A DNA stretch of 50,448 nt from Ruminococcus sp. (GTDB lineage Bacteria > Bacillota > Clostridia > Oscillospirales > Ruminococcaceae). The stretch's first letter is position 1, and the number at the start of each line of letters is the position of its first letter. Location of the stretch: positions 1 through 50,448 of the forward strand of contig SVNX01000018.1 in assembly GCA_015066665.1 (NCBI GenBank), in the 5' to 3' direction. The notes below the pieces were generated by a model that did no database searches, was not told the DNA's origin, and saw nothing but the letters and a program-made list of their open reading frames with translations. Positions 1 to 50,448 of the stretch are shown here, in pieces. The position numbers were made by a program, and so were the translations under genes.

Positions 1-148
1 CTCACTTCAAAAGGGGCTTGCCAATTGACAACATCAAAGCAGCCTGCACAAATTGCACAGACTGCTTTTAGTCACAACGTAGATTGTTTTTGTTTTTTGC
101 GCTGTCTACTTGACAAGGGGCGGGTCAAAAACAGGGAGGGGATTCTTT
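1..148. other. Non-coding left edge with one hairpin
   Basis: No convincing gene is visible before the permease stop at 149. An interrupted hairpin lies at 36-68: AAAGCAG pairs with CTGCTTT, and inside it TGCA pairs with TGCA around a 5-nt loop. The T-run after it is too short on either strand to call a terminator with confidence. The leftward operon may therefore end here or continue outside the window. Confidence 0.4.
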
Positions 149-2755
149 TTATTCGCATTCACGCAGCCGTTCGACAATGGAACGTCTGATGCACAGCCGA
201 TAAGTGATGAGCGGCACAAGAACGCCTACGGCTGCGAATACCGGAATAGATGCCGCAAGGGGCAGTATACTGAAATTGTAATCGCAGAACCAGAACAGCT
301 TTTCCACGACGCTGCCGAGCGGTATGGTAATCAGATTGAGCACCAGTGCCGTCACTGCGGTGCCGCCGACGTAGATCATGCCCTCCCAGATGAGCGTTGT
401 GCAAAGCTGCCGTCCCGTCATGCCGATGGCCTGCAGAGCAGCAATTTCCCGCTGTCTTGCGTGGATACTTGTCATCATTGTATTGATGAAATTCAGCACG
501 CCGATGAGTCCGACGATGATGCTGAGTGCGGCACCGAGAATCATAAACATTCTCTGGAAGGACGCAAAGGCTGCGGCCTCCTTGACACGGCTTGTATAGT
601 CGAGAGTCATGCGATCGGTATAATCGGCGATGAATGTCTCCATCTCCGCCTCCGCTTCGTCCGTTGTGTCAAGGGCAATGTAGATTGGGGCGGTATAACC
701 CGACTGGGCAATCAGATCCGCATCACTTGTGAGAAACAGTCCGGCACCCGTCGAAAAACGATAGCCCAGCTCTGAGGGGATATCCACAATCGCTGCAATT
801 TCGTACACGACATCATGTGACTGCTCATTGACTTCAAGGTACTGCCATTCACTGATGGGCATATTTTCAATCTCGGATGCATCCGCATATACTTCACCTG
901 TTCTTGTGTTGACATATTCATGGAGATCGGTATAGCGGATGGTCACCTTGTCTCCCAGACTGAAGATTTCATTCCGTTCCACGGCAATGAAGCCTTCCCC
1001 GGCAATTTTCGTAATGTCGCCTTCAAACACCTTGATCTTGGAAAGCGCATTCTCCTCCATGCCGAGCACCTGCACACTGAACGGTACCGTGCCGTCATCT
1101 CTGCGATGATTGGTAAAATAATCATTGATGACATATTCATCATTGCCCCATTCGGTCATGACCGAGCGGACAATCGTCTCGCTGAGATAGGCATCGGGGT
1201 TGTATGTCATGGAGATGCCATAAGTTACAAAGCTGTTTGTCACACCGTCCATCTCTCTGAGGAAGGCATGCTCCTCGGTATGGATGGCATTCGTTTCATC
1301 CCAGTCGTATGTGAAATATTCCGGCTCTGCCACGATGAAATCCGTCTTGATATCGGCAAGATACTTCTCCATATTGAAGCTGCCGGCCAGAATGGATGTG
1401 AGTGTGAAGGTCACAATGGAAAGCGACAGTGATGCAATCACAAGCACTGTCCTGCCCTTGCTGCCGGTGAGTCTCGCCCTCGCCATACCGAACAGGGAGA
1501 CGCCCTTCTTTCCGCTTCTTCTGCTGAAGCCGACGGCCTGTTCTGTATAGCGCAGCGCCTCAACAGGTGTGACACGGGCAGCCGCCCTTGCGGGAAGGAA
1601 GCAGGAAATCAGCACGGTGATCAGCGCAAAGACGGCGGAAAAGACAAAAATCCACGGGCTGACCGACGCCGATGTCTCGGATACATTCGCTTCTTCCAGC
1701 ACTACAGGGCAAAGCACACTGCCCGTCAGCCATCCGCACAAAAGTCCGAGCGGAATGCCGACTGCCGAAAGCACCAGTCCCTGCGTCAGAACCATGGTCT
1801 TGATCTGGGACTGTGTGGTGCCGATCGTTTTGAGCATGCCATAGTGGCGGATCTCATTGGCCACGGCGATGCGGAAAATATTGTAAATGATGAGGTAGCC
1901 TGTCAGCATGATGAACAATAGAATCACAGCGAGGGTGATCATGCTTTCCGCATCGAGGCTGTCCGTCAGGTTTGCGCCCATATAGCCCCAGTTAGAGCCA
2001 ATGGCTATGGCATTTTCGCCGTCGCTGCCATTCATGCAGCCGTGGCGTTCGAGAATGGCAATGAGCTGATCCTCGATGTTATAGTCCCGTTTCAGCATGA
2101 CATTGAGTCCGTAGGCACCGAGATATGCCTCCTCATACTGGCTGTCCTGCACCGAAAGAATTGCCTCATAGCGGCTTTCAGGGAGGAGCAGGTGACTTGC
2201 AGGGGCAGCTTCATCATATTCCCAGTAACCGCTCAGGACGAATTCCTCGGTCACGATGACACCGTCGATGTCCATTGCAAGAGAAAACGTCTGTCCGATT
2301 TCCGGCTTGATGCCAAGGCAGGAAAGAACACGGGTATCCGTGGCCGCTTCATTCGTATTCTCCTTGGGAAGATGCCCCTTTTCCGGCTTGCAGTAGCTCC
2401 ACTTTGCGGTGTTTTTGTCCATGAAGCTGATTTCGGTATAGTGATTGTACAGCCTCTCATCCGCAGCCATACCCAGAATTCTTCTCACGCCGTATGCCGT
2501 AATGTCCGGATCGGTGCACAGTTCATCGAACTGCGTCCTGGTCAGATTCTTGAATTCACCGTGAGCATAGGTGCCCACCTGCCGGAAATTGGACTCCTCA
2601 AAGCCCTTCGACATTGTCAAAAGAATCGTGAAGAGCGAGGTGAAGAGGAGCGTCGTCAGCGCAATGGCCACAATGGAAATGAGACTTCTCGTTCGGGTCA
2701 TTTTCAGGTTTCGTACGCTCACCCGGCGGATGAATTTTGATTGATTCATCTTCAC
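149..2755 (-). CDS. FtsX-type ABC transporter permease, 868 aa
   Basis: Membrane subunit of a MacB/BceB-like ABC exporter. An N-terminal transmembrane helix (about residues 25-50) is followed by a large extracytoplasmic region, a three-helix FtsX domain around 270-400, a fourth hydrophobic segment near 435-460, a second extracytoplasmic region, and a second FtsX domain at the C-terminus (about 735-860). The duplicated FtsX layout and length are usual for Firmicute permeases that work with a LolD/MacB-type ATPase in peptide-antibiotic resistance or lipoprotein export; the real substrate is unknown. The start is a GTG preceded by a G-rich ribosome site; an ATG two codons later is the alternative. 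It lies 12 nt after the ATPase gene and is surely co-transcribed with it. Confidence 0.88.
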
Positions 2756-2767
2756 AGCAATCCCCCC

Positions 2768-3439
2768 TTACTTATCCGTCACAATCTTTCCGTCCTCGAT
2801 CCGGATCATCCGGTCGGCAAGCTGTGCGATCTCTTCATTGTGGGTGATCATCACAATGGTCTGTGCATATTTGGCACTTGTCACCTTGAGCAGGCTGAGC
2901 ACATCCTGCGAGGTGCGGCTGTCGAGATTACCGGTCGGTTCATCGGCAAGGATGATAGCGGGCTTTGCCGCAAGAGCTCTGGCAATGGCCACTCTCTGCT
3001 GCTGGCCACCGGAAAGATGATTCGGCAGATTGCTGAGCTTTTCGGTGAGTCCCAGTGTCTCAATCAGGGAATCAATGTATTCCTTGTCCGGCTCCCTGCC
3101 GTCGAGCTGCACAGGCAGCACGATGTTTTCATATACATTCAGAGAAGGCACGAGGTTGTAATTCTGGAAGACAAAGCCGATCTTGCGTCTTCTGAAAATG
3201 GTCAGCTCCTCATCTTTCAGCGTGAAGATGTCCTTTCCGTCAACATAGACCGTACCGGCATCGGGGCGGTCGAGTCCCCCGAGCATGTGCAGCAGTGTGG
3301 ACTTACCGCTGCCCGACGTTCCCACAACAGAAACAAACTCACCCTGCGCCACCTCAAGACCAATGCCGTCCAGCGCACGCACCTCATTCTCGCCGCTGCC
3401 GTATGTTTTCCGCAGATTCAGTGTTGATAAAATCGCCAT
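2768..3439 (-). CDS. ABC transporter ATP-binding protein (MacB/LolD family), 223 aa
   Basis: Cytoplasmic ATPase that powers the FtsX permease encoded directly downstream. It has Walker [10 protein letters not shown] (about residues 40-48), a Q-loop region, the signature LSGGQQQR, Walker B followed by DEPTGNLD, and a switch histidine in MITHNEE. The DEPTGNLD form is typical of the MacB/LolD/BceA group. I place the start at the second ATG (MAILSTLNL), which is 8 nt from the AGGAG site; the ATG two codons earlier sits almost on top of it. A terminator-like inverted repeat precedes the gene, so its expression may be partly uncoupled from the regulator genes upstream. Confidence 0.9.
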
Positions 3440-3451
3440 AACCATCTCTCC

Positions 3452-3495
3452 TTTTTTAAAAAATCCGTATTGTAAATCTCTCTACAATACGGATT
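3452..3495 (-). terminator. Intrinsic terminator or attenuator between kinase and ABC genes
   Basis: A perfect 13-bp inverted repeat (AATCCGTATTGTA at 3462-3474 with its complement at 3483-3495) with an 8-nt loop is followed on the minus strand by a run of T. It ends just before the ribosome site of the ATPase gene. It can stop transcription after the kinase gene or act as an attenuator for the transporter. Its arms repeat the motif found in the -35 region of the regulator promoter, so it may also be an operator. Confidence 0.65.
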
Positions 3496-3541
3496 CTACC
3501 ATATCCTTCTTTCCACATTCTTTCTCCGCACAAAACAATTC

Positions 3542-4471
3542 TTACACTTTTGAAAGAAATACATAAAAGACAGAGCCCTTTCCCACTTCGGATGTCACTT
3601 TGATGTAGCCGTTTTCCGCAGCCACGATCTGTCGGGCAAGATACAGCCCGATACCGAGGCCATCCTCGGCGGCCGTTTTCTGTGCACGATAGAACCGTGT
3701 AAAGATCTGCGCCTGATCCGATTCCGCAATGCCGCACCCTGTATCGGCAATCTCGATACAGACAAATAATTCAAACTGCTGCACAGAAACCCGGATGCTG
3801 CCGTGCTCGGTATATTTGACCGCATTGTCAACAATATTCCAGATCGCCTCGGCGGTCCACTTTTCATCGAACACCGCCGTCTCCTCACCGCATGCAAGCG
3901 ACAGTGACAGTCCCTTTTCTTCCGCACGGGGCTGAGCCTGCGCAATGACATCCTGCAGCATTGGTGCAAGGCTTTGTTTTTTAGGAGAAAGAGCGATGAT
4001 GCCGGTTTCCAGACGTGAGAGCTTGACGAGCGATGCAATCAGAAATGAAAGCTTCTCCGACTGTGCCGCAATCTGCTCTGCATATTCCTGCTGCTCCGCA
4101 TGCAGATCGCTCTCTGCCAAAAGCTCAGCATAGAGCCGGATATTGGCCGCTGGTGTCTTGGTCTGATGGGAAATATCCGCAATCAGCGTTTTGATTTTCG
4201 CTTTTTCCTCTGCGGTTTTCCGTGCGGACATTTCCGAAGAGGAGAGGTATTTCCACAGCTTGTTTTCGAGATACGACTGCTGGGATTCATCGAACCTGCT
4301 CTCGGTAAAGCTGCCGTCAATGGCTGCATCGAGCATGGCGTCAAGTTTGCGGATCTGTCTTGCATACCGCATCCGAAAGAAGAAAAAGCATGCCAGAGTC
4401 ACAGCGGCTGCAAGTCCCAGAATGAGCAGAATCGGCTCCCATCCGTCGATCAGAATCACATCACGCCCCAT
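3542..4471 (-). CDS. Sensor histidine kinase, 309 aa
   Basis: Membrane-bound kinase of the two-component system. One hydrophobic segment (about residues 13-33) anchors it; no extracellular sensor domain is visible, so the signal may come through the membrane or through the neighbouring transporter (inference). The dimerisation/phosphoacceptor box ISHQTKTP places the phosphorylated histidine at His102. The HATPase part shows the N-box (NIVDNAVKYT), DTGCGIA and GLGIGLYLAR. Its start overlaps the end of the response regulator by 11 nt, so the two are translationally coupled. Together with the ABC genes this is the arrangement common for cell-envelope stress or peptide-antibiotic resistance modules. 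Confidence 0.9.
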   Translation of the reverse strand: MGRDVILIDGWEPILLILGLAAAVTLACFFFFRMRYARQIRKLDAMLDAAIDGSFTESRFDESQQSYLENKLWKYLSSSEMSARKTAEEKAKIKTLIADISHQTKTPAANIRLYAELLAESDLHAEQQEYAEQIAAQSEKLSFLIASLVKLSRLETGIIALSPKKQSLAPMLQDVIAQAQPRAEEKGLSLSLACGEETAVFDEKWTAEAIWNIVDNAVKYTEHGSIRVSVQQFELFVCIEIADTGCGIAESDQAQIFTRFYRAQKTAAEDGLGIGLYLARQIVAAENGYIKVTSEVGKGSVFYVFLSKV

Positions 4472-5138
4472 GCTGCTTCACCCACATATAGCCGATGCCG
4501 TAAACAGTCCGGATGATCTCACGGGCATTGAGCTTGTCACGCAGCCGCTTGACTGTTACGGAAAGCGCATTTTCATCCACATATGCGGCACCATCCGTCC
4601 AGATCCGGTCAACGAGCCTGTCGCGTGTAAGGGTCATGCCGGCGTTATCCGTCAGGATCCGCAGCAGCTTCTGCTCTGTCTTGCTCAGCTCCACCGGCAC
4701 ACCATCCACGGTGAATTCCATACGTTCAAAGTCGAACACATAGACGCCGTCCGTAAAGACGCATTTCGGTGCAGGTGCTGCCGTCCGCCGCAGCTGTGTA
4801 TGTACCCTTGCACGCAGCACAGCAAGACTGAAGGGCTTTGTGATATAGTCCTCCGCCCCCGCCTCAAGTCCGGCAACGATATCCGATTCAAGGTCGTTGG
4901 CAGTCAGCATGATCACGGGAATGCCGCAGGTTTGGGTGATGTGCGGCAGAAAGTCAAATCCGTTCCCATCGGGGAGATTCACATCGAGAATGACGAGGGC
5001 AAAATCCTCTTTTGCAAGCTTTTCCTTTGCATCATGCAGGCATCCTGCCGGAACGGTTTCAATATCATCGCTTTTCAAAGCACGGCACAGACCCGTTGAA
5101 AGGGCGGCATCGTCCTCCACAATCAGTATTTGTTTCAT
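4461..5138 (-). CDS. OmpR/PhoB-family response regulator, 225 aa
   Basis: DNA-binding partner of the kinase encoded next to it. The receiver domain (1-115) carries the acidic pair Asp9/Asp10, phosphoacceptor Asp52 in LVILDVNLPDG, Thr79 and Lys101 in the ITKPF motif. The C-terminal half is a winged helix (about 130-222) with the usual LSKTEQKLL and VTVKRLRDKL segments. The start has a good AAGGAGAG site. It is the first gene of the leftward operon and probably controls it and the ABC transporter; the repeated CCGTATTGTA motif is a candidate binding site. Confidence 0.92.
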   Translation of the reverse strand: MKQILIVEDDAALSTGLCRALKSDDIETVPAGCLHDAKEKLAKEDFALVILDVNLPDGNGFDFLPHITQTCGIPVIMLTANDLESDIVAGLEAGAEDYITKPFSLAVLRARVHTQLRRTAAPAPKCVFTDGVYVFDFERMEFTVDGVPVELSKTEQKLLRILTDNAGMTLTRDRLVDRIWTDGAAYVDENALSVTVKRLRDKLNAREIIRTVYGIGYMWVKQHGA

Positions 5139-5189
5139 ATTGCAATCTCTCCTTTGGCCATCCGGCCGTCACGGCCGCAGCTGTCCATA

Positions 5190-5223
5190 ATTATATCATA
5201 TCCGGATAAAAAATACAATACGG
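5190..5223 (-). promoter_or_regulatory. Promoter of the two-component/ABC operon with candidate operator
   Basis: On the minus strand TTGTAT (5218-5213), a 17-nt spacer and TATAAT (5195-5190) form a plausible sigma-70 promoter. The -35 element lies inside CCGTATTGTA (5223-5214), which recurs as both arms of the inverted repeat before the ABC ATPase. The recurrence is seen directly; that the response regulator binds it is inference. Confidence 0.55.
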
Positions 5224-5408
5224 GATGTACGCAATGACAGCGCAACAGCATTTACTTTTTTATTCACATAAAATGCACTGCTCGGCGTGCTGGGGCTGTG
5301 CACGACGTTTTACTGTCTCTGTTTTCGTGGGCGTCATCATCAAGCCCATCGCCTCGCATTTTCTTGCAAAGCGCAAAGCCTTTCTTGCATAAAAATCCGT
5401 ATGCACGA

Positions 5409-5436
5409 TAAAAAACGGAGGACATATCCTCCGTTT
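5409..5436 (-). terminator. Intrinsic terminator after the first AraC gene
   Basis: On the minus strand AACGGAGGA, a short loop and TCCTCCGTT are followed by TTTT, immediately after the AraC stop at 5440. The remaining sequence between 5224 and 5408 holds no gene that I can support. Confidence 0.75.
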
Positions 5437-5439
5437 CCT

Positions 5440-6222
5440 TTATGTCTCTTTGAATTTCGCACGGTACTGCACCGGCGATACACAGGCAAATTTTGTAAAG
5501 GCTCTTGAAAAATTCTCATAGCTCTGATAGCCGCACATAAACGCAATTTCCTTGGCGGTGTATTCCGTTTCCAGCAGAAGCTTGCCGGCATAATGCATTC
5601 GGCTGATGAACACATCGTTCATGCAGGAAACCCCGAAACGCTGTTTATACAGACGCTGGAAATGCGATGGCGACAGGCTGAGATGTTCGGCTATATGCGT
5701 CACATTCCAGTCATGAGCCGGATGATCATAGATATCCCGTTTAAGCTTGTCAAGCTCCTTGTCATAGTGATTCCTCGGATTTCTGTGCCGCGGTGCCGCA
5801 CAGGCACTGACATGGGAGAGAATCGCACGGAGAATATGACTGAGCGTTTCATTCTTTCTCTGGATGCCGGAACGGAAGATCTCATCACCCACCCGGATCA
5901 GCTGTGAAACGCTTTCATCCGGCAGGCGGATCGGAACATTGAACGGCAGATGCAGAGATTCCATAAATGCTGCATCATCGGGATCCACGCTGAAGCGGAT
6001 CCAGTCGTCCACATAAGGCTCCCCTTCTGCATAAATGCAGTGGGGCAGACAGCTTTCCACAAGAAAAAGCGTATTCGGTTCTACATGGTAGGTCTTCTTG
6101 TCCATGCACAGACGGCCCTTGGTGCGGACAAGTATGATCTGCAGACCAAAGTGCCCATTTGGCCGTTCAATGGCCAGCGTCTCCGGATGTTCCCAGTGCC
6201 ATCCGAGCTGATAAACATGCAT
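5440..6222 (-). CDS. AraC-family transcriptional regulator, 260 aa
   Basis: Predicted sugar-responsive activator. The N-terminal half is a cupin-like sensing domain (with WHWEHPET and FLVESCLPHCIY); the C-terminal hundred residues hold the two AraC helix-turn-helix motifs, including LSLSPSHFQRLYKQRFG and the closing signature GYQSYENFSRAFTKF. It starts after a strong AAGGAGGG site and ends at its own terminator. It lies 15 nt downstream of a second, clearly related AraC gene in the same orientation, so both come from one transcript divergent from the rhamnogalacturonan lyase gene. The likely targets are the two plant-polysaccharide genes to the right. Confidence 0.87.
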   Translation of the reverse strand: MHVYQLGWHWEHPETLAIERPNGHFGLQIILVRTKGRLCMDKKTYHVEPNTLFLVESCLPHCIYAEGEPYVDDWIRFSVDPDDAAFMESLHLPFNVPIRLPDESVSQLIRVGDEIFRSGIQRKNETLSHILRAILSHVSACAAPRHRNPRNHYDKELDKLKRDIYDHPAHDWNVTHIAEHLSLSPSHFQRLYKQRFGVSCMNDVFISRMHYAGKLLLETEYTAKEIAFMCGYQSYENFSRAFTKFACVSPVQYRAKFKET

Positions 6223-6237
6223 GTCGTATTTCCCTCC

Positions 6238-7038
6238 TTATTCCGGTTTCTGACTGCGGTATTGCTTCGGCGTCACGCCGGTCATTTTTTTGAAGAGTGT
6301 AGAAAAATGGGCGCTGTTGGCATACCCGCACCGGTAAGCAACTTCTTCGAGCGGGATATCCGTTTCACGCAGCAGCGAACGTGCGCACTGCATCCGGCTG
6401 TTAATCACATCCTGCGTCAGCGTGGAGCCGAATGTCTCGGTATACAAATGCTGAAAGCGGGAGCGGCTCAGATGCATTTCCTTGGCGAGCGCATCAAGAT
6501 TCCAGTCCTGCTCCGGCCAGCGGAAAATAGATTCACGGATCCAGAGCAGATGTGCGCTGTGTGCCGTTTCCGACAGAACATGATCGGAATATTCGGTCTG
6601 CATCAGTTCATTGATTTTATAGAGCATCATGGAAAAATACAGATTCACGGTTTGCTGGCGGTTGGGATGAATGGAGTAGAATTCATAGCACATATTCCGC
6701 AGCATCGCCGAAAGTGACGACACATTGCCAAGACTGACAGGCCTGTTTATCGGAATGCCCAGTGTCTCCATCAGCTGGATTTCGGCTTCATCCGGTTCAA
6801 AATGGAGCCAGTCGTCCAGGTAGCCCGTACCGTTTGCAGTGTATTTCTGCGGAAAATCGGATGTGTAGATCATCAGGCTGTGTGCGGGCATAGGGATTTC
6901 CTCGCCGTCAATCCAGAAGCATGCGGGGCTATGCGTCAGAATCATCAGCCAGTCACCGCTGCCCTCAGGCCGCACATTGATAAAATCTGCATGATGATAA
7001 TGATGATAACCAATTGCATCCGTCCGCATCTGTTTCAC
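6238..7038 (-). CDS. AraC-family transcriptional regulator, 266 aa
   Basis: Paralogue of the next AraC gene in the same transcript. It has an N-terminal cupin-type ligand domain (residues about 15-140) and C-terminal double helix-turn-helix (LAKEMHLSRSRFQHLY, then the AraC signature ending GVTPKQYRS). The first start is GTG at 7038 with a GAGG site 8 nt upstream; an ATG three codons later is possible. Divergent orientation to the PL11 lyase, with a 182-nt intergenic region, points to control of that gene. Two tandem AraC regulators at one locus suggest that two signals, for example two pectin fragments, are sensed; that is inference. Confidence 0.87.
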   Translation of the reverse strand: MKQMRTDAIGYHHYHHADFINVRPEGSGDWLMILTHSPACFWIDGEEIPMPAHSLMIYTSDFPQKYTANGTGYLDDWLHFEPDEAEIQLMETLGIPINRPVSLGNVSSLSAMLRNMCYEFYSIHPNRQQTVNLYFSMMLYKINELMQTEYSDHVLSETAHSAHLLWIRESIFRWPEQDWNLDALAKEMHLSRSRFQHLYTETFGSTLTQDVINSRMQCARSLLRETDIPLEEVAYRCGYANSAHFSTLFKKMTGVTPKQYRSQKPE

Positions 7039-7152
7039 TGCCCCTTCCTCGTGGTCTTTCGTTTATTATACCCGTTTTTCAACATTTTGTCAACCAAACA
7101 GCCACATTTTTTTCAAAAAACGTTATTTTTTCAGCACATATGCAAAAAAGGA

Positions 7153-7181
7153 TTGACAAAGCAAGAAATCGTTGCTATAAT
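7153..7181 (+). promoter_or_regulatory. Promoter of the PL11 lyase gene
   Basis: TTGACA at 7153-7158, a 17-nt spacer and TATAAT at 7176-7181 match the sigma-70 consensus exactly; the -10 is extended (TGC before it). With such a strong core, control by the divergent AraC proteins could be by repression as well as activation. Confidence 0.75.
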
Positions 7182-7220
7182 GTATTTATTAACATTTTCT
7201 TAAAAACAGGGGGAATCGGA

Positions 7221-9758
7221 ATGAAAGAGAAAAAGACATTCCGGAAAGGTACCGCCATTTGCCTGGCATCGGCCATGCTTCTTGCAGGAAGTGCATCGCT
7301 TCCGCAGGAGCGTGCCGTGCAGGCAGCAGAAACATATTATTATGGCGACCTCGACGGAAGCGGCACACTGACGGGCTTTGACCTGGGACGAATGAAGTCT
7401 CTGCTGAACGCACCGGATACGATGAGTTCCATCCAGCAGGAGCTGTGCGATCTTGATGAGAGCGGCCGCTTTGATGCGGCGGATGTGAAGATGATGCAGG
7501 ATTACATTCTTGCACGCATCGACGGTTTTCCGGCCGGTGTGACGTACGAACATCAGGAACCGGTGGCACCGGATCCCTATGATGGCATCAAGACACTCTC
7601 CGGCAGCCGCATGATGGAACGCCTCGACAGAGGTGTGGTGGCCGTGAGCGTGGGCAACGCTGCCTTTATCAGCTGGCGTCTGCTTGCTTCTGATGAAACG
7701 GATATGGGCTTCAACGTCTATCGTACAACGGACGGCACAACAGTTAAAGTGAATGCAGAAGTCCTCACGGGCGGCACGAATTTTACCGACACGACTGCCG
7801 ACCTCACAAAGAACAATACCTACACCGTCAAGACCGTCTACAACGGTGTGGAAAAGGACGCCGACGGCAGTTTCACCCTCCCCGCCAACAAGGGGGCAGG
7901 TGCGTACTATACTGTTCCGATCAGGGACGGCGGCACCGTGCATTTCGTCTGGGTCGGCGATTTCAACGGCGACGGTGCCTATGACTATCTGATCGACCGC
8001 TGCGATGAAGAGACCCAGAAGCTTGAAGCCTACCTCAATGACGGCACTTATCTCTGGACGATCGACATGGGCCCGAACAGCGTGGATCGCTACCAGATCG
8101 AACCGGGTGCAGCAACCATTGACGTGGGCATGTGGGACGGTGCAACTGTCTATGACATCGACTGCGACGGCTATGCGGAAGTCATGGTGCGCGTGGCAGA
8201 CGGCGTGAAATTCGGCGACGGTACAACCTATTCAAACAGCGTCACCAATGGTCAGGCCATTGCCGTAATCGACGGCATGACCGGTGCCATGCAGGATTCG
8301 GCGCCTGTGCCGGATGATAAGATCGAAGCCGGCCCCAAGGCCTGCATGATGGAGATCGGTTATCTCGACGGCGTAAAGCCCTCCCTTGTCTGCTGGGTGA
8401 AGAATCGCAATGATGACAAGTCCTTCAACAGCTACAATGTGGCTTATGCCTATGAAAACGGCAAATTCGTTCAGCAGTGGAAGGCTGGTGCCTATGGTGC
8501 CGAAGCACACAACATCCGTGTGGCCGATGTCGATTACGATGGCAAGGATGAGGTGCTCCACATGGGCTATGCCCTCAATGGCGACGGCAGCCATCGCTAC
8601 ACCGTGAAGAATGTCGTGCACGGCGACCGCTGGTATGTCGGCTCGTTCTGCAACGCCAACAACGGCACGGAAATGATGGGCTACGGCATTCAGCAGGACA
8701 ATGCCAACGGCCTGCTCGAATATTTCTACAATGCGTCCACAGGCGAACTGATCTGGGAGCATTATGCACCAGAAGGCACTGCGGACGTAGGCAGAGGCAA
8801 TATCGGCGACATCGACCCGAATTATGACGGTCTGGAGGTCTGGTCGTTCCAGGGCACTTATTCCATGGATGATCAGCTGATTTCCAGTTCTTACATGTAC
8901 CCCGTATTCCGTCTGTTCTGGGACGGCGACCTTGGCAGCGAATCCTACAACGAGGGCAAGATCGAGGGCTGGAACTACGAGACCAAGGGTGTGGAACGTG
9001 TGGATACCTGCTGGAAGATCTACGGCGGCAGCGGCAGTGAACGCGGCGTCGGCATGCTCCATGCGGATATCATCGGAGACTGGCGTGAAGAGACCGTACA
9101 TGTCAACTACGATACGGACGAGTTGGTCATCTACACTACCACTCATGCAACAAATGAGCGCATCTACTGCCTTGCACAGAATCCCGCTTACCGCAATTGC
9201 ATGACAGCCAAGGGCTATTATCAGGCAAACGTACTCGACTACTTCCTCGGCTACGACATGGAACCGACCGTAACGCCCGATATCTGCTATATCGGCGAAG
9301 CTGCGATGGATACAAGTGCGGTTTATGCCATCCGCAATGCCAACAGCAGCCGTTGTATGGATGTTTATAAATCCAGTACAGCGGACGGCACAAATATCCA
9401 GCAGTACGGCACAGTGCCGGGCAAGGCAAACAATACATGGACGATCAAGGACGCAGGGGACGGATACTATTATATTGTATCCCAGCTGTCCGACGGCAAG
9501 TCCGGTTATATGACCGTTGCAGGCGGTGAGAATACAGATGGTGCCAATGTGGAGATTGCTTCATTCAGGGGCGATGATTCCCAGAAATTCGAACTCCGCC
9601 GCAATCGGGATGGATCCTATCTGATTCTGACTAAATGTTCTTCGGGAACAAAGTGCGTCGAAGTCATCAATGCTGAAACAGGTGCAGGCGCAAATGTACA
9701 GCAGTGGGTATTGACAGGCAGTGCCTGCCAGCACTGGTATCTCGAACGTATTTCATAA
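7221..9758 (+). CDS. Dockerin-bearing rhamnogalacturonan lyase, PL11, 845 aa
   Basis: Secreted enzyme predicted to cleave the rhamnogalacturonan-I backbone of pectin by beta-elimination. In order: signal peptide (1-37, ending VQAAE), an N-terminal dockerin (about 40-103) with two calcium-loop repeats (GDLDGSGTLTGFDLGRMKSL and CDLDESGRFDAADVKMM), the PL11 catalytic beta-propeller (from MMERLDRGVVAVSVGN to about 690), and a ricin-type/CBM13 lectin domain (about 700-845) with repeated Q-x-W-like units. The start at 7221 follows AGGGGG and gives a proper signal peptide; the open frame upstream overlaps the divergent gene. The dockerin implies docking to a cohesin scaffold, none of which is in the window. 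Confidence 0.9.
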   Translation: MKEKKTFRKGTAICLASAMLLAGSASLPQERAVQAAETYYYGDLDGSGTLTGFDLGRMKSLLNAPDTMSSIQQELCDLDESGRFDAADVKMMQDYILARIDGFPAGVTYEHQEPVAPDPYDGIKTLSGSRMMERLDRGVVAVSVGNAAFISWRLLASDETDMGFNVYRTTDGTTVKVNAEVLTGGTNFTDTTADLTKNNTYTVKTVYNGVEKDADGSFTLPANKGAGAYYTVPIRDGGTVHFVWVGDFNGDGAYDYLIDRCDEETQKLEAYLNDGTYLWTIDMGPNSVDRYQIEPGAATIDVGMWDGATVYDIDCDGYAEVMVRVADGVKFGDGTTYSNSVTNGQAIAVIDGMTGAMQDSAPVPDDKIEAGPKACMMEIGYLDGVKPSLVCWVKNRNDDKSFNSYNVAYAYENGKFVQQWKAGAYGAEAHNIRVADVDYDGKDEVLHMGYALNGDGSHRYTVKNVVHGDRWYVGSFCNANNGTEMMGYGIQQDNANGLLEYFYNASTGELIWEHYAPEGTADVGRGNIGDIDPNYDGLEVWSFQGTYSMDDQLISSSYMYPVFRLFWDGDLGSESYNEGKIEGWNYETKGVERVDTCWKIYGGSGSERGVGMLHADIIGDWREETVHVNYDTDELVIYTTTHATNERIYCLAQNPAYRNCMTAKGYYQANVLDYFLGYDMEPTVTPDICYIGEAAMDTSAVYAIRNANSSRCMDVYKSSTADGTNIQQYGTVPGKANNTWTIKDAGDGYYYIVSQLSDGKSGYMTVAGGENTDGANVEIASFRGDDSQKFELRRNRDGSYLILTKCSSGTKCVEVINAETGAGANVQQWVLTGSACQHWYLERIS

Positions 9759-9765
9759 TAACCAG

Positions 9766-9793
9766 GAACCGCTCCGCAGGGGGCGGTTCTTTC
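9766..9793 (+). terminator. Intrinsic terminator after PL11 gene
   Basis: GAACCGC (9766-9772) pairs with GCGGTTC (9783-9789), followed by a short T-run. It separates the lyase from the GH43 gene, which has its own promoter. Confidence 0.75.
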
Positions 9794-9870
9794 TTGTCCA
9801 AGCAGCATTCTATCATGTCCGTTTTGTGCTAACAGATGTCCGTATTCTTCTATGTTTCTGCGTATGAATG

Positions 9871-9879
9871 TGCTATAAT
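9871..9879 (+). promoter_or_regulatory. Extended -10 promoter of the GH43 gene
   Basis: TGC followed by TATAAT (9874-9879) forms an extended -10. The hexamer at the -35 distance (9851-9856, TATGTT) is poor. A good -10 with a weak -35 fits activator-dependent transcription, for example by one of the AraC proteins nearby (inference). Confidence 0.55.
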
Positions 9880-9921
9880 GAAATCAAAGAGCATCGATTT
9901 TCACGACTGGAGGAGAATGCA

Positions 9922-12240
9922 ATGAAAAAGAACGGACTCATCGCCTGCACCCTCTGTGCGGCACTTTGCATGACTGCTGTCCCTGCGGTTCAGGGCACGG
10001 CTTCAGAAATATCCCTTGCGGATGCGGTCAAGACGCTCGACGGCATCGCCATCGATCCGGCGCAGATCAGCACCGAAAACTATAAGGATACAAAGTACAA
10101 CAACCCCATTTCCTCGGAATTCTATTGTGCTGACCCGACTGCGGTGGAATACAACGGCCGTCTCTATGTCATCGGCACAAACGATCATGAGCAGTTCGAG
10201 CAGGCAGGTCCCGAAAAGGACAACACCTACGAAAAAATCAAGTCCATGGTTGTATTCTCTACGGAGGATATGGTCAACTGGATGTATCACGGCGAGATCA
10301 ACATTGGTGAAATTGCACCGTGGATCGTCAACTCCTGGGCACCCTCCGTGGTTTCCCGTGTGGAAGAGGACGGCAAGACCCACTTCTATCTCTACTTCTC
10401 CAACAATGGTCTGGGCGTCGGCGTCATCCATGCCACCGATCCGGCAGGTCCCTGGGATGATCCCCTCGGCAAACCCCTCATCTCGTCCGGCACGCCCGGT
10501 CTCGGCGACTGCCCCAATCCCTTCGATCCGGGTGCTGTCATCGATGACAACGGTGTCGGCTGGCTCTCCTTCGGTGCAGGCATTGCTGCCGACGGCAGCG
10601 ACTACATGCCCGGCTCCAACCGCATTGTGCGGCTCGGTGAGGACATGGTCTCCCTCGACAGTGAGATTGCCGAAATTCCCGCTCCCTACCACTTTGAAGC
10701 AAGCGAGCTGAACTTCATCAACGGCACCTATGTCTATACCTACAACAACGACTGGAACGATCATTCCGCCCAGTGGGATTATGATTGTCCCGTTCCTTCT
10801 CAGTGCAGTATGGTCTATATGACTACCAAAACGCCCCTCGACCCTGCCAGCTGGGAAATGCGCGGCGAGTACTTTATCAACCCCGGTACAGCGGGATTTG
10901 ACTATTCGAACAACCACACCCATCTGCATAAGTACAAGGGTGAATACTACCTCTTCTACCACACGCTGATGCTCAAGCGGGGTATGGGCATCACAGGCAG
11001 CTACCGCAGTCTGAATGTCGACAAGATCGAAGTGGATGAGGAAACCGTCACCATTGAAAAAATCGGCGGCACCAAAAAAGGCCCCGATGCCATTGCACCC
11101 GTCTCCCCCTTCTCCTCCCAACCGGCCGGAGAGCTGAATAATACTGCTGAAGTTTCGTTCGATACATCTGATCGTCACGCCACTAAGGTCGTCAGCGATG
11201 CGGCCGGTGCCTGGTTCAGCGTGCGTGATGTGGAATTTACCGCTTCCCCCGATGCCGATGTACCCGATGCCGAACCGGTTCTGGAGCTGACCAATGTGGA
11301 CACCATCGAATACAGCATCGAGGTGCTGAGCGTCGATCAGCCGACCACCATTTCCATGCATCCGGCCGATTCGTCCGGCAACAATGTCACGGGTACTGTC
11401 GATGTGGACGGCCCCGGCAAGTACACCATCACCTGTGATATAAAGGGTGCATCCGGCATGATGAACATGGGTTATTTTACCCTTTCGAACGATGCCCTCA
11501 TCACTTTTGTGGTGGGGACCATGACCGTAAACGGCAAATATGAGTTCGACATCTCCTCCGAGCTGACCAATACCCGAGAATGGGCCGATGGCCTGCGCAA
11601 CATCTGGAACGGCTATGGCGACGGCGATACGGTTTACACATCCGACTATGCCGATTTCCGCTACTCTGCTTCTGCCAATGCCATCGAGCTGTATGCCGCT
11701 GCGGACATTCAGGATCCCGGCCTCGGCAATGCGCCGCTGCTCGACACCCCTGTCACCTTCTGCGCCCGTGTCAAGGGTACAGGACGGCTTGAAGTGCATC
11801 TGGACGAGCCGACCGGTGCCCTGCTGACAAGCATTGACTTTGACTCACCCGATGCATTCCGGACGATCTGCAGTGATGAGGTCGGTGATGTGGGCGGCAC
11901 CCGCGATCTGTACTTCGTATTCAGTGATGTCGGCATTACCGCAGACAGCTGGGCCTTCCTTCCTCGTGACACGCAGACGGAAACCATGGAATCCACGACT
12001 GAAACCACCACTGCATCCGACACAAGCGATTCTGCCGTGCTCTACGGCGATGTCAACTGCGATGAGACCGTCAGCATTGTCGATGTCATCATGCTCAACA
12101 AGAGCGTGCTCGGTGCGGAAACACTGAGCAATGCTGCACACCGCAATGCCGATGTCAATCTTGACGGACAGGCGGATGCCGGTGATTCCTTGAGCATTCT
12201 CAAATCCCTTGTGGATCTTGTTTCCCTGCCCACTGCATAA
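9922..12240 (+). CDS. Dockerin-bearing GH43 glycoside hydrolase, 772 aa
   Basis: Secreted hydrolase predicted to release arabinose or xylose from plant cell-wall polysaccharide. A signal peptide (1-27) precedes the five-bladed GH43 domain (about 55-385), with Asp71 in CADPTAV as likely base, Asp202 in FDPGAVIDDNG, and Glu259 or Glu262 in HFEASELNF as likely acid. Next comes a beta-sandwich region, whose last part (about 600-690, RLEVHLDEP to LYFVFSD) resembles CBM6; then a Thr/Ser/Glu linker and a C-terminal dockerin (about 708-770, GDVNCDETVSIVDVIMLNKS and ADVNLDGQADAGDSLSILKS). The start at 9922 has a GGAGGAG site. Exact substrate cannot be told from sequence alone. Confidence 0.88.
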   Translation: MKKNGLIACTLCAALCMTAVPAVQGTASEISLADAVKTLDGIAIDPAQISTENYKDTKYNNPISSEFYCADPTAVEYNGRLYVIGTNDHEQFEQAGPEKDNTYEKIKSMVVFSTEDMVNWMYHGEINIGEIAPWIVNSWAPSVVSRVEEDGKTHFYLYFSNNGLGVGVIHATDPAGPWDDPLGKPLISSGTPGLGDCPNPFDPGAVIDDNGVGWLSFGAGIAADGSDYMPGSNRIVRLGEDMVSLDSEIAEIPAPYHFEASELNFINGTYVYTYNNDWNDHSAQWDYDCPVPSQCSMVYMTTKTPLDPASWEMRGEYFINPGTAGFDYSNNHTHLHKYKGEYYLFYHTLMLKRGMGITGSYRSLNVDKIEVDEETVTIEKIGGTKKGPDAIAPVSPFSSQPAGELNNTAEVSFDTSDRHATKVVSDAAGAWFSVRDVEFTASPDADVPDAEPVLELTNVDTIEYSIEVLSVDQPTTISMHPADSSGNNVTGTVDVDGPGKYTITCDIKGASGMMNMGYFTLSNDALITFVVGTMTVNGKYEFDISSELTNTREWADGLRNIWNGYGDGDTVYTSDYADFRYSASANAIELYAAADIQDPGLGNAPLLDTPVTFCARVKGTGRLEVHLDEPTGALLTSIDFDSPDAFRTICSDEVGDVGGTRDLYFVFSDVGITADSWAFLPRDTQTETMESTTETTTASDTSDSAVLYGDVNCDETVSIVDVIMLNKSVLGAETLSNAAHRNADVNLDGQADAGDSLSILKSLVDLVSLPTA

Positions 12241-12246
12241 AAAGCA

Positions 12247-12280
12247 GGACGCATTCCACCAAATGGAATGCGTCCTTTTT
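12247..12280. terminator. Bidirectional terminator
   Basis: A perfect 12-bp stem (GGACGCATTCCA at 12247-12258 with its complement at 12264-12275) with a 5-nt loop and TTTTT on the plus strand lies between the convergent GH43 and AraC genes. The minus-strand side has A-rich flanks and can serve the AraC gene. Confidence 0.85.
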
Positions 12281-13166
12281 ATGTGCCGATTCTGTCCGCT
12301 GCACCTGAAAGCTTCCGGTAGGCACTTGGCGTCATGCCAGTGTGTTTCCGGAATACCCGGCAGAAATAGTTCTGATCATCATAGCCGCATTTCCATGCGA
12401 TCTCCCCGATACTGATACCGCTGCTGCGCAGAAGCTGCTGTGCCTTCTTCATGCGGAGTGTTGTCATATACCTGTGCGGTGTGGTTTCAAATACCGACTG
12501 AAAGAGCCGCAGAAACTGCCGATCTGAATACCCTGCAATATCCGCCAGCGTCTCGGTACTGATCTCACTGCAGCAATGATTTTCCAGATATGCCACTGCT
12601 CCCGCCAGCTTGACAAAGGCATTTCCCTTCTCAATGGATGTCTCCTGATAGCAGCGTGACAGCTGCAGACAGAGCAGATGGAACAGTGCAGCGATCTGAT
12701 CCTGCCAGCCGGAAGGCTTGTCCGTGTACACCGCCATCATCTCCTCAATACGCTGCTGGGCACTTGTGAAATCGGATGCAGCAAGCCGCAGCTGACTGCA
12801 GAAATGATAGTTATGGGAATAATGCGGCTCGAGGATGAAGAGCGCCTGAAATCCGGCCAGCCGTTTCATATCATAGAGTCCCGCAAACACCTCTTCCGGA
12901 CGGAACATCAGATTGCATATTTTCAGATGGACAGCCTCTGTAAACCGGTGTGCCGTGTAAGGGTCAATCACAAACACATCCCCCATGGCGATGGGATAGC
13001 TTTCCTCACCGACGATATGCTGTGCCCTACCGCCCAGCACTACAACCAGCTCGGAAAAATCCCGATGCATATGCAGATAACAGTCATCCGCTTCATGATA
13101 ACCATACTGGATATGAATCGGGAACTGCTCAGATTCCGCAAAAAGACTGAAGGGGAATTCAATCAT
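12279..13166 (-). CDS. AraC-family transcriptional regulator, 295 aa
   Basis: Third AraC-type regulator of the polysaccharide locus. The N-terminal cupin domain shows the His-rich strand HMHRDFSELVVVLGG and the VIDPYTAHRF strand; the C-terminal 100 residues form the double helix-turn-helix (ISTETLADIAGYSDRQFLRL; IGEIAWKCGYDDQNYFCRVF). I place the start at the ATG (MIEFPFSL), 8 nt after a GGCGG site; an in-frame GTG three codons earlier lies inside that site. It is convergent with the GH43 gene and monocistronic by eye. Targets are unknown, but position suggests the GH43 gene. Confidence 0.87.
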   Translation of the reverse strand: MIEFPFSLFAESEQFPIHIQYGYHEADDCYLHMHRDFSELVVVLGGRAQHIVGEESYPIAMGDVFVIDPYTAHRFTEAVHLKICNLMFRPEEVFAGLYDMKRLAGFQALFILEPHYSHNYHFCSQLRLAASDFTSAQQRIEEMMAVYTDKPSGWQDQIAALFHLLCLQLSRCYQETSIEKGNAFVKLAGAVAYLENHCCSEISTETLADIAGYSDRQFLRLFQSVFETTPHRYMTTLRMKKAQQLLRSSGISIGEIAWKCGYDDQNYFCRVFRKHTGMTPSAYRKLSGAADRIGT

Positions 13167-13336
13167 GCCGTGCACCGCCTTTCATAAGCTCTGATTTCTT
13201 TTATCTTAACACGATATGGTCCCGTTGTCAATGCCGTTCCCACGGGTCTTTCTTTTGTTTTACGGCACAAATCTCACAAATTTATATTTGATTCACGATT
13301 TAGAAATAGTTTGTTAATGTTTTTGTGTTAATACTG

Positions 13337-13371
13337 TGCTATAATAAAGGAAACTGTTTTGACAGTTTTTT
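13337..13371 (+). promoter_or_regulatory. Extended -10 promoter plus terminator-like hairpin in the leader
   Basis: TGC-TATAAT (13337-13345) is an extended -10 without a clear -35. Six nt further on, AAACTGT (13351-13357) pairs with ACAGTTT (13362-13368) around a 4-nt loop and is followed by T residues, so a short intrinsic-terminator-like hairpin lies between promoter and ribosome site. It may attenuate the DUF4190 gene; the stem is A+T-rich and weak. Confidence 0.4.
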
Positions 13372-13396
13372 CACAAAATAATAAAGGAGAATCATC

Positions 13397-13873
13397 ATGG
13401 ACGAACAGAACAATTTCGGTACTCCGGTAAATCCGGACAACAACTACAACCCCTACGGCAACGACGGCACTTCCAACTATCAGTACGGCGGTGCTCCGCA
13501 GGATGCTTACAACCAGAACCCCATGAACGGCGGTTTCGGCGGCGGCAATGATCCTGAACTGGAAAAGCGTGCCGGTACAGTACAGACACTGGGTATTGTC
13601 AGCGTCATCATTGCAGTTGTCATCGGCTTCTGCTGCTGCATCATCCCCGGCCCCGTTGTCGGCATTGTTGGTCTTGTTAAGGCAAACGGTCTCACACCGT
13701 TCATGGGCAATCTGTCCCCTGAGGCACAGAAGAAGGTTAAGCTCGGTAAGATCCTGTGCTTTGTTGCCATTGGTCTGGGCGTAGCCGGTCTCATCTTCAA
13801 TATCATCACCAATGTTATCATGGGCGGCAATGCTTTCACAGAGGCTCTGACTGAAGCAATGAACGACATGTAA
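13397..13873 (+). CDS. DUF4190-like small membrane protein, 158 aa
   Basis: Function unknown. The first 55 residues are hydrophilic and rich in Asn, Gly, Tyr and Pro. Two hydrophobic segments follow (about 68-95, containing GFCCCIIPGPVVGIVGLVKA, and about 117-145). This layout, with a CC-IPG motif in the first helix and KLGKILCxxxIGLGV before the second, is that of the DUF4190 family. It has an AAAGGAG site 10 nt before the start. The larger protein encoded at 14430-15353 is a clear paralogue in its C-terminal half. It probably forms an operon with the DUF2752 gene 7 nt downstream. Confidence 0.8.
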   Translation: MDEQNNFGTPVNPDNNYNPYGNDGTSNYQYGGAPQDAYNQNPMNGGFGGGNDPELEKRAGTVQTLGIVSVIIAVVIGFCCCIIPGPVVGIVGLVKANGLTPFMGNLSPEAQKKVKLGKILCFVAIGLGVAGLIFNIITNVIMGGNAFTEALTEAMNDM

Positions 13874-13880
13874 TGTTCCG

Positions 13881-14321
13881 ATGAAAACGATCCGGAAATA
13901 CATACTGATCTGGCTGCCGCCCGCACTCCTGCTGGCGGCGTGCCTTTTACAGCGGTATCTGTACCCGCTGGCGGCATGGCTCGGTGAACTGATGTACTGT
14001 CCCATGTACGAGAACATGGGCATTCTATGTCCCGGATGCGGCGGCACAAGAGCCGCACTGGCACTGTTGAGGGGGGATATTCTGTATTCCCTGCGGTGCA
14101 ACCCTTCCACGCTCGGACTGTTCATTGTGATTGTGCTGTGGTATATTGAGCTTGTAGCAGCCAAATTCGGAAAGAAATGGAAGCTGTTCCCAAGAGCCCT
14201 CTGGTTCTGGTGCATCGTTCTGGGTGCACTGATCATCTGGGCGATTGTCCGGAATTTTGTGCCGGAGATGCTCCCGCCGGGCAGCGAATCCTCTCTGATC
14301 GAACTGTTTCACATCAAATAA
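13881..14321 (+). CDS. DUF2752 membrane protein, 146 aa
   Basis: Function unknown. The family mark is the CPGCGGTRAALALLRGD motif after a first transmembrane helix (about 10-30); two more hydrophobic segments lie at about 70-95 and 108-128. DUF2752 genes are often found beside DUF4190-type or other small membrane proteins in Firmicutes and Bacteroidetes, as here. No good Shine-Dalgarno sequence precedes the start; with only 7 nt after the previous stop, translation may depend on ribosomes finishing the upstream gene. The terminator starts at its stop codon. Confidence 0.82.
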   Translation: MKTIRKYILIWLPPALLLAACLLQRYLYPLAAWLGELMYCPMYENMGILCPGCGGTRAALALLRGDILYSLRCNPSTLGLFIVIVLWYIELVAAKFGKKWKLFPRALWFWCIVLGALIIWAIVRNFVPEMLPPGSESSLIELFHIK

Positions 14322-14355
14322 CACGCATTTCTGCAATCCGGAAATGCGTGTTTTT
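14321..14355 (+). terminator. Intrinsic terminator after DUF2752 gene
   Basis: ACACGCATTTC (14321-14331) pairs perfectly with GAAATGCGTGT (14341-14351), followed by TTTT. The stem begins in the stop codon. Confidence 0.85.
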
Positions 14356-14360
14356 CATGC

Positions 14361-14387
14361 ATAAAAGCCCCGTAAGAACGGGGCTTT
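14361..14387 (-). terminator. Intrinsic terminator for the second DUF4190-like gene
   Basis: AAAGCCCCG (14364-14372) pairs with CGGGGCTTT (14379-14387); on the minus strand the stem is followed by a T stretch. It stands back to back with the plus-strand terminator and ends the leftward DUF4190-like transcript. Confidence 0.75.
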
Positions 14388-14429
14388 CTTCATATTCGAA
14401 TTTATCTTTCAGAATTAAGGGGATTCGTA

Positions 14430-15353
14430 TCAGTAATAGGAATCCATTTCGGCCAGCATGGTTTCCAGCATGCTCACGCCGCCGATCAATGCACCGGCTG
14501 CCGTGGACATGATGCCAAGCACAATGCCGACAATACTCAGCACCCTTCCGGTATGCACTCTGCGCTGTGCCTCGGGTGAAAGCTGATTCATCATGGGCTT
14601 GAGCTTCTTTGCCCTGACAAGGGCAACAATACCGAGTATAAGACCCGGAATCGTACAGCAGCAGCCACCGATCACAATACTGATGATGATGCTCAGCATG
14701 CCGTATACAAATATATTCGCAGCCTCCTTTTCAAGCTCGGGGGAAACGACGGGTCCCGAATTCATTGCACCGCTGCTGAATTCCTGCGAATAGGGATTCT
14801 GCTCCGTATTCTGCTGGCTGTAGGGTTTTCCGTAATCATAGGTATCATTTTTTGCGGAAACATCCGGCATTTCATAGCTTTCCCGGGGCTGTGCACCTCT
14901 GTTCTTCGGCGCAGCATGGGGATCCTCTGCGAAGATATATTCACCGGATGTGGCCTCACCGAACGGCTCTGCAGAGGGCTTCGGTGAAGGCTTCGGGATG
15001 GGCTGAACTTCCGGAATGGACGGCATCGGCGAGGCTGTGGTATGGGTACCGGGATCGGGGGCTGATACGGACGGCATCAGCTGCGGTACGGGATCGGGCA
15101 TCGGTGCAGACGACGGCGGCTGGGGAACGGGCTGCAGATCGGGAACGAACGGTGCAGGTGTCACTGACGGCGTAGGCTTTGTCAGGCTCACAAAGCTGCT
15201 CTGATACGTCGAAGGATGTGCGGCCGGATCGGGAATATCGTTCTGTTCGGGATTTGTGCTGATCTCATCAAAAGGGCTGCTGTCATCAAACGGATTATTG
15301 TCAATGCCGCCCTGATTCATGGGCATACCGTCAAATTCATTACGTTCGTCCAT
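14430..15353 (-). CDS. DUF4190-like membrane protein with long Pro/Ser-rich N-terminus, 307 aa
   Basis: Function unknown. Residues 1-205 are disordered and rich in Pro, Ser, Asn and Gln (for example PSPKPSAEPF); residues about 210-300 hold two hydrophobic segments with the same GGCCCTIPGLILGIVALVRA and VLSIVGIVLGI motifs as the 158-aa neighbour. It reads as that protein with a much longer extracytoplasmic or cytoplasmic tail. An AAGGAG site precedes the start and an extended -10 (TGC-TATAAT, minus strand near 15410) precedes that. Convergent with the DUF4190/DUF2752 pair, separated by back-to-back terminators. Confidence 0.78.
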   Translation of the reverse strand: MDERNEFDGMPMNQGGIDNNPFDDSSPFDEISTNPEQNDIPDPAAHPSTYQSSFVSLTKPTPSVTPAPFVPDLQPVPQPPSSAPMPDPVPQLMPSVSAPDPGTHTTASPMPSIPEVQPIPKPSPKPSAEPFGEATSGEYIFAEDPHAAPKNRGAQPRESYEMPDVSAKNDTYDYGKPYSQQNTEQNPYSQEFSSGAMNSGPVVSPELEKEAANIFVYGMLSIIISIVIGGCCCTIPGLILGIVALVRAKKLKPMMNQLSPEAQRRVHTGRVLSIVGIVLGIMSTAAGALIGGVSMLETMLAEMDSYY

Positions 15354-15483
15354 TGTGCTTCTCCTTTTTTCCTGTACTTCATGTGCATGGGTTTTCTGCT
15401 TATTATTATAGCACAGGAGCGGACTGCGTTTTTATATTTTATATGGACAGACTGTGTCTGAATATTTAAAACAAAGAATCTGA

Positions 15484-17712
15484 TTACAGCCGGGCAGGGC
15501 ACTGAACACGAATGCAGAGATGTCCCTCTGCGACATCCACAACCGCTGCATCACCGGCATGGAGTGAGCCGTCCAGCCACATACGGGACAGCGGATTTTC
15601 CACCTCCTGCATAATCATACGACGGATGGGACGGGCACCGTAGCGTCTTGTTTCGGGGCATCCAGCGATGGCTTCCACAGCGGCTTCTGTGGCGGTAAGT
15701 GTGATGCCCATACCGGCAGCACGCTCTGCCACTTCTGCAAGACGCTGTCCGGCAATGCGGCCGAGATGAACGGGACTGAGTGATTCAAATACAAGGATTT
15801 CATCCATCCGGTTGATCAGCTCCGGCGGCAGTGTCTTACGCAGTGCATCCATGGAACGATCGGCTATGCTGCTGCCGAATCCGAGTGCACACCCCTCCCC
15901 TGCCGCACCGATGTTCGAAGTGAGAAAGAGCATGCAGCTGCGCAGATTGATTTTGCGGCCGCTGCTGTCGGTAAGCGTACCGTCCTCCAGCATCTGCAGA
16001 AGGATCCGGAGAACATCGGGGTGGGCCTTTTCGATTTCATCAAAAAGCACAATGCTGCAGGGACGGCGGCGGATGGTCTCGCAGAACGGTGTTTCCTCCT
16101 CGTGTCCGACATAGCCGGGCGGTGCTCCGATCAGACGGGCAACGGCATGGGCCTCCATATACTCGGACATATCGACCCTGACGAGAGCCGATGCCGAGCC
16201 GTAGAGGCATTCGGCCAGTGTCCGTACGAGAGCGGTTTTGCCGACACCGGTCGGCCCGAGGAACAGAAACGAGCCAACCGGCCGGCGTGGATCGCGAAAG
16301 CCGCTAGCACCCCGGCAGACGGCATCCGCCAGCTGGGTGATCACATTCTCATGCCCGACGATCCGTTCGCTGAGTGCCTGTCTGAGATGAAGCAGCCGTG
16401 CCTGCTCGCCCTCAGTCAGCGTCTGGAGGGGCAGACCTGTGCGGATGGCTGCAATGGCTGCGGCATCCTCCATTTCCACGGGCGTGATACTTCCGCCTGA
16501 ACGAATGGCTGCGCGTGCACAGGCCTCATCCATCAGATCAATCGCCTTATCCGGAAAATGCTTATCCGTCACATACTGATGGGAGAGGGCCACACAGCGT
16601 TCGAGGACGGCACGGGAGAGCGTGACGCCGTGGTACTTCTCATAGCATGGGCGCAGGCCTTCGAGGATGACAAGAGTCTCTTCCTGCGACGGCTCCCCGA
16701 TGGCAACACACTGGAAGCGTCTTGCCAGTGCCCCGTCTTTTTCTATGCTGTGGGTATATTCGGATGGGGTCGTGGCGCCGATGATCCGCAGATCCCCCCG
16801 TGCAAGGCGGGGCTTGAGCATATTTGCCGCATCAATCGCTCCCTCGGCTGCACCCGCCCCGACAATGGTATGCAGCTCATCGATGAATAGGATGATCCGG
16901 CCGCTCGCTGCGACCTCATCGATGCAGGCATGGATGCGTTCCTCAAAATCACCGCGATACTTGGCACCTGCCAGCATTGCTCCCAGATCGAGGGAAAACA
17001 CAAACATCCCCTGCAGCTGTGCGGGTACCTCCCCCCGTGCCAGACGTGCCGCCAATCCCTGCACCACAGCGGTTTTGCCCACGCCCGGATCGCCGACGAG
17101 GCAAGGGTTGTTCTTGCTTCTGCGAGCAAGGATCTGCATCAGGCGTTCTACCTCCTGCTCACGGCCGATCAGAGGCTCCTCGGCAGATTCTGTCAGAAGT
17201 GTGCCGAATCGGAACAGATGGGGCAGTTCCTTGGCTGTGGGTGCAGCATGGGTACAGCGGGGCGGCGAGCCAAGGCATTCGCCCTCAAGCATGGGACAGT
17301 CCGCCTGCATTGTGCGCAGAAGCTCCACGGCGGCACAGTTTTCATCCCGCAGCATTGCCAGCAGCATCCAGCGGGTATCCGTCTCCTCCTGGCCCTGTGC
17401 ATCGGCAAGGCTCTGGGCCTGACGGAACATACGATGCAGGGCGGGTGTCATGGAGCGATAGCCGGGGGAAGTCCGGCTGCCCTTGCCAACGGCACGGACA
17501 ATCTGCTCAAGTACACGGTCATCCGTGATCTCATAGCGGCAGAGGATATCCGCAGCGGCATTGGGCTTCTGATGGAGCAGTCCCAGCAGATAATGCTCCG
17601 TGCCGACATAGGTATGCCCCATCTCCCCTGCATAATACATGGCGGCATCAAGTGAGAGCATGGCACTCTCAGAGAACCGGTCGATATCATAATGTTCACT
17701 GTTTTTTGGCAA
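15484..17712 (-). CDS. ClpC/ClpA-like AAA+ unfoldase, 742 aa, TTG start
   Basis: Hexameric ATP-driven protein unfoldase that feeds substrates to ClpP. An N-terminal Clp_N repeat domain (about 10-150) is followed by AAA-1 with Walker A GDPGVGKTA (207-215) and Walker B ILFIDE (273-279), and AAA-2 with Walker A GPTGVGKTA (486-494) and Walker B VLFDEIEKAH (555-564). The LGF tripeptide at 610-612 matches the ClpP-docking loop, so a ClpP partner is expected. It is shorter than standard ClpC (about 810 aa): only a short linker joins the AAA modules and I see no UVR/M domain. The start is TTG, 9 nt after AGGAGG; no ATG gives as full an N-domain. No ctsR-mcsAB genes lie nearby. Confidence 0.88.
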   Translation of the reverse strand: MPKNSEHYDIDRFSESAMLSLDAAMYYAGEMGHTYVGTEHYLLGLLHQKPNAAADILCRYEITDDRVLEQIVRAVGKGSRTSPGYRSMTPALHRMFRQAQSLADAQGQEETDTRWMLLAMLRDENCAAVELLRTMQADCPMLEGECLGSPPRCTHAAPTAKELPHLFRFGTLLTESAEEPLIGREQEVERLMQILARRSKNNPCLVGDPGVGKTAVVQGLAARLARGEVPAQLQGMFVFSLDLGAMLAGAKYRGDFEERIHACIDEVAASGRIILFIDELHTIVGAGAAEGAIDAANMLKPRLARGDLRIIGATTPSEYTHSIEKDGALARRFQCVAIGEPSQEETLVILEGLRPCYEKYHGVTLSRAVLERCVALSHQYVTDKHFPDKAIDLMDEACARAAIRSGGSITPVEMEDAAAIAAIRTGLPLQTLTEGEQARLLHLRQALSERIVGHENVITQLADAVCRGASGFRDPRRPVGSFLFLGPTGVGKTALVRTLAECLYGSASALVRVDMSEYMEAHAVARLIGAPPGYVGHEEETPFCETIRRRPCSIVLFDEIEKAHPDVLRILLQMLEDGTLTDSSGRKINLRSCMLFLTSNIGAAGEGCALGFGSSIADRSMDALRKTLPPELINRMDEILVFESLSPVHLGRIAGQRLAEVAERAAGMGITLTATEAAVEAIAGCPETRRYGARPIRRMIMQEVENPLSRMWLDGSLHAGDAAVVDVAEGHLCIRVQCPARL

Positions 17713-17948
17713 ACGGCAACGCCTCCTGCTCTGGTTTTCTCCGCATTGCCCTGCAAGCGGGCAGCGTGGGATCCTTTATAGTATACCACAGCTGTCATGC
17801 GATATCTGTCGAAACAGCAGGAATCACCGTGCACGAATTTTTTCTTTGCGGACAATCACACAAATCCGGCGCTGTCATACTATGTACTATGAGGCGGCCG
17901 CAGAGAGCTGCTTCACAATACAATACTGATTGAAGGAGTGCTTGACTT

Positions 17949-18077
17949 ATGAACGGATGCTTTGGTGGCAACAACTGCTGGTGGATTATCATCCTGATTC
18001 TGATCTTCTTCTGCTGCTGCGGCAACAACAACAGCTGCGGCAACGACTGCGGCAACAACAGCTGCGGCTGCTGCTGA
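17949..18077 (+). CDS. Cys/Asn/Gly-rich membrane micropeptide, 42 aa
   Basis: Unknown small protein. The reading frame encodes MNGCFGGNNCWW, then a hydrophobic stretch of about 9 residues (IIILILIFF), then CCCG and a tail of Cys, Gly and Asn repeats ending CGCC; 10 of 42 residues are cysteine. AAGGAG lies 10 nt before the ATG and a near-perfect terminator starts 12 nt after the stop, so it is a complete transcription unit. It resembles in style the short glycine/cysteine-rich membrane peptides of Firmicutes (YjcZ-like or 'high-cysteine' proteins) but I cannot assign it to a family. Divergent from the Clp gene. Metal binding or a cell-envelope role would be guesses. Confidence 0.7.
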   Translation: MNGCFGGNNCWWIIILILIFFCCCGNNNSCGNDCGNNSCGCC

Positions 18078-18089
18078 CCGGATCACTGC

Positions 18090-18123
18090 AAAAAATCCCG
18101 TGCTGCAAAGCACGGGATTTTTT
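18090..18123. terminator. Bidirectional terminator between micropeptide and rubredoxin
   Basis: A perfect 15-bp stem (18090-18104 with 18109-18123; core ATCCCGTGCT) around a GCAA loop, with A-run and T-run on either side. It terminates the micropeptide on the plus strand and the rubredoxin transcript on the minus strand. Confidence 0.9.
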
Positions 18124-18129
18124 CATGGT

Positions 18130-18291
18130 TCAGTTTTCCTCAGAGAACATATCCTTGCCGACGCTGCACAGCGGGCACTCGAAATCCTCCGGCAGATCCT
18201 CGAACTTGGTACCGGGGGCAATACCCAGCTCCGGTGCACCCTGTTCCTCATCGTATACCCATCCGCAGGCATCGCATACATACTTTTTCAT
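18130..18291 (-). CDS. Rubredoxin, 53 aa
   Basis: Small cytoplasmic one-iron electron carrier. The protein starts [16 protein letters not shown] and has the two Cys-x-x-Cys knuckles that bind iron (CDAC at 6-9; CPLC at 39-42), the [15 protein letters not shown] central segment and the usual length. Its start has an AGGAAAA site and lies 15 nt after the flavodiiron gene, so it is the second gene of that operon and a likely electron donor for it, beside the rubredoxin domain already fused to that protein. It ends next to a strong terminator. Confidence 0.93.
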
Positions 18292-18306
18292 CACATTTTC
18301 CTCCAT

Positions 18307-20097
18307 TTACTTGATTTCTTCAAAGTCAGCGGCACCGTGCTTGCACAGCGGGCAAATGAAATCCTCAGGGAGGGTATCGCCCTCATGCACATAGCCGCAG
18401 ATTTTGCATACATAGCCCTTCTTGCCCTCGGTTTCAGGCTTGGGCTTGACATTGTTCTGGTAATAGGTGTAGGTCATGGTCTCACGGTCGGAGAGCACGC
18501 GTGCCTCCGTCACGGAGCAGATGAACATGCCGTGTGTGTCAAGATCGATATACTGCTCCACCTTCAGGGACATGAAGGAATTGATATTGCGGGGCAGGAA
18601 GATCAGACCGTTGTCAGAACGGAGCGGTTCGCAGTCTGCGAACTTATCCACATTTCTGCCGCTCTGGAAGCCGAATTTTTCGAATACGGAAAACGGTGCA
18701 TCGACCGTCAGGCAGTTAATATTCATCTTGCCTGTCTGCTTGATGACATGGTGAGAATAATTCTCCTTGCTGATGGTCACAGCAATTCTGTTGGGAGTAT
18801 TGGTCACCTGCGTCACAGTATTCACAATCAGACCATTATCTTTTTTTCCGTCATGGGATGTCACCACATAGAGACCATAGCCGATGTTGAAGAGAGCGGT
18901 CAGGTCATTCTTGTTGGCGGTTTCACTCTGCTGTGCGAGATACTCCTTGCAGAGCTCGTCGGCAAGCGCATTCAGCTGTGCGGTGCTGTCCTCATTGAGG
19001 GCGGAGAGAATCTTCACGGTGGTATCGGTGTAGGTGATGTTTTTGCTCTTTTCGAACATGCCCTTCATCACCTTGGCGGCCATGGGTGCCCAGCTGCCGT
19101 TCTCGATGAAGGCAACCGTACGGTTCTGGAAATTACGCTCGGTCAGGTGATGGATGAATTCCCGCATGAAGGGGAAGATTTCTGCATTGTAGGTTGTCGT
19201 TGCCAGAACGAGCTTGCTGTAGCGGAAGGCATCCTCAACGGCTTCTGCCATATCGCAGCGGGCAAGGTCATTGACAACCACCTTCGGGCAGCCGTTGGCA
19301 CGGAGCTTGTCGGCCAGCTGCAGCACGGCCTTCTTTGTATTGCCATAGACGGAGGTATAGGCGATCATAATGCCCTCATCCTCGGGCTGATAGGATGACC
19401 ATGTATTGTAGAGTCCCAGATAATAACCGAGGTTCTCTGTCAGAATCGGGCCATGGAGCGGCGCAATGATCTGGATATCAAGGCCGGCGGCCTTTTTCAG
19501 GAGTGCCTGCACCTGTGTACCATACTTGCCCACGATGCCGATGTAATAGCGGCGTGCCTCGCATGCCCAGTCCTCTTCCACATCCAGTGCGCCGAACTTA
19601 CCAAAGCCGTCCGCAGAGAAGAGTACCTTGTCCTTGCTGTCGTAGGTCACGATGACCTCGGGCCAGTGCACCATGGGGGCTGTGACAAAGGTCAGGGTAT
19701 GTGTACCGAGGGAGAGCGTATCGCCTTCGCCGACCACGATCTGTCTGTCAGCAAAATCTGTGCCGAAGAAGTTCTTCATCATGGCAAAGGCCTTGGCAGA
19801 AGAAACAATCCTGGCGTCCGGATAAGCCTTGATGAAGCTGACGATATTCGCAGAATGATCGGGCTCCATGTGCTGTACGACCAGATAATCGGGCTTGCGG
19901 CTGCCGAGGGCATTCTGAAGATTGTCGAGCCACTCGTGTGTGAAGGCAGCGTCCACAGTATCCATGACCGCAATCTTCTCATCGAGGATCACATAGGAAT
20001 TATAGGCCATGCCATTGGGCACGATGTACTGTCCCTCAAACAGATCAACCTGATGATCGTTGACGCCGATGTATCGGATATCTTGTGTTATATTCAT
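18307..20097 (-). CDS. Flavodiiron protein fused to flavin reductase-like and rubredoxin domains, 596 aa
   Basis: Oxygen (or nitric oxide) reductase that protects anaerobes. The metallo-beta-lactamase-like diiron domain (1-240) keeps the ligand set HMEPDH (His76, Glu78, Asp80, His81), His144, Asp163 and His215. A flavodoxin domain (about 243-390) carries the FMN loop TSVYGNTKKA. Residues about 400-545 match flavin reductase-like (split-barrel) proteins, and the last 50 form a rubredoxin (CKICGYVHEG and CPLCKHG). The fusion should let NAD(P)H electrons reach the diiron site in one polypeptide. A GGAGGT site precedes the ATG; the promoter contains TTGAA/TTCAA half sites like those at the nearby Crp/Fnr gene. 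Confidence 0.93.
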   Translation of the reverse strand: MNITQDIRYIGVNDHQVDLFEGQYIVPNGMAYNSYVILDEKIAVMDTVDAAFTHEWLDNLQNALGSRKPDYLVVQHMEPDHSANIVSFIKAYPDARIVSSAKAFAMMKNFFGTDFADRQIVVGEGDTLSLGTHTLTFVTAPMVHWPEVIVTYDSKDKVLFSADGFGKFGALDVEEDWACEARRYYIGIVGKYGTQVQALLKKAAGLDIQIIAPLHGPILTENLGYYLGLYNTWSSYQPEDEGIMIAYTSVYGNTKKAVLQLADKLRANGCPKVVVNDLARCDMAEAVEDAFRYSKLVLATTTYNAEIFPFMREFIHHLTERNFQNRTVAFIENGSWAPMAAKVMKGMFEKSKNITYTDTTVKILSALNEDSTAQLNALADELCKEYLAQQSETANKNDLTALFNIGYGLYVVTSHDGKKDNGLIVNTVTQVTNTPNRIAVTISKENYSHHVIKQTGKMNINCLTVDAPFSVFEKFGFQSGRNVDKFADCEPLRSDNGLIFLPRNINSFMSLKVEQYIDLDTHGMFICSVTEARVLSDRETMTYTYYQNNVKPKPETEGKKGYVCKICGYVHEGDTLPEDFICPLCKHGAADFEEIK

Positions 20098-20130
20098 GAT
20101 GATTTACCTCCGTCGGTTTTGTTTTTGTTT

Positions 20131-20159
20131 ATTATACCACAAATTGAATTGAATTTCAA
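20131..20159 (-). promoter_or_regulatory. Promoter of the flavodiiron-rubredoxin operon
   Basis: Minus-strand TTGAAA (20159-20154), 17-nt spacer, TATAAT (20136-20131). The -35 overlaps an inverted pair TTGAA-T-TTCAA (20149-20159) whose half sites equal those of the 16-bp palindrome between the 4Fe-4S and Crp/Fnr genes, although the spacing differs by one base. Common control is inference. Confidence 0.6.
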
Positions 20160-20193
20160 TCCATTCTTCTACATTTCACAGAATTTTTTCAGA

Positions 20194-20886
20194 TCATTCC
20201 AGAACTTTACCATCTGTAGAGATGGTCACCACCTGCCAGGGAAGGAATTTCCCGCTGGCCTGCAGTGCACGCTTCACGGCATTCTCGATGCCGCCGCAGC
20301 AGGGCACTTCCATGCGGACGACCTTAACGCTCCGGATATTGTTGTTTGCAATGATCTGGGTGAGCTTGTCGGCATAATCGCCCTCATCGAGCTTTGGACA
20401 GCCGATGAGCGTGATGTGATTGCGGATGAATTCCTGATGGAAATTGCCGTAGGCAAAGGCCGTACAGTCCGCTGCAATCAGCAGATTGGCCTCTTCGAAG
20501 TACGGTGCATTCACGGGCACAAGCTTGATCTGGCACGGCCACTGCATGAGCTGGCTTGTGACGCCTGCGGCGGCACGAATCTGGGGCGCTGCCTGACGCT
20601 GGATGGCTCTGGATCTGGTGCCGGGACAGCCGCATGGGGCTGCGTGCTTTTGCTGCTTTGCCTGACGGACAGCCTCTTCATTATAGGCGGGCGCCTCCCG
20701 TTCCTCAAATGAAATGGCATCCATCGGACAGGCCGGCAGGCAATCGCCGAGTCCATCGCAGTAATCCTCACGGGTAAGCTTTGCCTTGCCATCGATCATT
20801 TCAATGGCACCCTCGTGGCAGGCCGCAGCACAGGCACCGCAGCCGTTGCATTTTTCTTCATCAATGCGGATCATTTTCCGGATCAT
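20194..20886 (-). CDS. 4Fe-4S ferredoxin-domain protein, 230 aa
   Basis: Iron-sulfur protein of unknown exact role. The N-terminus has two cluster motifs: CNGCGACAAACHEGA and a variant CDGLGDCLPACPMDA that lacks the usual second cysteine, a variation I have seen in this clostridial family. The remaining 140 residues contain several cysteines (CGCPGT, GCPKLDEGDY, PCCGG) and may hold another metal site. The start at 20886 has GGAGGAATCAAT before it; a longer open frame upstream runs into the divergent gene and is not used. Such proteins commonly lie beside Crp/Fnr regulators and hybrid-cluster proteins, as part of nitrosative or redox stress responses (family knowledge). Confidence 0.82.
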   Translation of the reverse strand: MIRKMIRIDEEKCNGCGACAAACHEGAIEMIDGKAKLTREDYCDGLGDCLPACPMDAISFEEREAPAYNEEAVRQAKQQKHAAPCGCPGTRSRAIQRQAAPQIRAAAGVTSQLMQWPCQIKLVPVNAPYFEEANLLIAADCTAFAYGNFHQEFIRNHITLIGCPKLDEGDYADKLTQIIANNNIRSVKVVRMEVPCCGGIENAVKRALQASGKFLPWQVVTISTDGKVLE

Positions 20887-20963
20887 ATTGATTCCTCCTG
20901 ATTCGTTTGGGGGATATTTTTTGTATCTGTTCGGAAAAGCGGGCGTTTTTTCTGACTTTCCTC

Positions 20964-21022
20964 TTGCTTTTCTGTTTCTATTATAGTATAATGGAAGCAA
21001 TAAGTCTGTTGAATCTTCAACA
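20964..21022. promoter_or_regulatory. Divergent promoters with 16-bp palindrome (candidate Crp/Fnr operator)
   Basis: Rightward: TTGCTT (20964-20969), 17-nt spacer, TATAAT (20987-20992). Leftward: TATAAT on the minus strand at 20985-20980 with a poor -35 (CAGACT). TGTTGAA-TC-TTCAACA (21007-21022) is a perfect inverted repeat. Its centre lies about 41.5 nt upstream of the predicted leftward start site, the class II activator position, and just downstream of the rightward start, a position for autorepression. Start sites are predicted, not measured. Confidence 0.62.
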
Positions 21023-21034
21023 AAAGGAGAGAAA

Positions 21035-21694
21035 ATGAAAAAATATTTTTCGGTTCTCAGGGATTGTCCCCTGTTCATGCAGATCCGAGATGAGGATCTG
21101 CTCACCATGCTCCCCTGTCTCGGAGCGAAGGCGGAGCGGTTTGAAAAAAAATTCACCGTCATTGCGGAAGGAAGTCCCGCACGGCACATCGGCATCATCC
21201 TGTCGGGTTCCGTGCAGATCATCCGCATGGATTATTACGGCAACCGCAGTATTGTAAGCACAGCGGGGCCTTCAGAAATCATCTGCGAGGCCTTTGCCTG
21301 TGCCGAGGTCAGTGCGGTGCCGGTGTCAATTGTGGCAAGTGAGGACTGCACCATTCTTCTGATTGAATCAAACCGGATGATGCACACCTGCGACAATTCC
21401 TGCGGCTTTCACCAGCAGCTCATCTTCAACCTGATGAAGGATCTGGCTGCAAAGAACCTGCAGTTCCACCAGAAACTTGAGATCACGGCCATGCGTACAA
21501 CGCGTGAAAAGCTGCTGGCCTATCTCTCACAGGAGGAGAAGAAGGCCGGATCGAACCGCTTCACCATACCGTTTGACCGGCAGGCACTGGCAGATTATCT
21601 TGAGGTCGACCGGAGCGGCCTGTCCGCTGAGATCAGCAAACTGCGAAAGGAAGGCGTCCTCGAAAGCCGCAAGAATGAATTCACGCTGTTCTGA
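21035..21694 (+). CDS. Crp/Fnr-family transcriptional regulator, 219 aa
   Basis: Transcription factor with an N-terminal cyclic-nucleotide-binding-like beta-roll (about 15-125) and a C-terminal winged helix; the recognition part is FDRQALADYLEVDRSGLSAE. The sensor half does not show a full cAMP phosphate cassette, and no N-terminal Fnr cysteine cluster is visible, though Cys11, Cys28, Cys97 and Cys101 are present; the ligand is unknown. It starts after AAAGGAGAG. Divergent from the 4Fe-4S gene and near the flavodiiron operon, it most likely governs redox or nitrosative stress genes. Confidence 0.88.
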   Translation: MKKYFSVLRDCPLFMQIRDEDLLTMLPCLGAKAERFEKKFTVIAEGSPARHIGIILSGSVQIIRMDYYGNRSIVSTAGPSEIICEAFACAEVSAVPVSIVASEDCTILLIESNRMMHTCDNSCGFHQQLIFNLMKDLAAKNLQFHQKLEITAMRTTREKLLAYLSQEEKKAGSNRFTIPFDRQALADYLEVDRSGLSAEISKLRKEGVLESRKNEFTLF

Positions 21695-21703
21695 TAGATT
21701 CAA

Positions 21704-21742
21704 AAAAATCCAGAGAAGAGTCTGTTTCTTCTCTGGATTTTT
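21704..21742 (+). terminator. Intrinsic terminator after crp/fnr gene
   Basis: AAAAATCCAGAGAAG (21704-21718) pairs with its complement at 21728-21742; the right arm ends in TTTTT. The T-run abuts the stop of the convergent TraX-like gene. Confidence 0.88.
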
Positions 21743-21743
21743 G

Positions 21744-22526
21744 TTACTGCATGTGGTCGAGCACCAGCTTCACGATAAAAATGACCAGATAATGCAGCGG
21801 ATAGAACGCATAGAAAAACCATTTTGCAAAAACCGGATGAGCACCCTTTTTGCCGTTGTAGAATGTGGTCATGCAGAAATAGGGGGCCATCAGAACCACA
21901 AACATCACAAGCATATTCACGAGCAAACGCCCTGTCGGAACGGTTCCGAGCGAAAAGAGATTCAGCAGGGTATGCACAAGGAGCAGGCTGGTGTAGGCAA
22001 TCAGACGGGCCTTGGGTCTGTCCCTGAAAACATGCAGAAAAAAAATGAACAGGACACCGAAAACGATCCAGTCGCACATCATTACGGCTGTGGCCAGTGC
22101 GCAAAGAATGACGAGCAGAATCCTTTGCCACAGCTTGCGTCCGCTTTCCCATGCGGTGATGGAGAGCAGACCGAAAAACAATGTGAAGATCACATTGAAC
22201 GTCCACCAGCCGCTGGACGGCTGGAACAGCAGCCAATGAAACGGCTGCGTGATGCAGGCAAACAGCAGCAGCCGCAGCGCATATTTCTTCCTGTCCTTTG
22301 TATATTTATAGCCGTCGACAATCATGAAAAACATCACCGGCGGACAGAAAAGTGCCAGATCGACGACGATCTGCAGCGGCAGCGGCAGGGTGTATGTGCC
22401 CATGCTGTTTTCAGGATGACGCATCATGGTGATCCATCCGATCATATGCCCGATGAACATCGGCACCAGCGCAAGATATTTCATCACATCACGATTGAGC
22501 ACCTTGCATCGTGTGCTCTCATACAT
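21744..22526 (-). CDS. TraX-family membrane protein, 260 aa
   Basis: Polytopic membrane protein with eight or more hydrophobic segments. The N-terminal KYLALVPMFIGHMIGW and the FFMIVDGYKYTKDRKKYALRL segment are typical of TraX-type proteins, which in F plasmid acetylate pilin; in Firmicutes chromosomal members have no established substrate. The ATG at 22526 is 9 nt after AGGAGG; an in-frame GTG six codons earlier lies within that site and is not used. The gene is preceded by the terminator of the zinc-ribbon gene, so it must have its own promoter or live from read-through. Confidence 0.82.
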   Translation of the reverse strand: MYESTRCKVLNRDVMKYLALVPMFIGHMIGWITMMRHPENSMGTYTLPLPLQIVVDLALFCPPVMFFMIVDGYKYTKDRKKYALRLLLFACITQPFHWLLFQPSSGWWTFNVIFTLFFGLLSITAWESGRKLWQRILLVILCALATAVMMCDWIVFGVLFIFFLHVFRDRPKARLIAYTSLLLVHTLLNLFSLGTVPTGRLLVNMLVMFVVLMAPYFCMTTFYNGKKGAHPVFAKWFFYAFYPLHYLVIFIVKLVLDHMQ

Positions 22527-22542
22527 CTGAATCGACCTCCTC

Positions 22543-22577
22543 ACAAAAAAGCCGCTTCTGAATATCAGAAGCGGCTT
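22543..22577 (-). terminator. Intrinsic terminator after the zinc-ribbon gene
   Basis: On the minus strand AAGCCGCTTCTGA, a 3-nt loop and TCAGAAGCGGCTT are followed by TTTT. The perfect 13-bp stem ends the zinc-ribbon transcript 17 nt before the TraX-like start codon. Confidence 0.87.
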
Positions 22578-22603
22578 GACGATATGCTTCAGGGATTGAA
22601 ATT

Positions 22604-23008
22604 TTAGTCAATGACCTCAGCCTTGAGCGGCTCTGCTTCCTGCTTCTTGCCGCAGTGAGAGCAATAAGCCTGACCCTCCTGCACATGATGGCCGCAGCCG
22701 CTGCAGAGACCTGCACTGTCCATAGCAGCAAGATCCGCTCTTGCCACAGCAATCTGTGCCTTGGCCTTTGCAACCTGTGCCAGAATCTGAGCGAACTCAG
22801 CCTCGCCTCTGTTGCCGTAGAGCTCCTCGTACTTCTTACCGATTTCAATATATGCAGCATTGAGCACGCTTTCTGCTTCGCTGATGGAACGCTTGATCTT
22901 AACCTTCTCAGCCATCTTCTTGGAACCGTCGATGGCACCCTTTGCAATCTTTTCAGCGGAATTCTTCACATCGCCGCCGAGCTTCAGAATGGTTTCCTTT
23001 ACTTCCAT
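22604..23008 (-). CDS. Zinc-ribbon coiled-coil protein, 134 aa
   Basis: Unknown function. Residues about 5-95 form amphipathic, Lys/Glu/Ala-rich helices (for example KKMAEKVKIKRSISEAESV) suited to a coiled coil; the C-terminus is a zinc ribbon with two Cys-x-x-Cys pairs (CSGCGHHVQEGQAYCSHCGKK region, about 103-123). The start at 23008 has GGAGG 8 nt upstream and follows a good promoter; the longer open frame runs back through that promoter. Small proteins of this layout are common and uncharacterised in Clostridia. Confidence 0.8.
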   Translation of the reverse strand: MEVKETILKLGGDVKNSAEKIAKGAIDGSKKMAEKVKIKRSISEAESVLNAAYIEIGKKYEELYGNRGEAEFAQILAQVAKAKAQIAVARADLAAMDSAGLCSGCGHHVQEGQAYCSHCGKKQEAEPLKAEVID

Positions 23009-23062
23009 AATACTAACCTCCAATCGTTCCGCAGTTCTGCCTCTCAGAACTGCTGTACCTTC

Positions 23063-23091
23063 AGTGTACCATAATATTCCTTTGCCGTCAA
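23063..23091 (-). promoter_or_regulatory. Promoter of the zinc-ribbon gene, with leader hairpin
   Basis: Minus-strand TTGACG (23091-23086), 17-nt spacer, TACACT (23068-23063). Downstream, in the leader, GCAGTTCT and AGAACTGC (23053-23046 and 23038-23031 on the minus strand) form a perfect 8-bp hairpin before the ribosome site; its role is unknown. Confidence 0.6.
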
Positions 23092-23139
23092 GGGAATTTT
23101 TGTAAATTAATGTGATAATATGATGAAATCTTCCGAGCG

Positions 23140-23619
23140 TTACCACTCATAGCGTTTCGGGGCTTCCTCTTTCCGGTAATCGGCGCGGATGTCACGGAAA
23201 TCGGGATAGCCCGGTTCCTGCTCGAGCCCTGTACTGCGCATCATTCCCAGGCACACAATGCCGTTCATAACGGTCAGAATGCCGAAGATCAGATGCATCG
23301 GGATCAGCATCAATGTGATGGCACAGCCGATCACGGGATGATGAAAATGCTTGATGCCGATCAGAAATACGAACAGCACGAGATAAAGTCCTGTCAGAAT
23401 CAGATAAAGCGGCAGATTCTTGATGAACATACCGGACAGAATCAGAATGACGATATTGATAAACAGCAGCACAGAAAATCCAGCACTGCGCATTTTCTTC
23501 CTCCGGCGGTTCTCCTCCATGCGTGTGTTGTAGAGATTCACTTCCATGAGCACCGCATTGTCTGTCACAACGACATAACCCCTGCGGATGTCCTCTTCGG
23601 TGATGTACTGGTAATCCAT
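23140..23619 (-). CDS. Small membrane protein of unknown function, 159 aa
   Basis: I do not recognise the family. A hydrophilic N-terminus (1-45, with EENRRRKKMRS) is followed by three or four hydrophobic segments (about 48-66, 70-88, 97-125), then an acidic/basic tail. Several His and Met lie in the second half (GIKHFHHPVIG). Start preceded by GGGGAAG. It follows the 88-aa gene by 44 nt in the same direction and may be the tail of the polyamine transcript. Confidence 0.6.
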   Translation of the reverse strand: MDYQYITEEDIRRGYVVVTDNAVLMEVNLYNTRMEENRRRKKMRSAGFSVLLFINIVILILSGMFIKNLPLYLILTGLYLVLFVFLIGIKHFHHPVIGCAITLMLIPMHLIFGILTVMNGIVCLGMMRSTGLEQEPGYPDFRDIRADYRKEEAPKRYEW

Positions 23620-23663
23620 TTTATCTTCCCCTTTCCTATTGTGTATCAGTCTCCGGATTTCTT

Positions 23664-23927
23664 CTATCCGAGAACAGAACCATGCTCCTGAAGTAAGGCT
23701 TCAAATTCCTGCATCTGCACGTCATCCGTGCGGAAGACCAGCACGAAATGTTTCCCATACTGTGCGGTATATCTTTGCATCATCTCCGCCGGTGCAAACA
23801 GATCGAAAAAATGTCCGGCACTGCGTGCCTCGGCATCGAATGCCTCCGGCTTTTCCTCACCGTCCACAAAGAGCTGCCTTGTAAAGGACTTCTGCTCAGG
23901 ACGGCATACAATCTTGATTTTTCTCAT
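23664..23927 (-). CDS. Hypothetical protein, 87 aa
   Basis: Unknown. A compact, soluble-looking protein with mixed charged and aromatic residues (CRPEQKSFTRQLFVDGEEK; RTDDVQMQEFEALLQEHG). The ATG at 23927 lies only 8 nt after the N-carbamoylputrescine amidase stop; a GTG one codon earlier is also possible. The tight spacing suggests translational coupling to the polyamine operon, yet nothing in the sequence ties it to polyamine chemistry. Confidence 0.55.
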   Translation of the reverse strand: MRKIKIVCRPEQKSFTRQLFVDGEEKPEAFDAEARSAGHFFDLFAPAEMMQRYTAQYGKHFVLVFRTDDVQMQEFEALLQEHGSVLG

Positions 23928-23935
23928 CACATCAC

Positions 23936-24814
23936 CTATTTCTCTGTGAGAATGCCATAGCGGTCGGGACGTCTGTCACGGAAAATACCCCAGCTGAGAC
24001 GATCGGCAGCAAGTGCATCCAGATCGAATGCAGCAGCCAGCACATCATCTCCCTCCCTCGCGGACTGGCAAACGAGTGCGCCGGTATTGTCAGCAATGAA
24101 GGATGAGCCATAGAACCGGAGAGAGGAGCTCTGTCCGCCGTTCTCCGTACAGGGCTGCACTTCCTCGAGACCATAGCGGTTGGCAGCGATCACGGGCATG
24201 AGATTTGCTGCTGCATGGCCCTGCATACAGCGTGTCCAGTGGGGCATGCTGTCGGTTTCAAGAATCGGCTCGGAACCGATGGCGGTCGGATAGAAAAGCA
24301 GCTCCGCACCATTGAGTGCAAAGGCTCTTGCCGTCTCAGGGAACCACTGATCCCAGCAGATGCCGACACCGATCTTGGCATATTTCGTATCAAACACCCT
24401 GAATCCCGTATCACCGGGGATGAAGTAGAATTTCTCCTGGTAGTAGTGATCGTCCGGAATATGGGTCTTGCGGTAGATACCAAGCATTGCGCCGTCCGCA
24501 TCAAGCACTGCCACGGAATTGAACAGGCGGTTGCCGTCCTTCTCGTAAAAACTGATGGGCAGAACCACACCGAGTTCTGCGGCCAGCTTTGCAAAATGCT
24601 GTACTGCATCATTTTCCTCTGCCGGCTTTGCAAACTGATAATATTCATACTGCCGTTCCTGACAGAAGTACTGCCGCTCGAACAGCTCCGGCAGGAGAAT
24701 GATATTTGCGCCGTTTTCAGCCGCTTCACGGACAAGAGCGTCCGCACGGGCGATATTTTCCTGTACATTCCGTGTGCAGGACATCTGCACAGCGGCGACG
24801 GTTACTTTTCTCAT
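23936..24814 (-). CDS. aguB: N-carbamoylputrescine amidase, 292 aa
   Basis: Carbon-nitrogen hydrolase of the nitrilase superfamily that turns N-carbamoylputrescine into putrescine, CO2 and ammonia. The Glu-Lys-Cys triad is visible: Glu43 in LLPELF, Lys116 in YRKTHIPD and Cys153 in GVGICWDQWFPE. The DDHYYQEKFYFIPGDTGF segment is typical of AguB rather than other amidases. AGGAG precedes the ATG. It follows agmatine deiminase by 122 nt, a gap filled with two G+C-rich hairpins, and completes the agmatine-to-putrescine route of this operon. Confidence 0.93.
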   Translation of the reverse strand: MRKVTVAAVQMSCTRNVQENIARADALVREAAENGANIILLPELFERQYFCQERQYEYYQFAKPAEENDAVQHFAKLAAELGVVLPISFYEKDGNRLFNSVAVLDADGAMLGIYRKTHIPDDHYYQEKFYFIPGDTGFRVFDTKYAKIGVGICWDQWFPETARAFALNGAELLFYPTAIGSEPILETDSMPHWTRCMQGHAAANLMPVIAANRYGLEEVQPCTENGGQSSSLRFYGSSFIADNTGALVCQSAREGDDVLAAAFDLDALAADRLSWGIFRDRRPDRYGILTEK

Positions 24815-24876
24815 AGGCTATCTCCTTTACATTTTATTGCAAAAGGAAGGGCTTTTCAAAATCGCCCCCACCCCAA

Positions 24877-24928
24877 CCCCTCCCCCATTGGGGGAGGGGC
24901 ATTTTATTGAAGGGGGCTGCGCCCCCTT
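24877..24928. repeat. Two G+C-rich intergenic hairpins between aguA and aguB
   Basis: CCCCTCCCCC (24877-24886) pairs with GGGGGAGGGG (24890-24899); AAGGGGGC (24910-24917) pairs with GCCCCCTT (24921-24928). Very similar units stand at 31545-31590. They look like a small interspersed palindromic element; they could also protect or end mRNA inside the operon. Confidence 0.65.
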
Positions 24929-24936
24929 CACCTGCA

Positions 24937-26049
24937 TTAAGCATTCCTTGGTATCTGCTGTGTAATACAATGGATATTCCCGCCGCCGACAATGATTTCC
25001 CTTGCGGGGATCCTCACGATGGTGCGTTCCGGAAAAAGCTTTCCCAGAATGGCGGCGGCTCTTTCGTCGCTCTCTGCATTCTCACCGCCGAACTGCGGCA
25101 GGAGAATCGCATGATTGCAGATGTAGAAATTCACATAGGATGCCGCCAGACGTTCGCCGACCTCACGGGTATCCTCGCCCTCCTCGAACTCGTAGCCGTC
25201 CATATCGGATGCTTCCACGCAGACGGGCACATCCGGAATGGGAAGCTTGTGCACGGTGAAGGCTCTGCCCTTTGCATCGGTCTCTGTTTTCAGCACTTCC
25301 ATACATGCCGTAGAAAGCGCATACTGCGGATCATCTTTCTGATCCGTCCATGCAAGCACCACTTCCGCAGGCTTCACAAATGCGCAGACATTATCCACAT
25401 GTTCATTGGTTTCATCATTGTAAATGCCGCGGGGCAGCCAGATGACTTTTTCCGCACCGAGGTAGTGCTTCAGCGTATCGGTGATCTGTTCCTTTGTCAT
25501 ATGGGGATTGCGTCCGGGGCTGAGCAGGCAGCTTTCGGTGACGAGAACCGTCCCCTCGCCGTCGGAATGGATCGAACCGCCCTCCAGCACAAAATGCTGT
25601 GCATCATAGCAGTCCAGACCGATGCTTTCGCAAAATCGGCAAGCAAGCGCGTTGTCCTCCTCCCAATGGGCATAGAGTCCGTCGAACTCTCCGCCCCATG
25701 CATTGAACTGCCAGTCGATACCACGCAGCTCTCCCCTATCATTCACGACAAAGGTCGGGGCGGTATCCCTTGCCCAAGCATCATTCTGGGGGATGGTGAG
25801 AAGATGGATGCGTGTATCGCCGGAAAGCAATTCTTCCGCACGGGTACGCTGTGCCTCGCTCACAAGGACATAGACGGTTTCGGATTTTGCGATTTCACGG
25901 ATAATGCAGCTGAAAATCTCCTGTGCCTTGGGGACATTGCTCCATGAGCCCCTGCGTTCGGGAAAAATCATGATCGTTCCATGATGGGGGGCATATTCTG
26001 CCGGCATATGGAATCCATCGGCTTTGGGGATGGTATGGAGCTTACTCAT
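24937..26049 (-). CDS. aguA: Agmatine deiminase, 370 aa
   Basis: Guanidino-group-modifying enzyme that hydrolyses agmatine to N-carbamoylputrescine and ammonia. Recognisable segments are [18 protein letters not shown] near the N-terminus, [13 protein letters not shown], the [17 protein letters not shown] strand and the C-terminal [13 protein letters not shown] motif with catalytic Cys361. Length is normal. Its ATG overlaps the stop of the carboxynorspermidine decarboxylase gene (ATGA), a sign of coupling. It could alternatively act on aminopropylagmatine if the pathway condenses agmatine before deimination; sequence cannot decide. Confidence 0.94.
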
Positions 26050-27164
26050 GACAATCTCTCCTTGAAATCAGAATAGCCGAATTTCTTGACCGTTTCATAG
26101 CTGCCGTCCGTGTGGAGGATGCCGATCTCGGGGAGGGGCATGCCGTTGAATGTATTGTTCTTGACCATCGAATAGATCGCCATATCCTCAAAACAGAGCC
26201 GATCACCAATTTTCAGCGGCTGATCGAAGCTGTAGTCCCCAATGATGTCACCTGCAAGGCAGGTGCAGGAGGACAGGCGGTAGGTATGGGCTTTCTCCCC
26301 TGCTTCGCCGCTTTCAAAAAGAGGCGGACGATAGGGCATTTCAAGGACATCGGGCATATGGCAGGCAGCGGATGCATCGAGAATGGCGATGTCCATGCCG
26401 TTTTCCACGATGTCCATAACCTCCGTCACGAGGTAGCCTGCACGCAGAGCGATGGCTTCGCCTGGTTCGAGGTAGACCTGCACATTATATTTTTTCTGGA
26501 ATTCCACAATCAGCTGTTCAAGCAGTGGAATATTATAATCGGGGCGTGTGATATGATGACCGCCGCCGAAATTCACCCATTTGCATTTGTGGAGATAGTC
26601 ACCGAATTTTTCCTCGACCGCTTTGAGCGTGATTTCAAGGGCATCGGCATTCTGTTCGCAGAGGGTATGGAAATGCAGTCCGTCCACATCGGGAAATGCT
26701 GTCAGATCACAGGCTCTCACGCCGAGACGGGATCCGACGGCGCAGGGATCATAGATGGCAGATTCCTGCGTGGAGCATTCGGGATTGATACGCAGACCGA
26801 TGCTCTTTCCGGCACTGCGGCACATACTGCCGAATTTCTCCAGCTGGCGCAGGGAATTGAACACGATATGATCGGAAACCGCCAGAATTTCGGGCATATC
26901 CGCATCCTTGTACGCAGGGGAAAAGATATGCACTTCGCCTTCGAATTCCTCCCGACCGAGCTTTGCTTCATACAGTCCGCTGGCGGTCGTACCGGAGAGG
27001 TATTTTGCGATCAGGGGATAGACAGAAAACATGGAGAATGCTTTCTGTGCAAGGAGAATTCTGCATCCGGTGCGTTCCTGCACGCCTTTGAGGATCTCCA
27101 GATTGGAAATAAGTTTTGCTTCATCCAGAATATAGGATGGGGTGGGAAATTGGTTCAGGTTCAT
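26046..27164 (-). CDS. nspC: Carboxynorspermidine/carboxyspermidine decarboxylase, 372 aa
   Basis: PLP enzyme of the alanine-racemase fold that decarboxylates carboxy(nor)spermidine to (nor)spermidine. Lys41 in [10 protein letters not shown] is the expected PLP lysine; the [22 protein letters not shown] and [14 protein letters not shown] segments and the [12 protein letters not shown] motif match this family and not diaminopimelate decarboxylase. It follows the dehydrogenase by 73 nt and overlaps aguA by 4 nt. Whether its substrate is carboxyspermidine or carboxyaminopropylagmatine is open, because both agmatine and putrescine can be made by this operon. Confidence 0.92.
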
Positions 27165-27237
27165 TAGTTTTCTTACCTTTCAGAAAGGATAAGGGAGGGA
27201 TTTTGAAATCAGCCCTCCCCTTACACAGGCACTCCGC

Positions 27238-28491
27238 TTAATCCACGAGTACCGGATTCTCGTCAACCACCCACGGCAGACCGTACTTGTTCAGTGCATC
27301 CATGAACGGATCGGGATCGAATTCCTCCACATTGAACACACCGGCCTTTGCCCAGATGCCGCTTGCCACCAGAGAAGTACCGATCATTGCCGGAACACCT
27401 GTCGTGTAGGATACCGCCTGTGCACCGGTTTCCTTGAAGCATTCCTGATGGTCGCAGACATTATAGATATAGATAGTACGTTCCTTGCCGTCCTTGATAC
27501 CACGGAAGATACAGCCGATATTGGTCTTGCCAACAGTTCTCGGGCCGAGTGTGGACGGATCGGGGAGGAGCGCCTTGAGGAATTTGATCGGGACGATCTC
27601 ATGACCCTCAAATTCCACCGGTGTTGTGCCGAGCATACCGACATTCTGCAGACAGTTCATGTGCATCAGGTAGCTCTGACCGAATGTCATGAAGAAGCGG
27701 ATTCTCTTGACATTGGGGATATTCTTTGCGAGGGATTCGATTTCCTCATGATGCAGAAGGTACATATCCTTCATGCCCACGCCCTCGAAATTGTATTCAC
27801 GCTTGATTTCCATGGGCTTGGTTTCCACCCACTTGCCATCCTCCCAGTAAGAGCCGTTTGCAGAAACCTCACGGAGGTTGATTTCCGGATTGAAGTTCGT
27901 TGCAAAGGGATAGCCATGGTCACCGCCGTTGCAGTCGAGGATGTCAATGTAGTGAATTTCATCGAAGTAGTGCTTCTGTGCATATGCTGCAAAGACGCTG
28001 GTCACACCCGGATCGAAGCCGGAGCCGAGGAGTGCGGTCAGACCAGCATTCTGGAATTTCTCCTGATATGCCCACTGCCAGGAATAGTCAAAGTACGCAG
28101 TAAAGCCCTTTTCCTCGCATCTCTTCTCGTAGATGGCACGCCACTCGGGATCGTCAGTATCCTCTGCTTCGTAGTTTGCGGTATCCACATAATTTGCACC
28201 GCAGGCAAGGCAGGCATCCATGATGGTCAGATCCTGATACGGCAGAGCGACATTAAGGACGGTGTGGGGCTTGTATTCGTTCATGAGAGCAACGAGGGAA
28301 TCCACGCTGTCCGCATCCACCTGTGCAGTGGTGAGTACAGCATTTGTGGTCGGGCGGAGCTTCTCTGCGAGTGCATCGCACTTGGACTTGGTTCTGCTCG
28401 CAATGCAGATCTCGGTGAATACAGGGTTTGCACAACACTTGTGAATTGCAACGGTCGCAACACCGCCGCAGCCGATAACTAACAGTTTCAT
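27238..28491 (-). CDS. Carboxynorspermidine dehydrogenase (saccharopine dehydrogenase family), 417 aa
   Basis: NADPH-dependent enzyme that joins aspartate semialdehyde to an amine (putrescine or diaminopropane; agmatine in a related route) to give a carboxypolyamine. The N-terminal Rossmann motif is VIGCGGVATVAIHKC; YVDTANYE and LLGSGFDPGVTSVFAAYA are family segments. The ATG at 28491 has AAGGAGAATT upstream and starts the Rossmann strand; the longer open frame upstream only runs through a hairpin-filled gap. Together with nspC it forms the alternative spermidine pathway known in Vibrio, Campylobacter and many gut bacteria. Confidence 0.92.
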   Translation of the reverse strand: MKLLVIGCGGVATVAIHKCCANPVFTEICIASRTKSKCDALAEKLRPTTNAVLTTAQVDADSVDSLVALMNEYKPHTVLNVALPYQDLTIMDACLACGANYVDTANYEAEDTDDPEWRAIYEKRCEEKGFTAYFDYSWQWAYQEKFQNAGLTALLGSGFDPGVTSVFAAYAQKHYFDEIHYIDILDCNGGDHGYPFATNFNPEINLREVSANGSYWEDGKWVETKPMEIKREYNFEGVGMKDMYLLHHEEIESLAKNIPNVKRIRFFMTFGQSYLMHMNCLQNVGMLGTTPVEFEGHEIVPIKFLKALLPDPSTLGPRTVGKTNIGCIFRGIKDGKERTIYIYNVCDHQECFKETGAQAVSYTTGVPAMIGTSLVASGIWAKAGVFNVEEFDPDPFMDALNKYGLPWVVDENPVLVD

Positions 28492-28533
28492 AGGTAATTC
28501 TCCTTTTCGTAGTTGATTGTTTTGCGGTAACTG

Positions 28534-28732
28534 TATGGGGGACGCTGTCCCCCATACCCCCTGCCAAAGGGATGTAATCCCTTTGGAATCCCATAGCGTT
28601 TTCCAAATCGCCCCACAAGGGGGCAATTTGGAAAACCTTGCAATTGCAAGAAATGCATTCTTGGGCAGGTGTATGAGAACAGTGTTCCATACCGTATCGC
28701 AAACTATAAATATGAATGGGGAAATTCCCCAT
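28534..28732. repeat. Cluster of six hairpins between speE and the dehydrogenase gene
   Basis: Perfect or near-perfect inverted repeats follow one another: TATGGGGGAC/GTCCCCCATA (28534-28556), CCAAAGGGAT/ATCCCTTTGG (28564-28586), TTCCAAAT-GCCCC with its complement (28601-28633), CTTGCAATTGCAAG (28637-28650), GTATG-GAAC-GTTC-CATAC (28671-28692) and ATGGGGAAATTCCCCAT (28716-28732). No gene fits in the 251-nt gap. They may be accumulated intergenic elements or mRNA-processing structures within the operon. Confidence 0.7.
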
Positions 28733-28742
28733 AAATTGTTAT

Positions 28743-29654
28743 TTATTCGATTTCGTCGAAGCTTGCGTTCAATACTCTTCCCTCCGCTGGAAGCCTCCTG
28801 CGTTCCTCCGCTTCTTCCAGCAGATCCTCCACATACTTCGGGAGCATGAATGCGCCGGTGTGAAGATTGGTGGTATAGTACCATGTCTGCAAGCCCCTCG
28901 CTTTCCAGCGTGCGGCATCGAGATCATGGAGGGGATGGTATTTCTTGGACGCAAAGCCGAACAGCCAGTAGCCGGACGGACAGGTCGGGATGTGCGCCTG
29001 ATACACACGGCTGATCGGGAAACAGCGGAACGCCCTCCGGTGCATCGCCGTGCAGGCTTCCTCATCCTCATCGAAGAACGGGCTGCCGTGCTGGTACACC
29101 ATAATGCCGTCCTCCTTCAGAGCCTTGAAACAGCTGCCGTAGAATTCCTTCGTGAACAGTCCTGCCGTATGCCCGAAGGGATTTGTGCTGTCGTTGATGA
29201 TCAGATCATATTCATTCTCCTTGCGGCGCAGAAAGCGCAGACCGTCACGATAGAAGATATTGACACGTTCATCCTCCAGACCCTTTGCATTGTCGGGGAA
29301 AAATTCCTTGCAGACCTGAACAAAGAGTTCATCCGGTTCGACCACATCAATGGATTCGATCTCGTCATAATGGGAAAGCTCCCTCGCCACGCCGCCGTCA
29401 CCGCCGCCGATCACAAGGACTTTTTTCACATGGGGATGCACCGCCATCGGCACATGTACGATCATTTCATCATAAGTGAACTCGTCCTTCTCCGAGAAGA
29501 TCACACTGCCGTCCGATGTGACGAAACGCCCGAATTCCTCGGATTCAAACACATCGATCCGCTGGAAATCGCTCTCGCCCGTGAACAGCTGTTTTTCCAC
29601 TCGTATGGACATTTTCACGTTATTCGTATGCAGTTCTGAAAACCAGTAGTCCAT
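28743..29654 (-). CDS. speE: Spermidine synthase homologue (SpeE family), 303 aa
   Basis: Aminopropyltransferase fold: N-terminal beta domain with DEFTYDEMIVHVP, then a Rossmann methyltransferase-like domain with VIGGGDGGVARE (Asp86). The catalytic loop reads NDSTNPFGHTAGLF: Asp155 is kept, but the acidic residue three positions later (Asp or Glu in the spermidine synthases I recall) is Asn158, and the following Gly-Pro is Gly-His. No S-adenosylmethionine decarboxylase gene accompanies it, whereas the dehydrogenase/nspC route does. It may be an ordinary spermidine synthase with speD elsewhere, or a variant with another amine or donor. It lies 3 nt after speA, with an AGGGAG site. Confidence 0.87.
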   Translation of the reverse strand: MDYWFSELHTNNVKMSIRVEKQLFTGESDFQRIDVFESEEFGRFVTSDGSVIFSEKDEFTYDEMIVHVPMAVHPHVKKVLVIGGGDGGVARELSHYDEIESIDVVEPDELFVQVCKEFFPDNAKGLEDERVNIFYRDGLRFLRRKENEYDLIINDSTNPFGHTAGLFTKEFYGSCFKALKEDGIMVYQHGSPFFDEDEEACTAMHRRAFRCFPISRVYQAHIPTCPSGYWLFGFASKKYHPLHDLDAARWKARGLQTWYYTTNLHTGAFMLPKYVEDLLEEAEERRRLPAEGRVLNASFDEIE

Positions 29655-29657
29655 CTG

Positions 29658-31112
29658 TCACACTCCCTTCAACACATTCAGCTTCTCCAGATCAGGATCC
29701 TCCGGGCCCTGCATGGAGCAGCCCTTTTCCTTGGCATAGAGGATATATTCCACCAGCTCCGCTGTGATCATCTCGCCGGGGGCAAGGATCGGGATGCCGG
29801 GGGGATAGCACATAACAAATTCGCCGCAGATGCGTCCCGCCGTTTCACGGATCGGGATCATTTCCTTTTCAGAGTAGAATGCCTTCTGCGGCGTGATGGC
29901 AACGATCGGGGAAATATATTCCGCATTGTGCATGGTGGATTTGTCACGGGAATACAGACGCTTGATGTCCTCCAGTGCACCCACCAGACGTTCAATATCC
30001 TGAATGCGGTCGCCGATGGAGATATATGCCAGAATATTGCCGATATCGCCGAACTCAATCTGGATGTCGTATTCATCACGCAGAAGATCGTAGACCTCGA
30101 TGCCCGTAAGGCCAATGTCCCTCGTGTATACGGAGAGTTTTGTGACATCGTAATTATAAATGCTGCTGCCATTGACCAGATCCTTGCCATAGGCATAGAA
30201 GCCGCCGATGGAATTGATTTCCTCTCTTGCATATTCCGCCATACGGCTCACCTTTTCAAAGGATTCACGCCCACGCAGAGCAAGATTTCGCCTTGAAATA
30301 TCCAGACTCGACAACAGCAGATAGGATGCGCTGGTCGTCTGGGTGAGATTGATGATCTGTTCAACATAGCGCATATTCATGCTCTTTCCGAGAAGCAGGA
30401 GGGAGCTTTGTGTCAGGCTGCCGCCGGATTTATGCATGGAGACGGCCGCCATATCTGCACCGGCTTCCATCGCCGAAACGGGCAGTGCCTCATGGAAATA
30501 AAGGTGTGTGCCGTGTGCTTCATCCACAAGGGCGAGCATGCCGTGATCATGGGCGAGCTTGACGATCGAGCGAAGATCGGAGCAGATGCCGTAATAGGTT
30601 GGGTTATTGACAAAAATCGCCACAGCATCGGGATTTTCCTTGATGACACGTTCCACCTGCGAAATCTCCATACCCAGCGCAATGCCGATATGGCTGTCCA
30701 CATCGGGATTGACATAGACCGGCTCCGCACCGCAGAGGACAAGGGCATTGATGACGCTCTTGTGGACGTTGCGGGGAAGGATGATCTTATCCCCCGCCTT
30801 GCAGGCTGTGAGGATCATGGTCTGCACGGAGGACGTGGTCCCCCCCACCATGAAGAAGGCATGTGATGCACCGAAGGCATCCGCTGCGAGCTGTTCCGCC
30901 TCAAGAATGACAGAAACAGGGTGGCAGAGGTTGTCAAGCGGCTTCATGGAATTGACGTCGATGCCGACGCATTTCTCGCCCAGAAGCTGCACAAGCTCGG
31001 GGTTGCCGCGTCCTCGCTTATGGCCGGGGACATCGAACGGCACAACACGCTGTCTGCGGAAGCGTTCGAGTGCTTCATACACCGGCGCCGATTTTTGTTT
31101 TTCGATATTCAT
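29658..31112 (-). CDS. speA: Arginine decarboxylase, Orn/Lys/Arg decarboxylase family, 484 aa
   Basis: PLP-dependent decarboxylase of the short fold-type I form found in Firmicutes (Bacillus SpeA type, about 490 aa). Key residues: DVPGHKRGRG near the N-terminus, Asp197 in LALVDEAHGTH, and PLP lysine Lys228 in SMHKSGGSLTQ. The C-terminal domain holds PPGIPILAPGE. Downstream deiminase and amidase genes make arginine the likely substrate (agmatine as product), though lysine or ornithine decarboxylase activity cannot be excluded by eye. First gene of the polyamine operon; its leader carries an intrinsic terminator 19 nt before the ATG. Confidence 0.9.
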   Translation of the reverse strand: MNIEKQKSAPVYEALERFRRQRVVPFDVPGHKRGRGNPELVQLLGEKCVGIDVNSMKPLDNLCHPVSVILEAEQLAADAFGASHAFFMVGGTTSSVQTMILTACKAGDKIILPRNVHKSVINALVLCGAEPVYVNPDVDSHIGIALGMEISQVERVIKENPDAVAIFVNNPTYYGICSDLRSIVKLAHDHGMLALVDEAHGTHLYFHEALPVSAMEAGADMAAVSMHKSGGSLTQSSLLLLGKSMNMRYVEQIINLTQTTSASYLLLSSLDISRRNLALRGRESFEKVSRMAEYAREEINSIGGFYAYGKDLVNGSSIYNYDVTKLSVYTRDIGLTGIEVYDLLRDEYDIQIEFGDIGNILAYISIGDRIQDIERLVGALEDIKRLYSRDKSTMHNAEYISPIVAITPQKAFYSEKEMIPIRETAGRICGEFVMCYPPGIPILAPGEMITAELVEYILYAKEKGCSMQGPEDPDLEKLNVLKGV

Positions 31113-31426
31113 AGTCTTTTCCTCGTCTGATAAAATAAAAAAAGCAGCTGATGGATACCATCACCTGCCTTGGCAATTACAACGCAAAATCCGAGAATTC
31201 CGCCGTTTTTGTTGGATACTGCTGCGCATTGCCGCCTCTTATTGACCGTTTCACAAGTGATGTTGATTATAAAGTTATCATCTTATAAAATTTGGGCTTT
31301 GAACCCAATCAATAATGCAGCATGCCGCTGCGCTCGGCAATCCGACCCGCCTGTCCGTATGGGCATATCTTTCCGTCTGCTGCGGAAAGCGGTCGTGTGC
31401 GTAAGCTGTATCGCTTTAGTACGCTA
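31113..31426 (-). ncRNA. Structured 5' leader of the polyamine operon (candidate riboswitch/attenuator)
   Basis: From the predicted start (about 31426) to the speA ATG the RNA is about 314 nt and holds no gene. Helices seen on the minus strand, in order: GCGTA/TACGC; GACCGC/GCGGGTC enclosing CTTTCCG/CGGAAAG; GCCG/CGGC; TTGATT/AATCAA enclosing TTGGG/CCCAA and TTATAAG/CTTTATAA (a possible three-way junction); GGCAAT/ATTGCC enclosing GCGCA/TGCGT and ATCC/GGAT; then the terminator. CATCACTTG (31262-31254) can pair over 9 bp, one of them G-U, with CAGGTGATG (31167-31159), the terminator's 5' arm, giving a ready antiterminator. It matches no riboswitch class that I can recognise. Confidence 0.6.
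31131..31168 (-). terminator. Intrinsic terminator in the speA leader
   Basis: On the minus strand GCAGGTGATGG (31168-31158), a 3-nt loop and CCATCAGCTGC (31154-31144) form an 11-bp stem with one mismatch, followed by seven T and further T-rich sequence. It ends 19 nt before the speA start codon and after the promoter, so it must be regulated or leaky for the operon to be expressed. Confidence 0.8.
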
Positions 31427-31432
31427 TATTGT

Positions 31433-31461
31433 ATTGTAGCATATTTTTTGTCGTTTGTCAA
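31433..31461 (-). promoter_or_regulatory. Promoter of the polyamine operon
   Basis: Minus-strand TTGACA (31461-31456), 17-nt spacer, TACAAT (31438-31433): near-consensus sigma-70. No other promoter of this quality lies between it and speA, which supports a long leader. Confidence 0.78.
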
Positions 31462-31544
31462 TTGGTTTTTGAAAAATCCCTCTAAAAATGCGGATACAAG
31501 TAAAAAAGGCTTGGGGAAGTCCGGGCAAACTCCCCTCCCCCTGC

Positions 31545-31714
31545 CCCCCTCCCAGAGGGAGGGGGATGAGAGAGGGGGCTGCCGCCCCCTCAAACCCGCC
31601 CTCTTGCAGAGGGCTTTTCATGGGGGAAATGCGGTGTAGAAGGATTGGGGAAACCCTGCAGTACTCACCCCACAAAGGGAGCGCGAAAGAAGGGCTGCCC
31701 TCTTGCAGAGGGAT
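31545..31714. repeat. G+C-rich hairpin repeats upstream of the polyamine promoter
   Basis: CCCCCTCCC/GGGAGGGGG (31545-31565), AGGGGGC/GCCCCCT (31573-31590), GCCCTC-TTGCA-GAGGGC (31598-31614), and a second GCCCTC-TTGCA-GAGGG at 31697-31712. The first two resemble the aguA-aguB pair. Apart from these and the promoter, 31462-31738 shows no gene. Confidence 0.6.
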
Positions 31715-31738
31715 GTTTTCATAAGAGTGAGGGGATAT

Positions 31739-31846
31739 TTATATGCTTCCCCTGAATTCCACTGAACTTATCCGAATTCCAGCCCGTTTCAGCGGCAGAA
31801 CCACATGCTCCAGATACCATGAAACATCCGTCATGCCGGCCGACAT
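31739..31846 (-). CDS. Possible small protein, 35 aa
   Basis: The frame starts ATG at 31846, 6 nt after AGGAGGG and 15 nt after the glycosyltransferase stop, and encodes MSAGMTDVSWYLEHVV... ending VEFRGSI. The strong ribosome site and the position directly after a gene speak for translation; the short length and lack of a recognised domain speak against. It could also be the remnant of a longer gene cut by the repeat region. Confidence 0.4.
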   Translation of the reverse strand: MSAGMTDVSWYLEHVVLPLKRAGIRISSVEFRGSI

Positions 31847-31861
31847 ATGCAGCCCTCCTCG

Positions 31862-32611
31862 TCAGTGTTTGTCGTTGTAGTCGTAGAATAATTCATCCAG
31901 CAGCTTGTCCATGCCCTCGGTATCGCCGAATGCGGCTTTCAGGAGCGTGCCGGCATGCACGAACATCAGCCGGAAATAGAGCCAATCGCCCAGATCATCG
32001 TATTTTCTGGTCGAATTGATCAGATGATTCTGCCGCAGAGTGGTATAGCGTTTCCCCTGTTTTTTTCCGTATGCACGGAGGCGTTTTGCCGTGGCGGCAT
32101 CCTCCATCGCCTTCTTCTCGACGAAGCCCCCAACCGCATCAAATGTCCGCTTCTCCGCCCAGAAAATGCCGCAGTACAGCCCTGTAATGCCAAACGAGAT
32201 CCGGCAGAGCAGATCGTTGCACCAGAGCGGAAAGGAATAACGTTCAAAGCGGATGGGTGCACCGCCGCCAATGAATTGGCCGCTGTCAAGCAGATCGGCG
32301 ATCTCGGCAAGCGTTCCCTTCGTCATGCGGTTGTCGCAGTCAATGGTAACGATGATGCGTCCCCTCGCCGCCTTAATGCCGGCATTGCGGACACTTGCAA
32401 TGCAGCGGGTTTCGTCATGCACAACCCTTGCACCATGTGCCCTGGCAATGGCTTCGGTCGCATCCGTGCAGCGGTTACAGACGACAATGATCTCCACTCT
32501 GCCCCCGTACACGCCGGCCGCCTTCCGGATGGAATGGATGCACCGTGCCACATAGCGTTCTTCGTTATGGGCGGGGATGATGACGGAGATATGGGTTTTT
32601 TGATTTTTCAT
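31862..32611 (-). CDS. Family 2 glycosyltransferase, 249 aa
   Basis: GT-A fold transferase that moves a sugar from a nucleotide sugar to an unknown acceptor. The N-terminus VIIPAHNEERYVARCI, the VVCNRCTDATEAIA segment, and the metal-binding region VTIDCDNRM (where DxD is usual) are visible; the acceptor side has AMEDAATAKRLRAYG, an ED motif placed like the catalytic base of GT2 enzymes. No transmembrane helix is clear, though GITGLYCGIFWAEK is hydrophobic. An AGGAG site precedes the ATG. It ends the leftward MATE-DUF4250-GNAT-GT2 group. Confidence 0.87.
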   Translation of the reverse strand: MKNQKTHISVIIPAHNEERYVARCIHSIRKAAGVYGGRVEIIVVCNRCTDATEAIARAHGARVVHDETRCIASVRNAGIKAARGRIIVTIDCDNRMTKGTLAEIADLLDSGQFIGGGAPIRFERYSFPLWCNDLLCRISFGITGLYCGIFWAEKRTFDAVGGFVEKKAMEDAATAKRLRAYGKKQGKRYTTLRQNHLINSTRKYDDLGDWLYFRLMFVHAGTLLKAAFGDTEGMDKLLDELFYDYNDKH

Positions 32612-32657
32612 TTGGTTCTCCTGTTCTCATGAGACAATGAGAAAAGCATGTATTTTC

Positions 32658-33158
32658 TTACTTTATCAGCAGTTCCATGTCGATACATTCCCATACGCCG
32701 ATGGGCATCTCGCAATTTCGTCTGCCATATTCTTTGAAGCCGAGCGCTTCATAGCAATGCATTGCACTGTTATTATTGGAAAACACACCCAAATCAATTC
32801 TATCTGCACCGAGTTTTTCCTTCACATACGCAGTTCCAAGACGAAGCATTTCTTTTCCATATCCCCTGCCCCGCAAAGAAGGATCGACGATGACAAATCC
32901 GAATCTTACCGTCGTATCATCGTGATCTTTGGGAAAGCGGATGATAAAATGCCCCTGTACATTATCATTTTCATCCACCGCTGTGAGCGGAATAAAGCGG
33001 CCGGTTTCAATCTGCGGTGCATAGTGCTTCTCAATGTCGTGTGCAAGAAGCGGAAACTTGTTGAATCTGTCAGCAGACCACTTGTACAGCTCTTCTTCTG
33101 TCCGGAGCCATTTGCAGATCTGTGCTGCATCTCCCTTTTGATATTCTCTCAGAATCAT
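32658..33158 (-). CDS. GNAT-family N-acetyltransferase, 166 aa
   Basis: Acetyl-CoA-dependent transferase of RimJ/RimL style. The whole length is one GNAT fold; the pyrophosphate-binding loop is visible as SLRGRGYGKEML (about 113-124), followed by the NNNSAMHCYEALGFKEYG segment typical of motif B. The N-terminus LREYQKGDAAQICKWLRTEEEL suggests small-molecule or protein alpha-amine substrates, but none can be named. AAGGAGG precedes the ATG. It follows the DUF4250 gene by 21 nt and is co-transcribed with it. Confidence 0.87.
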   Translation of the reverse strand: MILREYQKGDAAQICKWLRTEEELYKWSADRFNKFPLLAHDIEKHYAPQIETGRFIPLTAVDENDNVQGHFIIRFPKDHDDTTVRFGFVIVDPSLRGRGYGKEMLRLGTAYVKEKLGADRIDLGVFSNNNSAMHCYEALGFKEYGRRNCEMPIGVWECIDMELLIK

Positions 33159-33179
33159 GGTGCCTCCTTCATACAGTCA

Positions 33180-33359
33180 TCAACGAAACCGATTCTGCTC
33201 CGCATCATACGCATATCCAATCTTTGCAAGCTTCTCGCAGATTTCCTGCCCATCGCAGTCATTTGTCTTGCAGAATTCCTCCAAACTCGGGTAGAAATCC
33301 CGCAGCTGTGTGTTGAGAAAGCTCACAAGAATGGCCGGATCATTCGGAATATTCATCAT
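33180..33359 (-). CDS. DUF4250 protein, 59 aa
   Basis: Small soluble protein of unknown function. The sequence NDPAILVSFLNTQLRD, the SLEEFCKTNDCDG stretch and IGYAYDAEQNRF are characteristic of DUF4250, a Firmicute family of about 60 residues. Two adjacent ATG codons follow GGGAGGTGA; either 33359 or 33356 may be the start. It overlaps the end of the MATE gene by about 20 nt, which couples the two. Confidence 0.82.
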   Translation of the reverse strand: MMNIPNDPAILVSFLNTQLRDFYPSLEEFCKTNDCDGQEICEKLAKIGYAYDAEQNRFR

Positions 33360-34770
33360 CTTCACCTCCCTTTGCTGTTTCACTCACGATGTTCTGCAGC
33401 CAGACATCGCTTCTGACCATGAAAAAGCCGATCACCACCTTGATGATCTCTGAAAACTGCACGAGGAACACCACGGCCACCACGGGAAGACTGGTGAAAT
33501 GGGCCAGCACATAGGCAAACGGAATCACCAGGGCCCATGTATAAACGCTGTCGAACAGGAATGTCACGATCGTCTTGCCGCCCGAACGCAGTGTAAAATA
33601 GGCACAATGCGAGAACGCACACAGCGGCATGACCACTGCAGAAATCAGAATCAGCTCCCGTGCCAGAGCACGGATGGTGTCGGTGGTATTATAGATCTCC
33701 GGAAAGAATCGTCCCACCGCTGCCATGATGGCGGCCATGCCGGTGCAGCATGCCACGCTGAAGAAGATCATCTTGGTGTCGGCATCGCGTGCCTCACGGA
33801 TTTTCCCCGCACCGAGATACTGTCCCACAACCACCGCAATGCTGGCACCGAGCTGGATGTAGACGATGTTGAAGAGATTGGTGATGGTCGAGGAAATATT
33901 CTGTGCGGCCACCACATCCAGACCTCTGACGGCATAGCACTGGGCAATCACAGCCATGCCCGATGCCCAGAGCATCTCATTGATCATCAGCGGCGTACCC
34001 GTCTTCAGAATGTCGAGACAGATGCGTTTCGGAATCACAGGACTGCGGTAGACGCCGGTGATGTAGGGATTCTGCTTCGGGTGGAGATGCGTCCATGCAA
34101 TGACGATGATGCACTCCGTAATGCGTGCGATAACCGTTGCAGCGGCGGCACCCTGCACACCCATCTCCGGCAGCGGCCCGATGCCGAAAATGAACAGGTA
34201 GTCGAACACCAGATTCATGCCGACCGCCACGGCACTTGCCAGCATCGGCACGAAGGTGTGGCCGGTTTCACGGATGGTATTGACATAGACCTGACACAGG
34301 CCGAATGGCAGGAGCGAAAACAGCATAATGTGGAGGTAGTCCCTGCCGTATGCCAGCGTCAGCGCAAGATCGCCCTCGGAGGTGCTTTCGTTGAGGTAGA
34401 GGGAGATCAGCGGATCGCCGGCAAAACCAAAGAGGCACAGTGCCAGCAGAACAATGACGCCGGCCGCATAGAACTTGAAGCGGAAGGCATGCTTCTGGCC
34501 GGTATAGTCCCCTTTTCCGAAGAACTGCGTACCAAAGATGCCTGCTCCGGACACGGCACCGAAGATGCAGATATTGAATACGAACATGAGCTGATTGACA
34601 ATGGCAACGCCGGACATCTGCTCGGTTCCGATACGGCCGACCATGATATTATCAAGGAAACTGACAAAGCTCGTCACGGCATTCTGCAGGATCATGGGAA
34701 GGGCAAGGGTAAGAATGCGGGTATAGAATGCACGGTCGCCGATGAAGGTGTTTTTAAATCTGGTGAACAT
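33340..34770 (-). CDS. MATE-family efflux transporter, 476 aa
   Basis: Twelve-helix cation-coupled multidrug exporter. The N-terminus LALPMILQNAVTSFVSFLDN and MVGRIGTEQMSGVAIVNQ are MATE helix-1/2 signatures, and a matching half begins near residue 250 (GTPLMINEMLWASGMAVIAQ). The start at 34770 follows AAAGGAG and a near-consensus promoter; the longer open frame upstream covers that promoter. First gene of the MATE-DUF4250-GNAT-GT2 transcript. A second, only distantly similar MATE gene lies at 36809-38188. Substrate unknown. Confidence 0.9.
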   Translation of the reverse strand: MFTRFKNTFIGDRAFYTRILTLALPMILQNAVTSFVSFLDNIMVGRIGTEQMSGVAIVNQLMFVFNICIFGAVSGAGIFGTQFFGKGDYTGQKHAFRFKFYAAGVIVLLALCLFGFAGDPLISLYLNESTSEGDLALTLAYGRDYLHIMLFSLLPFGLCQVYVNTIRETGHTFVPMLASAVAVGMNLVFDYLFIFGIGPLPEMGVQGAAAATVIARITECIIVIAWTHLHPKQNPYITGVYRSPVIPKRICLDILKTGTPLMINEMLWASGMAVIAQCYAVRGLDVVAAQNISSTITNLFNIVYIQLGASIAVVVGQYLGAGKIREARDADTKMIFFSVACCTGMAAIMAAVGRFFPEIYNTTDTIRALARELILISAVVMPLCAFSHCAYFTLRSGGKTIVTFLFDSVYTWALVIPFAYVLAHFTSLPVVAVVFLVQFSEIIKVVIGFFMVRSDVWLQNIVSETAKGGEDDEYSE

Positions 34771-34827
34771 GGGGTCTCCTTTTGCTTGTGCTGCCAAAGG
34801 GCAGCGGGGATTTCTTTCTGTCTCTCG

Positions 34828-34856
34828 ATTGTACCATATTCGCAGGATTCTGTCAA
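34828..34856 (-). promoter_or_regulatory. Promoter of the MATE-DUF4250-GNAT-GT2 operon
   Basis: Minus-strand TTGACA (34856-34851), 17-nt spacer, TACAAT (34833-34828). It stands directly after the terminator of the M6 protease gene. Confidence 0.75.
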
Positions 34857-34873
34857 GATGGCAGCCCTGCCCT

Positions 34874-34909
34874 GCAAAAAATCCCCCTGCTTTCAAAAAC
34901 AGGGGGATT
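34874..34909 (-). terminator. Intrinsic terminator after the M6 protease gene
   Basis: On the minus strand AATCCCCCTG (34909-34900), a 10-nt loop and CAGGGGGATT (34889-34880) followed by TTTT. Confidence 0.85.
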
Positions 34910-34914
34910 CGTTC

Positions 34915-36525
34915 TTACTGATTGGAGACTGTGACGCTGTACTGGCCGTTTACCAGATCACCGACGGTAATGGTCACGCCGGGATTGATGGATTCGTTTT
35001 CACTGCTGTCATACCAGCCAAAGCCGGATGTACCGCTGCCGATGACGCTGCCGGTCGTGAAGACACCCTGACCATCGCCGACAAGGCGGATCAGACGGAT
35101 GCCGTCATCATTGCCGCCGCAGAATTCAGAGCCGTTCTGGTACTTGAGATAGGTATACCAGTAATCACGCTGGAGATCGGCCTTGACATGGAATACACGC
35201 ACGCCCTCGGAGACCTTCTGCCACCAGCTCATATCTCTGTTAATGCCGCTGTTGTTGTCATCGTCCGTGATGTATTCAATCATGAAGTACTCGGAAAAGA
35301 ACTGACCGTCCAGTGTGCCGTAGGGGATGATGACACAGTTGCCCTGATCTGTCTGGGCACTGTTCAGCAGGAAGGTCTGGCTGCCCGCACTGCTGTCATA
35401 AACCTGTACCTGATCTCGGCGGTACCAGCCCAGCATGAGCTTGGAGAAGCAGCCGAAATCGGAGTAAGCATCCACGTCCATCAGCTCCTGTCCGGCATCG
35501 CCGTGGAAGGCTTCATAATCATTCGAGCTGTAGAGGTAGTAGTCCGGCAGACCCATGCAGTGGCCCATCTCGTGGAGATAGCTGCTGACGAAGTTCTTGT
35601 AGTCACCGGTGGAAATGATCTCGGCATTGCCCGTGATGAGATGGCCAAGATTCTTGCCGTCAACGGCATAATACGGATCGCCGAAGCCGCCGGCACACGG
35701 CCACCATGCATCGTCGCCCGCTGCGGTGGGTACGGTGATGAGCGTCGCATCAATCTTGCCGTCGCCGTCGCCGTCATACTGGCTGAAGTCCACGCTGTCC
35801 TTGAACGCCTCGTAGCATTCCTCCACGATCTTTACCTTGTCATTGTCGTAAACAGCCTGATTTTCCTTTGCTGTGTAGCGGAAAACTGTGCCGTTCAGAT
35901 CCAGTGCGCCCTTGGACGATCTTGCATAGAAAGCGCTCATGCTCTCGAACGGATAGCAGGCACTGGCCGGATTCTCTTCACCAAAGGCCATCTGCTCGAT
36001 CTGCTCCGCTGTAAAATCCGTGGTGTAGCGGCAGTCGGGGAAATCCACATAGAAGATGACGAGATTGCCCGTACCCTGTGACGGAAGACCGGCATCCACC
36101 TCAGCAATGGGGGCGTCATAGAAAGCTTCTGTCGATTGAATCGGCGGTTCTGTCGGCTCAGTTGAGGGTTCTGTCGGTTCGGTCGAAGGTTCTGTCGGTT
36201 CCGTGGACGGTTCCGTCACATCTGCCCACAGCTCAAACTGCTCGCCTCTCAAAACACAGCGTTTGAGGATGCCAAGGTCAATGCCGTTGACCTTGTTGTC
36301 ATCGTTCATGTCAGCAAAGCGTGCGGCTGTTTCATTGGGCAGCACGTCCAGTGCAAGAATGTTGCGCTGAAGCATGACGATGTCCACAACGGACACGCTG
36401 CCGTCCTGGTTGATGTCGCCGCGGTAGCCGATGGACTGCCATTCAGCAGCAGCCTCCAGACCCATCATCGATGCGGTCATGGCAGCCGTCAGCAATGCAC
36501 CGGCTGCAATTTTTCTCATTTTCAT
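34915..36525 (-). CDS. Dockerin-bearing M6-family metalloprotease, 536 aa
   Basis: Secreted zinc protease. A signal peptide (1-27) precedes a dockerin (about 34-95) with two calcium-loop repeats (GDINQDGSVSVVDIVMLQRN and ADMNDDNKVNGIDLGILKR), a Thr-Glu-Pro-Ser repeat linker (104-128) and the catalytic domain. The site HEMGHCMGLPD (His318, Glu319, His322, with Asp328 after the Gly) is the M6/immune-inhibitor-A zinc signature. A calcium-like loop YDGDGDGKIDAT lies at 250-261. The dockerin would bring a protease into a cellulosome-like assembly. It has its own promoter and terminator. Confidence 0.9.
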   Translation of the reverse strand: MKMRKIAAGALLTAAMTASMMGLEAAAEWQSIGYRGDINQDGSVSVVDIVMLQRNILALDVLPNETAARFADMNDDNKVNGIDLGILKRCVLRGEQFELWADVTEPSTEPTEPSTEPTEPSTEPTEPPIQSTEAFYDAPIAEVDAGLPSQGTGNLVIFYVDFPDCRYTTDFTAEQIEQMAFGEENPASACYPFESMSAFYARSSKGALDLNGTVFRYTAKENQAVYDNDKVKIVEECYEAFKDSVDFSQYDGDGDGKIDATLITVPTAAGDDAWWPCAGGFGDPYYAVDGKNLGHLITGNAEIISTGDYKNFVSSYLHEMGHCMGLPDYYLYSSNDYEAFHGDAGQELMDVDAYSDFGCFSKLMLGWYRRDQVQVYDSSAGSQTFLLNSAQTDQGNCVIIPYGTLDGQFFSEYFMIEYITDDDNNSGINRDMSWWQKVSEGVRVFHVKADLQRDYWYTYLKYQNGSEFCGGNDDGIRLIRLVGDGQGVFTTGSVIGSGTSGFGWYDSSENESINPGVTITVGDLVNGQYSVTVSNQ

Positions 36526-36575
36526 ACAAAATTCCTCCCATATTCCAAAACATTTTGGATGTTTTTACGTTTACT

Positions 36576-36604
36576 ATTATATCTCAGCTTCATTATTTTT
36601 TCAA
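36576..36604 (-). promoter_or_regulatory. Promoter of the M6 protease gene
   Basis: Minus-strand TTGAAA (36604-36599), 17-nt spacer, TATAAT (36581-36576). The leader then holds the inverted repeat CCAAAA/TTTTGG (36545-36556). The rest of 36605-36746 shows no gene. Confidence 0.68.
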
Positions 36605-36746
36605 GCATCATCCATGTTTTTGTCATAATGTCGTACAAAAAACGCAATTTCATATTCTACAGCGCCTCCCGTGTCCGGCAAAAATGCTAAAACATTGTTC
36701 CAATATTTGTGAAAACCCACTGGAATGTCGAATTTTCGTCCATCAA

Positions 36747-36775
36747 TTGACTTTTACACATAAAAGGTATACAAT
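36747..36775 (+). promoter_or_regulatory. Promoter of the second MATE gene
   Basis: TTGACT (36747-36752), 17-nt spacer, TACAAT (36770-36775). Confidence 0.7.
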
Positions 36776-36808
36776 AGATTAGGAATCAAACAAATAAGGA
36801 GAATCATC

Positions 36809-38188
36809 ATGCAGGACAAAACCACAGAGCTTTTCCGGAGCGCATCCGTCCCGCGCGCTGTCATCAGTAATATCATCCCCTCCATCATCAGCATGCTCAT
36901 GGTGCTGCTGTACAATCTGGCGGATACCTACTTCATCGGTCAGACCAAGGATGCCTTCAAGGTTGCGGCCGTTTCCGTAGCAACACCGGCGTTTCTGATC
37001 TTCATGGCCGTGGGCATGCTCTTCGGCATCGGCGGCACATCTCTGATCTCCCGTACCCTGGGCAAGGGCGATCACGAGAAGGCAAAGTGCATCTCTTCCT
37101 TCTGCTTCTGGACGGGACTCGTCTGCGGCATTCTGTCCATGGCGGGCATCTGGATTTTTTCACGCCCCATCTGCCTGCTCATTGGTGCAAGTGCGGACAC
37201 ACTCGACTATACAATGCAGTATCTGAACATCGTGAGTCTTTCCATCCCCTTCCTGATCGTCAGCAACAGCTTCAGCCACATCATCCGCTCCGAGGGCCGT
37301 GCAAAGACCGCCATGGCGGGCATGATCATCGGCAATCTCATCAACATTGTCTTTGACCCCATCTTGATCCTCTGGTTTGACTGGGGCGTTGCGGGCGCAG
37401 CAGTTGCAACCGTTCTGGGAAATCTGTTCTCCGCTGTGTTCTACCTGTCGCATCTGCTCTCCAAAAAATCCATGCTCTCCATACGGCCCCGTGACTACCG
37501 GATCGGAAACGGCATTGCCACGGGCGTACTCGCCATCGGCATTCCCGCCTCCCTCAACAGCATTCTCATGAGTGTTTCGAACATTGTCATCAACAATTTC
37601 ATGGGTGATCACGGCGACATGGCCGTGGCGGGACTTGGCGTTGCCATGAAGGTGAACATGATCGTGGTGATGCTGCTGATCGGTCTTGGCAGCGGCATTC
37701 AGCCCCTGCTCGGCTACTGCTTCGGCGCACGGAATAAGGAGCGCTACATGGCCGTGCTGAAGTTCTCACTCTGCCTTGCATTCGGGCTGAGTGCTGTGAT
37801 GACAGTCATCTGCTACGCATTCGCAGGCCCCCTGGTCACGGCCTTCCTCGATGACCAGAACGCCTATGATTTCAGCATGTCCTTTGCCCGCATCTACATC
37901 TATTCCGGCCCCGTGATCGGCATTCTCTTTGTGATGATCAATGCCATTCAGTCCACGGGTGCAGCACTCCCCTCACTGATCCTGTCCATCAGCCGTCAGG
38001 GCATTCTGTACATCCCGATTCTGCTGATCTTCAACAGCTTCCACACGCCCCGCATGCTGGCGATGGCGCAGCCCACCACGGATTATCTGGCCGCTGCACT
38101 CGCCTGTGTGCTCTTTGCCATCACCATCCGGAAATATTTCCGAAGTCCCGAATTTGCAAATCCTACACCGAAAAACGAAACGGCATGA
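36809..38188 (+). CDS. MATE-family efflux transporter, 459 aa
   Basis: Twelve-helix exporter of the MepA-like branch. Helix 1 (AVISNIIPSIISMLMVLLYN) leads into the ADTYFIGQT-type motif; the second half repeats it near residue 240 (IGIPASLNSILMSVSNIVIN). KGDHEKAKCISS and YCFGARNKERY are conserved MATE loops. The gene has AAGGAG 8 nt before its ATG, its own promoter and terminator, and so is a single-gene unit. Substrate unknown. Confidence 0.9.
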   Translation: MQDKTTELFRSASVPRAVISNIIPSIISMLMVLLYNLADTYFIGQTKDAFKVAAVSVATPAFLIFMAVGMLFGIGGTSLISRTLGKGDHEKAKCISSFCFWTGLVCGILSMAGIWIFSRPICLLIGASADTLDYTMQYLNIVSLSIPFLIVSNSFSHIIRSEGRAKTAMAGMIIGNLINIVFDPILILWFDWGVAGAAVATVLGNLFSAVFYLSHLLSKKSMLSIRPRDYRIGNGIATGVLAIGIPASLNSILMSVSNIVINNFMGDHGDMAVAGLGVAMKVNMIVVMLLIGLGSGIQPLLGYCFGARNKERYMAVLKFSLCLAFGLSAVMTVICYAFAGPLVTAFLDDQNAYDFSMSFARIYIYSGPVIGILFVMINAIQSTGAALPSLILSISRQGILYIPILLIFNSFHTPRMLAMAQPTTDYLAAALACVLFAITIRKYFRSPEFANPTPKNETA

Positions 38189-38227
38189 CAAAAAGCTGTG
38201 TTCCCTAAACGGGAGCACAGCTCTTTT
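38189..38227 (+). terminator. Intrinsic terminator after second MATE gene
   Basis: AAAAAGCTGTGTTCCC pairs with GGGAGCACAGCT-CTTTTT (stem 38189-38220, 5-nt loop), ending in a T-run. 38228-38349 shows no gene. Confidence 0.8.
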
Positions 38228-38349
38228 TGTATTGTCCGGTGATGCGGAGCATGCGATCTGCCGGCAGACATTTACAGGCACACGCCATTCATTTTTGACC
38301 ACAGCATAGTGACTTCACCGCCGTTGCCTCCGGGGCAAATTACTTAAAC

Positions 38350-39735
38350 CTACATTCTCTCACTGATCATAATCTCCATTCGCCCCTGAATCGCTTTTGC
38401 TACCTCTTCTGCGGTGCGTTCACCGGCAAAGAGGGCTTTCACTTCATTTTCGATGATGTTATGTGCTGCTTTGTCAATTGGTGAATTCATTCGGTTGAGT
38501 GAGCCAATCAATATAAGTAATTGATCATACTCCGCTTGTGTCAGGTAACCAAGATCATATTCCTTTTCCCCAGCTGTGACGGGACGTGACTCACCCTGAT
38601 GAGAAAGCTGTTCATCTGCCATTCTTTGAAATGCGGCATTGTTGATTGGAAAACCATATTCCTCAACATCACTGCCATCATGAATGGCATTATTGTTTGC
38701 CTGTACATCCTCATTAAGCATATAACTGATAAATTCCCATGCGCCCTCCTGTACTGACGGATGCGCCGCCGCACAGATGCTGTAGCGTTTGCGCAGGGTA
38801 TCCACAAATGAACCCAATCCATTCTCTGAGGGATAACCCACAAAAACAGTATCTTCATCTGTGCATCTTTGAAATTTATCAAAACCATTGAAAGAGTAGC
38901 TATGCAAAAAATAAACTGTATCCCAATCGGGTTGTAGCTTTTCTTTTGTTTCCGGAAACTGGTTACAAAATTCAAGAAGTGCTATAAATTCAGGAGAATC
39001 AAAGGAACAACTACCGTTTTTATAATCTACAAAAGATCCTAAATTACTGCGAACAAGTGACATATATACAAGCCACTGATTTGTATTATTACAGAAAAAA
39101 GTGCCTTCTGGCATCTGCTCCCAATGTGTAATCAATTCATCGAGAGTCCAGTTCTCTTTTGTGCCGACATAATCACTTTTTCCACACATTGTTTCAATCC
39201 CAAAATACAGCGGCATCTGATAAAGCTTTCCGCCATTCTCATGAATCTCCAGCACATGGGTGTTGAGTTCTGAACGTGAAATGCCCGAATCACCGTCAAG
39301 GAAAGTATACAGATCGACAAACGCCCCTTTCTCCGACAAAATATCATAATTGCTCAGATCATAGAAAGAGTAATCCATCACAACATCAACGTTCTCTCCC
39401 TGCATAACATCCATCAACAGTCGCATATCTGCTGTCTGGAGTCCACCGCTTTCATCCTTTCCCATCACAGCCTGTGCATAAATCACTGGTTCAACATGAT
39501 AGCCGTTGTCCATTTCGTTGAATGAATCCATTGCAGTCCGCAGTTCTATTGGAAGATATTCTGTTTCATCCGCTGCAATTCGTATGAGAATATCGCCGTT
39601 TTCATTTGTCAGAACGGGGACTTGTTCGGAAATAACGCCATCAGTATTTTCAGAATAATCCCCCCCTGCATCACCTTGACATGCAGTGAACATAAATAGC
39701 GCAGCCGCTATACACAGATAAACCAATTTGTTCAT
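38350..39735 (-). CDS. Extracellular solute-binding lipoprotein, 461 aa
   Basis: Probable substrate receptor of an ABC importer. The signal peptide ends in the lipobox FTAC (Cys19). The mature part has the layout of family 1 sugar-binding proteins: DILIRIAADE, then FVDLYTFLDGDSGIS, GGKLYQMPLYFGIETM and VQEGAWEFISYMLNEDVQ. Its codons and third positions are clearly richer in A and T than those of the four genes upstream, and Asn, Asp and Tyr are frequent, hinting at a separate origin. It follows the MacB-core-like gene by 30 nt with an AAGGA site. Confidence 0.83.
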   Translation of the reverse strand: MNKLVYLCIAAALFMFTACQGDAGGDYSENTDGVISEQVPVLTNENGDILIRIAADETEYLPIELRTAMDSFNEMDNGYHVEPVIYAQAVMGKDESGGLQTADMRLLMDVMQGENVDVVMDYSFYDLSNYDILSEKGAFVDLYTFLDGDSGISRSELNTHVLEIHENGGKLYQMPLYFGIETMCGKSDYVGTKENWTLDELITHWEQMPEGTFFCNNTNQWLVYMSLVRSNLGSFVDYKNGSCSFDSPEFIALLEFCNQFPETKEKLQPDWDTVYFLHSYSFNGFDKFQRCTDEDTVFVGYPSENGLGSFVDTLRKRYSICAAAHPSVQEGAWEFISYMLNEDVQANNNAIHDGSDVEEYGFPINNAAFQRMADEQLSHQGESRPVTAGEKEYDLGYLTQAEYDQLLILIGSLNRMNSPIDKAAHNIIENEVKALFAGERTAEEVAKAIQGRMEIMISERM

Positions 39736-39765
39736 GAGTGAATCCTTTCTGAATATATTCGATTT

Positions 39766-40830
39766 CTATGTTTCATCCTCCTCCGTCCGGATCAATGAAC
39801 GATAGCGCTGACGATAGGCCTCGGTTTTCTTCCGGATAAAGCCATTCACAAGCTGATAGCCCTTCCACAGGAGCCACAGCAGGTACAATGCCGGATAAGC
39901 CAGCAGAAGCAGCTGCACCGGCAGCAGCAGGGCACGGTCAAAATCTATGATGCGTGCCGCATTTTCCCAATGCGGATAGGCAATCGGCTCGGCCACGGTC
40001 ACCGCTTCGTGCAGATGCGTCAGCTGCTGCCATGTTTCCCCGAAGCTGCTGCGGGACGTATTGTTCCGGATCTGTACGCCCGGACGCTTCACCACCGCAT
40101 CCATCAGACCGGCGGCAAAATTCCGCACAGGATCGGGCAGCACGGCCTCATAGCACTGAACCGCTGCCCGCTGTCCCGTTTCCGCCTGCCAGTCCTCATA
40201 CAGCCGGAACGGCATATAAAGCCGCGGCTCCCCGCCATAGGCCTGCGCCGATGCATAATCCGAGGGCGGTTCCACAACGCCTGCCACAACGCAGCGTTTG
40301 CCGTTCACAATGACCGTCATGCCGGCTGCATCCGATGAGCCGAACAATGCCCATGAGAGCGTCTCATCGAGCACCACTCTGTCAGTCATCAGGTCATCCT
40401 CCGTGATGGCACTGCCATCGAGGAAACGCCAGTCATGCAGCAGGAAGAAGTCCCCGCCCACGGCTACAGCCATCGCTGCCGTGCCCGCAGGGCGGGTGCC
40501 CTCGGCTGTGAGCGTGCCGACCTGCGTACTGTAGGCATCGTACCAGATGCGTGCGTCTTCCTGTGCGGGGGCAAGGGACGCCGCAACGAGGGAGGCATCC
40601 ATCATCTCACGAAGCGGTTCGATCTCCTCCGGCAGCATCGCAGCATCCTCGCCGAAAAACGCACTGAACTGGGAATAGGACAGATCCCGTGTTCCCTCCC
40701 ATCGTTCTGCTGCAAACTGATCGGACGGAAGCCTTGCAAGATGTCGGCTCACGCCCGTCAGCAGCCCCGATGCCGCAAGCATGCCCGCTGCCACGATCAG
40801 GCAGACAAGCTGTTTTTTGCGTAATTTCAT
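39766..40830 (-). CDS. MacB periplasmic-core-like membrane protein, 354 aa
   Basis: One N-terminal helix (about 8-26), a large extracytoplasmic domain (about 35-295) resembling the MacB/FtsX core domain (segments such as FLDGSAITEDDLMTDRVVLDE and VIVNGKRCVVAGVVEPP), one more hydrophobic segment (about 300-325) and a basic tail. A proper FtsX permease would have four helices; the FtsX helices are missing, so this is probably an accessory subunit and not a permease alone. It lies 4 nt after the HlyD-like gene, which suggests they act together. Confidence 0.72.
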   Translation of the reverse strand: MKLRKKQLVCLIVAAGMLAASGLLTGVSRHLARLPSDQFAAERWEGTRDLSYSQFSAFFGEDAAMLPEEIEPLREMMDASLVAASLAPAQEDARIWYDAYSTQVGTLTAEGTRPAGTAAMAVAVGGDFFLLHDWRFLDGSAITEDDLMTDRVVLDETLSWALFGSSDAAGMTVIVNGKRCVVAGVVEPPSDYASAQAYGGEPRLYMPFRLYEDWQAETGQRAAVQCYEAVLPDPVRNFAAGLMDAVVKRPGVQIRNNTSRSSFGETWQQLTHLHEAVTVAEPIAYPHWENAARIIDFDRALLLPVQLLLLAYPALYLLWLLWKGYQLVNGFIRKKTEAYRQRYRSLIRTEEDET

Positions 40831-40834
40831 GGCA

Positions 40835-42718
40835 TCAGTCCTCCATCCGGATCTGCATGCCGTTCTTCAGCGGTGACTCCGATGCGGTAATGACGTATTC
40901 ATTCCGGCTCAGCTCACCCTGCACGGCACAGTAAATTTCATCCGAAGCCTGAATGGTCACGCCCACTCTGCGGGCGGTATAACGATTGCCGAGCGGCGTG
41001 CTCTTCACCTGCACGGTCATGACGAACTTGCCGTCGCTGTCCTCCATGATGGCACTGCAGGGCACCACGCAGTCATACATGGCACTTGAACCTGTGACCG
41101 AGACGGAAAGACTCTGACCGACAGTCACATTTCTGCCCTCGATGAGGAAGGTCAGCACACGGTCGGTACTGTTCGGATTCTCAATGTCCGCCTTGATGCT
41201 CTGGAGGAAGGCTTTGGTGCCGTTGTAGGAATCGTTGGTCTCGGCCTCCATGCCGATCTTGAGGATGCGTGCCTGTTCTGCACTCACACGGCACTGCATT
41301 GCATAGCCCGAATCAGTCAGCGTCACAACAGCAATGGTCTCACCGTCCATGACGGTTTCACCGGCGGCATAGTTCACGCTGCTGACAACGCCGTCATGCT
41401 TGCTGATTACAGTCAGCGTGCCGCTGTTCTTCCGCAGCTCTTCCAGTTCGGTTCTCTGCTTGTCAATGGCATCCTGCTGGCTCTGCAGTTCAAGGCGGTT
41501 CATCTCCTGCGTCAGGGCGTCATTTTTCTTGGTTTCAGTCAGAGCCAGCAGCTGTGACTGAAGGTTGCGCTCCTGCATCTTCACCTGCTCCTCCAGTGCT
41601 GAAAGATCAGCCATATTCTGCCCTTCATAGGCGGATACAGTCTGGCCGGCGTTCTGCATTTCAATGGTGTATTCTGCAATCATCTCCGCAAAACTGGCAG
41701 AAGCTTCTGCATAGTAGCTGTCAAACTTCTCCTGGGCTGCCGCCTGGGCGGACTGTCTCCCCCGGAGCCATGTGGCAGCCTGCTCGGCTTCCTGTTCCAG
41801 CGCAACGATCTCATCAAGCACATCGGCTGCCGCCTGTGCATCCTGCTGCGCATACTGCCACGCTGTCTCAGCATCCTCCATGGCACGGCGGAGGGTCAGA
41901 TCGCTGCTGCTCGCCTCATAATCCTCCTTTGCACGGAGATAAGCGGTCTCTTTTTCCGCTGCAATGCGTTCAAGATTCTGCACTGTAAGTGCCTGCGCTG
42001 CGGAGCTGACAGTGATCTTTGCCGCTACAGCATCATAAGCCGCCTGTGCCTCGGCGGTTTCAGCGGCCGCGGCATCCAGTGCTGCCTTGTACGTTTCCAT
42101 GCCGCTGCGGACGCTTTCGTGGAGAACAGCGTAATTTCCACTCTCCAGAGCAGCCTGCCAGCCCTGGACTGTGGCGATCTTATTCGTACATTCGGTCACG
42201 GCATTACGGGCGATGTCATATTGCAGCTTTGTGATGCCGCCCTGATTTCTCGCTGCATTCAGCTTATCGATCGCATCCTGCAGATCCTGACGGGCATTGG
42301 CGATGTCCTGATTCTGTACCGCATAATCGGGTACGGCTGTGAGCAGTGCCTTCTGATAGGCAAGCTCCGCATCACGCAGCATGGTTTCCGCTGCCTTCAC
42401 CTCGGCATCACCGCCGGCCTCAAGTACGCAGAAGGTCTCCCCCGCCTTGATCTTGTCACCCGGCTTGAAGGCAATGCTCTCGACCACGCGTGTGCCCTCG
42501 GCCACGATCTCATAGGTCTGATTGGCGGTGACAAGACCCGAGGCACGCACCTGTTCGGTGATCGTTCCCGAGCTTGCGTACTGTGCCGCCACGATGGGCA
42601 GGCTGTAGTTCATGATCGTATTCGAGCAGAATGTCAGCACGAGCAGAACGGCCAGAAAAATGATCAGTATCGTTTTGATGCGTTCCTTGCGGCTCGCTTT
42701 GTTTTCATTTTCATTCAT
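40835..42718 (-). CDS. HlyD-family adaptor protein, 627 aa
   Basis: Membrane-anchored efflux-adaptor-like protein. A single helix (about 15-38) is followed by a half lipoyl/barrel-sandwich segment (TSGTITEQVRASGLV; FCVLEAGGDAEVKAAETML), a very long Ala/Glu/Gln-rich coiled coil (about 95-440), the returning half (LTVISKHDGVVSSVNYAAGE) and beta-barrel domains to the C-terminus. The start at 42718 has AGGAGG 8 nt upstream; an open frame of 15 more codons lacks one. In monoderm bacteria such proteins pair with MacB-like transporters; here the partner may be the gene 4 nt downstream. It sits after two sugar permeases, which is odd. Confidence 0.85.
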   Translation of the reverse strand: MNENENKASRKERIKTILIIFLAVLLVLTFCSNTIMNYSLPIVAAQYASSGTITEQVRASGLVTANQTYEIVAEGTRVVESIAFKPGDKIKAGETFCVLEAGGDAEVKAAETMLRDAELAYQKALLTAVPDYAVQNQDIANARQDLQDAIDKLNAARNQGGITKLQYDIARNAVTECTNKIATVQGWQAALESGNYAVLHESVRSGMETYKAALDAAAAETAEAQAAYDAVAAKITVSSAAQALTVQNLERIAAEKETAYLRAKEDYEASSSDLTLRRAMEDAETAWQYAQQDAQAAADVLDEIVALEQEAEQAATWLRGRQSAQAAAQEKFDSYYAEASASFAEMIAEYTIEMQNAGQTVSAYEGQNMADLSALEEQVKMQERNLQSQLLALTETKKNDALTQEMNRLELQSQQDAIDKQRTELEELRKNSGTLTVISKHDGVVSSVNYAAGETVMDGETIAVVTLTDSGYAMQCRVSAEQARILKIGMEAETNDSYNGTKAFLQSIKADIENPNSTDRVLTFLIEGRNVTVGQSLSVSVTGSSAMYDCVVPCSAIMEDSDGKFVMTVQVKSTPLGNRYTARRVGVTIQASDEIYCAVQGELSRNEYVITASESPLKNGMQIRMED

Positions 42719-42769
42719 ATATGTATCCTCCTGTATTTGATCGCATGGATGCATTTCATTCAAAAGTCA

Positions 42770-43663
42770 TCAGCCCTTCACGCCGCCGGAATAGGTGATG
42801 CCTTCCACAAGATATTCCTCGCCGTAGAGGAACAGCAGCAGAGCGGGCACCATGTACACCACCGCCACGGCAAAGGCAAGTCCCACATCGCCCGCATTGA
42901 TCTGCGAGAGAAAGACGGACAGCGGATATTTTGCTTCATCCTTGAGCAGGATCAGGGGCTGCTCGACCATATTCCAGTAGTCAATGAACACAAGCAGTCC
43001 CACGGACATCATCGCCGACCGGCTCAGCGGCAGACAGATATGCCGGAAGATCTGAATCTCCCCTGCACCGTCCAGCCGTGCTGCCTCATAATAAGCGGTG
43101 GGAATGCGGCGCATGACCTTTGTCAGCAGGAACACACTGAACGGCGAGAAGATACCCGGCAGGATGATTGCCCAGCGTGTCCCCAGAATCCCGAGAAACT
43201 CCGATACAAGGAAGTTCGGGACAAGTGTGACCTGATAGGGCATGAGCATGAGAATCGTGTAGGAAAAGAAGATGATCCCCTTGACCTTGCCCCGGAAGCG
43301 TGCAAATCCATAGGCCGTCACGGAAGCCAGTGCCAGCTGAAAGAGCGTGATGGGCACCACCAGAATCACGGAATTCCAGAATTTCAGCAGGTATTCAGGG
43401 CTTTTGAACAGCACCGAACCAAACTGCCGCAGGGAGACCATATCGGGGATGAATTTCAGATTCAGCTCCTCCGAGATATAGGTCTTTCTGTCCGCTGAGG
43501 CACTTTCAATCATGGCACCGTAGTTGGCGTTGATCTCCTGCTCCGTCATGAAGGCATTGCTGATGGTCAGGAGCGTCGGCATGATGAAAAGCAGCGCAGC
43601 CGCCGCGGCAAAGAGAAAGATCATGGCATTGAAAACACGCCGGCGCAGTTGTTTTCGTTTCAT
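42770..43663 (-). CDS. Carbohydrate ABC transporter permease, MalG-like, 297 aa
   Basis: Inner-membrane subunit of a CUT1-type sugar importer with six helices. The cytoplasmic coupling motif EAARLDGAGEIQIFRHICLP (about 195-214) is the EAA loop that docks the ATPase. The ATG overlaps the stop of the upstream MalF-like gene (TGATG). The ATPase is not encoded here; CUT1 systems in Firmicutes commonly share one MsmK/UgpC-type ATPase encoded elsewhere. Confidence 0.9.
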   Translation of the reverse strand: MKRKQLRRRVFNAMIFLFAAAAALLFIMPTLLTISNAFMTEQEINANYGAMIESASADRKTYISEELNLKFIPDMVSLRQFGSVLFKSPEYLLKFWNSVILVVPITLFQLALASVTAYGFARFRGKVKGIIFFSYTILMLMPYQVTLVPNFLVSEFLGILGTRWAIILPGIFSPFSVFLLTKVMRRIPTAYYEAARLDGAGEIQIFRHICLPLSRSAMMSVGLLVFIDYWNMVEQPLILLKDEAKYPLSVFLSQINAGDVGLAFAVAVVYMVPALLLFLYGEEYLVEGITYSGGVKG

Positions 43664-44538
43664 CACTCTTCCACATCCTCTCCGAATTTCTTCTCCACAA
43701 GGAACAGCAGCCCGATGATGAGGATCATCACCAGACACAAAAGCACTGCGGCACTTGAGAGCTTCTGATAGTCCAGGGAGTTGAATGTATTGTTCATGAA
43801 ATGCTGTAACAGGTACATGGTTTCGTAAGGGTAGTCACCTGTAAGCAGATACACCTCACGGAACATCTTGAACGAGCTGATAATCGACAGAATCGTCACA
43901 AAGAGAATACTCGGCGACAGATACCGCAGCTTGATATGCAGAAAGGTGTAGAACCGGCCGGCACCCTCCAGCTCCGCCACCTCGATGATATCCTGCGGAA
44001 TGCCGGCAATGGCGGACATGAAGAGGATCATGTTGTACCCCAGCGTTTTCCATAGAAACAGCACTGTCAGCACGAGATAGGAGGCCTCGGATTTCAGCCA
44101 GTCCACGGGGGCTGCGCCGAACAGCTCGGTGATCTGGTTGAGGGTGCCGTGGTAGTGGAAGATTACCTGCCACACCAGCACGACCGATGCGATCGGCACC
44201 ATCAGCGGGCAGAGGAAACAGGTGCGCAGCCAGCTCCGCCCGGGAATGCGTGCATTGAGAGCAAAGGCGAGCCAGAGTGAGAGCACCACCGAAAGCGGTA
44301 CGGCAATCACAGAATACAATGCGGTATTCCGTGATGCCCGCAGAAATGCAGCATTCTGCAGGAGCTTTGCGTAATTCTCCAGCCCCACAAAATTCGAGAA
44401 GATGGGGTTGTCCAGAACCGAATAGTAGATCACGACCAGAAACGGGATCACAAAGAAAATCAGTACACCTGCCACACTCGGCAAAAGCCAGAGCCATTCT
44501 TTGCAGATTTGTTTCCATTTTCGTTTTTTCGTGCGCAT
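43663..44538 (-). CDS. Sugar ABC transporter permease, MalF-like, 291 aa
   Basis: Partner of the MalG-like permease. Six helices; the coupling loop is IIEVAELEGAGRFYTFLHIK (about 185-204). I use the ATG at 44538, 6 nt after GAGGTG; a GTG three codons earlier lies inside that site. First gene of a five-gene leftward transcript. The palindrome GGCACGTGCC at 44563-44572, 24 nt before the start, is a candidate operator; I could not find a convincing -35/-10 pair near it. Confidence 0.9.
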   Translation of the reverse strand: MRTKKRKWKQICKEWLWLLPSVAGVLIFFVIPFLVVIYYSVLDNPIFSNFVGLENYAKLLQNAAFLRASRNTALYSVIAVPLSVVLSLWLAFALNARIPGRSWLRTCFLCPLMVPIASVVLVWQVIFHYHGTLNQITELFGAAPVDWLKSEASYLVLTVLFLWKTLGYNMILFMSAIAGIPQDIIEVAELEGAGRFYTFLHIKLRYLSPSILFVTILSIISSFKMFREVYLLTGDYPYETMYLLQHFMNNTFNSLDYQKLSSAAVLLCLVMILIIGLLFLVEKKFGEDVEE

Positions 44539-44722
44539 GTCATTCACCTCAATCTATAGTCAGGCACGTGCCGGCTGCGGCCGGTGCCAAAAGATGCATT
44601 CTATAACCAATACACACGAGAGGAGTGTTTTCTGACAAAAAGATTCGGTTTTCTTCCAGATTTGTAGGCATGAACAAAAAACGGAGCTGTGTTCTGTACA
44701 CATCATCCAAATAATCGGGCAG

Positions 44723-44748
44723 AAAAAACGGATGCTTGACAGCATCCG
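44723..44748 (-). terminator. Minus-strand terminator overlapping the tRNA promoter
   Basis: CGGATGCT (44729-44736), loop TGAC and AGCATCCG (44741-44748) form a perfect 8-bp hairpin; on the minus strand it is followed by TTTTTT (44728-44723). It would stop leftward transcripts arriving from the AraC/45590 region. The rightward -35 (TTGACA) is the loop plus one base on each side. Confidence 0.72.
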
Positions 44749-44765
44749 TGGAAGTATGGTATAAT
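44736..44765 (+). promoter_or_regulatory. Promoter in front of the tRNA-Leu fragment
   Basis: TTGACA (44736-44741), 18-nt spacer, TATAAT (44760-44765), 10 nt before the tRNA-like sequence, as expected for a stable-RNA promoter. It now drives the fragment and the lipoprotein gene, and probably the intact tRNA 641 nt further on. Confidence 0.75.
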
Positions 44766-44775
44766 ACATTTATAA

Positions 44776-44810
44776 GCGGGTGTGGCGGAACTGGCAGACG
44801 CACGAGATTT
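44776..44810 (+). repeat. 35-nt duplicate of the 5' part of tRNA-Leu
   Basis: These 35 nt are identical to the first 35 nt of the complete tRNA-Leu at 45417, through the first anticodon base. After that the sequence diverges (TGGGTGCG against AGGTTCTC) and has no D-to-T-arm continuation, so this copy cannot make a tRNA. It looks like one end of an insertion or tandem duplication. Confidence 0.88.
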
Positions 44811-44853
44811 TGGGTGCGTTACTACAGTGCGAAAATTTGGAAGAGCAATGCAG

Positions 44854-45396
44854 ATGAAATATAATACAGTTTTTATTGCAGCGATATCACCCATGCTATT
44901 TCTCTCTGCCTGCGGAGCATCAGAAAATTCACATCAAGTAACTAATTCTGAAACCGAAGCTATTATCGTTTCACAGTCAACTACAACATTGCCGGGCATA
45001 CCATTACAGGAAGAAGAACAGCTGCAAAACGAAATGCAACAGAATTTCAAAGGCACTGTCCGTGACTTTCAAAAGAATAATGCTTTTACTTATTCCGAAA
45101 CGATCGAAGGCTCAATCTTAACAGGAACATATCAATTCGTAACTAATGACACAACAGAAAACAGTAATTTACTGTGTGCATCAATTGGAATACTGATTTT
45201 CTATGGTGGAATTAATGAGTTCAATGAAGTTGAAACAGTTGAACTGAATTGGCTTGACCAAAATGGGCAAAGTATTGGCAGACAGGTTTATGAACGAGAT
45301 GCTGAAAATACGTTTCATCCTGTCGGAGAATTTGTGTGGGAAAACTCGAATTATCAATCCGTATGTGAAAGTAATTTACCTGATTTAAACTGGTAA
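44854..45396 (+). CDS. Putative lipoprotein, 180 aa, inside the split tRNA-Leu locus
   Basis: Exported protein of unknown function: signal peptide MKYNTVFIAAISPMLFLSAC ends in lipobox LSAC, followed by a Ser/Thr/Glu-rich stretch and a beta-rich domain (FTYSETIEGSILTGTYQF; EVETVELNWLDQNGQSIG). I choose ATG 44854, about 8-10 nt after GGAAG; an ATG two codons earlier is too close to it. The gene is visibly richer in A and T than the surroundings and lies between two copies of a tRNA 5' segment, so it was probably brought in. No integrase or transposase accompanies it. Confidence 0.72.
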   Translation: MKYNTVFIAAISPMLFLSACGASENSHQVTNSETEAIIVSQSTTTLPGIPLQEEEQLQNEMQQNFKGTVRDFQKNNAFTYSETIEGSILTGTYQFVTNDTTENSNLLCASIGILIFYGGINEFNEVETVELNWLDQNGQSIGRQVYERDAENTFHPVGEFVWENSNYQSVCESNLPDLNW

Positions 45397-45416
45397 TATG
45401 CAGTAAAATTGAATAT

Positions 45417-45501
45417 GCGGGTGTGGCGGAACTGGCAGACGCACGAGATTTAGGTTCTCGCGCCGCAAGGTGTGCAGGTTCGATTCCTGTCACCCGCACC
45501 A
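45417..45501 (+). tRNA. tRNA-Leu, anticodon UAG
   Basis: Complete 85-nt tRNA with CCA encoded. The acceptor stem GCGGGTG pairs with CACCCGC; the anticodon stem CGAGA/TCTCG carries loop TTTAGGT with anticodon TAG at 45451-45453; the long variable arm typical of tRNA-Leu and the TTCGATT T-loop are present. No strong promoter lies directly upstream: the best is a weak TAAAAT at 45404-45409. It is followed by a terminator. Confidence 0.97.
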
Positions 45502-45505
45502 ACAT

Positions 45506-45532
45506 AATCCCTCGAATTTTCGAGGGATTTTT
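45506..45532 (+). terminator. Intrinsic terminator after tRNA-Leu
   Basis: AATCCCTCGA (45506-45515) pairs with TCGAGGGATT (45520-45529), followed by T residues. Confidence 0.85.
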
Positions 45533-45589
45533 CATTTGTTAATGCAAATTTCAATTGGCACCAAATTTATTTTGCACACAAGGTACGCC

Positions 45590-45778
45590 TTATGCGTATG
45601 GCGTTTTTATGCCCTGCTGCCGTAGGGATGCGATTCGTTCCTTGTACTGCCCAATCTTTCGCTCGTAAGCAGGCTTTTGCCTCTGCCAGTCACGCACAAT
45701 TTTATCATATTTCTTGCTCTGTTTCCGAATCCGAATCAGCAATGGAATCAATGCCGCTCGCATGGCGAGTAAACGCAC
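45590..45778 (-). CDS. Possible small basic protein, 62 aa (or gene remnant)
   Basis: A Lys/Arg/Gln-rich helical sequence (IRIRKQSKKYDKIVRDWQRQ; YERKIGQYKERIASLRQQG) begins with GTG directly after the AraC stop; an ATG five codons later is possible. The ribosome site is poor. The amino-acid composition looks protein-like, so it may be a real coupled gene or the C-terminal remainder of a lost gene. I do not recognise it. Confidence 0.35.
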   Translation of the reverse strand: MRLLAMRAALIPLLIRIRKQSKKYDKIVRDWQRQKPAYERKIGQYKERIASLRQQGIKTPYA

Positions 45779-45781
45779 CTA

Positions 45782-46639
45782 TTATGTTCTTTGTTTCCTG
45801 TACTCCGACAGCGAAACCCCGATATGCTTATGAAACAGCCTGCTGAAATACAGCGGATTATCATATCCGACTGCTTCTGCAATCTCGGAGATGTTGTACT
45901 CCGTCGATTCGAGTAAGCTCTGTGCATTCGCCATACGAAGCGAGAGAATATACTGCATCGGTGTGACCTTCACAATCTGCCGGAAGCTTCGGATAAACCA
46001 GCAGGTGCTCATATGCCGTGATGCGGCATAATCGTCAATATTGATCTGCTCGTTGTAATGTTCATTGAAATAATGGGTAGCACGTTCAATCTCGTTCTGC
46101 GCATCGCTGCCCTTTTTGCGTCCTTCTTTAATGTAGCGGTTGATCTGGATGAAGATGTGCCGCAGATTGAGCGTGAGCAGCTCCTCGTAGTTCGGTCGGC
46201 ACAGCTGTAATTCCTGTATCATCTGGCGGTACAGCCATGCATAGTCGGGGGATGTTCCCGTATAGAATACATTCGCTTTCTGCGAAAGTTCGTAGTTATC
46301 CAGAATGCCCTCCACCATGCGTCCTGTAAAATGCACCCAGTACACCTCGGTTTTATCGGGGGCATGGTAGTAATAATACTGCATCTCTCCCGGACGGAAC
46401 AGGATCATGTTACCTTCCGTAATAACCGTTTCTTTCCCGTCAAGTCCATCGAAATAAAAATACCCCTTGCCCTTTGCGATGTACAAAAGCTGATAATCTC
46501 TTCTACCCTGCGGGCGTTCCGTTGAAACTGTTGGGCGGCTATGTACTCGATAATAGCCGCAGCTGGTCACAATCAGCGATTTGCTCTCATCGACGATATC
46601 GGTCAGTGAATTATGCAGATAAGCAACATTCGTAAACAT
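45782..46639 (-). CDS. AraC-family transcriptional regulator, 285 aa
   Basis: Predicted regulator of the beta-galactosidase locus. The N-terminal cupin domain contains GKGYFYFDGLDGKETVITEG and RPGEMQYYYYHAPDKTEVYWVHF, as in AraC proteins sensing sugars; the C-terminal helix-turn-helix pair reads INIDDYAASRHMSTCWFIRS and ISEIAEAVGYDNPLYFSRLF. It is divergent from the transporter remnant and lacZ-type gene. AGGAGG precedes its ATG, and a promoter lies 30-58 nt upstream. Confidence 0.9.
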   Translation of the reverse strand: MFTNVAYLHNSLTDIVDESKSLIVTSCGYYRVHSRPTVSTERPQGRRDYQLLYIAKGKGYFYFDGLDGKETVITEGNMILFRPGEMQYYYYHAPDKTEVYWVHFTGRMVEGILDNYELSQKANVFYTGTSPDYAWLYRQMIQELQLCRPNYEELLTLNLRHIFIQINRYIKEGRKKGSDAQNEIERATHYFNEHYNEQINIDDYAASRHMSTCWFIRSFRQIVKVTPMQYILSLRMANAQSLLESTEYNISEIAEAVGYDNPLYFSRLFHKHIGVSLSEYRKQRT

Positions 46640-46668
46640 AGCGTACCTCCTTCTATGTTCTTTTCTCC

Positions 46669-46697
46669 ATTATAGCACATCCAAATCCGCATCGCAA
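46669..46697 (-). promoter_or_regulatory. Promoter of the lac-locus AraC gene
   Basis: Minus-strand TTGCGA (46697-46692), 17-nt spacer, TATAAT (46674-46669). On the other strand TAGAAT near 46764 could be the -10 of the transporter/beta-galactosidase transcript, with no good -35; a 10-bp palindrome AAGGCGCCTT lies just after it. Confidence 0.58.
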
Positions 46698-46861
46698 TAG
46701 CAAAGTATCATTTTGTGCATATTTTGTCCCATTGTGTTTATGGAATCGGCGTGCCGGATATGGTAGAATAGAATCAGAAAGTCAAGGCGCCTTTCATCGA
46801 ATTGCAGTGCTTCATCCGAAAATGAACACTGTTCCCAAAGCAGAACTCGAGACCCGCTTCG

Positions 46862-47203
46862 GACATATTTATAGATGTCATATTCGGTTCGCTGATCGGC
46901 AAAACCAAGACAAAAATGGGCAAGGCTCGTCCCTGGATGCTCTGGCCGCACATCGGCAACAGCCTGATGCTGATCATGATCTTTGCAGTTCCTACCGGAT
47001 GGGGTATGTCGCAAAATATGCATACTTCTTCATCACCTACACACAGCTCAATGCCGTATTCTATACCGCAAACAACATCGCCTATTCTGCACTTCATGTA
47101 TCTCTGGCTGCCGATGATCTTCAATTTTATCATGACACTTCTGCTCTCCCGTCTGAATGTGGAAAAGGCAAATGCCGACTGGGACAGAGAGCATCAAGCA
47201 TAA
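46862..47203 (+). pseudogene. Remnant of a GPH-family sugar:cation symporter
   Basis: Three stretches of a LacS/MelB-like transporter survive. First, DVIFGSLIGKTKTKMGKARP and the helix through FAVPTGWG. Then, after a one-base frameshift near 47006, YVAKYAYFFITYTQLNAVFY and TANNIAYSAL in another frame. Then, back in the first frame, MYLWLPMIFNFIMTLLLSRL with the C-terminus VEKANADWDREHQA and a stop. The K-x-G-KARPW loop is a GPH hallmark. A whole member has about 450 residues, so most of the middle and the N-terminus are gone. The position between regulator and beta-galactosidase suggests a former galactoside permease. Confidence 0.8.
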
Positions 47204-47222
47204 ATTTAAGGAGGACGATCTT

Positions 47223-50200
47223 ATGAAACCGACACTCGACTGGCTGAAAAACCCCGAAATCTTCGCTGTAAACCGTGAACCTGCACACTCCGACCACTTA
47301 TGTACTGTGAACGGACAACAGCTGAAACAGTCCCTGAACGGTACTTGGAAATTCAACTACACCGAACATCCCGACAACCGTCCGACTGGTTTCTACAAGA
47401 CAGATTTTGATGTAACAGGCTTTGATGACATCACCGTCCCCGGACACATCCAGCTGCAGGGCTACGACAAACCGCAGTATGTCAACACCCAGTACCCGTG
47501 GGAGGGACAGGAAAGCCTCATTCCTCCGCAGATTCCGCAGAAGCGTAACCCCGTGGGAAGCTATGTGAAGTTCTTTGATATGGACGAATCGCTTCTTGGC
47601 AAGGAAACATTCATCAGCTTTCAGGGCGTGGAAACTGCCATCTATGTGTGGCTGAACGGCGAGTTTGTGGGCTACGCCGAGGACAGCTTCACTCCCTCCG
47701 AATTCAACATCACGCCCTATCTGAAAGAAAAGGACAACAAGCTTGCAGTTGAGGTTTACCGTTACAGCACAGCAAGCTGGCTGGAAGATCAGGATTTCTG
47801 GCGGTTTTCGGGTATCTTCCGTGAGGTGTATCTGTACGCCGTTCCCGAAATCCATGTTCGTGACATGAAGGTGATTGCGGATTACGACTATGAGAATGGG
47901 ACACCGTGGTCAAATCCTGGCACGGTATACCCTCATGCTCGACAGAATCCTGACTCGCATTCGGGCAGTGGCATTCTGAACACTGAGCTTTCTATTGTGG
48001 GTAAAAATGATTATGCAGTCAAGCTCACGCTGACTGACAAGAACGGCAGCAAGGTTTATGAAAGTGATGCTGCGAATGTGACCGCATCCATCCCCGATGT
48101 GATGCCGTGGAGTGCGGAAGCCCCAAATCTCTACACACTGACCGCAGAAATCATTGCAGACGGTGAGATCGTGGAAACTGCTGAAACAAAGGTTGGATTC
48201 CGTACCTTTGAGCTGAAAAATAATTTGATGTGCCTTAACGGTAAGCGTATCATTTTCAAGGGCATCAACCGACACGAGTGGAGTGCAGAGCGTGGACGTG
48301 CCATCACCGAAGAAGATATGCTCTGGGACATCCGCTTCATGAAGCAGAACAACATCAATGCTGTCCGTACCTGCCACTATCCGAATAATTCCCGCTGGTA
48401 TCAGCTTTGCGATGAATACGGCATCTACCTGATCGACGAAACCAACCTTGAAACCCACGGTGCCAATGAAGTCGTGCCGGCATCCGATCCGCAGTGGCTG
48501 GAGGCAGTCCTTGACCGTGCAAAGTCCATGTACGAACGTGACAAAAACCACGCAAGCGTGCTCATCTGGTCTTGCGGCAATGAGTCGAACTGCGGCGATG
48601 ACATTGCGGCAATGGCGGCATACTTCCACGAAACCGACCCCACCAGACTGGTGCACTATGAAGGCGTGTTCTGGAATCGAAAATACGACCATATCACAGA
48701 TATGGAAAGCCGGATGTACGCAAAGCCCTGTGATATCATCGAGCACCTTGAAAACGACCCGAGGAAAAGTTACATCAGCTGTGAATACATGCACGCCATG
48801 GGCAATTCCCTCGGCGGTATGAAGCTGTACACTGACCTTGAAGACAAGTTTGATGCCTATCAGGGCGGCTTTATCTGGGACTACATTGATCAGGCACTTT
48901 ACAAGGATGGCGTTCTGGTTGCCGACTCAAATCCAATGTCGGCATACCCACTCACCTTAAACAGCATCCAACCTCGGTTCGGGGCATATGGCGGCGATTT
49001 CGACGACCGGCCGACCGACTACGGCTTCTGCACGAACGGCATTGTTTACGCAGACCGCACCTATTCTCCGAAGGTGAGCGAAGCAAAACAGCTTTACTCC
49101 AACATCAGAATGAATATCACAAATGGCGTTCTGACCGTGGAAAACAGAAATCTGTTCATTGATACAAGCGGCTATCTTTTCAAGGTGACACTTGCAAAAG
49201 AAGGTGAAATTCTTGCAACTGAAGAACATCGTCTGAACATTTCTGCTGGGGAAACAGGCAGTGTGAAAATCGGTCTTGTTGTCCCCGAACATGGCGGCGA
49301 ATTTGTGCTGACTGCATCCGCAGTGCTTGCAGAAGATACCATCTGGGCGGACAAGGGACACGAGGTTTCCTTTGCACAGGAAATCGTGAAAACACCCGAA
49401 AGTAAGGTGGAAACCACTGCTGCAAAAGCAGAGATCGTCTACGGTGATTTCTCCGTGGGCGTGCATGGTGAAAACTTCTCCATGCTGTTTGACAAGCGAG
49501 AGGGCGGCATCAGCTCTCTGATTTATGGTGGCACAGAATACATTACCAGAGCACCGAAGATCAGCTTTTGGAGAGCCATGACCGACAACGACGCAGGTGC
49601 AGGCTATCCCTTTGCAATGGCACAGTGGCAGATTGCAGGTAAGTACGCAAAGCAGATTGGCTTTGACACAGAGGAACACGCAGACCGCCTTGATGTGACC
49701 TATACTTTCGCCGCACCGACTGTTCCGGCGTTCGAGTACAAGGTGACTTATACCGCTTACTTTGACGGTAGACTCGGCGTCAAGGCTGACTATCCCGGTG
49801 TGAAGGGAATGGCAGATATGCCCGTATTTGCGATGGATTTCAAAATGAAGAAGCAGTACAATGCCTTCACATTCTACGGAATGGGACCCGATGAAAACTA
49901 TATCGACAGAAATAACGGCGCAAGACTCGGCGTGTACACATCAAATGCAAAAGACAACTTCACAAAGTATCTCAATCCCCAGGAATGCGGCAACCGCACA
50001 GGCGTAAGATATGTGAATGTTTACAACGAAAACGGCACAGGTCTTGCCTTTACAGCAACAGAAAATCCCTTTGAAATGAGCGTCCTGCCCTACAGTGCTT
50101 ATGAACTCGACAACGCTCTGCATCGTGAAGAACTCCCTGAACCGTCCTACACATGGGTACGCATTGCCGCAAAGCAGATGGGCGTCGGCGGTGATGACAG

Positions 50201-50282
50201 CTGGGGCGCACCGGTGCATCAGGAATTCAAGATTGAAGCAGAACATCCCATGACATTGCGATTTGAAATTTGCGCACTCTGA
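47223..50282 (+). CDS. lacZ: Beta-galactosidase, GH2 (LacZ type), 1019 aa
   Basis: Five-domain family 2 glycosidase that hydrolyses terminal beta-galactosides such as lactose; no signal peptide, so cytoplasmic. The sugar-binding domain (to about 210, FWRFSGIFREVYLY), the immunoglobulin-like domain, the TIM barrel with acid/base Glu454 in WSCGNESNCGDD and nucleophile Glu521 in YISCEYMHAMGNS, and the C-terminal small-chain domain (from about 750) are all present. Length matches E. coli LacZ (1024). ATG 47223 has AAGGAGG 8 nt upstream. With the neighbouring permease broken, substrate must enter by another transporter. Confidence 0.95.
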   Translation: MKPTLDWLKNPEIFAVNREPAHSDHLCTVNGQQLKQSLNGTWKFNYTEHPDNRPTGFYKTDFDVTGFDDITVPGHIQLQGYDKPQYVNTQYPWEGQESLIPPQIPQKRNPVGSYVKFFDMDESLLGKETFISFQGVETAIYVWLNGEFVGYAEDSFTPSEFNITPYLKEKDNKLAVEVYRYSTASWLEDQDFWRFSGIFREVYLYAVPEIHVRDMKVIADYDYENGTPWSNPGTVYPHARQNPDSHSGSGILNTELSIVGKNDYAVKLTLTDKNGSKVYESDAANVTASIPDVMPWSAEAPNLYTLTAEIIADGEIVETAETKVGFRTFELKNNLMCLNGKRIIFKGINRHEWSAERGRAITEEDMLWDIRFMKQNNINAVRTCHYPNNSRWYQLCDEYGIYLIDETNLETHGANEVVPASDPQWLEAVLDRAKSMYERDKNHASVLIWSCGNESNCGDDIAAMAAYFHETDPTRLVHYEGVFWNRKYDHITDMESRMYAKPCDIIEHLENDPRKSYISCEYMHAMGNSLGGMKLYTDLEDKFDAYQGGFIWDYIDQALYKDGVLVADSNPMSAYPLTLNSIQPRFGAYGGDFDDRPTDYGFCTNGIVYADRTYSPKVSEAKQLYSNIRMNITNGVLTVENRNLFIDTSGYLFKVTLAKEGEILATEEHRLNISAGETGSVKIGLVVPEHGGEFVLTASAVLAEDTIWADKGHEVSFAQEIVKTPESKVETTAAKAEIVYGDFSVGVHGENFSMLFDKREGGISSLIYGGTEYITRAPKISFWRAMTDNDAGAGYPFAMAQWQIAGKYAKQIGFDTEEHADRLDVTYTFAAPTVPAFEYKVTYTAYFDGRLGVKADYPGVKGMADMPVFAMDFKMKKQYNAFTFYGMGPDENYIDRNNGARLGVYTSNAKDNFTKYLNPQECGNRTGVRYVNVYNENGTGLAFTATENPFEMSVLPYSAYELDNALHREELPEPSYTWVRIAAKQMGVGGDDSWGAPVHQEFKIEAEHPMTLRFEICAL

Positions 50283-50297
50283 ATATGGATATCAGAA

Positions 50298-50389
50298 AGC
50301 CCCTCGGATGAACCGAGGGGCTCAGTCTGTCGAAAAAGTCCCGTCCAGCCACTGCACCTGAACGGCGCAGGGCTGGACTCGTATTTTTA
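50298..50389 (+). terminator. Two hairpins after lacZ, the second terminator-like
   Basis: AGCCCCTCGG (50298-50307) pairs with CCGAGGGGCT (50313-50322) but lacks a T-run. GTCCAGCC (50343-50350) pairs with GGCTGGAC (50371-50378) and is followed by TATTTTTAG. Together they likely end the lacZ transcript. Confidence 0.65.
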
Positions 50390-50413
50390 GTTTAGGGAGT
50401 GTTGACACTAAAA
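50385..50413. repeat. Inverted repeat at the right edge
   Basis: TTTTAGT (50385-50391) and ACTAAAA (50407-50413) flank AGTGTTGACACT (50398-50409), itself a palindrome. This could be the end of an insertion element continuing beyond the window or a divergent operator; the edge prevents a decision. Confidence 0.35.
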
Positions 50414-50448
50414 TAATACGCAGATTTTCGAGCAGAAATTTCATGCAG

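Follow-up and report, generated by a model that had tools for sequence, protein, structure and literature searches.

The leader RNA in front of the polyamine operon in this 50,448-nucleotide stretch of Ruminococcus sp. DNA (the window) probably acts in cis as an OFF switch of transcription and would most likely be a polyamine-binding riboswitch, with spermidine as the best candidate ligand. Our computational analysis reveals an RNA family with covarying helices, a conserved terminator and antiterminator, and an association with polyamine genes. If this reading is true, it explains how polyamine supply is set in many Bacillota, including gut commensals.

Operon, promoter and folds in the window

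Six codirectional genes follow the leader on the minus strand, from 31112 down to 23936: speA, speE, a carboxy(nor)spermidine synthase gene, nspC, aguA and aguB (Table 1). The SpeA protein of the window has its nearest counterpart among the fetched loci in L130, from an uncultured rumen 'Ruminiclostridium'. Between speE and the carboxynorspermidine synthase gene (28530-28700) lies a dispersed repeat that contains several palindromes and has 29 matches in the same genome, including itself.

The preliminary description of this DNA had proposed a near-consensus promoter, a structured leader, a terminator before speA and an antiterminator option, and this observation as a whole is confirmed. A scan of 1.5 kb gave five promoter-like sites against 1.2 expected; this promoter is the best of them, and its position would place the start site near 31426. 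From the promoter, a leader of about 314 nt extends to the intrinsic terminator directly before speA. The 315-nt sequence reaches a minimum free energy (MFE) of -94.6 kcal/mol, more stable than expected from 100 shuffles (z -2.73), and the opposite strand over a roughly equal stretch is similarly stable (z -2.75), so that fold energy alone does not settle the choice of strand. Upstream of the promoter, G+C-rich inverted repeats with terminator-like stems occupy 31500-31720, where sub-threshold microRNA matches also occur.

The 9-bp antiterminator suggested earlier, in which CATCACTTG (31262-31254) pairs with CAGGTGATG (31167-31159), is stronger than chance and recurs in relatives. In the window it amounts to -15.0 kcal/mol with 10 contiguous pairs, against a mean of -4.5 kcal/mol for other downstream stretches. 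A fold that combines P2, P4 and P6 with the terminator has -92.8 kcal/mol, compared with the MFE given above. The antiterminator fold (-83.1 kcal/mol) lies 11.5 kcal/mol above the MFE and would therefore have to form kinetically while the RNA is being transcribed; on these modelled energies, the choice between the two folds is presumably co-transcriptional and kinetic.

Table 1. Features of the leader and the polyamine operon in the window
Feature	Position	Strand	Details
Promoter	31433..31461	-	-35 TTGACA, 17-nt spacer, -10 TACAAT, TG-extended; 11/12 matches
P2 domain (three-way junction), RF02440 part	31334..31395	-	52.6 bits
P2 5' strand GACC	31391..31394	-	pairs with GGTC 31347-31344; covariation in relatives
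Conserved P2b loop CATACGGACA(G)	31351..31361	-	closed by GCC/GGC in window, GGC/GCC in most relatives
P3 hairpin GCAGC/GCTGC	31317..31331	-	relatives have a hairpin at the corresponding place
P4 5' strand TTATTGA	31309..31315	-	partner TCAATAA 31245-31239
P5 hairpin TTGGG/CCCAA	31292..31308	-	P5 covaries in A1
P6 5' strand ATAAG	31282..31286	-	aptamer partner of CTTGT 31257-31253
P2-P6 core segments			AUUUUAUAAG, CUUGUGAAACGG
3' domain	31192..31315	-	R1 match; P7 part: 30-nt stretch against 17 model positions, little identity
Switching strand CATCACTTG	31254..31262	-	overlaps P6 in one fold; antiterminator with CAGGTGATG in the other
Intrinsic terminator	31137..31171	-	stem about 31171-31141, U run to 31137; 5' arm contains CAGGTGATG 31167-31159
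speA, Orn/Lys/Arg decarboxylase	29658..31112	-	PF01276 231.3 bits
speE, spermidine synthase	28743..29654	-	TIGR00417 278.6 bits
Carboxy(nor)spermidine synthase/dehydrogenase	27238..28500, start approximate	-	Sacchrp_dh domains; NF043000 394.4 bits, below cut-off 800
nspC, carboxynorspermidine decarboxylase	26046..27164	-	TIGR01047 492 bits
aguA, agmatine deiminase	24937..26049	-	TIGR03380 470.8 bits
aguB, N-carbamoylputrescine amidase	23936..24814	-	TIGR03381 444.1 bits

Relatives and conserved structure

Relatives of the leader were gathered without use of the genes, through searches with the Rfam family RF02440, 'Streptococcus sRNA SpF59 (ldcC RNA)', which matches the window at 31395-31334 over its full model 1-54 (52.6 bits, gathering score 37.2), and with a 19-base pattern. 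RF02440 matched in 38 of 148 same-family genomes, 18 of 398 genomes of the phylum and 28 of 348 genomes in the class of genome G213. The pattern occurred in named genomes in at least 118 stretches, 80 of them among the matches listed, and relatives found by this exact pattern are biased toward its sequence. The resulting loci, L001-L233, span several Bacillota families and single MAGs labelled Spirochaetes and Synergistaceae; our parser read 187 of the 233, which gave 151 distinct and 106 non-redundant leaders. A match in Actinomyces oris (L110) was rejected as chance, since the remaining elements of the RNA are missing there, the nearest frame belongs to no Pfam family, and the downstream sequence shows nothing beyond weak, generic similarity to ABC ATPases. 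Locus L039 carries a second, unrelated CATACGGACAG.

R1, a covariance model for the region that follows P3, was built from 25 sequences, the window not among them, and matches the window once, at 31315-31192 beside the RF02440 match (66.8 bits, E 2.3e-11); P4-P6 with UUAUUGA/UCAAUAA and AUAAG/CUUGU are present in it. R1 also matches 41 of 148 same-family genomes and 48 of 391 genomes of the class. Both models match in 35 same-family genomes, at least 9 of which supplied sequences to R1, and in 35/35 the two matches lie on one strand and at most 40 nt apart. R1 alone was found in six same-family genomes and RF02440 alone in three (G035, G075, G101).

In the relatives the 5' part has the conserved order GACC - P2a - GGC CAUACGGACA GCC - GGGUC - UGCCGA - P3 - UUAUUGA - P5, and the 3' part continues with AAUUUUAUAAG - P6a - P6b - ACUUGUGAAACGGUCAAUAA GAGU..GUAAAAGU..UUGC..ACUCU. 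Conservation thus reaches far past the RF02440 model, which is 54 nt long and covers the P2 domain only, through P3-P7, a pseudoknot and mostly the terminator; the Rfam model is one domain of an RNA of about 240 nt.

Covariation was assessed in two alignments, each taken from 33 preselected sequences after those of odd length or doubtful parsing had been dropped by eye. The alignment of the P2 domain (A2, 30 sequences) has 93.2% of its cells paired, 51 doubly changed against 15.9 in shuffles, and a covariation score of 0.315, compared with at most 0.090 when slid; among the parsed leaders, some P2b mismatches are an artefact of the parser's fixed loop boundary. In the 3' domain (A1, 25 sequences), 95.7% of cells are paired and the score is 0.081, whereas sliding gives no more than 0.055. 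None of 500 shuffles scored as high in either alignment. A2 strongly supports the three-way junction P2/P2a/P2b that the preliminary description had thought possible. A weaker measure, the number of double-change pairs, was equalled in 9 of 500 shuffles for A2; for A1 it gave 5, and a slide by -3 left this number unchanged. Complementarity with little covariation is seen in P4 and P6, which hardly vary.

When 94 relatives were scanned blindly for mutual information, helix pairs took ranks 1-4 and eight of the top 14 places; we read the other six, with at most 44% canonical pairs, as clade signal. RNAalifold drew P2, P2a, P4, P5, P6b and P7 from the same alignment; P3 and P6 are absent from its drawing and CGG/CCG stands in place of P2b, which counts against our model there. 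Among 2120 shuffles, hairpins at least as stable as the native ones arose 90 times for P2a, 55 for P3, 64 for P5 and 214 for P6a/b. Divergent members keep pairing with altered sequence when inspected by eye: GGCC/GGCC for P2 in L232, GACUUC/GAAGUC in L173, and in L111 GUGUUGA/UCGACAU for P4 and GAGC/GCUC for P7. The pseudoknot joins a GCAnAUA strand 5' of P2 to the P7 loop UAUUUGC; in 91 sequences the partners have a mean of -8.2 kcal/mol, against -6.2 when swapped and -6.96 for the lowest of 2000 permutations, a comparison that ignores kinship.

Leader anatomy does not discriminate between a small ligand and a protein, and some attenuators do use proteins, so a terminator-coupled attenuator sensed by an RNA-binding protein or other macromolecule, with no direct ligand, has to be weighed. 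Protein sites on RNA are usually short, whereas 88 positions of this RNA (66 in A1, 22 in A2) show 90% identity or more; they are distributed through loops and junctions and kept across several Bacillota families and the Spirochaetes and Synergistaceae MAGs. We therefore consider a protein sensor distinctly improbable and infer direct binding of a ligand.

Lineages differ at the edges of the riboswitch candidate. R1 aligns GAG with CUC for P7 in the window across a diverged interior; the usual interior, AGUAAAAGU..UUGCUA, is absent in the window, L146 and L130, and the window, L130, L146, L167 and L168 all keep P2-P6 while missing it. The window copy appears to be a subtype that has diverged in its P7 region. 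Seven of the 59 parsed R1 loci lack the P2-domain loop CGGAC. These, L234, L223, L229, L231, L238, L255 and L260, have the 3' domain without the loop, the whole P2 domain seems absent in L234, and they are possible subtypes with a changed ligand. The shared core of the RNA is P3-P6. Evenly balanced, in our judgement, is the broader proposal of a widespread, modular spermidine riboswitch class of about 240 nt, present in Rfam as a 54-nt 'sRNA', in which P3-P6 would be the core and the P2 junction and P7 pseudoknot peripheral elements lost or remodelled in some lineages; subtypes may differ in ligand specificity, and the window would represent a remodelled P7.

Terminator and antiterminator among relatives

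Switch counts refer to 105 of the 106 non-redundant leaders, one having no room, and supersede those from 149 loci with duplicates. An intrinsic terminator occurs in 81 of the 105 relatives, compared with 43 of 525 shuffled sequences. Under the rule used it is absent in 24, including 6 of 9 CANSDH leaders, which may have other expression platforms.

In one of the folds, ACUUGUG pairs with AUAAGU to close P6. The pairing of ACUUGUG with the terminator 5' arm has a median of -13.9 kcal/mol, against -5.0 for other stretches and -7.2 for shuffled arms, and in 74 of 81 leaders the strand pairs better with this arm than with 95% or more of the alternative stretches downstream. Strands and arms of the same leader also fit each other better than permuted partners (means of -13.4 and -11.1 kcal/mol; 0 of 5000 permutations as low, kinship ignored); permutation within the class of first gene (3000 rounds) gave a mean of -11.5 and a lowest value of -12.3 kcal/mol. 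The partners of the antiterminator covary: the window and L167 have CAUCACUUG/CAGGUGAUG, and L197 has, by eye, UCAUCUUG/CAGGAUGA. Because the ACUUGUG strand is common to the aptamer helix and the antiterminator, the two folds exclude each other, and this exclusion of sensor helix and expression platform is conserved across species, apart from the 24 relatives, among 105, that show no terminator under the rule used.

The OFF switch could work as follows. With ligand in excess, the aptamer fold would be stabilised and CUUGU would close P6 with AUAAG; the terminator would then be free to form, and transcription would end before speA. With ligand scarce, CAUCACUUG would capture the terminator 5' arm CAGGUGAUG, and the polyamine operon would be transcribed.

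Translation-coupled attenuation by a leader peptide is scarcely credible as an explanation of this anatomy. ATGCCG stands at the conserved junction in 31 of 106 leaders, and 36 contain one or more small ORFs of 8 or more codons whose start codon is accompanied by a Shine-Dalgarno-like sequence; however, 63 of 106 have CTGCCG at that junction and 70 of 106 contain no such small ORF, and we disfavour the mechanism on these grounds.

Downstream genes, reported RNAs and candidate ligand

The first recognised gene behind the leader was taken to be the nearest hit to any of seven query proteins in the 2.3 kb downstream, with unrecognised ORFs possible in between; it is a polyamine gene in every distinct parsed leader that has room for one. 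Among the 151 distinct leaders it is speA in 50, speD in 44, the carboxyspermidine dehydrogenase gene (CANSDH) in 42 and potA in 13; two loci are too short and none is without. The 46 loci that the parser did not read have speD (25), potA (9, one of them L110), speA (3) or CANSDH (1), five are too short, L233 lacks the anchor and has speD, and L172 and L173 have no polyamine gene. R1 loci, which overlap with the main set, have a polyamine gene downstream in 80 of 80 looked at (59 + 5 + 16). Representative products are a SAM decarboxylase in L003 (TIGR03331, 393.2 bits) and a spermidine/putrescine ABC ATPase in L034 (NF043075, 567.4 bits).

These settings bear on the earlier record of the RNA. 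Rfam types RF02440 as 'Gene; sRNA', and the accessible pneumococcal literature reports the transcript as F59, SN20 or srn235, so that a trans-acting small RNA would be the received explanation. We think it very unlikely: all 149 distinct parsed leaders that have room are followed on the same strand by a polyamine gene, and the terminators (81/105) and their paired leader strands (74/81, above 95% of stretches) argue for a regulator in cis. The genomic setting of RF02440 is that of a cis-acting leader, and a full-length model is warranted. According to the accessible text of the sources, SN20 of S. pneumoniae is a 318-nt transcript between SP0915 and SP0916, placed directly before SP0916; F59 is listed at 82 nt; the 2010 authors of SN20 pointed to a motif in common with FMN switches and suggested that it might be one; and a 2025 conservation study keeps srn235/F59/Spd_sr49 among the sRNAs. 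The 318 nt of SN20 would be the length expected of a terminated leader, and the pneumococcal sRNA is most simply read as one; if our reading is true, it would be the product of termination by a switch. The name 'ldcC RNA' in Rfam suggests that the gene had been noticed before.

The RNA is therefore not undescribed, as had been claimed, since its 54-nt piece is already RF02440 and the pneumococcal transcript is on record in the accessible literature. The rest of the earlier riboswitch or attenuator reading stands, with terminator-coupled exclusive folds, covarying helices and no known riboswitch class. We found no description of the RNA as a riboswitch in the accessible open-access literature, although other work may exist, and the main text of a 50-genome motif paper, as far as accessible, makes no mention of polyamines, decarboxylases, speA or potA.

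Leaders of the lysine, T-box, glycine, guanidine and manganese families likewise join a sensor to an intrinsic terminator. None of these families reached its gathering score on the window, and a sub-threshold manganese match at 31506-31600 lies outside the leader. The Rfam scan that the preliminary description had proposed returned no riboswitch family at gathering score in the window, in keeping with its statement that hallmarks of T-box, SAM-I, lysine, guanidine and glycine RNAs are missing, but it did return RF02440. In seven relatives, only RF02440, 5S rRNA, tRNA and Bacillaceae-1 appeared at the gathering threshold.

The one validated polyamine riboswitch that we found in the accessible literature is a SAM-I variant, modelled on 13 representatives, that acts as a spermidine OFF switch; its authors call it rare and expect further classes (PMC10853860, accessible text). 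Both RNAs are associated with polyamine genes, and that class is an OFF switch with terminator and antiterminator (PMC10853860, accessible text). The window leader would operate in a similar way but is no member of that class, since it has no SAM-I aptamer match (none up to E 10 in 31000-31600). The leader RNA is distinct from this rare class and much commoner, standing before speA, speD, carboxyspermidine dehydrogenase and potA. The speF, odc1 and potE motifs are likewise RNAs upstream of polyamine genes, described in the accessible sources from alphaproteobacteria (speF, odc1) and Veillonella (potE); the speF model has no match in the window leader, and odc1 and potE are set apart from it by their described hosts only.

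Genes for synthesis and for uptake occur together behind this RNA, from which we infer an OFF switch for the end product. The common denominator of speD, potA, speA/speE and CANSDH/nspC we take to be mainly the supply of spermidine-type triamines, and a triamine as the common product of speD and CANSDH points to spermidine as the ligand. The window operon presumably also makes agmatine and putrescine, which would suit a cis riboswitch for putrescine, agmatine, cadaverine or another polyamine other than spermidine; we regard such a ligand as unlikely, given that mainly triamine supply is shared among the downstream genes. Of the ligands that had been thought reasonable earlier, a polyamine remains so from the genes, and arginine, agmatine and SAM are less favoured than spermidine.

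Two further arrangements were seen. L172 (514-588, 39.8 bits) and L173 (505-558, 34.9 bits), from two genera, are low-scoring RF02440 relatives upstream of C39-peptidase-like genes; the downstream genes are, by eye, putative lipoproteins, and these RNAs could be a variant with another role. On the minus strand of contig C99 in genome G1165, two R1 matches about 220 nt apart (37496-37562 and 37779-37892, L286) precede a potA-like gene, a possible tandem.
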